From the NCBI RefSeq assembly GCF_033126985.1, contig NZ_AP024714.1, forward strand, positions 992,001 to 1,056,000: a DNA stretch of 64,000 nucleotides, read 5' to 3'. A program made the position numbers and the translations under genes. Below the pieces are notes generated by a model. The model was given only the letters and a program-made list of their open reading frames with translations. It was not told the origin of the DNA and did no database searches. Positions 1 to 64,000 of the stretch are shown here, piece by piece. Position 1 is the stretch's first letter. Each line of letters opens with the position of its first letter. The DNA comes from Methylomarinovum caldicuralii (GTDB taxonomy: Bacteria > Pseudomonadota > Gammaproteobacteria > Methylococcales > Methylothermaceae).

Positions 1-623
1 CTGAGCTGGATCCAGCTGTACAGGGCCGCCTGGGGTTCCTCCAGCAGTACCGCCTGCGCCAGGCCCGCCTCGCGGGCGGCTTCGGCAGTCAGCTCGCGGG
101 CGGCCGGGTCGAAGGAAGCGGGGACGGTGAGGACCAAATGCTGTTCCTCCAGAGGCGCGTCCGGATGGAGATGGTTCCAGGCGTCGCGCATGTGCTGGAG
201 GTACTCCAAAGAGGCCTGATAGGGCGATACCCGCGGGACTTCCTCCGGAGCCTCGATGGGCAGGAAGGCTTCCTTGGGATTGACCCCGGCGTGGCACAGC
301 CAGCTCTTGGCGCTTGAAACCAGGCGGATCGGGGTCTTGCTGCCCAGCTCGCGGGCGAGGACCCCGACGATGTGTTCGACGTTCTCGCGCCAGGGCAGCA
401 CCCTGTCTTCCGGCCGCAGTTCGTCCGGATGGGGCAGATACAGGAAGGAAGGCAGCTGACGCCGTTCCTCCACCTCCCCCGGGGCGATCAGCTGGGGGAT
501 GCCCATGGGTTCGACCGGCGCCAGATCGCGGTCGCACTTTTCCAGGTCGGTCCAGGCGACCACGCTGTTGGTGGTGCCCAAGTCGATGCCGACGGCGTAG
601 CGTTTGTCGTTCTGATCGCTCAT
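1..623 (-). CDS. Hsp70-family (DnaK-like) ATPase, N-terminal part, cut by window edge
   Basis: The first ~207 codons are visible; the rest lies beyond base 1. Residues 8-22 carry the phosphate-1 loop of the actin/Hsp70 ATPase fold (YAVGIDLGTTNSVVAW), followed by a typical nucleotide-binding subdomain with LTVPASFDPAARE and LLEEPQAALYSW, which match the Hsp70 motifs that bind ATP and precede the connect region. The ATG at 623 overlaps the stop of the upstream DUF2760 gene (ATGA), so the two are translationally coupled. The local wording differs from housekeeping DnaK, and the partner is DUF2760 rather than grpE/dnaJ, so this is probably a specialised Hsp70-like protein. Substrate unknown. Confidence 0.88.
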   Translation of the reverse strand, partial: MSDQNDKRYAVGIDLGTTNSVVAWTDLEKCDRDLAPVEPMGIPQLIAPGEVEERRQLPSFLYLPHPDELRPEDRVLPWRENVEHIVGVLARELGSKTPIRLVSSAKSWLCHAGVNPKEAFLPIEAPEEVPRVSPYQASLEYLQHMRDAWNHLHPDAPLEEQHLVLTVPASFDPAARELTAEAAREAGLAQAVLLEEPQAALYSWIQL

Positions 624-1276
624 AGCTCCACCTCCGCCGGGGCGAGGATGTCAACCCGATGGCCTTCCGACAGCTGCGGCAGCTTCACCTTGACGGCGTG
701 CCAGCCGCGGTGGACGAGCACGCCCTGGAACGGGGGCTCGCCGACGATGTTGCCGGTGAGGCGGATCTCCGCCGGGTCGAAGCCCTTGGGAATGGTGATG
801 CGGGTGCCTTCCTCCTCGGGGCGCACCGGCTCGATGTCGAAGTGCTCGTGAAGCACCTTGCGGCAGCCTTCGTGGACGATGCGGGCGGCCGCCCCCACGT
901 CGGCATCGGAATAGGCGCTGATGTCTTCTTCGAGGAAATCGAGCAGGCGGGCCTCGCTCTGGAACAGTCCCAGAAGCTGCAGGGCGGCGTCCGGGGTGGG
1001 TTCGCGCAGGATGACCGGTTTGGGGGGCGGGGCCGGTTTTTCCGCCTTTTTCTCCTCGCGGACCGCCGCGGGCGGCGGGGTTGGAGCGGGCGTGGGTTTT
1101 TCCACCACCTTTTCGATCATCTGGGGCTGGGCCGGGGCAGCGCTGCGGCGCAGCAGCACCAGCACGGCGACGGTCAGCACCAGAACCAACAGAAACAGTG
1201 TCACGATAAATGCGATCCCCAGGATCAGATGGAGCGCGTCCAGGGTCTGGGGCAGCAGGGAAATGTCGATGTTCAT
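620..1276 (-). CDS. DUF2760 domain membrane-anchored protein
   Basis: 218 residues. One strongly hydrophobic segment (about residues 15-42) is followed by a Pro/Ala/Lys-rich linker (about 50-90) and a compact C-terminal domain that I recognise as DUF2760. The topology suggests a single-pass anchor with a soluble domain. The 3' end overlaps the start of the Hsp70-like gene by 4 bases, a pairing seen for this family; a chaperone-linked role is inference only. Start is the ATG at 1276, the first ATG of the frame. Confidence 0.8.
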   Translation of the reverse strand: MNIDISLLPQTLDALHLILGIAFIVTLFLLVLVLTVAVLVLLRRSAAPAQPQMIEKVVEKPTPAPTPPPAAVREEKKAEKPAPPPKPVILREPTPDAALQLLGLFQSEARLLDFLEEDISAYSDADVGAAARIVHEGCRKVLHEHFDIEPVRPEEEGTRITIPKGFDPAEIRLTGNIVGEPPFQGVLVHRGWHAVKVKLPQLSEGHRVDILAPAEVEL

Positions 1277-1329
1277 GCCTCTTCAAGCCTGTCGTTATGA
1301 TTGGGGAGCCTCACTGGGGCGGAATTGTA

Positions 1330-1752
1330 TCATTCCCCCGCCTGCCGGGCTGCCCGCGCCTGGGCTTCCACCGCCATGAGATTGCGCAGCACGAAACGCG
1401 CCGCCTGGGTGCGCTTGCGTTTGAGATAGCGGCGGGTGATGCGGGGATCGACACCCTCGGCGTCGAAGGCGGTGCGGATCGGCTGCAGGCGTTTCTCACA
1501 GCGGCGCAGCAGCGCCTGGGTTTCGTAGCGGGAGTCGCCGCCCCGGTAGCGGTAATGCATCAGCTCGTCCTGAATGCAGCCAAAGTAATCGCGGCTGGCG
1601 GCCATCGCCGTCTGCTTGGTTTCCTCCTGAAGCGTGCTGGGGTTCCATTGCTTCGCCGGTTCTGCCTTCGCCTGCGTGGGCGGTTGGCTCTCGGGCGTAC
1701 CGGCACAGGCGGCCAGCTGCGCCATCAGGGTGAACAGCATGTACCGTATCAT
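1330..1752 (-). CDS. Hypothetical lipoprotein
   Basis: 140 residues. The N-terminus is a short hydrophobic segment ending in a lipobox-like LAAC (Cys about residue 16), so a lipid-anchored envelope protein is likely. The mature part is charged, with two further Cys residues (YFGCIQ and LRRCEK) that could form a disulfide. A good ribosome-binding site (GGAGG, 8 bases before the ATG) supports the start. No family recognised. It lies upstream of DUF2760 on the same strand with a 53-base gap. Confidence 0.6.
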   Translation of the reverse strand: MIRYMLFTLMAQLAACAGTPESQPPTQAKAEPAKQWNPSTLQEETKQTAMAASRDYFGCIQDELMHYRYRGGDSRYETQALLRRCEKRLQPIRTAFDAEGVDPRITRRYLKRKRTQAARFVLRNLMAVEAQARAARQAGE

Positions 1753-1935
1753 CCGCTACACCTCCTTGGCGAAAGACGCTTGAGGGAGAAATGGGTATGA
1801 CGCTCCCGGCCAGGCTTCAGGGCCGGGGAAGCGGCTCAATAAAATCGATCGCGGCTTATTATGACACGATCTTCCTGTCTCTTCGCCGGTTAGGCTGGAT
1901 CTGCCTTTGCGCAGAGCAGGATGGGGAGGGATCGG

Positions 1936-1972
1936 GGAACAGAATCTGGAAGGTTCGCGTCAGTTCTGTTCC
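1936..1972. repeat. Inverted repeat downstream of tRNA-Leu
   Basis: GGAACAGAA (1936-1944) and TTCTGTTCC (1964-1972) form a perfect 9-bp stem with a 19-base loop, about 30 bases beyond the 3' end of the minus-strand tRNA. There is no U-run, so it is a candidate processing or Rho-assisted end structure rather than a clear terminator. The rest of 1753-2002 shows nothing codable. Confidence 0.4.
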
Positions 1973-2002
1973 GGGATGAGGTTCTTTGTTACAGTGGTGG
2001 GC

Positions 2003-2089
2003 TGGTGCCGAGGGGGAGACTCGAACTCCCACGGTGTTGCCACCACCAGATTTTGAGTCTGGCGCGTCTACCAGTTTCGCCACCTCGGC
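2003..2089 (-). tRNA. tRNA-Leu (CAA anticodon)
   Basis: Minus-strand cloverleaf: acceptor GCCGAGG pairs with CCTCGGC, followed by discriminator A and an encoded CCA (2003-2005). The anticodon arm CCAGA/TCTGG encloses the loop CTCAAAA, giving anticodon CAA (reads UUG). A long variable arm and the T-arm GTTCGAGTC make it a class II leucine tRNA. Length is 87 bases including CCA. It is read divergently from queA. Confidence 0.97.
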
Positions 2090-2101
2090 AAATGCTTTGC
2101 C

Positions 2102-2129
2102 ATTATACGGCTTCGAATGAAGGAAGCAA
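2102..2129 (-). promoter_or_regulatory. Sigma70-type promoter of tRNA-Leu
   Basis: On the minus strand TTGCTT (2129-2124), a 16-base spacer and a perfect TATAAT (2107-2102) precede the tRNA 5' end at 2089 by a normal distance. The -35 element lies in the ribosome-binding region of queA on the other strand. Confidence 0.65.
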
Positions 2130-2131
2130 AG

Positions 2132-3154
2132 ATGCGCACCTCCGACTTCCATTACCACCTGCCCGAAGACCTGATCGCCCGGGAGCCGTTGCCGGAGCGC
2201 AGCGCCAGCCGGCTGTTGGTGCTTGAGGGGAGCGGGGAGATCCGGGACCGCCGTTTCGCCGATCTCGTTGATCTGCTTGCGCCGGGGGATCTGCTGGTTT
2301 TCAACGATACCAAGGTGATTCCGGCGCGGCTGTACGGCCGCAAGGAAACCGGCGGCCGGGTGGAGATCCTGATCGAACGCCCACTGGCAGATGATTTGGC
2401 GCTGGCGCACGTCCGGGCGAGCAAGGCGCCCAAGCCGGGGCAGATGATCGACCTCGACCAAGGCTTTGGCTGCCGGGTGGAGGGGCGCGAGGGGGATCTG
2501 TTCCGCCTGCGTTTCGCGGGGGCGCCGCTGTTGGAGATTCTCGGGCGCATCGGCCACATGCCGCTGCCGCCTTACATCGACCGTCCCGACACGGAAGCGG
2601 ACCGGCAGCGCTATCAGACCGTTTACGCCCGCCGTCCGGGAGCGGTCGCCGCGCCGACGGCGGGACTGCATTTCGACGAGGCGATGTTGGCGCGGCTGGC
2701 GGCCAAAGGTGTCGAAACCGCCTTCGTCACCCTGCACGTGGGCGCCGGGACGTTCCAGCCGGTGCGGGTCGAGAATCTGGAGCGGCACCGCATGCACCGG
2801 GAGGTGTTCGAGGTGCCGCAGGCCACGGTGGCGGCGGTGGAATGGACCCGGGCCCGGGGCGGGCGGGTGGTCGCGGTGGGGACCACGGCGGTGCGCAGCC
2901 TGGAAGCGGCGGCCGGGCGCGGGAAACTGGTCCCCTGCCGTGGGGAAACCGAGCTGTTCATTCGCCCGGGTTACCGTTTCCGCTGTGTCGATGCCCTGGT
3001 GACCAATTTCCATCTTCCGGAATCGACCCTGTTGATGCTGGTCTGCGCCTTTGCCGGTTACGATGCGGTCATGCGGGCCTATCGCCATGCGGTGGCGCAG
3101 CGCTACCGTTTCTTCAGTTATGGCGATGCCATGTTTCTGACCCGCAGGCCCTGA
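2132..3154 (+). CDS. queA: S-adenosylmethionine:tRNA ribosyltransferase-isomerase QueA
   Basis: Cytosolic enzyme that transfers and isomerises the ribosyl group of SAM onto 7-aminomethyl-7-deazaguanine in tRNA to make epoxyqueuosine. The whole protein matches the family in order and length (340 residues): [16 protein letters not shown] at the start, [17 protein letters not shown] near residue 50, GHMPLPPYI in the middle, [22 protein letters not shown], and [15 protein letters not shown] near the C-terminus. I chose the ATG at 2132 because AAGGAAG sits just upstream; an in-frame ATG at 2117 would lack a site and adds five atypical residues. It is usually followed by tgt, but here a flippase-like gene follows. 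Confidence 0.95.
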
Positions 3155-3189
3155 TGCCATGATGCCCGCAATTTTCCCAGAGATATGCC

Positions 3190-4290
3190 GTGGCTGATTT
3201 GACGTCCGCCGGACAGGGGGGAATTTCCAGCCGCTTCCCCCTGCGCCGGATTCTGCTGCCGCTGGGGATCGGTCTGGGGTTCAGCGGTTTCCTCCTTTAT
3301 CAGGACATCCGCCAAAGCGGTGATGAGATGTGGCGGGCGCTGCAGGCGCTGGCCCGGCCGGAGGAGCGCACGGTCCTGTGGCTGATCCTGGCGGTGGCGA
3401 TGGTGCTGCTGCGCGATCTCGCCTACATGCTGCAGCTGCGCCTCCTGAGCGAGCGGCGCCTGTCGTGGCGGGCGGTGGTCGAGATCGTGTTGCTGTGGGA
3501 TTTCTTCGCCGCCGTCTCCCCCTCAATTCTGGGCGGGGCAGCGGTGGCGGTGTTCATGCTGACCCGGGAGCGTATCGGTATCGGCCGCAGCACCGCCATC
3601 GTCTTCACCACGGTGCTGTTCGACGAGATTTTCTATCTGCTGATGGTGCCGCTGGGCCTTTGGATGGCCGGTTACGAGGCGGTGTTCCGGCCGTTGCAGC
3701 TGATTCATCATCCCTGGTTGACGGTGGGGATGCAGACCGCCTTTTGGAGCGCCTACGGGCTCATCGCCGCCTATGTGGCCCTGCTGGGGGCGAGTCTGTT
3801 CGTCTGGCCCCAGTCGGTCAACCGCGCGCTGCGCTGGCTGTTCATGGTGCCTTGGCTCAAGCGCTGGCGGCGGTGGGGGCTGCGTACTGCCCGGGATCTT
3901 TTGATCACTTCGGTGGCATTGCGCCGGCGCACCACCGGGTGGTGGCTGCGGATCTGGGGCGTCACCGCCCTGGCCTGGCTGGCCCGCTACGGGGTCCTCA
4001 ACTGCCTGCTGGCCGCCTTCGCCGCCGGGCCTTTCGGTTGGAGTGAGCATGCTCTGGCTTTCGCGCGTCAGGCGGCGTTGTTCATCGTCATGGTGTTGTC
4101 GCCGACACCGGGCAGTGCCGGAGTGGCGGAGGCGGGTTTCGCGCTGATGTTCGCCGATCTGGTCGCCCCGGGGCTGGTGATTCCGTTGGCGCTGCTGTGG
4201 CGGATGCTCAGTTATTACCCGTACCTGTTCGTCGGCGTGCCGGTGATGTCACGCTGGTTGCAGCGGGTTTACGGAACTGGAAAGGGGTAA
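3190..4290 (+). CDS. Lysylphosphatidylglycerol synthase TM / flippase-like membrane protein
   Basis: 366 residues with about eight hydrophobic segments spread over the whole length, matching the LPG-synthase transmembrane (UPF0104/AglD-like) family of putative flippases. The typical SPSILGGAAVAVFMLTRE stretch (about residues 110-128) and TPGSAGVAEAGFALMF near the C-terminus are present. There is no aminoacyl-transferase domain, so it is not MprF. The start is GTG at 3190; no in-frame ATG fits. Substrate unknown, presumably a lipid or lipid-linked precursor in the inner membrane. Confidence 0.8.
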   Translation: MADLTSAGQGGISSRFPLRRILLPLGIGLGFSGFLLYQDIRQSGDEMWRALQALARPEERTVLWLILAVAMVLLRDLAYMLQLRLLSERRLSWRAVVEIVLLWDFFAAVSPSILGGAAVAVFMLTRERIGIGRSTAIVFTTVLFDEIFYLLMVPLGLWMAGYEAVFRPLQLIHHPWLTVGMQTAFWSAYGLIAAYVALLGASLFVWPQSVNRALRWLFMVPWLKRWRRWGLRTARDLLITSVALRRRTTGWWLRIWGVTALAWLARYGVLNCLLAAFAAGPFGWSEHALAFARQAALFIVMVLSPTPGSAGVAEAGFALMFADLVAPGLVIPLALLWRMLSYYPYLFVGVPVMSRWLQRVYGTGKG

Positions 4291-4354
4291 AAAAAGCCGG
4301 TGCCCCGAGGTTGCACGTCTTGAGAGGAGGAGTGAAAGACTGCAGGGCACCGGT
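4289..4354 (-). terminator. Rho-independent-type terminator of the ABC transporter operon, with a long loop
   Basis: Read on the minus strand, ACCGGTGCCC (4354-4345) pairs with GGGCACCGGC (4305-4296) and is followed directly by seven T (4295-4289). The 10-bp stem and U-run are those of an intrinsic terminator, but the loop is 39 bases. It lies downstream of the minus-strand ABC ATPase gene and abuts the stop of the converging flippase-like gene. Confidence 0.55.
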
Positions 4355-4400
4355 AACCAGGTTGAAGAGGTTATGCACTGGTATATATTGCAGGCGGCGT

Positions 4401-4444
4401 GCCATTTTTGAATTTTATATTAAATTCAATGGCATAGATTTTTT
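4401..4444 (+). terminator. AT-rich hairpin with T-run, possible terminator of plus-strand transcription
   Basis: GCCATT and GAATTT (4401-4415, with a TTT bulge) pair with AAATTC and AATGGC (4422-4433); a run of six T follows at 4439-4444. The segment is strikingly AT-rich against its surroundings. Its position in a convergent gap fits a terminator for the plus-strand gene, although it lies 110 bases past the stop. Apart from the two hairpins I see nothing in 4291-4511. Confidence 0.45.
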
Positions 4445-4511
4445 AGACGGATCTTGACCCCGTAACGGGGCTGCCTGTCTGCGGCAATTGCCGCAATCTG
4501 GGTGAAAACCC

Positions 4512-5210
4512 TCAATCGCCGCGGATCCGGCGGTACAGGCGTTCCAGGGTGTCCCGGTCGCGGGGGCGGGGGGGGGGCGTCATTTCCCGGATGACGCGGG
4601 CCGGCGGAGGGGACAGGAAGACGATGCGGTCGCCCAGTTCCAGGGCTTCGCGTAGATCGTGGGTGACGAACAGCACCGTGTGGGGGCGGCGTTGCCACAG
4701 ATCCTGCAGCAATTGCCGCATGCGGGCGGCGGTGGGCGCATCCAGGGAGACGAAGGGTTCGTCCATGAGCAACAGATCCGGCCGGGCTGCGAACGCCCGT
4801 ACCAGAGCGACCCGGCGGCTCATCCCCAGGGAAAGGCGGGTGGGGTAGGTATGCTGAAAGGCGGTCAGGCCGGCAATTTCCAGCAGTTTGTCGAGCAGGG
4901 CCGGTTCCACGTCCGCCGGCAACGCCAGCGCCAGGTTTTCCCGCACCGTGCGCCAGGGGAGCAGGCGCGGCTCCTGAAAGACATAACCCAGGCGCGGGGT
5001 GTTGGTTTTGTGGAATTGGATGTGGCCCTCGAAATCCCGCTCCAGCCCGGCGATCAGGTTGAGCAGCGTGGTCTTGCCGCAGCCGGACGGCCCCACCAGG
5101 CAGACGAATTCGTGTTCCGCCAGATGCAGCTCAAGGCCGGCGATGGCGGTGTGGGAAGCGGCCCTGCCGCTGGCGGCAAAGGCCTTGCGTTCGATGTGGA
5201 TGTCGATCAT
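4512..5210 (-). CDS. ABC transporter ATP-binding protein (nitrate/sulfonate/taurine type)
   Basis: 232 residues. Walker A GPSGCGKTT (about 41-49), Q-loop YVFQEPRLLPW, an altered signature LSLGMSRRVALVRA (LSLGM in place of LSGGQ), Walker B LLLMDEPF, and the H-loop VTHD are all present in the usual order. It supplies ATP hydrolysis to the adjacent permease. The start ATG at 5210 overlaps the permease stop (ATGA); the frame stays open upstream but only as a shadow of the permease. The LSLGM signature is a modest departure from consensus. Substrate not determinable from sequence. Confidence 0.9.
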   Translation of the reverse strand: MIDIHIERKAFAASGRAASHTAIAGLELHLAEHEFVCLVGPSGCGKTTLLNLIAGLERDFEGHIQFHKTNTPRLGYVFQEPRLLPWRTVRENLALALPADVEPALLDKLLEIAGLTAFQHTYPTRLSLGMSRRVALVRAFAARPDLLLMDEPFVSLDAPTAARMRQLLQDLWQRRPHTVLFVTHDLREALELGDRIVFLSPPPARVIREMTPPPRPRDRDTLERLYRRIRGD

Positions 5211-5944
5211 CGGCGCCAGCGGTTGGCGAAGCGGTCCAGGGGTTGGAGGACGGTCCATTCGAGCAGCTGGATGACGATGACGAAGGCGACGGTGTAGGCC
5301 AGGATGCCGGTGACGTCGAACAGCTGGAAGAACAGGTGGAGCTGATAGCCCATGCCGTCGCTGCGTCCCAGCAGTTCCACCACCAGGATGATCTTCCAGA
5401 TCAATGCCAGCCCGGTGCGGGCGGCGGTGACCACGAAAGGGTAGAGCTGGGGCCAGATGACGTGGCGCAGGGTCTTCCAGCGGCCGAAGCGATAGACCTG
5501 CGCCATTTCCAGCAGGCCGGTATCCAGATGGCGGCTGCCCTCCCGCAGTGTGACCGCCACGTTGGGCAGTTTGTTCACCACCACCGCGAGGATGGCCGCC
5601 GCCTCGGTGAGCCCGAACCAGACGTAACACAGGATGATGGTCACCAGCGCAGGGATGTTGAGAAACACCGTCAGCCAGGGATCGAGCCAGCGGTCCAGCA
5701 GCGGATGGCGGCCCATGAGGATGCCAAGAGTGCAGCCCAGCAGCATCGCCGCCACGAAGCTGATTCCCAGCCGTCCCAGGGTCACGCCCAGGTGATGCAG
5801 CAGTTCGCCGCCAGCGGCTTCACTGCCCAGGCGCTGGAACACCTGCCACGGCGACGGCAGCAGGGGCGATGCCAGCCAGACGGCCAGTCCCTGCCACAGC
5901 AGCACCAGGGACAGCAGCGACAGGGGGACGATCAGGCGCTGCAT
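5207..5944 (-). CDS. ABC transporter permease (SsuC/TauC-like)
   Basis: 245 residues with about six hydrophobic segments and the binding-protein-dependent permease EAA-type loop near residues 140-165 (LEMAQVYRFGRWKTLRHVIWPQ), through which the ATPase is contacted. The N-terminal SPLLPSPWQVFQRL is typical of the nitrate/sulfonate/taurine subgroup. It lies between the binding-protein gene (6-base gap) and the ATPase gene (4-base overlap). Confidence 0.9.
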   Translation of the reverse strand: MQRLIVPLSLLSLVLLWQGLAVWLASPLLPSPWQVFQRLGSEAAGGELLHHLGVTLGRLGISFVAAMLLGCTLGILMGRHPLLDRWLDPWLTVFLNIPALVTIILCYVWFGLTEAAAILAVVVNKLPNVAVTLREGSRHLDTGLLEMAQVYRFGRWKTLRHVIWPQLYPFVVTAARTGLALIWKIILVVELLGRSDGMGYQLHLFFQLFDVTGILAYTVAFVIVIQLLEWTVLQPLDRFANRWRR

Positions 5945-5950
5945 GGGCCG

Positions 5951-6928
5951 CTAGCGCGGCAGAACGAAGTCCGCCCAGAAAGTGCCGCGGGGCAGGGTGG
6001 CGGCCGGGCCGGTCAGGGCGTCACCGCCGGCTTCGTGCAGCAGGGCGTAAAGCCGGGCGGCGGCCTTGCGTTCCGGCGCCCCCCAGTGGCGCAGACGGCC
6101 CTGGCAGTAGCGTTGCCGCAGAGCAGCCTGGATCTTGGGATCGGTGCTGCCGGTCAGGGGTGCGACGTAGCGCCAGGCCCGCCGGTCGCTGCAGATGGCG
6201 TCCTTGGCTCCGTAGGCGGCGCGCAGGAAGGCGGTGACCGTATCGCGGCGGTCGGCGGCCCAGCGCTGCCGGAACACGTAGCTGAGGGTCGGCACCGGCG
6301 GGGTGACCCCTAACCGGGTCAGCAGTTCGCCGCCGTCGAGCAGGCGGCGGTAACCCGCCGCTTCCAGGCGGGCGGCGTAGTGCCAGTAGTTGAGCAGGGC
6401 GTCGAGACGGCCCTGGCGCAATTGCTGATTGAGCAGCGGCGGGGCCCCGAACACCGGCCGGGCGTCCTGTTCCAGATCGAGGCCGTATTCACGTTTGGCC
6501 AGGGTCTTGAGCAGGATCCAGTTCTCGTACAGGGGGCTGCCGGCAACGCCGATGCGCCTGCCCTTCAGATCGGCGATGCCCCGGATGGGAGAGTCCGGGG
6601 GCACGATCAGGGCGCCGTGGGTGAGGGAATAGGGCGCGGCGGTGAAATCGTGCCCGCCGCTGCGCTGGCGCGCCACCCACAGCCAGTTGGTGACGATCAG
6701 ATCCACGCTGCCGCCCTGAAGGCCGATGCGGCCGGCCTGGGGATTGGCGAGTTTGCGGATCTTGAGATGGAAGCCCTGGCGCCGGTCCAGCCCTTCCCGC
6801 TCGATGACGGTCAGCTCCCAGTTGAAGGTGCCGTAGGCCAGCGCCCCGACGGTGATGTCGCGGCTGCCGGCCCGGGCCTGCGGCACGAGCCAGGCCAGCA
6901 GGGCGGTCAGGATGAGGAAAGCTTTCAT
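5951..6928 (-). CDS. ABC transporter periplasmic substrate-binding protein (NMT1/THI5/TauA-like)
   Basis: 325 residues with a cleavable signal peptide (hydrophobic core about 3-16, likely cleaved after ARA). Family marks include ITVGALAYGTFNWEL near the mature N-terminus, a GGSVDLIVTNWLW stretch and LKGRRIGVAGSP, as in NMT1/TauA-type proteins that bind small anions or amines. The ATG at 6928 overlaps the parA stop by 4 bases, so all four genes 4512-7710 form one transcription unit. Ligand unknown; with the nearby ZnuD-like receptor it could serve a metal or metal chelate, which is inference. Confidence 0.85.
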   Translation of the reverse strand: MKAFLILTALLAWLVPQARAGSRDITVGALAYGTFNWELTVIEREGLDRRQGFHLKIRKLANPQAGRIGLQGGSVDLIVTNWLWVARQRSGGHDFTAAPYSLTHGALIVPPDSPIRGIADLKGRRIGVAGSPLYENWILLKTLAKREYGLDLEQDARPVFGAPPLLNQQLRQGRLDALLNYWHYAARLEAAGYRRLLDGGELLTRLGVTPPVPTLSYVFRQRWAADRRDTVTAFLRAAYGAKDAICSDRRAWRYVAPLTGSTDPKIQAALRQRYCQGRLRHWGAPERKAAARLYALLHEAGGDALTGPAATLPRGTFWADFVLPR

Positions 6929-7710
6929 GCCGCCTCGCCGTGCAGTTCCCGATACAGGTTCCTGAACTCCTCGGTCAGCTTGTGATCCGGGGCATAGTGG
7001 ATCAGGGGCCGGGCCTGGCTGTGGGACTCGCGCACCTTCACCGAGGGGGAGATGCGGGTCTTGAGCACCGGATGGCCCTCGGCGCTCAGCTCCTCCACCA
7101 GCTGCTGGGGCAGGCGGGCGCGGCTCTGGAACTGGTTGACCACCACGCCCTCGACGATCAGGCTCTCGTTGTGGTCGGCGCGGATCTCGGCGATGGCCTC
7201 CAGCAGCTTGTAGAGGGCGTCACGGGAGAAGGCGTCGCAGTCGAAGGGAATCAGACAGCGCTCGGCGGCGATCAGGGCCGAGCGGCTGTAGAAATTGAGG
7301 ATCGGCGGGGTGTCGATGTAGATGTGGTCGAAGTCGTTGAGCTGTTCCAGCGCCTCGCGCAGCTTGTAGATCTTGTGGCGCGATTCCAGCCGGGTCTGCA
7401 GCTCCTCCATGTCCGGATGGGAGGCGAGGAGGTAGAGATTCGGGAAGGGGGTGTCCTGGATCAGCTCCCGGGCCGAGGCCTTCTGGTTCTTGGCGAAGGG
7501 GTTGATGCTGAGGGTGTCGCGGAAGAACTTGGCCAGGGTTTCCTCCGGGTCCTCGATCTTGCCGCCCAGGAGATAGTGGGTGGTGTTGCCCTGGATGTCC
7601 AGGTCCAGCACCAGGGTGGATTTGCCCTCGGCGGCGCTGATGGCCGCCAGGTTGCAGGTGATGGTGGATTTGCCGACACCGCCTTTCTGATTGAAGATGC
7701 CCCTGCGCAT
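6925..7710 (-). CDS. ParA/Soj-family ATPase
   Basis: 261 residues. The deviant Walker A KGGVGKST at residues 9-16, Walker A' LVLDLDIQGN and Walker B FDHIYIDTPP identify the ParA/MinD class of DNA- or surface-binding ATPases. There is no parB, minC or chemotaxis gene beside it, and the downstream genes encode an ABC importer with a 4-base overlap, which is unusual for ParA. Orphan ParA proteins often position a protein cargo; that use here is speculation. An IS element sits 92 bases upstream and has probably displaced the normal promoter region. Confidence 0.87.
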   Translation of the reverse strand: MRRGIFNQKGGVGKSTITCNLAAISAAEGKSTLVLDLDIQGNTTHYLLGGKIEDPEETLAKFFRDTLSINPFAKNQKASARELIQDTPFPNLYLLASHPDMEELQTRLESRHKIYKLREALEQLNDFDHIYIDTPPILNFYSRSALIAAERCLIPFDCDAFSRDALYKLLEAIAEIRADHNESLIVEGVVVNQFQSRARLPQQLVEELSAEGHPVLKTRISPSVKVRESHSQARPLIHYAPDHKLTEEFRNLYRELHGEAA

Positions 7711-7782
7711 GGAGTGTGCCTGTGAGTTGTCAAGCCAAAATGGAGAATTTCGTCATTCTAGCATTGTTGCCGGGGGGGTGTT

Positions 7783-7794
7783 GCACAGCTGTGC
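7783..7794. promoter_or_regulatory. 12-bp perfect palindrome at the IS insertion site
   Basis: GCACAGCTGTGC is self-complementary and its last two bases overlap the left target duplication of the IS. It lies in the original divergent control region of parA and the TonB receptor, so it may be an operator, or simply a preferred insertion site. Confidence 0.35.
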
Positions 7795-7802
7795 ATCGCT
7801 TT
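7793..7802. repeat. Left target-site duplication of the ISAs1-family element
   Basis: GCATCGCTTT, identical to 9065-9074 on the other side of the element. Confidence 0.9.
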
Positions 7803-9064
7803 CAGGGCAATCGCATGAATATACCCCACGAAGATGATGGTTTAAGATTCGATGACTTGCAGCAGATTACTTGCAGATTAGAGACTTCTTCTCTGAGGAG
7901 CATGCTTTTTGTGGGAGGCACAGATGTTGGAAAAGCCCCTGGCGCTGAGCGAGGTGTTCGTATCGATTCCGGACCCGCGACAATCATCGAAGGTGACCTA
8001 CGATCTGGTGGAAGTGCTGGTGGTTGTGGTGTGTGCGGTGATCTGCGGTGCCGATACGTTGGTGGAGATTGAACTTTGGGGCAAAGAGAAGCTGGATTGG
8101 CTGCGTCGATATGTGCCTTTGCCGCATGGGATTCCGTCCCACGACACCCTAGGGAGGATTTTGGCGATGATCGATCCGGAAGCGTTCGGATCGGCCTTCC
8201 AGCGCTGGGCGGTGAGCGTGGTTCCGGCATTGGAAGGTCAGGTGATCGCCATCGACGGCAAGACCAGTCGGCGCAGCCGGTCCAAGGGGCAGGATCCCCT
8301 GCATCTGGTCAGTGCCTTTGCGGCTCAGTACCGGTTGGTGGTCGGTCAAGAGGCGGTGGCCGACAAATCCAACGAGAAGACGGCCATTCCCGCCCTGCTG
8401 GAGACCCTGGCCTTGAAAGGATGCGTGGTGACCCTCGATGCCATGGGGACCGATCCCAAGATTGCCAAGGCCATCCGTGACCGGGGGGCCGACTATGTAC
8501 TGGCGGTCAAGGACAACCAGAAAGGTCTGTCCGAATCGATCCGGGATTTCTTCCAGGCCTTTCAGGACGCGCCGGACAAAACCCCGCATCAGCAATGCGA
8601 GACGGTCGACAGGGCGCATGGTCGCCTGGAAGTGCGACGCTGCTATGTGTTCGACCAGCTCGACGGCCTGGACCGGCCCCAGCGCTGGCCGGATCTGGCC
8701 TGCTTTGCCGTGGTCGAGTCCGAACGCACCGTCGCCGGCAAAACCACCCGGGAACGGCGTTTCTACATCACCAGCCTGCCGGCCGATGCCGAACGGCTGG
8801 CCTCGGCGGTGCGCCAGCATTGGGCGGTGGAGAACCCGCTTCACTGGTGTATGGATGTCGTATTCAACGATGATCAGATGCGCCTTCGAACCCGACATGC
8901 GGCTCATAACCTGGCGCTGCTCAAACAGATGGTGCTCAATCTCTTTCGCCTCGACCACACCAAACGCCGCGGGGGTATCAAGGCAAGACGGCTCCTGGCC
9001 GCCTCCAGTGACCACTATCGGGCTCAGTTGCTTGGATGGACGTAGCGTTCATGCGATTGCCCTG
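7803..9064 (+). mobile_element. ISAs1-family insertion sequence, complete
   Basis: 1262 bases. The left end CAGGGCAATCGCATGAA (7803-7819) is repeated inverted and exact at the right end (9048-9064), giving 17-bp terminal inverted repeats. Both sides carry the same 10-base direct repeat, so it arrived by a simple transposition that is recent enough for the repeats to be unchanged. It contains one intact transposase gene and lies between parA (minus) and a TonB receptor (plus). Confidence 0.93.
7924..9045 (+). CDS. ISAs1-family DDE transposase
   Basis: 373 residues, full length for the family. The N-terminal SIPDPRQSSKVTYDL and GIPSHDTLGRIL, the first catalytic Asp in VIAIDGKTSR, the second in VVTLDAMGTD, and the late VENPLHWCMDVVFNDD with its Glu/Asp residues are all typical of the ISAs1 DDE group. 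The ATG at 7924 follows GGGAGG; an upstream TTG at 7909 is less likely. The gene appears intact, so the element may still be active. Confidence 0.95.
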   Translation: MLEKPLALSEVFVSIPDPRQSSKVTYDLVEVLVVVVCAVICGADTLVEIELWGKEKLDWLRRYVPLPHGIPSHDTLGRILAMIDPEAFGSAFQRWAVSVVPALEGQVIAIDGKTSRRSRSKGQDPLHLVSAFAAQYRLVVGQEAVADKSNEKTAIPALLETLALKGCVVTLDAMGTDPKIAKAIRDRGADYVLAVKDNQKGLSESIRDFFQAFQDAPDKTPHQQCETVDRAHGRLEVRRCYVFDQLDGLDRPQRWPDLACFAVVESERTVAGKTTRERRFYITSLPADAERLASAVRQHWAVENPLHWCMDVVFNDDQMRLRTRHAAHNLALLKQMVLNLFRLDHTKRRGGIKARRLLAASSDHYRAQLLGWT

Positions 9065-9074
9065 GCATCGCTTT
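9065..9074. repeat. Right target-site duplication of the ISAs1-family element
   Basis: GCATCGCTTT, an exact copy of 7793-7802. Confidence 0.9.
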
Positions 9075-9118
9075 GAGACAATAGGCGCGCCTGCTTGTTC
9101 ACGGAGCCTGAGGAGCGC

Positions 9119-10996
9119 ATGTTGCCCAACGTCATCGTTTTGATCGCCGCCTTGGTTTCGGCCGCCGTCCAGGCCGATGAGACCATCCGCCTGGAAGAGA
9201 TGGTCGTCCACGCTGAGGAAGCGCTGCCGCTATACGGCAGCGGTGCCAACCTGGGGACCGCTTTGGAGGGGACGCCGGGCATCGCCAATCAGTCCTTCGG
9301 GCCCAACGTGGGACGGCCGGTCATCCGCGGCCAGGGAGGCAACCGGGTGCGGCTGCTGCAGGACGGCCTGGGCGCCGGGGATCTGTCCGCCCTCAGCCCC
9401 GACCACGCCGTCGCCATCGATCCCCTCTTGGCGGGCCGCGTCGGGCTGCTGCGCGGTCCCGCCGCCCTGGCCTACGGCAGCGGGCTGCTGGGAGGCGCCG
9501 TCAACGTGGACGACGGCAGGATTCCGCAAACCCTGCCGGAAAAGCCCCTGAGCGGTGGCGCCCGCTACGGTTACACCTCCCCCGACGATGCCCACGGTGG
9601 GGCGGTGCGCCTCGATGCCGGCGCCGGCTCCTTGGGAGTGCATCTGGACGGTTCCCGGCGCCACAGCGGTGACCTGCGCACCGGACGCGGCGTGCTGGAC
9701 CATACCGGCAGCGACCGCCGCAGCGGCGGCGCCGGCCTGTCCTGGATCGGGGAGAGCGGTTTTCTGGGAGGCTCGGTCAGCCGCCTGGAGAACCACTACG
9801 GAGTGCCCAGCTTCGAGGCCGTCCCCCTCGACATCGACCTGACCCGCACCCGGCATCAGCTGCGCGCCGCCTGGTATGGCCCTGCCGCCGGGGTGGAGGC
9901 CCTGGATCTGGCCTTTGCCCACAACGACTACCGCCACGTGGAAATCGAATCCGGCCAGCGCGGCAGCCGCTGGACCCGGCGCAGCTACGAAGGCCGGGTG
10001 GTGCTGCGCCATCTGCCGGTGGCCGGGATGGCCGGTCAGGTGGGGTTCCACAGCCGCCACGGCAAGGTGGCCGCCATCGGGGAGGAGGCCATCGTGCCCC
10101 GCACCAAGACCGCCAGCTAAGCCGGCTTTGTGGTGGAGCGCTGGGAGAAGGGGCCGTTTGCCGCCGGCGGCGCGCTGCGGCTGGAATGGCAGCGGCTCCA
10201 GGCCCAGGGCCGTGCCCCCCGGCGGGATTTCCTCCCCAGTGGCGCCCTGGAGGCGGTTTGGCGGCCTGATGACAACCAAAGCCTCTCCCTGGCCTACACC
10301 GCCACCGCCCGCGCCCCCTCGCCCGAGGAGCGCTATGCCTTCGGCGTCCATGCCGCCACCCAGCGTTTCGAGATCGGTGCGCCCGGTCTGAAGCCGGAGC
10401 GTTCCCACCAACTGGAACTGGGTTACCGTTTCCGCAGCGCCCGGCTCGAGGCGGACCTCACCCTGTTCCACCACTGGGTACGGGATTACGTTTTCTTCCG
10501 CGCCACCGGCGGTTCCGATCCGGAGTCGGGGTTGCCGGTCTTCGCCGCCGCCCAGGAGGATGCGGTGTTCCGGGGGCTCGAGGCCAGCGTCCGGCTCAAC
10601 CTGCTGGCCCTTGACCAGGGCGATCTGGATCTGACCCTGTTCGGCGACCGGGTCCGGGGACGGCTGTCCCAAGGTGGGGACGTGCCCCGGATGCCGCCGC
10701 TGCGCTACGGTATGGAACTGGGCCTCTACCGCGCTGACGGCAGCCTCGCCCTGCGCCTGACCCGGGCCGAGGCCCAGGACCACCCGGGCCGTCTCGAAGT
10801 GCCCACTCCCGCTTATCTGAGACTGGACGTGGGCGGCGAGTACCGTCTGGCGCTGGGGGAGGGCCGCGGTCTGACCCTGTTCGCCCGGGGCACCAACCTG
10901 CTGGACCAGACCATCCGCAGCGCCACCTCCCCCCTGCGCACCATCGCCCCGGAAGCGGGCCGCGGGGCGGAGGCGGGATTCCGCCTGGAATTTTAG
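9119..10996 (+). pseudogene. TonB-dependent outer-membrane receptor (ZnuD-like), interrupted by an in-frame TAA
   Basis: The frame reads from an ATG at 9119 (AGGAG just upstream, signal peptide MLPNVIVLIAALVSAAVQA) through a plug domain (GRPVIRGQGGNRVRLLQDG, then LSALSPDHAVAIDP) and a beta-barrel to a C-terminal Phe (AGFRLEF). The plug wording matches the ZnuD-type zinc/heme receptor group. A single TAA at 10118-10120 breaks the barrel in the middle (KTAS-stop-AGFVVERW); the same frame continues without a shift to 10996. Alignment to other receptors suggests one base change in an otherwise full-length gene of ~625 codons. The product would be a truncated, non-inserting receptor, unless the base is a sequencing error. 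The IS element removed all but ~45 bases of its upstream region. Confidence 0.85.
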
Positions 10997-11003
10997 CGGT
11001 GGA

Positions 11004-13851
<2,848 letters not shown>

Positions 13852-13855
<4 letters not shown>

Positions 13856-14310
13856 AAGATGACCATGCCCGCTTTCAGCTCTATGCCCAGGAATGCCAAC
13901 GCCATTTGCAGCTGCTGCAGCGCAACATAGAACGTTTGGCTCCCCATCTGCCGCTGACGGCGGAGACGGTGGCGACCCTGGTCGAAACCGACGAGGGCTT
14001 GTGGATTCTCGACCAGATTGCTTACCGCTACCTCAAGTTGCAGGACACCTTGGGCAAACTGGTGCGCGCCTTTTTCGCCCTCAAGGGGGAAGCCGTGGAA
14101 CGGATGACGATGATCGATTTGATCAACCTGGCGGAAAAGCTGGGTTATCCTGTGGACGAAGCGCTGTGGATGCGCCTGCGTGCCTTGCGTAACGAAATCA
14201 CGCACGAGTATCCCGGCAGCCATGGCGAAGTTGCCGAGGCGGTGAATAAATTGGTGCAGTTTTTGCCGACGCTGCAGGCACTTCTGGTGAAACTGCAGCA
14301 GGCCGCATGA
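13852..14310 (+). CDS. hepT: HEPN-domain RNase, HepT-like toxin
   Basis: 152 residues, all-helical in appearance. Near residue 110 it carries RNEITHEY, a perfect RX4HXY motif: Arg and His are the HEPN RNase residues and the Tyr is the site AMPylated by MntA in studied HepT proteins. Start is GTG at 13852, overlapping the mntA stop by 4 bases; its own stop overlaps the following CARF nuclease start by 4 bases. Likely target is RNA (tRNA or mRNA); not determinable from sequence. Confidence 0.87.
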
Positions 14311-15443
14311 GCCGCCACGTCTGCCTGGTGTCCGATCAGGCGGTCCCCAACATCACCCCGGTGCTGGATCCGGACACCCGCCCCGCTGCGGTCACGCTGG
14401 TGGTGGCGCCGGAAATGGAACGGCAGGCACGCTGGCTCAAAAAGGTGCTGCGCGAGGCCTGCGGTGTTCCAGTGGAGCGGTGGCCGGTGGCCGATGCCTG
14501 GGATGCGGAGCATCTGCTGGGGCGTTTCATGGAATTGCTGGAGGCCCATGACGACCTGATCCTCAACGCCACCTGCGGCACCCGTCCCATGAGCATCGCC
14601 GCCTTCGAAGCCTTCCGCGCTTACGAGCGGCCGGTCTTCTACGTCCATCCCTTCACCGACGAGCTGTTCTGGCTCCACCCCCACGACCGTCCCCGCCATC
14701 AGCTGGCCGACCGCATCAAGCTGCGCCATTTTCTCCTGGCCTGCGGGGCCGAGATCAAGGCCAGTGCCGACATCCGCATTCCGCCGGCCTACCGGGAACT
14801 GACCGCCTACCTGGTGCTCAGGGTCGAAGACTTTGCCGGCGCCCTGCGGGTGCTCAACTGGTATGCCGCCAGTGCGCGGGAGACGCTCGAATCCGAGCCG
14901 ATCCGTTCCGAATACCTGCACCGCCCCGAGTTCCTGGAACTGCTGAACCGCTTCCAGGCCGTCGACGCGCTGCGGATTCGCCACGGCCGCCTGGTGTTTC
15001 CCGATGAAAACGCCCGCTTCTTCGTCAACGGCGGCTGGCTCGAAGAACACGTCTTCAGCCAGGTGCAGCAGCTGCGCCGGCGGCTGCCGCTGATCCAGGA
15101 CCTGGCCCGCAACCTGCTGATCGCCCGCGACACCGGCCACGGCGAGGTGGAGAACGAGCTCGACGTGGTGTTTCTGGCCAACAACCACCTCTACCTGATC
15201 GAGTGCAAGACCCGCCATTTCCATCCCGAGGAGGCCGACGAGAACGGTCCCGGCGCCGAGGCCATCTACAAGCTCGATACCCTCAAGGAAGTCCTCGGCG
15301 GTCTCCACGGCCGGGGCATCCTGGTGTCCTACCTGCCGCTGGCGGAACCGGACCGGCGCCGGGCCGCCGATCTGGGCATCCGCGTCTGCGAGGGGCGTCA
15401 GATCCAGGATCTGCCCCACATTTTCCGCGAGTGGATCATCTAA
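14307..15443 (+). CDS. CARF-PD-(D/E)XK nuclease, Card1/Can2-like (DUF1887 family)
   Basis: 378 residues, the usual size of Card1/Can2. The N-terminal half is a CARF fold: a beta strand HVCLVSDQAVPNITPVL, then ILNATCGTRPMSIAAF (about 89-104), the ligand-binding loop family motif. The C-terminal half has a wing-like linker followed by ENELDVVFLANNHLYLIECKT (split here: ENELDVVF at about 284-291 and YLIECKT at about 297-303), the ExD...ExK core of a PD-(D/E)XK nuclease. Studied relatives bind cyclic tetra-adenylate made by type III CRISPR Cas10 and then cut ssRNA/ssDNA or nick dsDNA. No array or cas gene lies in this window, and the gene is fourth in a leuS-mntA-hepT chain with an ATGA overlap. 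It converges on the patatin gene, overlapping by 8 bases. Confidence 0.85.
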   Translation: MSRHVCLVSDQAVPNITPVLDPDTRPAAVTLVVAPEMERQARWLKKVLREACGVPVERWPVADAWDAEHLLGRFMELLEAHDDLILNATCGTRPMSIAAFEAFRAYERPVFYVHPFTDELFWLHPHDRPRHQLADRIKLRHFLLACGAEIKASADIRIPPAYRELTAYLVLRVEDFAGALRVLNWYAASARETLESEPIRSEYLHRPEFLELLNRFQAVDALRIRHGRLVFPDENARFFVNGGWLEEHVFSQVQQLRRRLPLIQDLARNLLIARDTGHGEVENELDVVFLANNHLYLIECKTRHFHPEEADENGPGAEAIYKLDTLKEVLGGLHGRGILVSYLPLAEPDRRRAADLGIRVCEGRQIQDLPHIFREWII

Positions 15444-17169
15444 GACGCCCGCAGCGGAGATAAAGCGGATTGAGCCAGCGCAGGTAGGCCTTGACCAGGA
15501 CCGCGCCCGCCAGCGGCAGCGCGGCCCGCAGGAGAAAGCGGCGGACGTTCTGGTAGCCGTTCAGGGGGGTGCGGGCAATCCGCTTGATTCGTCGGACGAA
15601 GGCGGCGATCTCCGGCGCTCTGGCGCAACCCAGCCGCCAGCCGAGCCAGTCGAGGATCACGATGACTGCAATCCCCGCGATGGCGCTGACCGGAATGCTG
15701 GCCGCGGCGATCCAGTCGCGCAGGGGGATCCACGCCCACGCCAGCGTCAGTGCCGGTGCGCCGAGGGCGGGAACGAGCATGCGCTTGTCCAGCAGCAGAA
15801 TCTTGCCGACGTTGTGGCGTCCGATCCGCAGCAGTTTCAGGAGACGGGGGGAGGGGGCGCGCAGCCCGGGTTGAATCTGCAGAAAGGGCCAGGCGCCCGG
15901 TTGGGACCCGTTTTGCCCAAACCGGTGCGGGATTTCCGCGTTGGCGATTTGGTAACCGTCGCACATCAGTGCGCAGGCCTCGGTGTCGTGGAAGGCGTCA
16001 AGATCGGTGCGGATTTCCGCCAGACAGGCCTGGACTCCGGGGGCGACGCCGAACGCCTCGGTCGTCGGCGGGGACACCCGCTCGGGATACGGCTCGCCGT
16101 TCCAGTTGATCCAGGCAATCTCCCGTTTTCCCAACCCCTTGCGCAGATGCAGGAACGCGACCCGGTCGCGCCCGTGGACTTCGATCAGCCGGTGCAGGCT
16201 TTCGTAACGCACCTGGTCCTGCAGCACGCTGCCGCTGCGGGCCAGCACACCGAGCCGTCCGGTTTCCGGGCAGGGCTCGAAATCCAGCTGTCCGGAAGCG
16301 TCACTGACGATGAAGCGGGTGCAGGCTTCCGCCAGCAGCGCGTCGATTCCCTGATTGTCGTGGACGCCGCCATCGACCAGAGAGACGCAGATGGGATCCT
16401 CGCCGTCGCGGTAAAGCCCCTCGATGACGACGGGCGGAAAGACCCCCGGCACGGCGGCCGAGGCAGCGACCGCCTTCGCCAGCGGAAAGTCCCGCAGCCG
16501 CGGATCGGCGGCCTGGAAATAATCGAAGGGGCGGCGCAGCCGGACCGGAACGCTGTCGATCTCGTCGAAACAGGTCCGCCCGTGTTGATAGGAGACCGGC
16601 TCCCCCATGGTCCGGGCGGTGAACTGCCAGTCCCGGCCGGTGTTGAGGCTGGTGGCGTTGAGGATCAACACCGGCACTTTGTGGCGGCGGCTGTCGTTGT
16701 TGCGATAGGGATGGAAACCGGGCTCTCCGGGTGGGAAGATGCGCAGTTCCCGCATCGTCACCGGCGTCTCCCTGCCCAGGGCCGGACGGTACAGCAGCTG
16801 GTCGTACACCTCGGCGATGCGGTCGCTGAGGGAGTAGTCGCGCCGGTACAGGCGCCAGTTGGCCCGGAGGTCCGCCAGGGCCAGCAGGCGGATATTCTTC
16901 TGGGCGGCCGCGCGAAACTGTTCGCTGAGCGTGTGGACCAGATCGACATAATCGGCATCGGTGATCTCGGTATCCTTCCTGCTCTCCAGGAGGCGTTTGA
17001 GATGGATGTAGTACAGCGCGGCGATGATGGCGCCGCCGGAGACCGCGCTGATGGTTTCGATGCGGGGCAGCAGGCCGCATTCGGCCAGTTGCGCCAAGAC
17101 CCCCAGATGAAAGAAGGAAGCCCGCAGACCGCCGCCGGAAAGCGCCAGTCCCAGTTTGTCGGTGCTCAT
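15436..17169 (-). CDS. Patatin-like phospholipase with C-terminal membrane segments
   Basis: 577 residues. The oxyanion loop SGGGLRASFFHLGVL lies at residues 10-24, the nucleophile Ser in ISAVSGGAI (about 41-49) and the catalytic Asp in LVDGGVHDN near residue 267, giving the Ser-Asp dyad of patatin/cPLA2 lipases. The nucleophile elbow reads AVSGG rather than GxSxG, as in part of the family. The last ~120 residues hold two or three hydrophobic stretches (around 465-510 and 545-565), so the enzyme is probably tethered to the inner membrane. It faces away from recC and converges on the CARF nuclease gene. Patatins act as CBASS effectors elsewhere, but no cyclic-nucleotide synthase is seen here. 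Confidence 0.85.
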   Translation of the reverse strand: MSTDKLGLALSGGGLRASFFHLGVLAQLAECGLLPRIETISAVSGGAIIAALYYIHLKRLLESRKDTEITDADYVDLVHTLSEQFRAAAQKNIRLLALADLRANWRLYRRDYSLSDRIAEVYDQLLYRPALGRETPVTMRELRIFPPGEPGFHPYRNNDSRRHKVPVLILNATSLNTGRDWQFTARTMGEPVSYQHGRTCFDEIDSVPVRLRRPFDYFQAADPRLRDFPLAKAVAASAAVPGVFPPVVIEGLYRDGEDPICVSLVDGGVHDNQGIDALLAEACTRFIVSDASGQLDFEPCPETGRLGVLARSGSVLQDQVRYESLHRLIEVHGRDRVAFLHLRKGLGKREIAWINWNGEPYPERVSPPTTEAFGVAPGVQACLAEIRTDLDAFHDTEACALMCDGYQIANAEIPHRFGQNGSQPGAWPFLQIQPGLRAPSPRLLKLLRIGRHNVGKILLLDKRMLVPALGAPALTLAWAWIPLRDWIAAASIPVSAIAGIAVIVILDWLGWRLGCARAPEIAAFVRRIKRIARTPLNGYQNVRRFLLRAALPLAGAVLVKAYLRWLNPLYLRCGRLR

Positions 17170-17216
17170 CTACCGTTCTCCTCTTGATCGTTTCGGTTTG
17201 TGGATTGTGCCCATGG

Positions 17217-17234
17217 TTTGCTTTCGAAAGCAAA
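17217..17234. promoter_or_regulatory. 18-bp perfect palindrome between patatin gene and recC
   Basis: TTTGCTTTCGAAAGCAAA is a contiguous perfect palindrome, 48 bases before the patatin start and 8 bases before the candidate recC -35. Its position between two divergent genes suits a shared operator. It could also be a transcribed hairpin. Confidence 0.45.
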
Positions 17235-17241
17235 TAACCGG

Positions 17242-17270
17242 TTGGCGCCGGGGGCGATTTGGGCTAACCT
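17242..17270 (+). promoter_or_regulatory. Candidate recC promoter
   Basis: TTGGCG (17242-17247), a 17-base spacer, TAACCT (17265-17270). The GTG start of recC lies 36 bases downstream. Match to sigma70 consensus is moderate and the spacing ideal. Confidence 0.4.
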
Positions 17271-17306
17271 TTACAGCTGTCTTCCCTGCAGCGCCACGAA
17301 AACCGG

Positions 17307-20300
17307 GTGTTCGCCCTTCACACCGCCAACCGCACCGAGGACCTGTTCCGCCAGCTGGTCGTGGTCCTGGAGCACTACGAATACGGGCCGTTCGACCCGA
17401 TTCACTTTCTGATCCAGGGCCGGGGCATGGAGCGCTGGCTGCAGATGCAGCTGGCCTGTCAGTGGGGGGCCGCCGCCCGGATCTGTTTCGACTTCCCCCA
17501 GCGCTTTTTCGCCGAGCTGGCCCAGCGCCTGGGGCTGCGCCTCAACGACGCCGCCTTCGAGCGCAGCCGTCTGGGCTGGCTCATCGACGCCCTGCTGGCG
17601 CGGGATGAATTCCAGCGCGACCCGCTGCTCGAACGCTACCTGGCCGGTCCCGGCCCGCGCCTGCGCCGTTTCCAGCTCGCCCGTCAGCTGGCCCAGCTGT
17701 TCGACCAGTACCAGATCCAGCGCCGTGACTGGCTGGCGGCCTGGGCTCGGGGGGAGGCGAGCGGCGAGAAGGGCATGGATCCCGCCATGGAGCGCTGGCA
17801 GGCGAACCTGTGGCGCCTGCTCTACGCCCGCCTGGGCGGCCACCGCGGGGAGCTGTGGCAAGCCCTGCTCGACGCCCTGAAGCGGCCGCCTGCGGCCGTC
17901 GCCTTTCCGCCTTCCGTCCATCTTTTCGGCATCAGTTTTCTGCCGCCCTTGATGATAGAGGTGCTGGCGGCGCTTGCCGACCACAGCGACGTGCACCTGT
18001 ATCTGCTCACCCCCACCGAGGGTTACTGGGCCGATCTGCCTGGCAAGCGCCGCCAGGCCCTGGAGCGGATCGAAGGGGAGGCGCTCCCCGGCCACCATCC
18101 GCTGCTGGTGGCGCTGGGCCGCCGCGGGGCCCAGTTCCAACGCCTGACCCTCGACTGCCTGGAGCCGGCGCTGGAGTCCAGCTGTTTCTTCCGCCACAGC
18201 TCCCCGGCGACCCTGTTGCAGCACCTCCAGAACGACCTGGCCGACGGGCAGCTGTCGGCCCCGCCCGGGAAATTGCCCGTGGGGATGGAACTGCACCGCT
18301 GCCACACCCCCTTGCGGGAGGTGGAGGTGGCGCGCGACCGCATCCTCGCCGCCCTGGCCGGCGACCCCTCGCTGCGCTTGGAGGAGATCGCGGTGATGGC
18401 GCCTGACATCGGCGTCTATCAGGCGTATCTGGAGGCTGTCTTCGCCGATCTGCCCCATCACATCGCCGACCGCAGCCTGGGACAGCGCAACCCCCTGCTG
18501 GAAGTGCTGGCCGAGGCCCTGGGGCTGCTGGCCGGCCGTTTCGAATGGGAGGCGGTGCTGGAACTGCTGGGCCGGCCGCCGGTGCGGGAGCGCTTCGGCC
18601 TCAGCGCCGCCCAGCTGCCGGTGCTGGAAAACTGGGTGCGCGGTTGCGCCATCCGCTGGGGCCTGGACGGCGCGCAGCGCCAGGCTCTGGGGCTGCCCGC
18701 GGAAGAGTACAACAGCTGGCGCCTGGGGGTGGACCGGATGCTGCTGGGGTGGATGGCGGATCTGGATGCCGAATGGCACGACGTGGTGCCGTTCCCGGAA
18801 GTGGAAGGGCAGGCCGGCGAGGCGCTGTTGCGGCTGGCCGATTTCGTCCAGACCCTACAGCGCTGGTGGCGGCGCTGGCAGACGCCGCGGACGCTGGCTG
18901 AATGGGGGGAGCAGCTGTTCGCGTTCAGCCACGAGCTGTTGGCCGACACCCCGGAAACCTGCGCCGCCCGCCAGGCGCTGGCGGACCTGCTCGACACCCT
19001 GCCGCCGGCCGAGGACTATCCCCAGGCCGTGGATCTGACGGTGATGCTGGACTGGCTGCGCTCCCGGGTGGAGGAATCGGTCAGCGACGATTTTCTCAGC
19101 GGCGGCGTCACCTGCTGCACCCTGCTGCCGATGCGGGTGGTGCCGTTCCGTCTCACCGTCATCCTGGGACTGGACGACGGCACTTTCCCGCGCCGCGAGG
19201 TCCAGCCTGCCTTCGACCTCATCGCCGCCCACCCCCGCCTGGGGGACCGGGACGTGCGCCTGGAACAGCGCTATCAGTTCCTGGAAGTGCTGCTCTCCAC
19301 CCGCGAGCGCCTGGTCCTGACCTGTCAGGGGCTGACGCCGGAGAAGAACGAGGTCCGTCCGCCCGCCCAGGTGGTGGTGGAGCTGGGCGACGTTCTCAGC
19401 CGTTACGGTATCGAGGAACAGGACTGGATTTTCGACCATCCTTCCCATCCTTTCCACCCGGATTACTTCCGCCCCGAAAGCGCTTTTTCCGTCCCCGATC
19501 CGGCCCGCTATCCCGTCGCCCGCGCCCTGTTGACGGCGGGGGAGGCCGCAGCCCTGTGGCCGGCCGATTTCGCGCTGGACGAGCCGGCGCCGGTCCGGAT
19601 CGAAGTGGCCGACCTGCTCGATTTCCACCGCGACCCCCAGGACTGGTTCTGCCGCCAGCGTCTGCAACTGGCGGCGCTGAGCCGCGACCGGCTGCCCGAT
19701 CCGCGCGAGCCTTTCGAGGTGGATGGCCTGGAAAGCTGGCGCATGCGCTGCCGCATCCTGGCGGCATTGGCGGCGGGCGAGGCGATTGCGCCGCTGTTGC
19801 GTCAGGCCCAGCTGGCCGGGGAATGGCCCCAGGGGGAGGCCGGCCGCCAGTGTTTCGCCCGCGAGCAGGCCGTGGCCGAGCAGCTCCATCGCAAGGCGGA
19901 GGATCTGCGCCGGGAGCTGGGGGCTGTGTGCGATGCCGGTTGGCGCCAGTGGGAACTGGCCGGGGTGACGCTCGAAGGCCGGGTCGATCACCTGCACGAA
20001 GGCGGACTGCTGATCGTGGAGGCGGGCAAGCTGAAGGGCAAATACCTGTTCGACGCCTGGCTGCGCCATCTGCTGGCCCAGTCGCTGGGACCGTGGCCCA
20101 CCTGGCTGGTGGCGCTGGAGGACGACAACAAGCGCAAGGCGGAGAAGATCAAGGTCTGTCGTTTCGATCCGGTTCCCGACTGGGAAGCGCGCCTGAGCGT
20201 GTGGGTGCGCCACTTCCGCGATCACTGGAACCGGCCCTCGCCTTGGGTGCCGCAGTGGGGTTGCCACTGGCTGCGCCGCGCCGCCAGGGGCGACGAAGCG

Positions 20301-20453
20301 CCATCGGAGCGCTGGTGGCAGATCACCGCCAAAGCCGAGCCGCCCCCCGCCTTCGTGCTCCTGTTCGGCCGCACGGGGGCCGGGGCGGTGGCGGCGCAAG
20401 CCTGCCGGCTCTATCCGGAACTGCTGGGCGGGGTGGCAGATGCAATCCCTTGA
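17307..20453 (+). CDS. recC: Exodeoxyribonuclease V subunit gamma (RecC)
   Basis: 1048 residues, near the usual RecC length. RecC is the catalytically dead helicase/nuclease-like subunit of RecBCD that holds the complex together and recognises Chi. Family marks: HTANRTEDLFRQLV at the N-terminus, IQGRGMERWLQMQLA (about 36-50), and LLPMRVVPFRLTVILGLDDG near residue 610. The start is GTG at 17307, placing the first family residues directly after the start. It overlaps recB by 14 bases and begins the recC-recB-recD unit. Confidence 0.95.
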   Translation: MFALHTANRTEDLFRQLVVVLEHYEYGPFDPIHFLIQGRGMERWLQMQLACQWGAAARICFDFPQRFFAELAQRLGLRLNDAAFERSRLGWLIDALLARDEFQRDPLLERYLAGPGPRLRRFQLARQLAQLFDQYQIQRRDWLAAWARGEASGEKGMDPAMERWQANLWRLLYARLGGHRGELWQALLDALKRPPAAVAFPPSVHLFGISFLPPLMIEVLAALADHSDVHLYLLTPTEGYWADLPGKRRQALERIEGEALPGHHPLLVALGRRGAQFQRLTLDCLEPALESSCFFRHSSPATLLQHLQNDLADGQLSAPPGKLPVGMELHRCHTPLREVEVARDRILAALAGDPSLRLEEIAVMAPDIGVYQAYLEAVFADLPHHIADRSLGQRNPLLEVLAEALGLLAGRFEWEAVLELLGRPPVRERFGLSAAQLPVLENWVRGCAIRWGLDGAQRQALGLPAEEYNSWRLGVDRMLLGWMADLDAEWHDVVPFPEVEGQAGEALLRLADFVQTLQRWWRRWQTPRTLAEWGEQLFAFSHELLADTPETCAARQALADLLDTLPPAEDYPQAVDLTVMLDWLRSRVEESVSDDFLSGGVTCCTLLPMRVVPFRLTVILGLDDGTFPRREVQPAFDLIAAHPRLGDRDVRLEQRYQFLEVLLSTRERLVLTCQGLTPEKNEVRPPAQVVVELGDVLSRYGIEEQDWIFDHPSHPFHPDYFRPESAFSVPDPARYPVARALLTAGEAAALWPADFALDEPAPVRIEVADLLDFHRDPQDWFCRQRLQLAALSRDRLPDPREPFEVDGLESWRMRCRILAALAAGEAIAPLLRQAQLAGEWPQGEAGRQCFAREQAVAEQLHRKAEDLRRELGAVCDAGWRQWELAGVTLEGRVDHLHEGGLLIVEAGKLKGKYLFDAWLRHLLAQSLGPWPTWLVALEDDNKRKAEKIKVCRFDPVPDWEARLSVWVRHFRDHWNRPSPWVPQWGCHWLRRAARGDEAPSERWWQITAKAEPPPAFVLLFGRTGAGAVAAQACRLYPELLGGVADAIP

Positions 20454-23400
20454 TCTCTACGGCGCGGATTTCGCGCGCGGGGTCCATCTGATCGAGGCTT
20501 CCGCCGGCACCGGTAAGACCTATTCCATCGCTCAGCTGGTGGCGCGCTTCGTGGTGGCCGAGGGGATCAGCGTCGAGGAGATCGGCGTGGTCACCTTCAC
20601 CAAGGCGGCGACGGCGGAACTGCGTCAGCGCATCCAGCAGCGCCTGTGCCAGGTGCGCGACGCCCTGCAGGGCGCCGATCCCAAAGACGACGCCCTGCGG
20701 CAGTGGCTGGCCGGCCTGGAGGACCCCGATCAGGCCTGCCGCCGGGTGGAGGCGGAGCTGCTTCGCCTCGATCTGATGCCGATCCAGACCATCCACAGCT
20801 TCTGCCAGCACGCCCTGCGCCAGCAGGCCCTGGAGGCCGGTGAGCTCCTGGGCCAGGCCCTGCTGGAGGACGACCGTCCCTTCAACCAGGCCATCGTCGA
20901 TGACTATTGGCGCCAGTGCCTGCGGCAGCTGACCCCCGCCCAGTGGCGGGCCGTGCTTCAGCGCACCGCCTCGCCGGACCGACTGCTGGAATGCATCGCC
21001 CGCTGGCAGCCGCCCGTGACCTTCGTGCCGGAAGTGCCGTGGCCGGAGGACGCGCCCGTCGCTGTCACCCCCGGAGCCTGGCAGGCGTTCCGCGGCTGGA
21101 TGGACGATCTGTGCGCAAAAGGCTGTTTCAACAAGCCTGTCCGGCTGTGGTGGGCCGGGCTGCGGGACGAGGCAAAGCGCCCGCAGCAGCTGGGCGGGGC
21201 GAAGCTGCGGGCCGATTTGGCGGAATTTCTCGAAGCCCATCTCAGCAAGCGCAAGGTCAAACCGCCGCGGCTGACGTCCCTGCCGGATTACGCCGCCCAC
21301 GAACCGGTGCTCCTAGCGCTGGCCGAGCTCGGCCGCCGGCAGACGCTGCTGGGCGTCGCCTGGCTGCAGCGGGCCTGGCGCCATTGGCAGGAACAATACG
21401 AGAAGCGGCTGCGTGAACAGGGGCTTCTGACCCACGACTGGGTGGTCAGGCGGCTGGCGGATGTGGTGGCGGCGGCGCCCATCGAGGCCCTGAGCCGGCG
21501 TTTCCAGGTGTTCCTCATCGACGAGTTCCAGGACACCGACCGCCATCAGTGGCGCATCTTCTCCAGCCTGTTCGGCGCCGGCCGGCACTGGCTGTTCCTG
21601 ATCGGCGATCCCAAGCAGTCCATCTACCGCTTTCGCGGCGCCGATCTCGACACCTATTTCCAGGCCGCCGCCGGCGCCACCGAACGCTGGTATCTGGACA
21701 CCAACTACCGCTCCCATCCCGATCTGGTGGCGGCGGTCAACGAGGTGTTCGCCGACTGCGATGGCGCCGATCCGGAACGACGCCCCTTCTATCATCCGCT
21801 GCTGCATTACCCTGAAGTGAAAGCCGGACGCAGCGCCGCGGATCTGGCCCTGAACCGGGAGGGCGGGGCGCCGTTGGTCTGGCAGGCGTTCGAGGCCGAC
21901 GGCGGCGGCCCGTACCGCTACACCAACAAGGACGATACGGTGGCACAGCTGGCTCGCCACGTCGCCGCCGACGTGGTCGAGCTGCTGCAGCAGGCCCGCC
22001 TGGTGGAGAAAGGCCGCGCCCGCCGGCTGCGTCCCGGCGACATCGCGGTGCTGGTGCGCGACAACGAGGAGGCCCGCATCGTCCGTGACGCCCTGCGCGA
22101 CAGCCGGGTGCCGGCGGTGTTGATCGACCGCCGCTCGGTGTTCGTCACCGATACCGCCGAACAGCTCTACCGTCTCCTGGAGACGCTGTGGGAGGGGGTG
22201 GCGTGGCGCCGGGTCAAGCGGGTGCTGGCGGACGGCTGGTTCGGGCTGGACGCAGGCGGGCTGACCGAGCTGGAACGGGATGAGGGCGCCGCCTCGGCCT
22301 ATCTGGAGGCCTTCGCCGAGGCGGCGGCGCGCTGGCGCGAGGACAGCCTGCTGGCCGCCTTAGAGGCCTTGTTCCGGCGCTTCGGAGTATGGGAGGCCAT
22401 CGCCCGCCGGCGCGACGGCCTGCGTACTCTGGCGGATCTGCGCCACCTGCTGGAGATGCTGCAGGAAGAGGCCTCACGGCGCCAGCTGGGGCCCCAGGCG
22501 CTGCTGGGGTGGTACCGCCGCCGTCTCGACCGTCCCGCCGGCGAGGCCGAGCAGCTGCGCCTGGAGAGCGACGACGACGCGGTGGAGCTGGTCACCATGC
22601 ACAGCGCCAAGGGGTTGGAGTATCCGGTGGTGCTGTGTTTCGACCTGTGGGCGCCGGAAAGCGACAGCAAACACGACCCCACCGTGGTCGGCGACGCCAG
22701 CGGCAGCCGGGTGGTGTTCCAGATCGACGGGGACGCCTTCGCCGCCGCCCATCAGGAGCGCCTCACCGCCGAGCGCCAGGAAGCCCTGCGCATCGCCTAC
22801 GTGGCCCTGACCCGGGCCAAGGCGGGCTGCTGGGTCTACCTGCTGGAGCGGGAAAACGGTCCCTGGTCCGCCCTGCGCCACCTGCTCACCTACCGCGGGG
22901 AACCGGATCCCTTCCTTGAGGCCCGCCGCCTGGCCCGCGAATTTCCCCGCTGTTTCCAGTACCGGCGCCGTCCCTGGCGGCTCGATGCCGCGCCGCGCTG
23001 GCGTCCCCAGGCGGACCGGCCCCGGCTGGTGGCGCCTGAACCACCGGCGCGCGACCTGAGCGCCGAAGCCCTGCGCCTGACCAGCTACTCCGCCCTGGTG
23101 CGGGGGCGGGATCACGGGGCCGTCACCGACTGGCTTGAACGCCTGCTCGAGGAGGGGCTGGCCGAACCCCGCCAGCAGCTGCCCCGGGGGGTGGCCTTCG
23201 GCAACCTGCTGCACTGGCTGCTGGAAAAGGTGCCCTTCCGGGAGCTGGCGGCCGGCAGGATCGATCCGGCCCTGTGGACGGCGGCGCAGCGCTGGAGCGG
23301 GGTGGGGGAGATGCTGGAACCGGATGAGGTGCTGCCGCTGCTGCAGGGAGCGGTCACCACCCCACTGCCGCCGTTCAGCCTGGCCGATGTGCCGCCCGAA

Positions 23401-23850
23401 CGCCGGCTGCACGAGCTGGAATTCTTCCTCCCCCTCCGGCGTCTGGAGGCCGGCCCCATCAACCGCCTGCTGAAAGGTCAGCCTTGGTACCACCCCCTGC
23501 GTTTCGCCCCCGTCAGCGGTTTTCTGCGCGGTTTCATCGATCTGGTGGCGGAATGCGACGGCCGTTTCTACGTGATCGACTACAAGTCCAACGAGCTGGC
23601 GGCCTACGACGAGGCGACGCTGGCGGAGGCGATGCGCAGCCACGACTACGGTCTCCAGGCGCTGCTCTACGCCCTGGCGCTGCACCGTTATCTCAAGACC
23701 CGGCTGCGGGACTACGACTACCGCCGCCACTTCGGCGGGGTGCGCTACCTGTTCCTGCGCGGCATGGACGGCACGCCGGGAAGGGGAGTGTACGGATTTG
23801 TCCCCGCGCCGGATTGGATCGACACCCTGGAGGCGATGCTGACGCCATGA
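20440..23850 (+). CDS. recB: Exodeoxyribonuclease V subunit beta (RecB)
   Basis: 1136 residues. SF1 3'-5' helicase plus nuclease subunit of RecBCD. Walker A EASAGTGKTYSI (about 19-30), TFTKAATAELRQRI, motif II LIDEFQDTD (about 360), SAKGLEYPVV and YVALTRAK for the later helicase motifs, and the C-terminal nuclease core with YVIDYKSNELAAYD near residue 1045. All catalytic residues seem present, so the enzyme should be active. The stop overlaps the recD start by 4 bases. Confidence 0.96.
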   Translation: MQSLDLYGADFARGVHLIEASAGTGKTYSIAQLVARFVVAEGISVEEIGVVTFTKAATAELRQRIQQRLCQVRDALQGADPKDDALRQWLAGLEDPDQACRRVEAELLRLDLMPIQTIHSFCQHALRQQALEAGELLGQALLEDDRPFNQAIVDDYWRQCLRQLTPAQWRAVLQRTASPDRLLECIARWQPPVTFVPEVPWPEDAPVAVTPGAWQAFRGWMDDLCAKGCFNKPVRLWWAGLRDEAKRPQQLGGAKLRADLAEFLEAHLSKRKVKPPRLTSLPDYAAHEPVLLALAELGRRQTLLGVAWLQRAWRHWQEQYEKRLREQGLLTHDWVVRRLADVVAAAPIEALSRRFQVFLIDEFQDTDRHQWRIFSSLFGAGRHWLFLIGDPKQSIYRFRGADLDTYFQAAAGATERWYLDTNYRSHPDLVAAVNEVFADCDGADPERRPFYHPLLHYPEVKAGRSAADLALNREGGAPLVWQAFEADGGGPYRYTNKDDTVAQLARHVAADVVELLQQARLVEKGRARRLRPGDIAVLVRDNEEARIVRDALRDSRVPAVLIDRRSVFVTDTAEQLYRLLETLWEGVAWRRVKRVLADGWFGLDAGGLTELERDEGAASAYLEAFAEAAARWREDSLLAALEALFRRFGVWEAIARRRDGLRTLADLRHLLEMLQEEASRRQLGPQALLGWYRRRLDRPAGEAEQLRLESDDDAVELVTMHSAKGLEYPVVLCFDLWAPESDSKHDPTVVGDASGSRVVFQIDGDAFAAAHQERLTAERQEALRIAYVALTRAKAGCWVYLLERENGPWSALRHLLTYRGEPDPFLEARRLAREFPRCFQYRRRPWRLDAAPRWRPQADRPRLVAPEPPARDLSAEALRLTSYSALVRGRDHGAVTDWLERLLEEGLAEPRQQLPRGVAFGNLLHWLLEKVPFRELAAGRIDPALWTAAQRWSGVGEMLEPDEVLPLLQGAVTTPLPPFSLADVPPERRLHELEFFLPLRRLEAGPINRLLKGQPWYHPLRFAPVSGFLRGFIDLVAECDGRFYVIDYKSNELAAYDEATLAEAMRSHDYGLQALLYALALHRYLKTRLRDYDYRRHFGGVRYLFLRGMDGTPGRGVYGFVPAPDWIDTLEAMLTP

Positions 23851-25433
23851 GCGAGGAACTTCATCCCCACGCCCCGACCCTGGCCGATTTCTTCCACCGC
23901 CGCCTGGGATTGGCAGACAGCGACGGCGAGCTGGTCCGGCTGCTCAGCGACCTGCTCCAGGCCCAGGCTGCCGGCCACGTCTGCCTGACCCTGTGCCGGC
24001 GCCACCATCCCATCCTCCGCCGCTTTCCGGAGTTGTACCGGCCGGCGGGCAGGGCGCCTTTGGTGCTGGAAGACGGGCGGCTCTACTTCCAGCGCCTGTG
24101 GGGTTACGAACAGGCATTGGCGGCGGGGATAAGGCGGCTGCTGAGCGCCGCGCCCCTGCCGCTGGACCGGGACAGACTCGAGCGGCTCAGCGAAGCGGCT
24201 GCCTTGGACGACTCCCAGGCCGCGGCGGTGGCCGGGGCGGCGCGCCAGCGTTTCGCCATCATCACCGGCGGCCCCGGCACCGGCAAGACCACCACGGTGC
24301 TGCAGCTCATCGCCCTGCGCCTGTGGCAGCAGCCGGCGCTCCAGGTGGCCCTGGCGGCGCCCACCGGCAAGGCGGCGCAAAGGCTGGCCGAAACCCTCCG
24401 CGGCCGCAGCCAGGCCCTGCCGGTGCCGGAAGCGGTGAAGGCGGCCCTTCCCGCCGAGGTCAAGACCCTGCACCGCCTCCTCGGCGCCCGCCCCGACACC
24501 GCCCGCATCCGCTATCATGCCGACCATCCGCTGCCTTACGATCTGGTGGTGGTGGACGAGGCCTCAATGGTGGATCTGGCGCTGATGAGCAAACTGGTCC
24601 AGGCCCTGCCGCCGGCGGGTGCCCTGGTGCTGCTCGGCGACCGCGACCAGCTCGCCTCGGTGGAAGCCGGCAGCGTCCTGGCCGATCTGTGCGACGGGGC
24701 GCCGGATCACACCTGGCGCCTGCGCCATGCCCACCGTTTCCAGCAGCGCCTGGCGGAACTTGCGGGGGCGGTGAACGCAGGGGATTTCGAGCGCGTGAGT
24801 GCGTTGCTCGGGGACGACTGGCTGCCTCTCAAGGGCGACGACGGGCTGTGGCGGGCGGTCGAGGACGGTTACAGGGGCTACTGGGAGGCGGTCGCCGCGG
24901 GGCGACCGGCGGCGGAAATCCACGCCGCCTTCCGCCGCTTCCAGATTCTTTGCGCTCACCGCCGCGGCCCCCTGGGAGCGGAGCACCTCAACGACGAACT
25001 GGAACGGCGCTGGCGCAGGCGGGGGTGGATCCGGGGCGGGGCCTATTATCCCGGCCGCGCGCTGATGATTCTGGAGAACGCGCCCGATCTGGACCTTTTC
25101 AACGGCGACATCGGCATCTGCCTAGGGGACGGGCAAGTCTGGTTCGAGGACGACCGGCGGCTGAGTCCGGCGCGGCTGCCGGCGCACCAGACCGTGTTCG
25201 CCATGACGGTGCACAAATCCCAGGGCTCCGAATTCGACTGCGTCCTGCTGGTGCTGCCGACCCAGCCCTCCGAAGTGCTCAGCCGCGAACTGGTCTACAC
25301 CGCCTTCACCCGCGCCAAGGTGGCGGTCCGGTGCTGGTCGCCCCCGGAGGTGCTGCGCCACGCCATCGCCCGGACCACCCGGCGCAGCGGGGGGTTGCGG
25401 GACAAGTTGCTCGCCCGGGGGCAGCGCCTTTGA
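23847..25433 (+). CDS. recD: Exodeoxyribonuclease V subunit alpha (RecD)
   Basis: 528 residues, shorter than E. coli RecD (608). SF1 5'-3' helicase of RecBCD. Walker A IITGGPGTGKTTTV near residue 140, motif II VVVDEASMVDLALM, LLGDRDQLASVEAGS, and the late MTVHKSQGSEF (motif V) with YTAFTRAK (motif VI). I take the ATG at 23847 (MSEELHPHAPTLADFF), which overlaps the recB stop; the longer open frame is only a shadow of recB. Only one base separates its stop from the converging MgtE-like gene. Confidence 0.95.
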   Translation: MSEELHPHAPTLADFFHRRLGLADSDGELVRLLSDLLQAQAAGHVCLTLCRRHHPILRRFPELYRPAGRAPLVLEDGRLYFQRLWGYEQALAAGIRRLLSAAPLPLDRDRLERLSEAAALDDSQAAAVAGAARQRFAIITGGPGTGKTTTVLQLIALRLWQQPALQVALAAPTGKAAQRLAETLRGRSQALPVPEAVKAALPAEVKTLHRLLGARPDTARIRYHADHPLPYDLVVVDEASMVDLALMSKLVQALPPAGALVLLGDRDQLASVEAGSVLADLCDGAPDHTWRLRHAHRFQQRLAELAGAVNAGDFERVSALLGDDWLPLKGDDGLWRAVEDGYRGYWEAVAAGRPAAEIHAAFRRFQILCAHRRGPLGAEHLNDELERRWRRRGWIRGGAYYPGRALMILENAPDLDLFNGDIGICLGDGQVWFEDDRRLSPARLPAHQTVFAMTVHKSQGSEFDCVLLVLPTQPSEVLSRELVYTAFTRAKVAVRCWSPPEVLRHAIARTTRRSGGLRDKLLARGQRL

Positions 25434-25434
25434 A

Positions 25435-26337
25435 TCAGAACAGCAACCCGTAAACCACCAGAAAATAGATCACTAGGCTGAGCAGGTCCTGGATGATGGT
25501 GGCGATGGGGCCGCTGCCGTAGGCGGGATCCTTGCCCAGGCGGGCCAGCAGCCAGGGGAACAGCAGGCCGATAGTGGTGGCCACGCTACTGGCGAAGATC
25601 AGAGACAGAGCCAGCGCCAGCGCCAGGGAGGCGCTGAAGGCGAGCCAGATGAACGGGAATACCAGCAGCGCCAGCGTCAGGCCCAGGAGCATGCCGGTCT
25701 GCAACTCCCCCCACCATAGTTTCCCAAGGGAAGCGCGGCTGAAGCTCAGACCCCGCACCGCGATGGCTTCCGACTGGGTGCCGATGGCGTCGGCCAGATA
25801 CACCAGGCCGGGAATGAAGAAGGCCACTTCCACGTCGCGGCGCAGGACGTCTTCGAAGCCGGCCATCACCGCCGTGGCGATCATGCTGCCGAAGGTGCCT
25901 ACCAACAGCCAAGGCAGGCGATGGGGCAGGCGCCGGAACGGCTGGCCCTCGATGGCCGAGACCGCCTGTTCGGAATTCTCCCGGATGCCGGTGAAGCGCT
26001 TCAGGGCCTCGCCATAGCGGTCGTGCATCCGGCCCAGCAGGATTTCGGCCGGCAGCAGACCGGCAAGCCGCCCCTCTTCATCGACCACGGCCAGCACGGC
26101 GGCGCCGGTCTTTCCGGCCTGGGCGACGGCTTCGGAAAGGGGTGTATCCGGGCTTACCGTCGGCGCCGGCACCATCAGTTCCTGCAGCGGCTGTTCCTCC
26201 GCAGCGGCGACCAGCCGCCCTGCCGGGACCAGGCCCAGAAAGCGGCCGACGTCGTCCACCACTGGCAGAAAGGCCGGCGCCGTCTCGCCGAGCCGCTCCC
26301 GGACCTGGGCGGCGGTGTCCTGTGGGTGAGCCGACAG
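25435..26337 (-). CDS. MgtE-type Mg2+/divalent-cation transporter lacking the N domain; probable CTG start
   Basis: CBS domains at about 1-115 (FLPVVDDVGRFLGLV and AVLAVVDEEGRLAGLL) precede the five-helix MgtE pore domain, with FFIPGLVYLADAIGTQSEAIAVRG and TTIGLLFPWLL. The N-terminal superhelical MgtE_N domain is absent, unlike the full MgtE at 62016-63383. The first standard start is GTG at 26262, but that would cut off the first half of CBS1. The reading frame with good CBS sequence goes back to a CTG at 26337, which has GGAGG with 7-base spacing, and an in-frame TAG lies just beyond; no ATG, GTG or TTG occurs between. I therefore give the CTG start, with 26262 as the conventional alternative. 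Confidence 0.78.
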   Translation of the reverse strand: MSAHPQDTAAQVRERLGETAPAFLPVVDDVGRFLGLVPAGRLVAAAEEQPLQELMVPAPTVSPDTPLSEAVAQAGKTGAAVLAVVDEEGRLAGLLPAEILLGRMHDRYGEALKRFTGIRENSEQAVSAIEGQPFRRLPHRLPWLLVGTFGSMIATAVMAGFEDVLRRDVEVAFFIPGLVYLADAIGTQSEAIAVRGLSFSRASLGKLWWGELQTGMLLGLTLALLVFPFIWLAFSASLALALALSLIFASSVATTIGLLFPWLLARLGKDPAYGSGPIATIIQDLLSLVIYFLVVYGLLF

Positions 26338-26359
26338 CGTACCTCCTCCTCTTTGGGGC

Positions 26360-26380
26360 TAGGTTTCCAGTCTAAACCTA
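26360..26380 (-). promoter_or_regulatory. Leader hairpin upstream of the MgtE-like gene
   Basis: TAGGTTT (26360-26366) and AAACCTA (26374-26380) form a perfect 7-bp stem with a 7-base loop, just upstream of the strong ribosome-binding site. It is far too small for an M-box riboswitch. A TATAAA on the minus strand just beyond (near 26390) could be the -10 element. Nothing else seen in 26381-26472. Confidence 0.35.
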
Positions 26381-26472
26381 ATTACCACGGTTTATAAAGG
26401 GAATTATGGGGAATTCCGCCGCCCGTCCCGTCAGAGTGGTTTTCCCTGCGGTAATCTGAAAAAATAACGCGG

Positions 26473-27048
26473 ATGGATGCCATGCCGTTGAAACTACTCG
26501 TCATCGCCGCCGTCTGCCTGCTGACCGCCTGCCAGCCCCAGCCCTGGCGCACCACCGACGTCAGCGGCAGGCTGCCCGATCTCGATTTCACCCTCGTCGA
26601 TACCCGGGGCCATGTGCGCCGCGGGGCCGATTTCCGCGGCAAGGTGACGCTGCTGTTCACTGGGTTCACCCACTGCCCGGCGCTGTGCCCGGCGACCCTG
26701 GCGCGGCTGGCGACAGTGCTGGAAAGCCTCGAGGCTGACCCGAAGGCGGTGCAGGTCCTGTTCGTCAGTCTCGATCCCGAACGCGACACCCCCGAGGTAT
26801 TGGCGGCATACGTGCGCCGCTTCGGCCCCTGGTTCGTCGGCCTTACCGGTGACAGGGATCAACTCGATGCTTTAACCAAGCGCTATTTCCTCGGTTACCG
26901 CAAGGAAAGGGAAGGGCGGGACTACGACGTGATCCACAGCGATATCATCCTGATCTTCGACCGCCAGGGACGCGCCCGGCTGCTGGCCCGCAGTAAGACG
27001 CCGCTGGAAGATCTGCAGGCCGATCTCGAACGCCTGCTGGCTGAATAG
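26473..27048 (+). CDS. SCO1/SenC-family copper-binding lipoprotein
   Basis: 191 residues. A lipoprotein signal ending in LLTAC (Cys about residue 20) places it in the periplasm, membrane-anchored. The thioredoxin-like domain holds the copper site: THCPALCPATL (CxxxC, about 73-77) and the distal His in VIHSDIILI near residue 158. SCO proteins deliver copper to the CuA site of cytochrome oxidase or handle thiol redox. The start may be the ATG at 26473 or 26482; neither has a clear ribosome-binding site. Confidence 0.9.
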   Translation: MDAMPLKLLVIAAVCLLTACQPQPWRTTDVSGRLPDLDFTLVDTRGHVRRGADFRGKVTLLFTGFTHCPALCPATLARLATVLESLEADPKAVQVLFVSLDPERDTPEVLAAYVRRFGPWFVGLTGDRDQLDALTKRYFLGYRKEREGRDYDVIHSDIILIFDRQGRARLLARSKTPLEDLQADLERLLAE

Positions 27049-27063
27049 CAAGGAAAGCCCCCG

Positions 27064-28245
27064 ATGAACCCCAGACTCGATCTCCTGCAACCCTATCCGT
27101 TCGAGAAGCTCGCCCGCCTCAAGGCCGGCGTCGAGCCGCCGGCGGACAAGCCCCACATCGCCCTGTCCATCGGCGAGCCCCAGGACCCGCCGCCACATTT
27201 CCTCGCCGAAGCCGTCATCGCCCATCTCCACGGCCTGGCGAAATACCCCACCACCCCGGGCATGCCGCAGCTGCGCGAGGCCATCGCCGCCTGGCTGCAG
27301 CGGCGTTTCGATTTGGCGGCAGTCGATCCCGAACGCCAGGTGTTGCCGGTAAACGGCACCCGCGAGGCCCTGTTCTCCTTCGCCCAGGCGCTCATCGACC
27401 CAGCCGACAGGCCCCTGGTGTTGATGCCCAATCCCTTCTATCAGATCTACGAAGGGGCGGCGCTGCTGGCCGGTGCCGAGCCCTGCTATCTCAACGCCAC
27501 CGCCGCGACCGGTTTCCTGCCGGATTTCGACGCCGTCCCGGAGGCGGTGTGGCGCCGCTGCCGCCTGCTGTATCTGTGTTCGCCCTCCAATCCCACCGGC
27601 CGGGTCATCGGCCTGGAGACGCTCAAGGGCCTGGTCGAAAAGGCCCAGCGTTACGATTTCGTCATTGCCGGGGACGAGTGCTACAGCGAGCTTCACGACG
27701 GCAACCCGCCGCCGGGCCTGCTCCAGGCAGCCGCCGAACTGGGCCTGGACGATTACCGCCGCTGCGTGGTGTTCCACAGCCTGTCCAAGCGTTCCAGCGC
27801 CCCGGGGCTGCGTTCCGGTTTTGTCGCCGGCGATGCGGCGCTGCTCGAACGCTACTTCCTCTACCGCACCTACCACGGCTGCGCCATGCCCCTGCCGGCC
27901 CAGCATGCCAGCATCGCCGCCTGGAACGACGAGGCGCACGTGGCCCGCAACCGCGCCGCCTACCGGGAGCGCTTCGCGGCGGCGGCGGAAATCCTCGCCG
28001 GGGCGGCCGAGGTTCAGGTGCCGCCGGCGGCGTTCTATTTCTGGCTCAAGGTGCCGGGGGACGATGCCGAGTTCGCCCGCCGCCTCTATGCCCGGGAAAA
28101 TGTCACCGTGCTGCCCGGCAGCTTCCTGGCGCGCGAGGCCAGCGGCGTCAATCCCGGGCGCGGTTACGTGCGCATCGCCTGGGTGCACCCGCTGGCGGTG
28201 TGCGTCGAGGCGGCGCAGCGCATCCGCCGCGCTCTGTGCGATTGA
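27064..28245 (+). CDS. dapC: Succinyldiaminopimelate transaminase (DapC-type)
   Basis: 393 residues, class I/II PLP aminotransferase. MNPRLDLLQPYPFEKL at the N-terminus is typical of proteobacterial DapC; substrate-side ALSIGEPQDPPPHF, CSPSNPTGRVI, and the PLP lysine in HSLSKRSSAPGLRSGF (about 239-254) follow in order. It makes N-succinyl-LL-diaminopimelate for lysine and peptidoglycan. It lies 15 bases after the SCO gene and 3 bases before the oxygenase gene. An acetylornithine-type activity cannot be excluded. Confidence 0.9.
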   Translation: MNPRLDLLQPYPFEKLARLKAGVEPPADKPHIALSIGEPQDPPPHFLAEAVIAHLHGLAKYPTTPGMPQLREAIAAWLQRRFDLAAVDPERQVLPVNGTREALFSFAQALIDPADRPLVLMPNPFYQIYEGAALLAGAEPCYLNATAATGFLPDFDAVPEAVWRRCRLLYLCSPSNPTGRVIGLETLKGLVEKAQRYDFVIAGDECYSELHDGNPPPGLLQAAAELGLDDYRRCVVFHSLSKRSSAPGLRSGFVAGDAALLERYFLYRTYHGCAMPLPAQHASIAAWNDEAHVARNRAAYRERFAAAAEILAGAAEVQVPPAAFYFWLKVPGDDAEFARRLYARENVTVLPGSFLAREASGVNPGRGYVRIAWVHPLAVCVEAAQRIRRALCD

Positions 28246-28248
28246 GGG

Positions 28249-28887
28249 TTGCAGACGGGGGAGCGCGATTTCCCGACGGCAGAGCGGGTCGAAACGGCGG
28301 TCGCCGCCCTAGCCGGTCCCGGTTGGGGGGTGATCGACGATTTCCTGCCGTCGTCCCTGTGGCAGGCTCTGGCCGATTCGGCGCAACGCCGTCTGGCCGC
28401 CGGCGAGTTCCGCGCCGCCAGTATCGGCCGGGGCGGCCGAGTGCAAACGGTGATCCGCGGCGACACCATCCGCTGGCTGGAGGCCGGTGATGCGGATGCT
28501 GCCGAGCGCGACTTTTTTACCCTCGTCGAGCGCCTGCGCCAGGCCATCAACCGGCGGTTGTGGCTTGGCCTGCTCGACTTTGAGTGTCATTACGCCCGCT
28601 ATCCCGCCGGGGCCCGTTACCGGCGTCATCTCGACCGTCCCCATCGGCGGACCGAGCGCACCGTCACCCTCGTTTGCTATCTCAATGCCGGCTGGCGTGC
28701 CGAGGAGGGCGGCGCGCTGCGCCTCTACCTGGATGAAGACCGCAGCGTGGAGGTGTTGCCCCAGGGCGGCCGGGCGGTGGTGTTCCTGAGCGAGCGCTTC
28801 GAACACGAAGTGCTGCCGGCCCGGCGCCCCCGCCTGGCGTTGACGGGCTGGTACCGGCAGCGTCTCCACGGTGGCCGGGTGATCTAG
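28249..28887 (+). CDS. 2-oxoglutarate/Fe(II)-dependent oxygenase
   Basis: 212 residues. The iron-binding HLD (RRHLDRPHRR, about 124-133) and distal His in RFEHEVLPA (near 185), followed by the 2OG-binding Arg in RPRLALTGWYR, define the prolyl-hydroxylase-like (P4Hc/SM-20) fold. The last residues resemble the family ending GWYR. The start is TTG at 28249, three bases after the dapC stop; no ATG or GTG fits. Its 3' end overlaps the converging oxidoreductase gene by four bases (CTAG serves both stops). Substrate unknown. Confidence 0.85.
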   Translation: MQTGERDFPTAERVETAVAALAGPGWGVIDDFLPSSLWQALADSAQRRLAAGEFRAASIGRGGRVQTVIRGDTIRWLEAGDADAAERDFFTLVERLRQAINRRLWLGLLDFECHYARYPAGARYRRHLDRPHRRTERTVTLVCYLNAGWRAEEGGALRLYLDEDRSVEVLPQGGRAVVFLSERFEHEVLPARRPRLALTGWYRQRLHGGRVI

Positions 28888-29888
28888 ACAGGCGTACGCT
28901 GGCCCGTGCGGATCGCGGCGACGATGGCGTTCAGGGCCCGGCAGTTGCCGCGGGCGTCGTCCAGGGACAGGGCGGGGGGCGCGTCGGTCAGGATGCAGTG
29001 GGAGAAGTGCTCGATCTCCAGCCGGAAGTGATCGGCGGTGGGCAGCCACTCCTCGTGCAGCCGGCCGTCGCCGGTCCACCAGCTCAGCAGCGGGATGTCG
29101 CCGGGTTTGGCCCAGACGTTGTGGCACTTGAGGCCGCCTTCGGTGCCGATGATCTCGTATTCGGCCCGGCGGGCGCGCTCGAAGCCGAAGTCGAAGGTGG
29201 CAAAGCGCCCGTCGCCGAAGTCCAGGGCGCCGGCCACCGAGGTGTCGGCGCCGTGCTCGTTGAACTTGGCCATGGCCACCGCGGCCTCCGGTTCGTGATC
29301 GTAGAAGAAGCGGCAGCAGTGGACCGCGTAGCAGCCGATGTCCCACAGGGCGCCGCCGCCCTGTTCCAGAGGGCGGGAGATGCGGTACAGCCGCGCCGGG
29401 GTCATGGGAAAGGAGAAGGTGGCGCGCACGCTGCGGATCGTTCCCAGATGACCGGCCTCGATGATGTTCCACACCCGTCGGTGTTGGGGATGGAAGCGGT
29501 ACATGAAGCCTTCCATGACCTTGAGATTGCGTTCCCTGGCGGCGGCCTCGATGCGGTCGATGTCCTCCAGCTGCAGGGCCATGGGTTTTTCCACCAGCAC
29601 GTGCTTACCGTGTTCCAGTACCTTCGGGGCCCATTCGCCGTGCTCCTCGTTGGCCAGGGGCAGATAAACCGCCTCGACCTTCGGGTCGTCCAGCAGCGCC
29701 TGGGGATCGTCGTAGGCGGTGACGTTTTCCTGGCCGCACTCGGCCAGCAGTTGCGCCGCCGCCCCGGGCCGGCGGCTGGCGACGGCGACCAGTTCGGTGT
29801 TGCCGGCGGCGACGATGGCCGGCAGCATCACCTTGCTCATGCGGGCGGCGCCGAGAATGCCCCAGCGGACTTTGCGGGTGGTGTTCAT
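28884..29888 (-). CDS. Gfo/Idh/MocA-family NAD(P)-dependent oxidoreductase
   Basis: 334 residues. Rossmann start VRWGILGAARMSKVML (8-23), the conserved EKP in HVLVEKPMAL (about 98), GFMYRFHPQH and the catalytic-region His in DIGCYAVHCCRFF. The family oxidises or reduces sugars and related compounds; substrate not readable. The AGGAGG just upstream of the ATG at 29888 fits. It is the last gene of a minus-strand unit with the MFS transporter (29-base gap) and PLP decarboxylase. Confidence 0.9.
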   Translation of the reverse strand: MNTTRKVRWGILGAARMSKVMLPAIVAAGNTELVAVASRRPGAAAQLLAECGQENVTAYDDPQALLDDPKVEAVYLPLANEEHGEWAPKVLEHGKHVLVEKPMALQLEDIDRIEAAARERNLKVMEGFMYRFHPQHRRVWNIIEAGHLGTIRSVRATFSFPMTPARLYRISRPLEQGGGALWDIGCYAVHCCRFFYDHEPEAAVAMAKFNEHGADTSVAGALDFGDGRFATFDFGFERARRAEYEIIGTEGGLKCHNVWAKPGDIPLLSWWTGDGRLHEEWLPTADHFRLEIEHFSHCILTDAPPALSLDDARGNCRALNAIVAAIRTGQRTPV

Positions 29889-29917
29889 GGTCGAAAGCCT
29901 CCTTCGCGGTTTTTTCT

Positions 29918-31150
29918 TTAGGATGCCACAACCTGCGGGCGGACGCGCAACAGAACGGCGCCCCCGATCAGAAACAGCGCCACGATGCTGAAGATTCCCG
30001 CCCGCGGGTCGCCGGCCAGCCGTCCGGTGACCCCCACCAGCAGCGGCCCCAGCACCGCGGCGAACTTGCCCAGCATGTTGTAGAAGCCGAAGAACTCCGC
30101 CGCCATGTGCCTGGGGATCAGATGAGCGTAGTAGGCGCGGCTGAGGGCCTGGACCCCGCCCTGGACAAGGCCGATCAGCACCGCCAGGGCGTAGAACTCG
30201 GTCGCCGAGTCCAGTTTGGCGGCGAAGGCCGTCACCGCCACATAGACCGCCAGCCCCAGCAGGATGGCGCGTTTGGCGCCGATCCATTCCCCCAGGCGGC
30301 CGTAGGCGATGGCGGCGGGAAAGCCGACGAACTGCACCAGCAGCAGGGCGGCGATCAGGCCCTTCCAGCCGAGGCCGATGGCCAGGCCGTAGTCCACCGC
30401 CATACGGACGATGGTGTCCACCCCGTCGATGTAGAACCAGTAGGCCACCAGGAACAGGAACGCCGGGCGGTGGGCGCGGACGTGGCCCAGGGTGCGCACC
30501 ACCTGGCGCCAGGCGTCGCCCACCAGAGACAGGCTCAAACGGCGGGAAGGTTTCTCGCCCACCTTCCACAGCAGCGGCAGGGTGAAGACCAGCCACCATA
30601 CCGCCACCGAGGCGAAGGCCAGACGCAACGCCTGCTCCGAAGAAGCCAGACCGAACCACTGGGGTTTAAGGGCCATGGCCACGTTGAGAGCGAACAGCAG
30701 CCCGCCTCCCAGATAGCCCAGAGCGAACCCCAGGCTGGAGATGCGCTCGTATTCGGCCGGCTTTGCCACTTCCACCAGCAGGGAATCGTAAAAGACGTTG
30801 GCGCCGGAAAAGCCTACCAGCCCCAGTCCGAAGCAGAGCAGGGCGTGGGGGGCCATTCCTGCCTGCAACAACGCCAGGGCGAAGGTGGCGCAGATGCCCA
30901 GCAGCGCGAATCCCACCAGCAGGCGTTTGTGCAGCCGCCCTTGGTCGGCGACGGCCCCCAGCAGCGGGGCGGTCACCAGGATCAGGCCGCTGGCGGCGGC
31001 GTTGGCCAGCCCGAGCTGGAAGGTGCTGTCGACCGGATCGCCGCCGTGCCAGTACTGCTTGAAGAACAACGGGAAGAAACCGGCCATCACCGTGGTGGCG
31101 AAGGCGGAGTTGGCAAAATCGTAGAGGATCCAGGCGGTTTTGGGCTGCAT
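29918..31150 (-). CDS. MFS transporter, UMF1 (Atg22-like) family
   Basis: 410 residues, about 12 hydrophobic segments. [16 protein letters not shown] at residues 6-21 and [29 protein letters not shown] near 120-150 (quoted in part) are characteristic of the UMF1 group, as is the late [19 protein letters not shown]. Such proteins are presumed exporters of amino acids or small organics. It starts 2 bases after the stop of the decarboxylase gene, so the two are almost certainly co-expressed; export of the decarboxylation product is a reasonable inference. Confidence 0.88.
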
Positions 31151-31152
31151 CG

Positions 31153-32361
31153 TCAGCGTCGCTCCAGATCGTCGAGGAAACGGGTGAGCAGGCCCCGATG
31201 GGCGTGGGGCATGACCACCACGTGGGCATGACCGTCCTGGCAGGCCAGGTGGTAGCGGCGCACCACGGTCTCGCCGGGGTGGCGGAACCAGATGACGTTG
31301 GAAGCTGGGTGGGCGCGCCGGGGTTCGAGATCGGGTCGACGGGTCTCAAGTTCCGCCAGCAGCCAGGCGGTGTCGCCGAGAATGCGGCGGGCGTCCGCCG
31401 CCAGCCGGGCCTGCATCCGGGGCGTGGTGTAATAGAGAAATTCCGCCGGTTTGACCGCATCCCGCGAGCAGCTCAGGGTGCCGGGGAAATGACCCAGATA
31501 CTCGGCCCGGTGGCGGCGGCCGGCGGCAGCCAGATAGGCGTCGAAAAGGCTGCGCCGGGTCAGAAACAGGCCGGCGGGGGAATGGAAACCGAAGAACTTG
31601 TGGCATGATACCGCCAGGGAATCGAAGTTGACCGTTTGCTGCCACAACAAGTGGGCGAAGGCGGTGTAGGGCAGATAGCCGCCGAAGGCGGCCGCGTCCA
31701 CGTGGAGGAAATGCGGCATGTTGGCCAGTATCCGGCCGATGGCCGGGAGGGGATCGACGGCGCCCCGGAACGTGGTGCCGACGGTGGCCACCACCAGGGC
31801 GGGGCGGTCGTGCGCCAGCCGCCGGGCCAGATCGGCCGGGGCCATGGCGCCGTCTGCATCCGTGGCGACCAGCGCCGTCTCGAGGCCGAGCAGGTCCGCC
31901 AGCTGTGGAATCGAGTAATGGGCCTCGGCGGTGAAATAGCACCGTGGCGCCACCCCGTAGCGGTCCTGCAGCCAGGTCCGCCCCAGATGGAGGGCGTGGA
32001 GGTTGCTGTCGGTGCCGCTGCCGCTGACGAAACCCCACAGGTCGTCCGCCGGAAAGCCGTACAGCCGTCCGCACCGTGCCACCACCCGGCGTTCGAAGGG
32101 GTGGGTGTGGTGCGGCACCGGCGCTTGGGCGTAGGGATTGCCGCCGTTGTTGTAAGCGAGGATCCCGATCCCGGCGCGCCGCAGCCGCCGGCGCCAGCGC
32201 GCGAACCCCGGCGGCGGGGGATTGAGGTTGATGGGGTAGCCGAGCATCGGCTCGGCTTTGGAAGCGCGTGGGGGGAGGACGGCGTTATCCATGTGACAAA
32301 GCGGCATAGGTTGGGCAATATTACACCAATCGTGAAAGAAAACCGTCAGCACCTCTGACAT
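31153..32361 (-). CDS. Group II PLP-dependent decarboxylase (histidine-decarboxylase-like)
   Basis: 402 residues from the first ATG. Features of the group: [59 protein letters not shown], and the PLP lysine in [13 protein letters not shown]. The wording is nearest to bacterial PLP histidine decarboxylases; amino-acid specificity is not certain. Start is ambiguous: the ATG at 32361 has GGAGGAGGT 11 bases upstream but shares its bases with the recQ start; ATGs at 32307 or 32292 lie after a possible -10 element TAATAT (32323-32318) and would suit a shorter protein. First gene of a three-gene minus-strand unit. Confidence 0.82.
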
Positions 32362-34165
32362 GACCCCCGAATACCTCCTCCAGCACGTCTTCGGTTATCA
32401 GCGATTCCGTGGCCACCAGCGCGAGATCATCGACCACGTGGCCGGCGGCGGCGACGCGCTGGTGCTGATGCCCACCGGCGGCGGCAAGTCCCTGTGCTAT
32501 CAGATTCCGGCCCTGTTGCGCGCCGGCACCGCGGTGGTGGTCTCGCCCCTGATCGCCCTGATGCAGGATCAGGTCGACGCCCTGGAACAGCTCGGCGTCA
32601 AGGCCGCCTTCATCAATTCCAGCCTGCCGTGGGAGGAGGTCCGCGCGCGGGAACAGCGGCTGCTGCGGGGGGAATACGATCTGGTCTATGTCGCCCCCGA
32701 GCGGCTTTGCACCGACGCCTTTCTGGACAAACTGGCCCGCATTCCCCAGGCGCTGCTGGCCATCGACGAGGCCCACTGCGTGTCCCAGTGGGGCCACGAT
32801 TTCCGTCCCGAGTACCTGCAGCTGGCGGTGCTGGCCGAGCGCTTCCCCGACGTGCCGCGCATCGCCCTGACCGCCACCGCCGACGCCGCCACCCGCCGCG
32901 AGATCCTGGAACGCCTGCAGCTAAAGGAAGCGCGGGTGTTCGCCGCCAGTTTCGACCGTCCCAACATCCGCTATCGGGTCGCTCCCAAGGCCGCGCCGCG
33001 CCGGCAATTGCTGGCCTTTCTGGAGGAGCACCGCGGCGAGGCCGGCATCGTCTATTGCCTGTCGCGCAAACGGGTCGAGGACACCGCCCGTTTCCTGCAA
33101 CAGGCGGGATTTGCGGCGCTGCCCTACCATGCCGGCCTGGCGGCGGAGACGCGGGCGGCCCATCAGCAGCGTTTCCTCCACGAGGAGGCAGTGGTCATGG
33201 TGGCCACGGTGGCCTTCGGCATGGGCATCGACAAGCCCGACGTGCGTTTCGTCGCCCATCTGGACCTGCCCAAGAGCCTGGAAGCCTACTACCAGGAAAC
33301 CGGCCGCGCCGGGCGCGACGGGCTGGCGGCGGAAGCCTGGATGCTCTACGGCCTCCAGGACGTGGTCATGGTGCGCCAGCTGCTGGCCCAGTCCCAGGCC
33401 GACGAGCGCATCAAGCGCATCGAGCACCACAAGCTCGAGGCCCTGCTCGGCTACTGCGAAACCACCGAATGCCGCCGTCAGGTGCTGCTGCGCTATTTCG
33501 GCGAGATCCTGGCCGAACCCTGCGGCAACTGCGACACCTGCCTGGAGCCGCCGGCGGTCTGGGAGGCGACCCGCGAGGCCCGCATGGCCCTGTCGTGCGT
33601 CTACCGCACCGGCCAGCGCTTCGGTGTCAAGTACCTCATCGACGTGCTGCGGGGGCAGGCCGATGAGCGTATCCGCCGGTTCGGTCACGACCGGGTGTCC
33701 ACCTTCGGCATCGGCGGCCATCTCAGCGCCGCCCAGTGGAAGTCGGTGTTCCGCCAGCTCACCGCCGCCGGTTACCTGGCCGTGGACATGGCGGGGCACG
33801 GCGGCCTGCGCCTGACGGAAAAGTGCCGCCCGCTGCTGCGTGGGGAGGAAATCCTGCGGCTGCGCCACGATCCCCAGGTGCGGAAGACCGCGGCTGCGAA
33901 AGACCGTCGTGCGGCCGGGATGCCGGAGGACGAGGACGGCAAACGGCTGTGGGCGGCGCTGCGGGCGCTGCGCCGGCAACTGGCGGAAGCGCAGCAGGTG
34001 CCGCCCTATATCATCTTCAGCGATGCCACCCTCGCCGACCTGGTCGAGCGCCGCCCCCGGGATCCCGGTGACCTGCTGGAGGTGGTGGGCATCGGCGACG
34101 CCAAGCGGGAACGGTACGGGCAGGCCATTCTGGAGGTGATCCGCGACCACGAGGTGGCGGCATGA
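32360..34165 (+). CDS. recQ: ATP-dependent DNA helicase RecQ
   Basis: 601 residues. SF2 3'-5' helicase: [18 protein letters not shown] (Walker A, about 36-53), [17 protein letters not shown] (motif II and the RecQ loop), [14 protein letters not shown] and [12 protein letters not shown] (motif VI). The zinc site [10 protein letters not shown] followed by CGNCDTC and a C-terminal HRDC domain (from about 515) complete the standard architecture. The ATG at 32360 overlaps the divergent decarboxylase ATG in a CATG. Its stop overlaps the glutaredoxin-like gene (ATGA). Confidence 0.96.
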
Positions 34166-34395
34166 AACGCTGGGTGTTGTACGGCACCGCCGCCTGCCAC
34201 CTGTGCGAGCAGGCCGAGGCGCTGCTTAAGCAGGCCGGATGCGACTTCGACACGATCGACATCGCCGCCGACGCCGCCCTGACGGCGCGCTACGGCGTAC
34301 GGATTCCGGTCCTGGCCGACAGGACGCAGGATCGGGAACTGGGGTGGCCGTTCGATGCGGTCGTATTGCAGGACTTCATCGATGCGGAGGGATGA
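34162..34395 (+). CDS. Glutaredoxin-like protein (DUF836 type)
   Basis: 77 residues. [19 protein letters not shown] gives the thioredoxin-fold N-terminus with a CHLC redox pair at residues 12-15, and RYGVRIPVL the cis-Pro segment near residue 50. It lacks the C-terminal glutathione-binding residues of classical Grx, as usual for this group. It overlaps recQ by 4 bases and the cupin gene start region. Confidence 0.87.
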
Positions 34396-34397
34396 TG

Positions 34398-34682
34398 ATG
34401 GACATCGAACGCAAGAGGGAAGCGGTCTGCCGCGACTGGCATGCCCGCGGCTTCAGCTGCGATCTGTGGGTCGATCCCCCGGGGCGGCGCTGGGAGGACT
34501 TCGTCCACGCCGTGGACGAGCTGGTGATGGTGCTGGAGGGAGAGATGGAATTCGAGGTTGCCGGCAAGGTGTATCATCCCCAGCCGGGGGAGGAACTGTT
34601 CATCCCCGCCGGGGCGGTGCATTCGGCCCGCAATGTCGGTTCCACCACCGCCCGCTGGCTTTACGGTTACCGGAAACAGTGA
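34398..34682 (+). CDS. Small cupin-domain protein
   Basis: 94 residues, a single cupin barrel: the metal-side first motif is eroded (DFVHAVDELVMVLEGEMEFEV) and the second reads GEELFIPAGAVHSARN, with one clear His. Three in-frame ATGs occur at 34392, 34395 and 34398; GGAGG at 34386-34390 has the best spacing to 34398, which I use, while 34392 overlaps the previous stop. Function unknown. Confidence 0.82.
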   Translation: MDIERKREAVCRDWHARGFSCDLWVDPPGRRWEDFVHAVDELVMVLEGEMEFEVAGKVYHPQPGEELFIPAGAVHSARNVGSTTARWLYGYRKQ

Positions 34683-34698
34683 AAAACGGGAGGAGAGC

Positions 34699-35697
34699 AT
34701 GAAAGCGATCGTGACCGAACGGGCCGGCGGCCCGGATGTCCTGCAGCCGGCAGAAATGCCCCGGCCCCGGATCGAACGGGATGACCAGGTACTGGTGGAA
34801 ATCCGCGCGGTGGGGGTCAACCCCATCGACTACAAGATGCGCAACGATCTGGACCGCTTCCCGGTGACGAAACCGGCGATCCTCGGCTGCGACGGGGCCG
34901 GCGTCGTCACCGAGGTAGGCGCGGGGGTGGAACGCTTCAAGCCCGGAGACGAGGTCTATTTCTGCCAGCCCGGCTTCAACGGCCGCCAGGGCACCTATGC
35001 CGAGTATGCCGTGGTGGACGAGGCCCTGGTGGCCAACAAGCCGAAATCCCTGGACTTCGTTCATGCCGCCGCCGCTCCCCTGGTGCTCATCACCGCCTGG
35101 GAAGCCCTCTACGACCGCGCCCAATTGCAAAATGGCCAGACGGTGCTGGTTCCCGGCGGCGCCGGCGGGGTCGGCCACATGGCCATCCAGCTGGCCAGGA
35201 TCGCCGGCGCCCGGGTGGCGACCTCGGTCAGCAGCGACGACAAGGCCCGATTCGTGGGGGAACTGGGGGCCGAGCGGGTGATCCGTTACCGCAGCGAGGA
35301 CGTGGTCGAGGCGGTCCGCGCCTGGACCGGGGGAGAAGGGGTCGATGTCGCCTTCGACACCCTGGGCGACGACGTATTCCGCCAGTGCTGCGCCGCCGCG
35401 AAGGTGTATGGTGATCTGGTCACCATTCTGCTGCCGCCGCCCGACATCGACTGGACCAACGCCCGGGTTCGCAATCTGCGCATCTCCCTGGAAATGATGC
35501 TGACACCGGTGTTGCTGGAGCTGCCGGAATGGGAGAAACACCAGGGCCACATCCTCACCAGCGCCGCCGAACTGTTCGATCAGGCCCGGCTCAGGGTGCA
35601 GGTGGCCAGGACCTTCCCGCTGGAAGAGGCGGCCGCCGCCCAGGAATTCCTGGAAAAACAGCACCCCATCGGCAAGGTCGTGCTGACCCTGGGGTAA
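34699..35697 (+). CDS. NAD(P)H:quinone oxidoreductase / zinc-free alcohol dehydrogenase family (MDR)
   Basis: 332 residues. MKAIVTERAGGPDVL at the start, VGVNPIDYKMR, LGCDGAGVV, the nucleotide-binding VLVPGGAGGVGHMAIQLARIAGARV (quoted in part, about 150-170) and a C-terminal HPIGKVVLTL are those of the zeta-crystallin-like quinone reductases. Structural zinc cysteines are absent. A strong AGGAG lies 5 bases before the ATG at 34699. Last of the recQ-grx-cupin unit. Confidence 0.88.
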   Translation: MKAIVTERAGGPDVLQPAEMPRPRIERDDQVLVEIRAVGVNPIDYKMRNDLDRFPVTKPAILGCDGAGVVTEVGAGVERFKPGDEVYFCQPGFNGRQGTYAEYAVVDEALVANKPKSLDFVHAAAAPLVLITAWEALYDRAQLQNGQTVLVPGGAGGVGHMAIQLARIAGARVATSVSSDDKARFVGELGAERVIRYRSEDVVEAVRAWTGGEGVDVAFDTLGDDVFRQCCAAAKVYGDLVTILLPPPDIDWTNARVRNLRISLEMMLTPVLLELPEWEKHQGHILTSAAELFDQARLRVQVARTFPLEEAAAAQEFLEKQHPIGKVVLTLG

Positions 35698-35718
35698 CGG
35701 CGTTGGCGCAGAAACGGC

Positions 35719-36483
35719 TTATTCTAGAACCAACAGACGGCCCGTCCGGGGTGGCTGGTGGCGCCATTGGGCGAACCAGCGGCCCTGGGCGGGCCATAAT
35801 TTTTCCTGGATCGGCTCGATCAGGGTTTCTCGGCTCAGGAGGTTCGTCAGGACCTGTGGATTCGGCAGGGTGTTGGCGAGCGCCACGGTCAGCACCCCCA
35901 TCGCTAGGGTGGCCTTGAGATCTCGGCCGAAGGGTTTGAGGGCGGTGCCGAAGGAACGCTTCAGGCGCCCGCCGCGTAGATCGACGCTGAACAGCTCGTC
36001 CAGGGTCAGGTGGACGCAGTAGCCCATCCCGACGAACAGTCCCTGCAGCCAGGCCAGGTGCGGAGAGGCGGTGGTGAAGTGGTAGGAGAGACTGGTGGTC
36101 AGGAGCGTGAAGAAGACGACCGCCAGCAGCGAATGGAACACGCCGCGGTGTTCGGTCAGGCGCAGGAACAGCTCGAAGATAAGATAGCGGACGGCGGCGA
36201 AGACGGCGGCGGCCAGGACGCACAGTTCGCTGATGCTGAAGCGGTAATGACCCAGCGTGTAGAAGACGGCCGCGAAGGCCGCCGCCAGTCCCAGCAGGGT
36301 GAAGACCAGCCGCACCGGGGTGGAGTTGTCGGCGTCGATGTCCGGCAGCAGCCCGCCCAACACCCCAAGTGCAAACAGCGCCGGGGCCTGGCTCACGGGA
36401 GCCAGACCGGTGCTGGTGACCGTCGTGGCGGCAGCACCTGCGATGACGGTGGCGAGACTCAGATGGGTCTTGAAATTGGCCAT
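35719..36483 (-). CDS. DUF457 (YdjM-like) inner-membrane metal-dependent hydrolase
   Basis: 254 residues. MANFKTHLSLATVIAG at the start with an early His, the acidic pair in GGLLPDIDADNS (about 44-55) and HRGVFHSLLAV (about 111-121) match the DUF457/YdjM membrane hydrolase group, with about four hydrophobic segments. E. coli YdjM is an SOS gene; no LexA box is evident upstream here. Substrate unknown. Confidence 0.82.
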   Translation of the reverse strand: MANFKTHLSLATVIAGAAATTVTSTGLAPVSQAPALFALGVLGGLLPDIDADNSTPVRLVFTLLGLAAAFAAVFYTLGHYRFSISELCVLAAAVFAAVRYLIFELFLRLTEHRGVFHSLLAVVFFTLLTTSLSYHFTTASPHLAWLQGLFVGMGYCVHLTLDELFSVDLRGGRLKRSFGTALKPFGRDLKATLAMGVLTVALANTLPNPQVLTNLLSRETLIEPIQEKLWPAQGRWFAQWRHQPPRTGRLLVLE

Positions 36484-36549
36484 GCGGACGAGAAAAGGGG
36501 ATCTGTGCCTTGAAGTATACGTAAAATCCGCAGGGCCGGGGTAGCCGCT

Positions 36550-37713
36550 TCAGTCTTTCAGGCTTTCGGCGACCCGGAAACGGAAATCGTAGGGCACTTC
36601 CTGGTTGACGATGAGGGCGAAGGTTCTGCGGCCTTCATCGATGTAGCCGGCATAGCTGCTGACACCTTTGAGGGTGCCGGTCTTGGCGCGGATGCCCGGG
36701 GCGCGCTGCGGCAGCAGCCGGGCGTGGGGGCGGAGGCGCTGCAGCACCTCCACCAGCTGCCGGGCCGAGAGGCGGTTGCGCCGCGACAGGCCGGCGCCCT
36801 CGACCACCCGCCAGTTGCGCCAGCGGAAGCGGGTGGTGATGAAGTCTGCGGCGGCGCGCCGGCCTTTTTCCAGCGTCGCCGGCGGACCGTAGCGTTCCGC
36901 CCCCAGCAGCAGGAACAGCTGGTTGGCGATGAAGTTGTTGGAGTACTTCAGCATGCCAGCCAAAACTTGGTCCAGGGGATGGCGGTTGCGGTGATGGACG
37001 ATCAGCCGGGCGCCGCCTGGAACCTGGGCGTGGACGATGGTTCCCGCAACCTCGATTCCCCCCTGACGCAGTTTCTCCCGCAGCACTTCGGCGAAATACT
37101 GGGCGGCGTCGGTGCGGTGGCCGAGGTTGATCCGGTGGCGGCCGCCCGGCAGGCGGCGGGCCAGCTGCCGGGCCAGCGGGGTCAACGGCGTCTGGGGCTC
37201 GGCGCTGGCCAGGCGGTCGCCGCGCTTCTCCACGTGCAGGGTGTTGAAGTTGACCGCCAGCGCGCCCAGGGCGGCATCGTAGGGATTGTCGGTTTCCGTC
37301 TGGCCGTCCACCGTCAGCGGGCCGGCGAAGTAACCGTCATCGACGCCGATGCCGGCGATCCGGCCGATTCCGGCCGCCTTGAGTTCGGTGACGATAGCGT
37401 CCAGTTCCTCCGAGGTCAGCCAGGGATCCCCGTAGCCCCGGATCCAGAGGCGGCCGTCGGGGCCGCGGAGGAAATCGGTGGCGAAGCGGTGATCCGGCCC
37501 CCAGGTCTGCAGTGCCATCAGCGCGGTCAGCAGCTTGAGGGTCGAGGCGGGGATCAGGGGGCGGTCGGGATGGTAGGCGCGCACTTCCCGACCCCGGGAA
37601 TCGACCACCAGCAAGGCGGCGTCGGGGAGGGTGTAAAGGCGCAGCAGGGCTGCGGGACGGGCGGCCGCCGCCCAGGAGCACAGGAGGAGACAGAGGCACA
37701 GCAGGGGGCGCAT
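36550..37713 (-). CDS. dacB: D-alanyl-D-alanine carboxypeptidase/endopeptidase (PBP4 family, DacB)
   Basis: 387 residues with an N-terminal signal peptide. All three penicillin-binding motifs are present: SxxK as ASTLK (about residue 56), SxN as YSNN (about 257) and KTG as AKTGTL (about 344). It trims peptidoglycan in the periplasm. It is shorter than E. coli PBP4 (477), with a reduced insert between SxxK and SxN. The gene is followed 65 bases later by the DUF457 gene on the same strand. Confidence 0.92.
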   Translation of the reverse strand: MRPLLCLCLLLCSWAAAARPAALLRLYTLPDAALLVVDSRGREVRAYHPDRPLIPASTLKLLTALMALQTWGPDHRFATDFLRGPDGRLWIRGYGDPWLTSEELDAIVTELKAAGIGRIAGIGVDDGYFAGPLTVDGQTETDNPYDAALGALAVNFNTLHVEKRGDRLASAEPQTPLTPLARQLARRLPGGRHRINLGHRTDAAQYFAEVLREKLRQGGIEVAGTIVHAQVPGGARLIVHHRNRHPLDQVLAGMLKYSNNFIANQLFLLLGAERYGPPATLEKGRRAAADFITTRFRWRNWRVVEGAGLSRRNRLSARQLVEVLQRLRPHARLLPQRAPGIRAKTGTLKGVSSYAGYIDEGRRTFALIVNQEVPYDFRFRVAESLKD

Positions 37714-37728
37714 AGGCCCCCAAGTGTA

Positions 37729-38421
37729 TCAGCTTTGGCGCCGCTGCGGGGCCCCTTCGGATTCTTCCAGCGGCACCCCGCCGCGGGCTTCGCATTCCTG
37801 GGGGGAGACGTAGAGATAGCCGCGCCCCTTGCAGTCGTTCTGCCCCTTGCAGGCGTTGAAGGCGGTGGCGCAGGCGGTGGTGCCCTTACAGTCGTTGATG
37901 CCCCAGCAGGCGATTTCGCCTTCCTCCGGCGCCGGGGCGTATCGTTCCACCGACTTGGCCAGGCCGTAGAACGCCCCGGCGGCGGCGACGCTGATGGCCG
38001 CGCCGGTGAGGCGGCGGCGCTGGGGATCGACGCTTTCCTCCGCCTCGCAGGCGGGCGCGCGGCGGGCGAGGACGAAGTCCCAGACCTGGGCGGCGATGAA
38101 CGCCAGCAGCCCTGCGACCACCAGGGCGTTCTGCGGCGCCAGGCCGGTCACCGTGAACCAGAGGGCGAAGGCGGCCAACAGGCCGCCGGCCAGGGCCAGT
38201 CCGAAGGGGCCGCTGTGGCCGTGGCGACGGCGGTTGCGGTACAGCAGCCACAGGCTCAGGGCCAGGAAGGCGGTGAACAGCGGATACAGATAGACGTCGT
38301 TGAGCAGAAATCCCAGGCCCACCGCGGTGGCGGCGCTGAGCGCCAGCGGCAGACCCAGGCAGCAGGCGGCGGCGAAGGCGGCGCCGAAGGTGCCGAAGAA
38401 CTGAGCGAGACGGTCTTTCAT
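37729..38421 (-). CDS. MerC-like mercury transport domain fused to a bufferin-like (BufA2-type) Cys-rich domain
   Basis: 230 residues. Residues 1-115 have four hydrophobic segments and a Cys pair in AAACCLGLP (Cys20, Cys21), as in MerC/MerT-type Hg(II) importers. After a linker, a fifth hydrophobic segment (about 138-155) leads to a Cys-rich tail with six cysteines (172, 178, 184, 191, 197, 210) in the pattern CWGINDCKG, TTACATAFNACKG, QNDCKGRGYL and a closing ECEARGG. That tail reads like BufA2 bufferins, small periplasmic metal-binding peptides. I know of no standard mer gene with this arrangement; the two halves share one uninterrupted frame. It follows merA by 12 bases and would deliver or buffer Hg(II), or possibly copper. 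Confidence 0.8.
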   Translation of the reverse strand: MKDRLAQFFGTFGAAFAAACCLGLPLALSAATAVGLGFLLNDVYLYPLFTAFLALSLWLLYRNRRRHGHSGPFGLALAGGLLAAFALWFTVTGLAPQNALVVAGLLAFIAAQVWDFVLARRAPACEAEESVDPQRRRLTGAAISVAAAGAFYGLAKSVERYAPAPEEGEIACWGINDCKGTTACATAFNACKGQNDCKGRGYLYVSPQECEARGGVPLEESEGAPQRRQS

Positions 38422-38433
38422 GGCGTGTTCCTC

Positions 38434-40071
<1,638 letters not shown>

Positions 40072-40101
40072 GATCTTTCTCCCGCAGTGTCGAGGCTTCC
40101 A

Positions 40102-40133
40102 AGGTTACACCCCGTAGGTAGCTACGGAGTCAA
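40102..40133 (-). promoter_or_regulatory. MerR-type mer operator-promoter
   Basis: Minus strand: TTGACT (40133-40128), then the dyad CCGTAG-CTAC-CTACGG, then TAACCT (40107-40102) with a 20-base spacer (19 if GTAACC is used). The dyad spacing, the over-long spacer and even the sequence TTGACTCCGTA copy the classical Tn501/Tn21 mer promoter. The transcript would begin just upstream of merA (ATG 40071). No merR gene is found in this window. Confidence 0.88.
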
Positions 40134-40157
40134 GCAGAATTTCGATGGAGGCGAGCC

Positions 40158-40922
40158 ATGCTAGAAATCGTCCAGATTCCGGTCCTCAGCGACAATTACG
40201 TTTATCTGCTGCACGAGGGCGTGTCCGGCCAGACCGCGGTCGTGGACCCGGCGGAGGCGGAACCGGTGCTGGCGGCCTTGGCGCAACGCCGCTGGACCCT
40301 GGACTACGTTCTCAACACCCACCATCACTGGGACCACGTGGGGGCGAATCCGGCCCTGAAGCAAGCGACCGGCTGCCGGGTGGTCGGTTTCCGGGGGGAT
40401 GCCCGGCGGATTCCCGGCATCGATGTGCAACTGGCGGAGGGGGATGTCTTCGAGCTGGGGGAGTGCCGTGCCCGGGTGCTGGAAGTACCGGGACACACCC
40501 TGGGACACGTCGCCTACTGGTTCGAGGCGGACGCCGCGCTGTTCTGCGGCGACACCCTGTTCGCGCTGGGATGCGGCCGTCTGTTCGAAGGCACCCCGGC
40601 GCAGATGTGGGATTCTCTGTGCAAGCTGCGGATGCTGCCGGATCAGACCTGGGTTTACTGCGCCCACGAGTACACCCTCAAGAACGCCCGTTTCGCCCTC
40701 ACCATCGAACCGGATCATCCGCCGTTGCTGGAGCGGGTGCGCCGGGTCGAGGCGTTGCGGGCGCAGGACCTGCCGACGGTGCCCTCCCTGCTGGGGGAGG
40801 AGAAAGCCACCAACCCCTTTTTGCGTGCCGACGTCCCCGAGCTGCAGGCCAGCCTGGGAATGGCCGGGGCCCCGGCGGTGGAGGTCTTCGCCGAGCTGCG
40901 CCGCCGCCGTGACCGCTTCTGA
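40158..40922 (+). CDS. gloB: Hydroxyacylglutathione hydrolase (glyoxalase II)
   Basis: 254 residues, standard length. The metallo-beta-lactamase signature NTHHHWDHVGAN (THxHxDH, about 53-64), GHTLGHVAYW, FCGDTLFALGCGRLFEG and CAHEYTLKN match glyoxalase II, which hydrolyses S-D-lactoylglutathione. The start ATG at 40158 has GGAGG upstream. It diverges from the mer promoter with only 24 bases between -35 and its start codon. Confidence 0.93.
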   Translation: MLEIVQIPVLSDNYVYLLHEGVSGQTAVVDPAEAEPVLAALAQRRWTLDYVLNTHHHWDHVGANPALKQATGCRVVGFRGDARRIPGIDVQLAEGDVFELGECRARVLEVPGHTLGHVAYWFEADAALFCGDTLFALGCGRLFEGTPAQMWDSLCKLRMLPDQTWVYCAHEYTLKNARFALTIEPDHPPLLERVRRVEALRAQDLPTVPSLLGEEKATNPFLRADVPELQASLGMAGAPAVEVFAELRRRRDRF

Positions 40923-41041
40923 GCCGTCACCGGATCGAAGTGCTCAACGTCGCCGGCCCGCGGGCGAGCCAGTGGCGCGGCGGCTATGCCTATGCCCGGG
41001 AGCTGCTGACCCGGCTGCTGGCGGGTCAGCGCACGCCATAG
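40913..41041 (+). pseudogene. C-terminal remnant resembling a putative molybdenum carrier protein
   Basis: A frame overlapping the end of gloB and running to a TAG at 41039-41041 reads SRHRIEVLNVAGPRAS followed by WRGGYAYARELLTRLLAG. This resembles from memory the C-terminus of the putative molybdenum-carrier (PF12694) family. No body of such a gene precedes it (an in-frame TGA lies at 40910), so it would be a scrap of a lost gene. A chance frame is possible. Confidence 0.35.
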
Positions 41042-41682
41042 ACCACGATGGTCTTGCCGTGGGCCGTGAGCAGCCCCTCCTCCTCCAGGTTTTTCAGCAC
41101 CCGCCCGGCCATTTCCCGCGAGCAGCCGACGATCCGCCCCAGTTCCTGGCGGGTGATGCGGATCTGCATGCCGTCCGGGTGGGTCATGGCGTCCGGTTCC
41201 TGGCACAGGTCGATCAGGGTGCGGGCGATGCGGCCGGTGACGTCGAGAAAGGCGAGATGGCCCACTTTGCGGCTGGTCTGCAACAGCCGCCGCGACACCT
41301 GCCGTCCCAGGGTGCGTAGCAGTTCGGCGGCGTGAGGGGCCAGCTCGTTGCGGAGGCAGTGCTCCAGGCGCTGATAGCTGATTTCCGCCAGTTGGCAGGG
41401 CTCGCGGGTGCGGACCGTGACCTCGCGCTGCCGTTCCCCCAGGAATACCCCGATTTCGCCGATGAACTCCCCCTTGTTGAGATAGCCGAGAATCAGCTCG
41501 CGGCTTTCGTCTTCCTGAATGCTGATGCTGACCGAGCCTTCGATGAGGTAGTAAAGGGTGTCGCCGGGATCGCCGGGTTTGATGATGGCCGTACGTTTCG
41601 GGTAGCGGCGCCGGTGGCAGCAGGCCAGAAAGGCCTGAAGGCAGTCGTCGTTCTGCACGATGGGTTCCGGTTGAGCTTGCAT
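41026..41682 (-). CDS. crp: Crp-family transcriptional regulator (CRP/Vfr-like)
   Basis: 218 residues. The cyclic-nucleotide-binding fold has the phosphate-binding cassette GEFIGEIGVFLGERQREVTVRT (in part, about 78-98), and the C-terminal helix-turn-helix reads LGRIVGCSREMAGRVLKNLEEEGLL, close to that of CRP. No Fnr-type cysteine cluster. I use the ATG at 41682 (MQAQPEPIVQNDD) with AGGCGGG upstream; the open frame extends 25 codons further without support. It may respond to cAMP, but no cyclase is in view. Confidence 0.9.
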   Translation of the reverse strand: MQAQPEPIVQNDDCLQAFLACCHRRRYPKRTAIIKPGDPGDTLYYLIEGSVSISIQEDESRELILGYLNKGEFIGEIGVFLGERQREVTVRTREPCQLAEISYQRLEHCLRNELAPHAAELLRTLGRQVSRRLLQTSRKVGHLAFLDVTGRIARTLIDLCQEPDAMTHPDGMQIRITRQELGRIVGCSREMAGRVLKNLEEEGLLTAHGKTIVVYGVR

Positions 41683-41804
41683 GGTCCCGCCTGGTCCGTG
41701 GATGACGTATTTAAGTCTAGGCCAGCCTGGCGATCTGTAAAGGCGGGTGATTTGCACAGCCGGAACGTGGTATTTTGCCCCGCAGGAGAAACAGGAGGTG
41801 CGCC

Positions 41805-42974
41805 ATGTTCGATTCCCGTCTGCTCGATGAACTCTATCCCCATTGGGTCGAATTGCGGCGGGCGTTCCACCGCGAGCCCGAGCTGGCCTTCGAGGAGGTC
41901 GAAACCGCCAAAAAGATCATGGCCGAGCTCGACCGTCTCGGCATTCCCTACACCTATCAGGGCAAGGGCGGCGGCGTCATCGGTCACATCGAGGGCGGGC
42001 GCCCGGGTCCCCAGGTGGCGCTGCGGGCCGACATGGACGCCCTGCCGGGAGAGGAGCTCACCGGCCTGCCGTTCGCTTCCCGTTTCCCCGGGCGGGTCCA
42101 CGCCTGCGGCCACGACGCCCACTTGACCATGGTACTGGGCGCGGCGGCGCTGCTGCAGGCCGATCCCCCGCCGGGCAAGGTGGTGCTGGTATTCCAGCCG
42201 GCCGAAGAGCGCGGCGGCGGGGCACGGGTGATTCTCGCCTCCGGGGCGCTTGACCAGGTGCGGGCGATCTTCGGCGGTCACGTGACCCATCATTACCGGG
42301 TGGGGGAGATCATGATCGGGGAGGGGGTGGTAACCGCCCAGTCGGACCGCTTCCAGATGCATATCCACGGCCGGGGCGGTCATGGCGCCCGGCCTCACGA
42401 GGCCATCGACGCAGTGGTGATCGCCGGTTCCCTGATCACCACCGTGCAGACCCTGGTGTCGCGCGAGGTCGATCCGCTGCATCCGTCGGTCGTCACCGTC
42501 GGCCAGGTGTCGGCGGGAACGGCGCCGAACGTGATCGCCGCCGAAGCCAGGCTCGCCGGCACCATTCGCACCACCGATCCCCAGTCCCGACGTCACCTGC
42601 ACGCTGGCCTCAAGCGCATGGCCCGGGCGCTGGGGGAACTGCACCGGGCCCGGATCGAGCTGGAGATCCAGCCCGGTTATCCGCCGGTGATCAACTCGCC
42701 CCAGGAGACCGAGATCGCCCGCCGCGCCGCGGCGGCGGTGGTCGGGGACAAGGGCGTGGTGCCCATGGAGCATCCGAGCATGGGGTCGGAGGACTTCGCC
42801 TTCTACCTGGAAAAGATTCCCGGCTGTTACGTGCGCTTCGGCGCCCGCCGCCGCGAGGACGAATACATCCCGCTGCACAGTCCCCAGTTCGACATCAACG
42901 AGGAAGTTCTCAAGGTGGGGGCGGCCTGGTTCGCCCGAGTGGCATGGGAGGCGATCCATGCCTACAGCGCCTGA
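41805..42974 (+). CDS. M20D-family amidohydrolase (hippurate/IAA-amino-acid hydrolase-like)
   Basis: 389 residues. Early RRAFHREPELAFEE, the RADMDALP catalytic-metal segment (about 75), HACGHDAH (metal ligands), QPAEERGGGARV and HPSMGSEDFAFYLE define the M20D aminoacylase/amidohydrolase group, which removes acyl groups from N-acyl amino acids. AGGAGG lies 5 bases before the ATG at 41805. It overlaps the YbdK gene by 17 bases. Confidence 0.92.
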   Translation: MFDSRLLDELYPHWVELRRAFHREPELAFEEVETAKKIMAELDRLGIPYTYQGKGGGVIGHIEGGRPGPQVALRADMDALPGEELTGLPFASRFPGRVHACGHDAHLTMVLGAAALLQADPPPGKVVLVFQPAEERGGGARVILASGALDQVRAIFGGHVTHHYRVGEIMIGEGVVTAQSDRFQMHIHGRGGHGARPHEAIDAVVIAGSLITTVQTLVSREVDPLHPSVVTVGQVSAGTAPNVIAAEARLAGTIRTTDPQSRRHLHAGLKRMARALGELHRARIELEIQPGYPPVINSPQETEIARRAAAAVVGDKGVVPMEHPSMGSEDFAFYLEKIPGCYVRFGARRREDEYIPLHSPQFDINEEVLKVGAAWFARVAWEAIHAYSA

Positions 42975-44082
42975 AACGCTGCAATTCCGTTCCTCCCGGC
43001 CGTTCACGATCGGCGTCGAGTGGGAGCTGCAGCTGCTCGATGCCGCCGGCCTCGATCTCGCCGACCGGGTGCTGCCGGTGCTGGAAGCGTTCCCCGACTC
43101 CCCCTGGATCAAGCCGGAATTCATCCAGAGCTGCGTCGAGATCAACTCCCGTCCCTGTGACGATATCGACGCGCTGCAGGCCCACCTGCAGACCGTGGTG
43201 GCCACGCTGCAGCGCCGCTGCGCCGGGCTGGGGCTGGCCCTGGCCGGCGCGGGCACGCATCCCTTCTGCCGGCGGCTGGCCCTGATCACGCCGTTGCCGC
43301 GTTATCTGCGCCAAAAGAAGGCTTACGGTTATCTGGCGCGCAATCAGATCACTTTCGCCACCCATGTGCATCTGGGCATGGCGGATGCCGAAACCGCGAT
43401 CGCCTTGATGAACGATCTCCGGGCTTACCTGCCGGTCCTGCTCGCACTGGGCGCCAACTCCCCTTTCTGGCGCGGATACGAAACCGGATTCGCCTGCTAC
43501 CGCCAGCGGATTCTGGCATCCGGGCGCAGTTACGGGATGCCTCCGGGCTTCGATTCCTGGAACGAATTTTGTCGTTTCTATCGGGTGACCCGAAAGGCCG
43601 GGGTGTTCGAGAGCGTGCGCGACATTCACTGGGATCTGCGACCGCGGCCGGTGCTGGGAACCCTGGAGGTGCGGGTTCTGGACGCCCAGTCCCGCCTCGA
43701 GGACGTGCTGGCGCTGGCGGCCTTCGTGCGCTGTCTGGCGCGCTGGCTGCTGCAGACCCCGGCGGCGGCCCGGCCGCCGGAACTGCCCCGGCCGCTGCCC
43801 TGGTGGCTGGAAAAGGAGAACTACTTTCAGGCCAACCGTCTCGGTCTGGGGGCCGCCTATATCGATGCCGAGGGTGGGGTGCGGCCACTGCGGACGATTG
43901 CCGTGACCCTGTGCGATCTGCTGGCGCAATGCGCCCGGCCCGATGAGCAGGCGCCTCTGCGCTGTGTGCGCCGACGGCTGTTGAGCGATGCGGGCTGGCA
44001 GCGGCAACTGGCGGCCTGGCGCCGGCGGGGAAACATGCAGGCGGTGGCCGGGGATCTGGTGCGGCAGTTGGCGGCGGCCTGA
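42958..44082 (+). CDS. Carboxylate-amine ligase, YbdK family (weak glutamate-cysteine ligase)
   Basis: 374 residues. FTIGVEWELQLLD (16-28) is the ATP-grasp-like GCS2 signature; QSCVEINSRPC, THPFCRRLALITPLPRY and THVHLGM follow in order. E. coli YbdK has weak gamma-glutamylcysteine synthetase activity; the natural reaction is unresolved. It overlaps the amidohydrolase gene by 17 bases, implying coupled expression. Confidence 0.9.
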   Translation: MPTAPETLQFRSSRPFTIGVEWELQLLDAAGLDLADRVLPVLEAFPDSPWIKPEFIQSCVEINSRPCDDIDALQAHLQTVVATLQRRCAGLGLALAGAGTHPFCRRLALITPLPRYLRQKKAYGYLARNQITFATHVHLGMADAETAIALMNDLRAYLPVLLALGANSPFWRGYETGFACYRQRILASGRSYGMPPGFDSWNEFCRFYRVTRKAGVFESVRDIHWDLRPRPVLGTLEVRVLDAQSRLEDVLALAAFVRCLARWLLQTPAAARPPELPRPLPWWLEKENYFQANRLGLGAAYIDAEGGVRPLRTIAVTLCDLLAQCARPDEQAPLRCVRRRLLSDAGWQRQLAAWRRRGNMQAVAGDLVRQLAAA

Positions 44083-44130
44083 AGCGGGTTTCTGCTACAA
44101 TGCGCCCCCTGTCCTTTCGGGAGAGCATCC

Positions 44131-44448
44131 ATGCCCAGCCATACCTTGTTCAGGGTGTCGTTCGTGAATCAGAATCAGATTTACGAGGTTTACGCCCGCC
44201 GGGTCTATCAGGCCGATCTGTACGGTTTCGTGGTGGTGGAGGAATTCGTGTTCGGGGAGAGCAGCGCCATCGTCGTCGATCCTTCCGAGGAGAAGCTCAA
44301 GGCCGAGTTCGAGAACGTGCAGCGCAGCTTCATCCCCATGCATGCCGTGATCCGCATCGATGAGGTGGAACGGCGGGGAACGGCCAAGATCCTGCCCATG
44401 AAAGAAAACGGCGCCAAGGTGACGCCGCTTTATCCCCCCAGAGGTTGA
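44131..44448 (+). CDS. DUF1820 family protein
   Basis: 105 residues. SHTLFRVSFVNQNQIYEVYARRV and VVEEFVFGE (pieces of the conserved N-terminal half) and FIPMHAVIRIDEVE match DUF1820, a conserved gammaproteobacterial family of unknown function. GGGAGAG precedes the ATG at 44131. It converges on sspB with a 4-base gap. Confidence 0.9.
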   Translation: MPSHTLFRVSFVNQNQIYEVYARRVYQADLYGFVVVEEFVFGESSAIVVDPSEEKLKAEFENVQRSFIPMHAVIRIDEVERRGTAKILPMKENGAKVTPLYPPRG

Positions 44449-44452
44449 GGGG

Positions 44453-44860
44453 TCATTTGACGACCTTCAGCGCCGGCCGCTTGGATTTGGCTTTGGGTTT
44501 CTCCTCGCGCGGCTTGGATGGCCTGGAAGGCGGCGGCGTCTCGTCGCCGTCCATCTCCTCGTCGAAGACCATGCCCCTGCCGGTTTCCTGGGCGTAGATC
44601 GCCAGGATCGCGCGCACGGGCAGATAGACCCGCATCGGCGTGCCGCTGAAGCGGGCCTGGAAGCTGACCGCCTCGTTGTCCATTTCCAGCCCGACTACGG
44701 CGGTGGGAGAAAGGTTGAGTACAATACGGCCGTCCTGTACGTACTGGCGGGGGACGTCGACGCCGTCGCGTTCAGCATCCACCAGCACGTAGGGCGTCAG
44801 GACGTTGTCCACGATCCACTCGTAGATGGCGCGGATCAGATAGGGGCGCAGCGGCGTCAT
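44453..44860 (-). CDS. sspB: ClpXP protease specificity-enhancing factor SspB
   Basis: 135 residues. The N-terminal LRPYLIRAIYEWIVDN matches the SspB substrate-binding domain, and the acidic/basic flexible tail (from about 105) ends in RPALKVVK, the ClpX-binding tail motif type of SspB. It hands ssrA-tagged proteins to ClpXP. I use the ATG at 44860; a GTG at 44869 would overlap the sspA stop. Confidence 0.95.
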   Translation of the reverse strand: MTPLRPYLIRAIYEWIVDNVLTPYVLVDAERDGVDVPRQYVQDGRIVLNLSPTAVVGLEMDNEAVSFQARFSGTPMRVYLPVRAILAIYAQETGRGMVFDEEMDGDETPPPSRPSKPREEKPKAKSKRPALKVVK

Positions 44861-44861
44861 C

Positions 44862-45479
44862 TCAGGCACTCAGCGGCAGTTGCGCCATTTCCCGCTCCGC
44901 CTCGCTCAGACTGCTCTGGAACGCTTCGCGGGCGAAGATCCGTTGGGCGTAGGCCCGGATCGGCGCAGCCTCCCGGGGCAGATCGATCCCCACCGCGGGC
45001 AGGCGCCACAGCAGCGGGGCCAGGGCGCAGTCCACCAGTGAGAACTCCTCGCTGAGGAAGTAGGGCTTGGCGGCGAACAGGGGGGTGGCGGCGATCAGAT
45101 CCTCGCGCAGGGTCTTGCGGGCCCGGGCGGCCTTTTTCTCGCCGGAATTCTGGATTTCGTCGAGCAGCCGGTACCAGTCGCGGTCGATGCGGTGGATCAG
45201 CATCCGCGCCTGGGCCCGCGCGACCGGCTCCATGGGGTGGAGCGGGGGATGGGGAAAACGCTCGTCCAGATATTCCATGATGATCCTGTGATCGTAAAGG
45301 ACCAGGTCGCGGTCGATCAGCGTGGTGAACACGCTTTCGTGATACGGGTTGAGATCGATGACGTCCGCTGGCGGATTTTCCGGATCGATGTAATGGATGT
45401 CCGCCTGCACGCCCTTTTCGTGCCAGACGAAGCGAACCTGATGACTGTAAGGGCAAGTGGGAGAACAGTACAGCGACAT
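44862..45479 (-). CDS. sspA: Stringent starvation protein A
   Basis: 205 residues, a GST fold without GST activity: SLYCSPTCPYSHQVRFVWHEKG (in part), ENPPADVIDLNPYHE, TLIDRDLVLYDHRIIMEYLDERFPHPPLHP (in part). Binds RNA polymerase under starvation. The double start GTG-ATG at 45482/45479 is resolved in favour of ATG. Classic sspA-sspB pair downstream of petABC, as in many gammaproteobacteria. Confidence 0.95.
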   Translation of the reverse strand: MSLYCSPTCPYSHQVRFVWHEKGVQADIHYIDPENPPADVIDLNPYHESVFTTLIDRDLVLYDHRIIMEYLDERFPHPPLHPMEPVARAQARMLIHRIDRDWYRLLDEIQNSGEKKAARARKTLREDLIAATPLFAAKPYFLSEEFSLVDCALAPLLWRLPAVGIDLPREAAPIRAYAQRIFAREAFQSSLSEAEREMAQLPLSA

Positions 45480-45512
45480 CACTGCCTTGGCGTTGCGGTT
45501 TGGGTGGAAACG

Positions 45513-45540
45513 GGCGCCGGTTCGCAGCCGGACCGGCGCC
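45513..45540 (-). terminator. Strong GC hairpin between petC and sspA
   Basis: GGCGCCGGT (45513-45521) and ACCGGCGCC (45532-45540) make a perfect 9-bp stem with a 10-base loop, followed on the minus strand by CGTTTCC. It may terminate or attenuate pet transcription, or lie in the sspA leader: TACAAT (45549-45544) just before could be an sspA -10 element. Confidence 0.42.
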
Positions 45541-45558
45541 GGTATTGTACCACGGACG

Positions 45559-46275
45559 TCAATGGACGTCTTTCCAGTAGGCCTTCTTCAGGCGCCAGCT
45601 GACGAAGGCCAGGACCAGCAGAAAGAGGATCACGTACTTGCCGATCTTGACCCGCTTCAGCTGGGCCGGCTCGGCGGCATAGGCCATGAAATTGACCAGG
45701 TCGGCGACCAGGCGGTCGAATTCCCGGGGCGAAATTTCCCCTGGCTTGACCGGTTCCAGTTTCTGGATGACCGGGTTGCCGTTGATCTCCACGATCACCG
45801 CCTCCTGCTCGCCCTGCAGGTCCCACAACACGTGGGGCATGGCCACGTCCTTGAAGACCCAGTTGTTGACCCCGAAGGGGCGCTTGTCGTCCTTGTAGAA
45901 GGTGCGCAGATAGGTGTAGAGCCAGTCGGTGCCCAGCGCCCGCACCCGTTCCGACAGATCCGGGGTGGCGACGCCGAACCAGGCTTTGGCGTCCTTGGGA
46001 TCCATGGCCGTGGTCATGGTGCCGATGATGCGTTCCAGGTGGGGAAACAGCGCCTGCATTTCCTCGTCACTGAGTTCCAGATCCTGCTGCAGGCGCCGGT
46101 AACGCAGGTGCTTGAGGGAATGGCAGCCCAGACAGCGGTCCACGTAGGTCTTCAGGCCGCGGCGCAGGGATTGTTTGTCGAAGACGTCGATGTCGGGCTG
46201 CTGCAGCGGCGCCCCCAGTTCCGCCGCCGCCCACACCGGACACAGGAGCAGGAAAGCCAGAATGAGTTTTCTCAT
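45559..46275 (-). CDS. petC: Ubiquinol-cytochrome c reductase, cytochrome c1
   Basis: 238 residues with a signal peptide (LILAFLLLCPVWAAA). The heme motif is VDRCLGCHSLKHLRY (CxxCH, about 48-52), the distal Met lies in KDVAMPHVLW, and one C-terminal transmembrane anchor (YVILFLLVLAFVSWRL) follows. It accepts electrons from the Rieske protein. ATG at 46275 overlaps the cytochrome b stop by 4 bases. Confidence 0.95.
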   Translation of the reverse strand: MRKLILAFLLLCPVWAAAELGAPLQQPDIDVFDKQSLRRGLKTYVDRCLGCHSLKHLRYRRLQQDLELSDEEMQALFPHLERIIGTMTTAMDPKDAKAWFGVATPDLSERVRALGTDWLYTYLRTFYKDDKRPFGVNNWVFKDVAMPHVLWDLQGEQEAVIVEINGNPVIQKLEPVKPGEISPREFDRLVADLVNFMAYAAEPAQLKRVKIGKYVILFLLVLAFVSWRLKKAYWKDVH

Positions 46276-47666
46276 AGGAAGTGTCTCAGATATTTGTTGT
46301 TTTCCATGAAAGTGCGGACTTTCAGCCACTGGGCTCCGATCGCGCGAAACCAGGGCGCCTTGCGTACGCACCCCACTGTTTTTCTGAGCAGATCGTAGAA
46401 CCATCCCTCCCGCTCCAGCAGCGGTTTGGGCATCGTGACCCGCTGCGGCACCGGCTTGGTGATCTCCATCCGGGTGTAGATCGGCATCAGCACGAAGAAG
46501 CCGAAATACACGGTGGTGAACAGGGCGCTGAAGAAGGCCGAGGTCGGCGTCGGCGCCTGCGTGCCCAGGTAGCCCAGGCCCACGAAGCTGATGACCATCA
46601 GCGCCAGGGCGATCTTGTAGAGGTTGCCGCGGTAACGGATCGACTTGACCGGACAGCGGTCGAGCCAGGGCAGCACGAACAGGATGAGGATGGCGGCGAA
46701 CATCAGCACCATACCGCCGAACTTGCTCGGAACCGCCCGCAGGATCGAATAGAACGGCGTGAAGTACCACACCGGGGCGATGTGTTCCGGCGTCTTCATC
46801 GGATCGGCGGGGATGAAGTTGGGCTTCTCCAGGAAGTAGCCGCCGAATTCTGGGGCGTAGAACACGATCCAGGCGCAGACGGCCAGAAACACCGTGGCCC
46901 CGAACAGGTCCTTGACGGTGTAGTAGGGATGGAAGGGAATCCCGTCCAGGGGCACGCCGTTGGCGTCCTTGTGCTGCTTGATCTCAACGCCGTCGGGATT
47001 GTTGGAGCCTACCTTGTGGAGGGCGACGATGTGCAGGAATACCAGCAGCACGATCACCAGCGGCACCGCGATCACGTGGAAGGAGAAGAAGCGGTTGAGG
47101 GTGACGTCGGAGATCAGGAAATCCCCCCGCAGCCAGGTGGCGATGTCCTCGCCGATCACCGGAATGGCGCCGAACAGGGACACGATCACGTTGGCGCCCC
47201 AGTAGGACATCTGCCCCCACGGCAGCAGGTAGCCCATGAAAGCCTCGGCCATCAGGGCGATGAACAGACTCACCCCCAGAATCCAGACCAGCTCCCGCGG
47301 TTTCTTGTAGGAGCCGTACAGCATGCCGCGAAAGATGTGGAGATAGACGACGATGAAGAACATCGACGCTCCGGTCGAGTGCATGTAGCGGATCAGCCAG
47401 CCCCAGTTGAAGTCGCGCATGATGGCTTCGACCGAATCGAAGGCCAGCTGGGCGGCGGGTTTGTAGTTCATCGTCAGCCAGATGCCGGTGACGATCTGGT
47501 TGACGAGCACGATGAAGGCGAAGGAACCGAAGAAGTACCAGAAGTTCAGGTTCTTCGGCGCGTAGTATTTGGCCAGGTGTTCGTTCCAGACCTGGGTCAA
47601 GGGAAAGCGCGCATCGATCCAGGCGAGGAGTCTGGAACCACAGTGGTTGTTGTTGGCTTCTTGCAT
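46272..47666 (-). CDS. petB: Ubiquinol-cytochrome c reductase, cytochrome b
   Basis: 464 residues, single-polypeptide cytochrome b with eight helices. Heme ligands lie in RYMHSTGASMFFIVVYLHIFRG (in part) and FFSFHVIAVPL with HIVALHKVGSNNP. The Qo-site PEF-type segment reads TPEHIAPVWYFTPFYSILRA (PVWYF). A ~60-residue tail after the last helix (from about 405) is longer than in mitochondrial forms. It follows the Rieske gene by one base. Confidence 0.96.
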   Translation of the reverse strand: MQEANNNHCGSRLLAWIDARFPLTQVWNEHLAKYYAPKNLNFWYFFGSFAFIVLVNQIVTGIWLTMNYKPAAQLAFDSVEAIMRDFNWGWLIRYMHSTGASMFFIVVYLHIFRGMLYGSYKKPRELVWILGVSLFIALMAEAFMGYLLPWGQMSYWGANVIVSLFGAIPVIGEDIATWLRGDFLISDVTLNRFFSFHVIAVPLVIVLLVFLHIVALHKVGSNNPDGVEIKQHKDANGVPLDGIPFHPYYTVKDLFGATVFLAVCAWIVFYAPEFGGYFLEKPNFIPADPMKTPEHIAPVWYFTPFYSILRAVPSKFGGMVLMFAAILILFVLPWLDRCPVKSIRYRGNLYKIALALMVISFVGLGYLGTQAPTPTSAFFSALFTTVYFGFFVLMPIYTRMEITKPVPQRVTMPKPLLEREGWFYDLLRKTVGCVRKAPWFRAIGAQWLKVRTFMENNKYLRHFL

Positions 47667-47667
47667 G

Positions 47668-48267
47668 TCAGGCGGCCTCCTGCTGCTGATCTTCGCCGAC
47701 GATGATGTGGGTATCGGTCACGTAACGGTAGGGGGGAACCACCAGGTTCTTGGGCGCCGGCACCTTCTTGAAGACACGACCGGCCAGGTCGAAACCGGAG
47801 CCGTGACAGGGACAGAAGAAGCCCCCGAGCCAGTCCTTGCCCAGATCCGGCGGGGCCACTTCCGGGCGGTAGGTGGGCGAACAGCCCAGATGGGTGCAGA
47901 TCCCCACTGCGACGAAAACTTCCGGCTTGATGGAGCGGTAGCGATTCTTGCAGTAGGGGGGCTGCACCGACTTGTCGGAATTGGGATCGCGCAGCCGCGG
48001 TTCGATTTTTTCCAGGCTGGCGAGCATCTCCTCGGTGCGGTTGAGGACCCACACCGGCTGGCCGCGCCATTCCACCCGGATCAGCTGGCCCGGCTCCAGT
48101 TTGCTGATGTCCACGTCGATGGGGGCGGCCGCCTCCATGGCTCCGGCGCCGGGCTTCATGTAACTGATGAACGGCGCGGCGGCAAAGCCGGCGCCGACGG
48201 CCCCCAACGCCATGGTGGTCTGGGTCAGGAAACGGCGTTTTTCCAGATCGATGTCATTGGTGCTCAT
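47668..48267 (-). CDS. petA: Ubiquinol-cytochrome c reductase, Rieske iron-sulfur subunit
   Basis: 199 residues. The [2Fe-2S] ligands are in CTHLGCSP and CPCHGSGFD (about 126-165), and an N-terminal twin-arginine-like stretch EKRRFLTQTTMALGAVGAG precedes the membrane anchor, consistent with Tat export. I use the ATG at 48267 (GGAGGAGG upstream). First gene of petABC. Confidence 0.95.
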   Translation of the reverse strand: MSTNDIDLEKRRFLTQTTMALGAVGAGFAAAPFISYMKPGAGAMEAAAPIDVDISKLEPGQLIRVEWRGQPVWVLNRTEEMLASLEKIEPRLRDPNSDKSVQPPYCKNRYRSIKPEVFVAVGICTHLGCSPTYRPEVAPPDLGKDWLGGFFCPCHGSGFDLAGRVFKKVPAPKNLVVPPYRYVTDTHIIVGEDQQQEAA

Positions 48268-48331
48268 GCGAGATATTCCTCCTCCTTCAAATGCGGGCTT
48301 TTTGGTTTGTGAATTCCCGCAGCTTGTCCAG

Positions 48332-48360
48332 ATTTTGACCGTAACGGCCTTGCGGGTCAA
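48332..48360 (-). promoter_or_regulatory. Candidate petABC promoter with inverted repeat
   Basis: Minus strand: TTGACC (48360-48355), a 17-base spacer, CAAAAT (48337-48332), ~65 bases before the petA ATG. TTGACC and GGTCAA form an inverted repeat separated by 14 bases across the promoter (48335-48360), which could bind a regulator. Confidence 0.45.
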
Positions 48361-48386
48361 CGTTGGAGCGCTTTCTTGTCTCTGCA

Positions 48387-48764
48387 TTATTTGGCGACAT
48401 CGCTGATGATGTCATGCACCTGTGCCGGCTCGAACGCTGTACGCGCCACCCATTCTCCAAACCCGCCCGCCTGATTGACGGCTCTGATCCATAATCCCAG
48501 GGCCTCGCGTTTGGCACGGTTCTGAGGAGAATCCTGCCCCTTGATCTCCAGGATGAGAATCTTGCCGTTTCGTAGCCGGATGAGGAAATCCGGGACGAAA
48601 CGCCGCTTGGATCCCCGCCACAGGTAGTGAACCTGGAAGCCCAGGTGGTCGTTTTTGGCCCATGCCTGTACCTTGTCGTGCTTTTCCAGGAGATCGGCGG
48701 TGTACTGCTCCCAAGTGCTGTCCACCACCACATGGCTGATCTGCGATTTCTGGTGTCGCTTGAC
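48387..48764 (-). pseudogene. C-terminal fragment of a type III-like restriction endonuclease (Res)
   Basis: About 125 codons remain, from near 48764 to the stop at 48387. VVVDSTWEQYTADLL, WAKNDHLGFQVHYLW, RFVPDFLIRLRNGKILILEIKG (in part) and AFEPAQVHDIISDV match the end of the large DEAD-helicase restriction subunits found beside type III-like adenine methyltransferases. The PD-(D/E)XK residues (PDFLI...LEIKG) are kept. All helicase parts are missing; the upstream side joins a reverse-transcriptase fragment. The product, if made, has no translocase. Confidence 0.78.
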
Positions 48765-48766
48765 AG

Positions 48767-49615
48767 ATGGCCATGGGCGGTGGCTGGGTCATCGACCTGG
48801 ACATCCAAAACTTCTTCGACGATGTGGACCGGGACCGGCTGCGGAACTTTCTGGGGCAGAGGGTGCGCGACGGCGTGATCTGCCGCGTGATCGGTAAATG
48901 GCTGAATGCCGGCGTCATGGAGAGCGGACAGCTTCACTACCCCGAACAAGGGACACCGCAAGGTGGGGTGATCTCCCCACTGCTGGCCAACCTCTACCTG
49001 CATCACGTGCTCGACCTGTGGTTCGAGCAGACGGTCAAACCGCGACTGCAAGGCAGCGCCTTCGAAGTCCGGTTCGCCGACGATGCGGTCCTGGTGTTCG
49101 AACGGGAAGAAGACGCCCGGCGGGTATTGGCCGTTCCGGGCAAGCGCCTGGCCAAATACGGCCTGCGCCTGCACCCGGACAAAACCCGCCTGCTCGACTT
49201 CAGAAAACCCGGACGGAAAGGCCAGAGCTTCCAATACCTGGGATTCACCCACTACTGGGGACGCTCAGGGAAAGGGCGTTGGGTCGTCAAACGCAAGACC
49301 GCCCAAGCCCGGCTCAGCCGCTCCCTGCAGGCGATCAACCACTGGTGCCGGATGCACCGCCACTGGCCGGTTGCAGACCAACAAGCGGCCCTGAGCCGCA
49401 AACTCAAGGGGCATTATGCCTACTATGGGATCGTCGGCAACAGCCAATCGCTGGCCCGCTTCCTGTACGAGGTCAGACGGCGCTGGTACAAATGGTTGTC
49501 CCGCCGCAACCGGGAACGGATGAACCGGGACCATTTTGGGCGGCTGTACAAACGATACCCACTCCCCCCACCGCGCGTGGTTCACGGAATTGCCCGTTGC
49601 GTAGCGACGCCATAG
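48767..49615 (+). pseudogene. Group II intron reverse transcriptase/maturase, 5'-truncated
   Basis: 282 codons, the C-terminal part of a group II intron-encoded protein. It begins inside RT block 3 ([18 protein letters not shown]), then [20 protein letters not shown] (block 4), the active-site box as FADD ([11 protein letters not shown]), the thumb and the maturase region ([18 protein letters not shown]). About 150-200 N-terminal residues are gone, and the junction abuts the nuclease fragment. FADD instead of YADD is tolerated in this class. Confidence 0.85.
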
Positions 49616-49685
49616 TCCGAGGAGCCGGATGCCTTAATCGGGCACGTCCGGATCTGTGGGAACCGCGGGTGAGCAATCGCCCGCG
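48767..49685 (+). mobile_element. 5'-truncated group II intron remnant
   Basis: RT fragment plus 3' RNA domains V and VI. The 5' domains I-IV and the start of the RT are missing. The left junction falls at about 48758-48766 in the nuclease gene, and the right end runs into the IS66-type element. Confidence 0.72.
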
Positions 49686-49686
49686 G
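49622..49686 (+). ncRNA. Group II intron domains V and VI
   Basis: GAGCCGGATGCC (from 49622) and GGCACGTCCGGATC (to 49654) form a 33-base hairpin with the catalytic AGC triad, a tetraloop-like end and a CG bulge: the domain V pattern. The following ACCGCGGG/CCCGCGGT stem (about 49661-49687) fits domain VI with an unpaired A. It lies just after the RT stop, as in bacterial introns. Confidence 0.7.
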
Positions 49687-51206
49687 TCACCCGGCCGGTC
49701 TTGCCAAGTGCCTGAAGATTCAGGAGAATGCGGGCCATGGAAAGACTTGATCTGGACCTGAGCCGCCCACCTCCCTTGCCCGAGACGGTGGAGGAATGCC
49801 ACCGGGTGATCGAAGCGCTTTGGCGGGCGCTGGGAGAATTTCAGCAGATCCAGGCGCGGGTGGAAGAACTGGAGGAACAGTTGGCCTTGGGGTCCGACAA
49901 TTCCTCCCAACCACCTTCCCAGGACAGCCCGAAGAAGCGCGCCGAGCGCAAGGGCAAGCGACCGACGGGACGCAAGAAAGGGGCGCAGGTGGGACATCCC
50001 GGGCACGAGCGGGCTCTGGTTCCGGCAGAAGCAGTGGACGAGGTCCGGCATTACTTTCCCCATGGCCGCTGCGAGTGCGGTGGGTCGGTGGCGGTGCGGG
50101 GATTCCGTCCCCATCAGGTGTTCGACCTGCCCGAGATTCGTTACCGGGTGGTCGAACACCGGGTGTATGAAGGCCGCTGTGGGTGTTGTGGTCAGAAGCA
50201 CCAGGGGCGGCTACCGGATGAGGTGCCCCGCGGCCAGATGGGACCTGGGCTGGTGGCGTGGATTGGCTTGATGACGGGGCGCTATCACCTGTCGCTGCGG
50301 GAAGTCGAAGCGCTGCTGGAAGAACAATGGGGTCTGAGATTCAGCCTGGGGGCGATCAGCCAGAGCCAGATCCCGCTGCAGGCGTGGCTGGGTCCGGTCT
50401 ACAACCAGATTGGCGAAGCGGTCAGAAAAGCGCTGATCGCCCATGCCGACGAGACCCGCCACTACCGGGGCCGCAGCATCTATTGGCTGTGGGCGCTGAC
50501 GACCGATCAGATGGCGTATTTCCTGACCCATTATTCCCGCGGCAAGGGTGCGGCCGGTGAGCTGTTGGGGGATTTCCAGGGAATCCTGGTGACCGACCGC
50601 CACGGGGCCTACAACGACCATCCCCAGGACTCACACCAATACTGCTGGGCGCATCTCATCCGCAACCTGGAACGGATCGCCGGGCGCAAGGGACAGGCCG
50701 GCGAAGATGGCGAACGCCTGCTCCGGGCCGCCCGCCTGACGGTTCACTACGGCAAGCTCTGGCAACAGAGCCATTACCCATCCGACCGCTACCGAAGGCG
50801 ATTGGAACGCCTCAAAGCCCTCTTCCGGCGCGAACTGGAACAGGCCGCCCAAAGACATGGCGACAACAAAACCGGTCGCAGCTGCCGCAAGTTGTTGGAC
50901 GATTTTCCCAGGTTCTGGACCTTCCTGGACCATCCCGGGGTACCGATGACCAACAACACGGCAGAGCGTGCCCTACGCCCCTATGTCATCTGGCGCAAGA
51001 CCAGTTTCTTCAGCCAGTCGCATCGCGGTGACTGCTTCCGACCCATGATCCTGTCGCTGGTCGAAACCTGCAAGCGCCTCAAGATCGGCGTCTATCAGAC
51101 CCTGCGGACCATCTGCGCCCAGGGCATGGCAGAGGGCGAGGTCACCTTCCGCCTGCCCCTGCCGGAACCTCAACCACTTCCAGTGGCAAGCCCGTGAACG
51201 GTAACC
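49685..51206 (+). mobile_element. IS66-family insertion element (transposase-only type)
   Basis: About 1.5 kb around an IS66-type transposase. Probable imperfect ends: at 49685-49705 GGTCACC...CGG-CTTGCC in form, and inverted at 51206-51185 GGTTACC...CGG-CTTGCC. I see no matching 8-base duplication flanking them, so both flanks were probably joined by deletion. No tnpA/tnpB small genes are present, as in the ISBst12-like subgroup. Confidence 0.65.
49728..51197 (+). CDS. IS66-family transposase
   Basis: 489 residues. N-terminal leucine-zipper-like segment (VEELEEQLALGSDNSSQPPSQDSPKK, in part), the zinc-finger IS66 domain (CECGGSV ... GRCGCCGQKH), then the DDE core: HADETRHYRG, VTDRHGAYN and MTNNTAERALRPYVIWRK with the Glu. 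All key residues are present, so it may be active. The stop lies 28 bases inside the 3' end of the converging methyltransferase frame. Confidence 0.93.
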   Translation: MRAMERLDLDLSRPPPLPETVEECHRVIEALWRALGEFQQIQARVEELEEQLALGSDNSSQPPSQDSPKKRAERKGKRPTGRKKGAQVGHPGHERALVPAEAVDEVRHYFPHGRCECGGSVAVRGFRPHQVFDLPEIRYRVVEHRVYEGRCGCCGQKHQGRLPDEVPRGQMGPGLVAWIGLMTGRYHLSLREVEALLEEQWGLRFSLGAISQSQIPLQAWLGPVYNQIGEAVRKALIAHADETRHYRGRSIYWLWALTTDQMAYFLTHYSRGKGAAGELLGDFQGILVTDRHGAYNDHPQDSHQYCWAHLIRNLERIAGRKGQAGEDGERLLRAARLTVHYGKLWQQSHYPSDRYRRRLERLKALFRRELEQAAQRHGDNKTGRSCRKLLDDFPRFWTFLDHPGVPMTNNTAERALRPYVIWRKTSFFSQSHRGDCFRPMILSLVETCKRLKIGVYQTLRTICAQGMAEGEVTFRLPLPEPQPLPVASP

Positions 51207-53683
51207 TCGCCGGAGCGGGCCACGGCCACATCGGCCGCGGCCGGTTTGTCGGTCTCCTCCAGCGCCAGCACGGTGGGGAAGGGGACCGCCTCCACGGTGA
51301 AGGGGCCTGAGATGCGCAGCCGGCACTTGTCCACTTCCGGTTGATCGACCAACACTTCCTGATCGGCGTGGGCGGCGATGGAAGCGTCCATCGCTTTCTG
51401 CATCGCCCGGCGGGCCAGGTGGAAGGCCTCGAAAGGCTTTCGGGCTTCCTCCGGCCAATCCTTGGGGAAATCGAAGGGCACTTCCCATTCCAGCAGCTTG
51501 CCGGCAGGGGCTTCCTCGCCGGAAGGCAGGGTGACGGTTTCCGACTCGGGCCGGGTGAAGTCCACCGTCTTTCCCTTGCGCCCGCCCTCGGTGACCTGGA
51601 ACGGCGGGGGCGAATGGGTGCGTAAGGAACGGTTCAGCTCCGCTAGCGCCTCCTCGATGGCCGGGTGCATCCGGTCGTAGATTTCATCGATTTCGGGATT
51701 GTTGGCGATGGACTTGAGGGTGATGTGGGGGACGGTCTTGTAGATGAAGCCGCCTTTCAATCCTTCGTGGGGGTATTTGAGCTTGTAATAATCGTAGCTG
51801 GCGGTCATCAGCCGCTGCTTGGCCAGGGTGATGGCCACGCGGGAAGTGTCGCAGGTGATCCAGCGCCGGCCCCATTTTTCGGCGACAAAGGCGGTGGTGC
51901 CGGAGCCGCAGGTGGGGTCCAGCACCAGGTCGCCGGGGTCGGTGGTCATCAGGAGGCAGCGAGCAATTACCTTCTCAGCAGTCTGGACAACGAACACTTT
52001 TCGTTCTGTGAAACTACCGGTTTGGGTGTCGTCCCAGAGCTGAGTAACAGGGACACACGGAAAATCAGACAAGTAGCGCACGTACTGGAGCGAACTGGCT
52101 GCAACGTGAAGGCGGCCAGCAACTGCAAGTGCCTTCAGCCCGGAGTCGTTCGTCTTCCAAGCCTGAGAATACACTTTGCCTAGATGCTCGAAGGAAAACA
52201 CAGGATTGCCCTGACTCGTAATGTTGTCAGGTTTGTAAATGCACGCACCTTCAGGCACAAGTGATCGGTCTTGCTTCTCAGCGCTGTTCAATCCACGTCT
52301 CAATCCATTTGGAAACTCCAGCCAGCCGTAATTGGTTGCTGTTCCGACCTCCACAGACTTCTCAAGATAGAGGGGCCGATACTTGGCTTGTGCCTTGTCT
52401 CGTGCATACCACAAGAGAAAGTCCACACGGCTGGCAAGAAACCGCGTTGTGACACCACTAGTCTTTGCGAATGGAATGAGGTTCAAGTAGTTCTCGTCCC
52501 CGAACACTTCATCCATCAACTCCCGCACATGATGCAGATTCTCATCCGAAATCTGCACAAACACGCTCCCCGTCTCCGCCAGCAACTCCCTTGCCAACAG
52601 CAGCCTATCCCGCAAATAGGTCAGATAGGAATGAATCCCCAGCTCCCAGGTATCCCGAAACGCCTTGATCTGTTCCGGCTCGGCGGTCAGGTCCTCGTCT
52701 TTGCGGTCCTTGGCGTCGCGCTTATTGACGAAGGGCTGGAAGTTGGAGCCGTACTTGATGCCATAGGGCGGGTCGATGTAGATCATCTGCACCTGCCCGG
52801 CCATGCCTTCCTTCTGCAGCAGCGAGTTCATCACCAGCAGGCTGTCGCCGGCGATCAGGCGGTTGGCCCAGCCCTTTTCGTGCCGGTAGAACTCGATGGC
52901 CTCGCGCAGGGGCAGATTCTCGAACGGGGGTGAAAACAGATCGTGCTGATAGGCAGGGCCGGCCTTGCCCGACTTTTTCGCGCGGATGCGCTTTTGCACG
53001 TTGGCCAGCACCGTGGCCGGGTCGATGCGTTCGTGGACGTGCAGCGACACCGTGGGCACCTCGAAGCTGGTGCGCTCGGCCTTGCCGGTCCAGTTGAGAA
53101 AGGGGGCGGACATTCGTTTGAGGGTGGCGAGGGCCTCGCGCAGCGTGTCCCCATCGTTAGATGCCAACGCGTCATCTATGATCTTCTCGATCTGACTGCG
53201 TTTGACATCGAACTGGAGTTCCGGAGCGAGGTGGGGGTCATAGGCCCAGCGGCTGGGTTTTTCGTTCCGGTCGGTCCGGGGGGGGACCATGCCTACATCG
53301 GGGTTGTTGACCCGTTTGTCGCTGTGACGGTAACTGGCCACTTCGATCTCGTCGCAGTCTTGCCGCCGCCGGCCGGACGCGGCGGATGGCCGCCGGGAAA
53401 CGGGCTTCGGCCTGGCCGGTTCCGATGGCGCGCCAGCGTCGAGGGTGAGACCGGATTCGGTCTGCTGCCCCTGCGCCCGCCGCACCGAACCGCCACGGCC
53501 CTTGCCTTTGACCAGGAGCCCGCGGGCGATGAGCTCGGTGCGCCGCCGTTCAAATTGTTCGGGGGTGACCTCGATGCCTTGGGCTTGGGCGGCGGCCCGA
53601 AACTGCCGCCACAGTTTGCGGTTGCCGATGGCGGCGCCGTTTTCCGGGATCTGGCGCAGCAGCAGCGCGGTCAGTTCATTCAT
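51170..53683 (-). CDS. Type III-like site-specific adenine DNA methyltransferase, C-terminus replaced by IS66 end
   Basis: 837 residues. A winged-helix-like N-terminus, then VQMIYIDPPYGIKYG (DPPY, near residue 300) and LDPTCGSGTTAFVAEKWGRRWI (motif I, near 605; quoted in part) in the beta-class order, with a target-recognition region between (about 400-590). This family normally runs on and is followed by the nuclease gene. Here the frame diverges after ARSGE and ends in about a dozen residues encoded by the IS66 end. The TRD region is clearly lower in G+C. The ATG at 53683 lies inside the hisC stop region (8-base overlap). Confidence 0.85.
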   Translation of the reverse strand: MNELTALLLRQIPENGAAIGNRKLWRQFRAAAQAQGIEVTPEQFERRRTELIARGLLVKGKGRGGSVRRAQGQQTESGLTLDAGAPSEPARPKPVSRRPSAASGRRRQDCDEIEVASYRHSDKRVNNPDVGMVPPRTDRNEKPSRWAYDPHLAPELQFDVKRSQIEKIIDDALASNDGDTLREALATLKRMSAPFLNWTGKAERTSFEVPTVSLHVHERIDPATVLANVQKRIRAKKSGKAGPAYQHDLFSPPFENLPLREAIEFYRHEKGWANRLIAGDSLLVMNSLLQKEGMAGQVQMIYIDPPYGIKYGSNFQPFVNKRDAKDRKDEDLTAEPEQIKAFRDTWELGIHSYLTYLRDRLLLARELLAETGSVFVQISDENLHHVRELMDEVFGDENYLNLIPFAKTSGVTTRFLASRVDFLLWYARDKAQAKYRPLYLEKSVEVGTATNYGWLEFPNGLRRGLNSAEKQDRSLVPEGACIYKPDNITSQGNPVFSFEHLGKVYSQAWKTNDSGLKALAVAGRLHVAASSLQYVRYLSDFPCVPVTQLWDDTQTGSFTERKVFVVQTAEKVIARCLLMTTDPGDLVLDPTCGSGTTAFVAEKWGRRWITCDTSRVAITLAKQRLMTASYDYYKLKYPHEGLKGGFIYKTVPHITLKSIANNPEIDEIYDRMHPAIEEALAELNRSLRTHSPPPFQVTEGGRKGKTVDFTRPESETVTLPSGEEAPAGKLLEWEVPFDFPKDWPEEARKPFEAFHLARRAMQKAMDASIAAHADQEVLVDQPEVDKCRLRISGPFTVEAVPFPTVLALEETDKPAAADVAVARSGEVTVHGLATGSG

Positions 53684-54741
53684 CGTCTTCGAGAACGGCG
53701 CGCAGGGCGTCCAGAAACGCCCGGTTTTCCTCCGGCGTGCCCACCGTGACCCGCAGGCAGTCGCGCAGCAGCCCGCCGGCGGACGACAGGTTCTTGACCA
53801 GGATGCCGCGGCGTTTCAGGGCTTCAAACACCTGGTCCGCGCCGGGGACCTGAAGCAGGATGAAATTGGCCGCGCTCGGGAAGGCTTTCACGCCGGGAAG
53901 CCGGGACAGCGCCTGGAACAGGCGGTCGCGCTCGACGCGGATGGCGGCGGTCTGGGCTGCGAACACGTCGGCGTGCCCGAGGGCGAATTCGGCGCTGAGC
54001 TGGGTGAGGACGTTGATGTTGTAGGGCAGGCGCAGCTTGTCGAAGTGCGCCAGCCAGTCAGGCCGGCCGACCAGGAACCCCAGGCGCAGCCCGGCCAGCC
54101 CCAGCTTCGACAGGGTGCGCATCACCAGCAGGTTGTCGAACCTCTCCAGACGGTCCATGAAGGTGGCCTGGGCGAAGGGGGCATAGGCTTCGTCCACCAC
54201 CACCAGCCCCGGCGCGTGGCGGATGATTTCCTCCATCAGCGCGGCGTCGAACAGGTTGCCGGTGGGATTGTTGGGATAGGCGAGGAAGACGACCTCCGGC
54301 CGGTGGCGCGCGATGGCCTCCCGCATCGCTGCGCCGTCGAGGCCGAAGTCCGCCTGCAGGGGAACGCCGACGAAGTCGAGGTTCAGCCAGCGGGCGATTT
54401 CCTGATACATGACGAAGGTGGGCTGGGGTGCGAGCACGGTGGCGTGCTCCCGTCCCACCAGGGCCATGAGCAGGATCTGGATGATCTCGTCGGAGCCGTT
54501 GCCCAGGAGGATTGCCATGCCCTCCGGCACCCGGGCATAGCGGCGCAGGGCCTGTTTCAGGGTCGGGGCCTGGGGATCGGGGTAGCGGTTGGGGTGGGCC
54601 CGGCGCAGGTGGTCGAGCCAGGCCTCGACCATCTCCGGCGGCCAGTCGTAGGGGTTTTCCATGGCGTCGAGCTTGATGAACCCCGTGGCGTCCGGTACGT
54701 GATAGGCGGAGGCCGCCAGGATGTCGGGGCGGAAGAAGTTT

Positions 54742-54752
<11 letters not shown>
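53676..54752 (-). CDS. hisC: Histidinol-phosphate aminotransferase
   Basis: 358 residues, class I/II PLP enzyme of histidine biosynthesis. [11 protein letters not shown] near residue 25, [33 protein letters not shown], and the PLP lysine in [15 protein letters not shown] (about 216-230). Overlaps hisD by 11 bases and the methyltransferase by 8. Standard order hisG-hisD-hisC. Confidence 0.95.
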
Positions 54753-56051
<1,299 letters not shown>

Positions 56052-56052
<1 letters not shown>

Positions 56053-56687
56053 CAGGCGGCCTCCTGCGGTTGGGCGGCGGTTTCCAGATCGGCGATCAGA
56101 TGTTTGATGGCGGCGTGTTTCATCTTCATCGCCGCCTTGTTGACCACCAGGCGCGAGGAAATCTCCATGATCAGGTCGCGCGGTTCCAGGCCGTTGGCCC
56201 GAAGGGTGTTGCCGGTGTCCACCAGATCGACGATGCACTCGGCCAATCCCACCAGGGGCGCCAGCTCCATGGAGCCGTAGAGCTTGATGACCTCGGCCTG
56301 GATGCCGCGTTCGGCGAAGAAGCGTTTGGCGGTGCGCACGTATTTGGTGGCCACCCGCACCCGGCGGCCGTTCCAGGTTTCCCCGGCGCGCCCGGCGGTC
56401 ATCATGCGGCAGCGGGCGATGCCGAGATCCAAGGGTTCGTAGAGTCCTTCGGCGCCGTGTTCCACCAGCACGTCCTTGCCGGCGATGCCGAGGTCGGCGG
56501 CGCCGTATTCCACGTAGGTGGGCACGTCGGTGGCGCGGATGATGAGCAGGCGGACGTCGTCACGGTTGGTGGGCAGGATCAGCTTGCGCGAGGTGTCCGG
56601 ATCCTCGGCCGGGACGATGCCGGCGGCGGCCAGAAGCGGCAGGGCTTCCTTGTAGATGCGGCCTTTGGAGACGGCGATGGTGAGCAT
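56052..56687 (-). CDS. hisG: ATP phosphoribosyltransferase, short form
   Basis: 211 residues. [38 protein letters not shown] (the PRPP/ATP site region) and [15 protein letters not shown] match HisG_S, the short form that needs HisZ as regulatory subunit. hisZ is not in this window. First step of histidine synthesis. Lies 28 bases after murA. Confidence 0.94.
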
Positions 56688-56715
56688 GGCGGATCTCGTT
56701 TTGGATGAGGGAGAT

Positions 56716-58263
<1,548 letters not shown>

Positions 58264-58267
<4 letters not shown>

Positions 58268-58740
58268 TCCTGGGTGCCGCTCTTTTCCGAGGATTTCACC
58301 AGAAACTTGCCGATCAGTTCCTCCAGCACCAGGGCGGACTGGGTGATCTCGATCTCGTCGCCGTCCTCGAAGTAATCGGGACTGCCGCCGGCATCGATGC
58401 CGACGTATTGTTCCCCCAGCAGTCCGGAGGTGTAAATGCTGGCGATGCTGTCGTCGGGCAGTTTGTACTCCGGCCGGATGCGCATTTCCACCACCGCCTC
58501 GTACTGCTCCGGGTCCAGGGAGATCCCGGCGACCCGTCCGATCGGCACCCCGGCGAGTTTGACCGGGGCCCGGACCTTGAGGGTGCCGATGTTCTGGAAC
58601 CGGGCATAAAGGCGGTAGCCCTGGTTCTGGTCGCGGAACTCGGTCAGGTTGCTGACTTCCATCGCCAGCAGGAACAGGGCCCCCAGGCCGATGGCGACGA
58701 AGATCCCGACCCAGATTTCGATGAGACGGCTTTTTTCCAT
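58264..58740 (-). CDS. mlaD: MCE-domain lipid-binding protein MlaD
   Basis: 158 residues. One N-terminal membrane helix (IWVGIFVAIGLGALFLLAMEVSNL, in part), then the MCE domain with YARFQNIGTLKVRAPVKLAGVPIG (in part) and the pore-side SGLLGEQYVGID. MlaD forms the hexameric lipid tunnel on the periplasmic face. Confidence 0.93.
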
Positions 58741-58746
58741 GGACGC

Positions 58747-59526
58747 TTATTCTCCAAACATCAGCGCGGTCAGAATGAAGTCCGATCCCAGGACGGCGAA
58801 GGCGGAATAGACCACCGAACGGGTGGTGGCGCGGCTGACCCCTTCCGAGGTGGGGATGGCGTCGTAGCCTTCGAACACCGCGATCCAGGTGACGAGGACC
58901 CCGAACACCAGGCTCTTGATGAGGCTGTTGACGATGTCCTCGCGGAAATCGATGGTGGCCTGCATCTGCGACCAGAACGAGCCCTCGTCCACCCCCAGCA
59001 TGGGCACCCCGACCAGATAGCCGCCGTAGATGCCGATATAGGTGAACAACCCTGCCAGCAGCGGCATCGACAGGATGCCGGCCAGAAGGCGGGGGGTGAT
59101 GACCCGTTTCATGGGATCGACCGCCATCATTTCCATCCCCGATAGCTGTTCGGTGGCTTTCATCAGCCCGATTTCCGCCGTCAGGGCCGAGCCGGCGCGG
59201 CCCGAGAACAGCAGGGCGGTGACCACCGGACCCAGCTCCCGCACCAAGGAGGCGGCCACCATGACCCCCAGGGATTCCTCGGCGCCGAAGTCTGACAGCA
59301 CGTTGTAACCCTGCAGTCCCAGCACCATGCCGACGAAGAAGCCGGACAGGGAGATCAGCAGGATGCTGAGCACCCCCACCATGTACATCTGCCGGATCAG
59401 CAGCCCCGGCCGGCGCAGGACTTCGGGAATGCCGGTCAGGGCCAGGAGGAAAAACAGGTTGGCCCGCCCCAGCTTGGCGAAGGCGCCGAGGGAGGTGGCA
59501 CCGAGCCGTTGCAATACCCCTAGCAT
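58747..59526 (-). CDS. mlaE: Lipid-asymmetry ABC permease MlaE
   Basis: 259 residues. MlaE/YrbE family: about five membrane segments, [25 protein letters not shown] (in part, about 115-138), [21 protein letters not shown], and [13 protein letters not shown] near the end. Works with MlaF and MlaD to move phospholipids across the inner membrane. Overlaps mlaF by 7 bases. Confidence 0.94.
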
Positions 59527-60329
59527 CGCAGCAGATCCTCGTGGTAGTCGGGCGCCGGGTAGTGGAACGGCACCGGGCCGTCGGGCAGCCCTTCGAGAAA
59601 CTGGCGCACCCAGGGGGAGTCGGTTCCCTTGAGGTCGTCCGGGGTGCCTTCGCCCACCACCCTGCCGTTGGAGATCAGATAGATGTAGTCCGAGATCGAA
59701 GCGGTTTCGGCCACGTCGTGGGAAACCACGATGCTGGTCAGCCCCAGGGCGTCGTTGAGGGTGCGGATCAGCTTCACCAGCACGCCCATGGAGATCGGGT
59801 CCTGGCCGGTGAAGGGCTCGTCGTACATGATCATCATCGGGTCGAGGGCGATGGCCCGCGCCAGCGCCACCCGCCGGGCCATGCCGCCGGAAAGCTGCGA
59901 CGGCATCAGGTCGCGGGCCCCGCGCAGTCCCACCGCCTCCAGCTTCATCAGCACCAGGGAACGGATCATCGATTCCGGCAGATCGGTGTGTTCGCGCAGG
60001 GGAAAGGCGACGTTCTCGAACACGTTCAAGTCAGTGAGCAGGGCACCGGACTGGAACAGCATTCCCATGCGCTTGCGAAGCTGGTACAGTTGCCGCCGCG
60101 ACAGCCGGTGGACGTTCTCGCCGTCCACCTCGATGGTGCCGGCCTGGGGCCTGAGCTGGCCGCCGATGAGCTTGAGCAGGGTGGTCTTGCCGGTGCCCGA
60201 CGGCCCCATGATGGCGGTCACCGAGCTGTGGCGGATGTCCATGTCAACGCCGTCGAAGATCCGGCGCCGGCCGCGGGCGAATACCAGACCACGGATTTTG
60301 ACCAGAACCTCGGAGGATGCAGCCATCAT
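59520..60329 (-). CDS. mlaF: Lipid-asymmetry ABC ATPase MlaF
   Basis: 269 residues from the ATG at 60329 (another ATG follows at 60326). Walker [18 protein letters not shown]-loop [20 protein letters not shown], signature [14 protein letters not shown], Walker [14 protein letters not shown], and VSHDVAE. First gene of the mla-mur-his run. No ribosome-binding site is evident, so it may be translated from a very short leader. Confidence 0.93.
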
Positions 60330-60374
60330 GATGATACAGTGGAAAAAGGATATCATTGTCGTTGAGAGGCGAGG

Positions 60375-60968
60375 GTGAAGTCAAACGCGCCGTGGGACAG
60401 CCCGCTGCTCCGGGCCTGTGACCTGATGCTAGCCGGTGGTGCGCTGTTGGTGGGCTGGCCGTTATTGGTGGTGCTGCTGGGGCTGGGGTGGCTGGATACC
60501 GGCGCGCCGCTGTTCCGGCAGGTCCGGGTGGGCCGGCAGGGCCGCCCTTTCGTGCTCTACAAGCTGCGCACCATGCGTTTGGAGACCCCCTCGGTGGCGA
60601 CCCACCTGGCCGACCCGAACGCCTTGACCCGCTTCGGCCGCTTTCTGCGCCGCACCAAGCTCGACGAGCTGCCCCAGCTCTGGAACGTGATCCGGGGCGA
60701 AATGAGCCTCGTGGGGCCGCGCCCCTGCCTGCCGAACCAGAAGGAGCTGATCGAGGCCCGCGACCGCCTTGGGGTGCTGGCGGCCCGTCCCGGCATCACC
60801 GGCCTGGCGCAGATCCGCGGCATCGACATGTCGCAGCCGCAGCGGCTGGCCCGGGTCGATGCGGAAATGCTGCGGGATTTCTCTCTCCGGGCCTACTTCC
60901 GCTATCTGTGGCTGACGCTGCGGGGTCAGGGGCGGGGGGACCGGATCCGCGGTGACGGCCTAACTTGA
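60375..60968 (+). CDS. Polyprenyl-phosphate sugar-1-phosphate transferase (bacterial sugar transferase family)
   Basis: 197 residues, a small PglC/WcaJ-type phosphoglycosyltransferase. One N-terminal re-entrant helix ([22 protein letters not shown], in part), then the catalytic region [37 protein letters not shown] and SLVGPRP. It starts a lipid-linked glycan; sugar unknown. The start is GTG at 60375. Divergent from mlaF. Confidence 0.9.
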
Positions 60969-61029
60969 AGCGCCCCGGCAAATCCAGGATAATTTGCGTC
61001 CTTTCCACGCCACAGCCGGGTTGTTCACG

Positions 61030-61410
61030 ATGCATACGACCATGCTCAAAGCCAAGCTCCACCAGGCCCGGGTGACCCATTCCGAATTGTTGTACGAGGG
61101 GTCCTGCGCCATCGATGGGGACCTGCTCGACCGGGCTGGGATCCATGAGTACGAACAGATCCACATCTACAACGTCAACAACGGCGAGCGCTTTACCACC
61201 TATGCTATCCGCGCCGAGGCCGGATCCGGCATCGTTTCCGTAAACGGCGCCGCCGCCCGTCTGGCCGCCCCCGGCGACATGGTCATCATCTGCGCCTATG
61301 CCAGCCTCGACGAAAAGGAACTGGCGGATTACCAGCCCACCCTCATCTATCTGGACGAGCGCAACCGCATCGTCCGCACCGGCCACGCCATCCCGGTCCA
61401 GGCCGCCTGA
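61030..61410 (+). CDS. panD: Aspartate 1-decarboxylase (pyruvoyl-type)
   Basis: 126 residues. YEGSCAID gives the Gly24-Ser25 self-cleavage site that yields the pyruvoyl group; [14 protein letters not shown] and [23 protein letters not shown] (in part) match PanD closely. Makes beta-alanine for pantothenate. ATG at 61030 chosen by alignment with E. coli PanD. Confidence 0.96.
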
Positions 61411-61419
61411 TTCCCGGTT

Positions 61420-61791
61420 TCATCCCCGCCTGCGCCACCAGCCGGCCAGCAGCGAGCCGGACAGATTGTGCCACAGGCTGAACAGCGCCCCCGGCAGGGC
61501 GGCGGCGGGGGAGAAGTATTTGACCGCCAGGGCCACGCTCAGGCCGGAATTCTGCATCCCCACCTCGATGGCGAGGGTCCGGCGGGTGACCGGGTCGAGC
61601 CCGAACAGGGCCGGAACCCAGTAACCCAGCGCCAGACCGGCGAGGTTGTGGAGCACTACCGCCAGCATCACCAGGACCAGCAGAGGGACGATGGCGGCTT
61701 TGGCCGGCGTCCACCACTGAGGCTGCCACAGGGCGCAGGCGGCCAGCACTGCTGCCCACAGGGGGAAAAGGCGCGTCAGCCGCTCGCTCAC
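61420..61791 (-). pseudogene. Bile acid:sodium symporter family gene with a large in-frame internal deletion
   Basis: 123 codons where the family has ~300. Residues 1-42 ([19 protein letters not shown] to LLVLVM) are the family N-terminus, and residues 43-123 ([52 protein letters not shown]) are its C-terminus. The ~170-residue middle is missing at a join near 61665, with the frame kept. It is probably non-functional; a mini-protein of three helices is still encoded. Overlaps DUF2905 by 4 bases. Confidence 0.72.
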
Positions 61792-62003
61792 CGTCTCAGG
61801 AACAGGTTGACGATCAGGGTCAGGATCAGGCTGACGATGATCATCGAGGTGATGGGGATGAAAATGAACTTGTTTTCGTCCTGAATTCGGATGTCCCCCG
61901 GCAGCCGGCCGAACCAGTTGAACAGATTGGGGGCGTAGGTCAGGATCAGTCCCATCACCAGCAGGAAGATTCCCAGGTAGATGAAGAATTTACCGCCTTC
62001 CAT
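61788..62003 (-). CDS. DUF2905 small membrane protein
   Basis: 71 residues. Two hydrophobic segments flank [17 protein letters not shown], the conserved hairpin loop of DUF2905. Function unknown. Lies 12 bases downstream of mgtE. Confidence 0.88.
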
Positions 62004-62015
62004 CTTGCGCCTCCG

Positions 62016-63383
62016 TTAGAACAACCACAGGGTGGCCAATCCCAGAAAGGCCAGGAAACCGACCACGTCGGTCACCGTGGTCAGTACTACGCCGCCCGCC
62101 AGGGCCGGGTCGATGCCCAGCTTGTCCAGCAGCAGTGGAATCATCACCCCGGCGAACGCGGCGCACAGCAGGTTGATGATCATCGCCGCGGCGATCAGCA
62201 GGCCGATGTGAAGGGCCTGGAACCAGATGGCGGCGATGATGCCGACCACGATGGCCCACAGCACCCCGTTGATCAGGCCGATGGCGATTTCCCGGGTCAG
62301 CAGGGTCCAGACATTGGCCTCGCCGATTTGTTTCAAGGCCAGGGCGCGGATCACCAGGGTCTGGGTCTGGGTGCCGGCGATGCCTCCCATGCTGGCGACG
62401 ATGGGCATCAGCACCGCCAGCGCCACTTCCTTCTGGATGGTGGCCTCGAACAGGCCGATGACCCAGGCGGCCAGAAAGGCGGTGACCAGATTGACGCCGA
62501 GCCACACCGCCCGCCGCTTGGCGCTTTCGGAAATGGGGGCGAACATGTCGGTTTCTTCCGACAGGCCGGCCTGGCTCATGATGGTGTGTTCGGCTTCGTC
62601 GCGGATCACGTCCACCACGTCGTCCACGGTGATGCGGCCGACCAACCGGCCTTCTTCGTCCACCACCGGGGCCGAAACCCAGTCGTGGTGCTCGAATAGC
62701 ATCGCCACGTCGGAGGCAGGCAGGGCGGCGGGGATGGCCTCCACATCGGTAAGCATCAGTTCGCGCACGGTCTTGTTCGGGTCGCTGGTGAGCAGCACCG
62801 ACAGCGGGAGAATGCCGATCAGCCTGTCGTCCTTGTCCACCACGTAAAGAGCGTCGGTCAGATCCGGCAATTCGCCGCGCTGGCGCAGGTAGCGCAGCAC
62901 CACGTCGAGGGTGACGTTCGGGCGCACCGTGATGGTATCGGTGCGCATCAGGCTGCCGGCGGTGTCCTCGGGATAGGTCAGCACCCGCTCCAGACGGCGG
63001 CGGTCGTGGTGGCTGAGGGCCTGGACCACCTTGTCGCGGATGGTTTCCGGCAGGTCCTCGACGATGTCCGCCAGATCGTCGGGGTCGAGGGCCCCGGCGG
63101 CTTCGATCAGGTCCTCGGCATCGGTCTTCTCCAGGGCCTTGATGAGGCTGCCGCGGACCTCCTCGTGCAGTTCCACCAGCACCTCCCCGGCCACTTCCGG
63201 GGGCAGCAGGCGCCAGACCACCAGGCGGTCGGCGGGCTTGAGCGCTTCGAGCAGGTCGGCGATTTCCGCCGGGGTGAGGGCCTGGAGCAGTTGGTTGAGT
63301 TCGGCGAGTTTGCCGGTTTCTAGGTCCTCGGTCAGTTGTTTTAAATGGCGTTCGGTATCGTCGTGTTCGGCGCTGATGGGCAT
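62016..63383 (-). CDS. mgtE: Magnesium transporter MgtE
   Basis: 455 residues, full architecture: MgtE N superhelix (about 20-135, LLEALKPADRLVVWRLLPPEVAGEVL in part), tandem CBS domains (about 140-260; ALYVVDKDDRLIG, APVVDEEGRLVGRITVDDVVDVI in part), plug helix, and five-helix pore with MPIVASMGGIAGTQTQTLVIRALA (in part). Mg2+ channel gated by cytosolic Mg2+. ATG at 63383 chosen because the N domain begins there. A second, N-domain-less relative is at 25435-26337. Confidence 0.95.
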   Translation of the reverse strand: MPISAEHDDTERHLKQLTEDLETGKLAELNQLLQALTPAEIADLLEALKPADRLVVWRLLPPEVAGEVLVELHEEVRGSLIKALEKTDAEDLIEAAGALDPDDLADIVEDLPETIRDKVVQALSHHDRRRLERVLTYPEDTAGSLMRTDTITVRPNVTLDVVLRYLRQRGELPDLTDALYVVDKDDRLIGILPLSVLLTSDPNKTVRELMLTDVEAIPAALPASDVAMLFEHHDWVSAPVVDEEGRLVGRITVDDVVDVIRDEAEHTIMSQAGLSEETDMFAPISESAKRRAVWLGVNLVTAFLAAWVIGLFEATIQKEVALAVLMPIVASMGGIAGTQTQTLVIRALALKQIGEANVWTLLTREIAIGLINGVLWAIVVGIIAAIWFQALHIGLLIAAAMIINLLCAAFAGVMIPLLLDKLGIDPALAGGVVLTTVTDVVGFLAFLGLATLWLF

Positions 63384-63507
63384 CGGGATGTTCCTTGGAG
63401 AATACGGGAGAGAAAAACTAATCAATTTTAACAAACAGTTGGGGTGTTCCCGAGGTTTTTCAAGCTTTATACTGCGCTGCGGGTGCCTGTTTCGAGAGGA
63501 AGATCGC

Positions 63508-64000
63508 TTGAGCCGCCGTCTGTTCCGTTCCACCGCCGTCGTCGGCGGCATGACCCTGATCTCGCGGATACTGGGATTCATCCGCGACGTGGTCATCGCC
63601 TATCTGTTCGGGGCCAATGCCGCTACCGACGCCTTTTTCGTTGCCTTCAAGATCCCCAACTTTCTGCGCCGCCTGTTTGCCGAGGGGGCCTTTTCCCAGG
63701 CTTTCGTGCCGGTGATGGCCGAGTACAAGGAGCAGCGGGGCCAGGCCGAGCTCAAGCGTTTCCTCGACCGTACCGCCGGTTCCCTGGCCATGGTGCTGAT
63801 GGCGGTGACGCTGCTGGGGGTGATTGGTGCGCCGTGGGTGATCCTGGTGTTCGCGCCGGGTTTCTCCCGTTCCGGGGAAGTGTATGAGCTGGCGGTGCAG
63901 ATGCTACGGATTACCTTCCCCTATCTGTTCTTCATCGCCTCCACCGCCATGGCCGGGGCGATTCTCAACACCTTTAACCGTTTTGCGGTGCCCGCCTTCA
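63508..64000 (+). CDS. murJ: Lipid II flippase MurJ, N-terminal part, cut by window edge
   Basis: 164 codons visible. SRRLFRSTAVVGGMTLISRILGFIRD, FGANAATDAFFVAFKIPNFLRRLFAEGAFSQAFVPV (both in part) and FPYLFFIASTAMAGAILNTFNRF match MurJ (MviN) TM1-TM5. It moves lipid II across the inner membrane. The start is TTG at 63508 with GAGAGGA 7 bases upstream; no ATG fits. A TATACT (63468-63473) may be the -10 element. Confidence 0.93.
   Translation, partial: MSRRLFRSTAVVGGMTLISRILGFIRDVVIAYLFGANAATDAFFVAFKIPNFLRRLFAEGAFSQAFVPVMAEYKEQRGQAELKRFLDRTAGSLAMVLMAVTLLGVIGAPWVILVFAPGFSRSGEVYELAVQMLRITFPYLFFIASTAMAGAILNTFNRFAVPAF

Follow-up and report, generated by a model that had tools for sequence, protein, structure and literature searches.

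The gene at positions 37729-38421 (minus strand) of the analyzed window, a 64,000-nucleotide stretch of the Methylomarinovum caldicuralii genome, encodes a MerC-family membrane protein fused to an entire BufA2-type bufferin precursor, and is a well-supported further example of the published MerC|Buf2 architecture. To judge from its sequence and gene neighborhood, the likely function of this fusion would be that of a tethered periplasmic trap for Hg(II), which feeds MerC and the mercuric reductase MerA. Antoine et al. 2025 (PMC12452194, Fig. 3j,k) already presented MerC|Buf1 and MerC|Buf2 chimaeras, which have five segments predicted to span the membrane and a periplasmic bufferin domain and lie in mercury-detoxification clusters, and the proposal in the first-pass annotation of this DNA that the domain architecture is new can therefore not be upheld. 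Compared on the published description, a MerC|Buf2 chimaera such as OOO01496.1 agrees with the M. caldicuralii protein in its two domains and their order, in the number of membrane segments (five), in the predicted periplasmic place of the bufferin and in the mercury context, and nothing essential differs, the maturase genes of M. caldicuralii lying in trans. The 2025 survey suggested the mercury link of bufferins from gene context only (PMC12452194), and our searches of the literature on MerC-bufferin fusions turned up no data on binding, on modification or on transport.

The fusion is encoded by a single frame, as had been proposed, which reads from an ATG at 38421 to 37729, specifies 230 amino acids followed by a stop, and is preceded by a ribosome-binding site (AGGAGG) 8 bases 5' of the start. 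Residues 9-116 (38074-38397, minus strand) match the Pfam MerC family PF03203 with 45.4 bits against a gathering cut-off of 27.6, and residues 141-215 (37777-38001, minus strand) match the NCBIfam BufA2 model NF050166 with 76.5 bits against an equivalog cut-off of 60; the latter domain was recovered at identical coordinates when the whole genome was searched with profiles. Hence, the assignment of the two halves to a four-helix MerC-like domain and a bufferin tail withstood the profile searches, including that of the cysteine-rich tail, for which failure to match the bufferin models had been named as the possible weak point. The full complement of cysteines consists of a vicinal pair, Cys20-Cys21, in MerC helix 1, Cys125 after helix 4, and exactly six in the tail (Cys172, Cys178, Cys184, Cys191, Cys197 and Cys210), where CKG occurs at three sites in a pattern that matches the stand-alone BufA2 of the same genome. 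While the protein has the four-helix fold, the helix-1 cysteine pair and the mer operon setting in common with the MerC of Tn21, it differs from it in the added tail, in the single cysteine after helix 4 and in falling far under the MerC equivalog cut-offs (24.6 versus 170 bits for NF010318 and 21.7 versus 140 bits for NF033784). The MerC half is thus a MerC-family protein and not a classical Tn21-type MerC. An Rfam search of positions 36000-42000 gave no match.

The fifth helix noted earlier does exist, but it is not a separate element between the MerC domain and the tail: the BufA2 profile match takes it in, and it corresponds to the signal-peptide helix of BufA2. The fused part is accordingly the whole BufA2 precursor inclusive of its signal sequence. 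Since this signal helix is internal (approximately residues 139-157) rather than N-terminal, and is used as the fifth membrane helix, the protein holds a BufA2 domain and is not a free bufferin. The signal helix and six-cysteine core are common to stand-alone BufA2 (NF050166), from which the fusion differs in its position behind MerC, from where it is probably not released, and in a drift away from lysine, across the fusion family, at the positions that follow cysteines four and five of the core. The lysines and arginines of the N-terminus and loops 1, 2, 3 and 4 number 2, 0, 4, 0 and 5, respectively, a distribution that predicts a cytoplasmic N-terminus, cytoplasmic loops 2 and 4 and an external tail. 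AlphaFold models, which had mean pLDDT values of 55-57 with 5 and 13 sequences and were taken for the helix count only, show four MerC helices, one of them bent, and then a helix at residues 133-161, all at low confidence. Together, the charge pattern and these low-confidence models indicate that the BufA2 tail probably lies in the periplasm, which is not the side that would have spoken against a transfer of metal.

To place the fusion in an evolutionary context we collected related sequences and recovered eleven distinct full fusions from six gammaproteobacterial families. The ten others, with 53-95% identity to the M. caldicuralii protein, keep the joint and the cysteines, and therefore the fusion is neither a chance occurrence nor an assembly artefact; Cys20-Cys21 and all six tail cysteines are kept in 11/11. 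In the nearest relative (G013) the proteins are ~92% identical. Within the genus the fusion is present in 6 of 10 genomes and a stand-alone BufA2 in all 10, whereas an even sample of the class yielded full fusions in 6 of 369 genomes, one per family, and no additional full fusion came from 398 genomes sampled across the phylum. We also considered a spread of the fusion on plasmids and rejected it, as no PLSDB record spans 80% of the fusion and the matches are to lone segments of BufA2 size only. A match in a Caulobacteraceae MAG (L010) was likewise set aside, being actually a stand-alone BufA2. Two further proteins (L132:3565-4997 and L133:6399-7814) carry an ArsM-like methyltransferase ahead of a MerC-like domain, which is followed by a helix and tail of the BufA2 type; the first is cut by a contig end and its tail scores 32.9 bits, the tail of the second is degenerate, and in these three-part proteins one cysteine of the MerC pair is left. 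Literature searches for an ArsM-MerC-BufA2 protein gave no match.

The proposed location in a mer operon is borne out by the gene directly upstream, which is merA: its catalytic part (38434-39912, minus strand) matches TIGR02053 with 558 bits against a cut-off of 454, and its stop is separated from the start of the fusion by 12 bases. Ahead of merA, a MerR-type operator/promoter of the form TTGACTCCGTA-N6-TACGGGGTGTAACCTT can be read directly at 40101-40133 on the minus strand. The stretch from 40133 to 40101, TTGACTCCGTAGCTACCTACGGGGTGTAACCTT, is one that we take to resemble the Tn21 mer promoter. The operator dyad CCGTA-N4-8-TACGG occurs at three sites in the genome, and the box ahead of merA is conserved in the genus, being also present in L006, L113, L114 and L115. 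The frame for the N-terminal HMA domain of MerA (NmerA; 39940-40071, minus strand) is closed by an in-frame TAA at 39940-39942, such that the catalytic part may begin at the GTG at 39912; this TAA could represent either a real loss or a sequencing error. The NmerA frame is uninterrupted in three relatives (L113, L114 and L115), most of the domain is gone in L006, and the merA of L009 has a stop and a frame change.

Linkage to merA extends across the family: in 10/10 loci with flanking sequence merA lies ahead of the fusion on the same strand, either adjacent or with at most two small genes between them, the eleventh full fusion (L007) starting at a contig end and hence standing outside this count. 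The order in L008 is merT-merP-merA-redoxin-membrane protein-merC::bufA2-bufA2-bufB-bufC-merD-merB-like, and that in L009 is merA-cytochrome-like-merC::bufA2-bufB-bufC. In two families (L008:4860-5908 and L130:8310-9243) merA and the fusion are separated by genes for a redoxin-like protein and for a membrane protein with no Pfam match. The M. caldicuralii genome, a single contig of 2,694,844 bases, additionally groups merR-merT-merP at ~1.79 Mb with a similar promoter in front; the MerR of this cluster falls short of the TIGR02051 cut-off (138 versus 150.85 bits) but has all three metal-ligand cysteines that an Hg(II) MerR would be expected to have. We examined whether the tail might replace MerP, and excluded this as its main role because M. 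caldicuralii has a merP of its own in trans (L117), and four relatives (L008, L129, L130 and L131) have one in cis. Given the presence of MerP and MerT, a second periplasmic Hg(II) trap is not obviously needed.

Taken with the above, we consider it fairly probable that the gene encodes an Hg(II)-induced MerC importer bearing an uncleaved periplasmic BufA2 trap that hands Hg(II) via Cys20-Cys21 to MerA. Under this proposal Hg(II) would induce an inner-membrane MerC importer that ends in a complete BufA2 precursor, whose signal helix, probably uncleaved, would serve as membrane helix 5 and leave the six-cysteine core hanging in the periplasm. There the core would capture ions of soft metals, with Hg(II) as the most likely one, in the vicinity of Cys20-Cys21, which would pass the metal inward for reduction by MerA to Hg(0). 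Prior to export, at least one tail cysteine would probably be oxidized to a thiooxazole by an MNIO (BufB with BufC), supplied in M. caldicuralii by the single housekeeping BufB in trans and in some relatives by dedicated neighbors.

The distribution of the maturase bears on the last of these steps. An MNIO is encoded in 11/11 genomes with a full fusion; in M. caldicuralii no maturase gene was found beside the fusion, and a bufferin operon at ~2.56 Mb encodes a lipoprotein BufA2 together with an MNIO and a DUF2063 protein, each the sole one of its kind in the genome. A complete set of bufferin genes (bufA2, the MNIO gene bufB and bufC) is present in trans to the fusion. The stand-alone BufA2 of this operon (L003:1483-1911, minus strand; G000:C1 ~2561173-2561361) is lipoprotein-like, with a long Gln/Met-rich linker ahead of its cysteine core. 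In three families (L008, L009 and L130) bufB-bufC share the gene run with the fusion, separated from it in L130 by a flavoprotein. The MNIOs of these loci (L008:7098-7925, L009:6741-7535 and L130:5170-5973) form a clade of their own with support of 100/97, separate from the housekeeping BufB of M. caldicuralii and of other fusion genomes, which suggests a bufferin maturase dedicated to mercury. In the 98% complete genome that contains L009 (G272) no BufA2 other than the fusion was found, which leaves the fusion as the only BufA2-type substrate for the adjacent BufB; among the genetic observations, this case speaks most strongly for a modification of such tails. A second MNIO of G272 may have another peptide as its substrate.

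The BufA2-type MNIO motif is Cys-Lys, with the lysine modeled against an aspartate of BufB (PMC13097082). Among profile-found sequences, lysine follows the fourth cysteine in 15/16 stand-alone BufA2 versus 4/11 fusions (Fisher p = 0.002, indicative only as the sequences are related), a comparison from which we left out loci fetched by a pattern requiring CKG, with its biased p = 8e-6. The replacements in fusions are A, N, T or R, and outside the genus the lysine is found in 6/6 families for stand-alone forms versus 0/5 for fusions, while the M. caldicuralii fusion itself has lysine after its fourth tail cysteine, Cys191. We regard this drift as a lead and not as proof, and found no description in the literature of either it or the mer-linked MNIO clade. 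It is possible, if doubtful, that the tail goes without MNIO modification altogether, with plain thiols chelating Hg(II) and the BufA2 motif persisting as a relic: the loss of the lysine in 7/11 fusions and the lack of an adjoining maturase gene in M. caldicuralii favor this, as does the consideration that a cytoplasmic MNIO may have difficulty in gaining access to the tail of a polytopic membrane protein before it is inserted, but the bufB-bufC neighbors in three families with their own clade, the sole BufA2 of G272 and the three CKG sites of the M. caldicuralii tail, like those of its stand-alone BufA2, argue against it. We would only tentatively entertain a dedicated mercury bufferin system, in which the tail would be part thiooxazole, modified by its own MNIO lineage, and part free thiols, in keeping with the drift at Cys191, and would be adapted to Hg(II) rather than Cu(I); in M. 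caldicuralii the dedicated maturase would be absent and the housekeeping BufB would act in trans.

The hand-over of metal to MerC invites its own alternative, namely that the tail buffers Hg(II) passively in the periplasm and so guards envelope thiols, with MerC mainly an anchor. Stand-alone bufferins do buffer metal without a transporter, and membrane anchoring is common among them, with ~16% of Buf2 being predicted lipoproteins (PMC12452194), a form that the stand-alone BufA2 of M. caldicuralii also takes. This appears unlikely, however, as the invariant Cys20-Cys21 pair would be needless for a mere anchor, and merA is in the gene run of the fusion in every locus with flanking sequence. Further, derivation of helix 5 from a signal peptide raises the prospect of a signal peptidase cut that frees the bufferin into the periplasm, leaving the fusion as a co-expression device only. 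GLA|K of the M. caldicuralii protein is a possible weak site, but the small residue is unconserved, being replaced by Tyr in L008, L009 and other fusions, and neither a conserved signal-peptidase site nor an A-X-A common to the family was found, which makes a tethered tail likelier than a released one and cleavage distinctly improbable. That the tail instead serves copper, or some other soft metal, and is induced together with the mer genes because metals co-occur (e.g. at vents), with no direct role for Hg(II), is very unlikely, for although bufferins studied to date are linked to copper and act in copper stress (PMC12452194), and M. caldicuralii is apparently a methanotroph from vents whose demand for copper is high, the MerR-type operator and merA linkage over six families speak against it, as do the separate BufA2 proteins that fusion genomes other than G272 (where none was found) hold for other purposes.

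Returning to the tethered trap that feeds MerC and MerA, the mercury question is open to testing as M. caldicuralii is a cultured species. If the tail binds Hg(II), the range of MNIO-modified peptides would widen from copper to mercury, and the fusion would represent a RiPP-type metal ligand built into a transporter.
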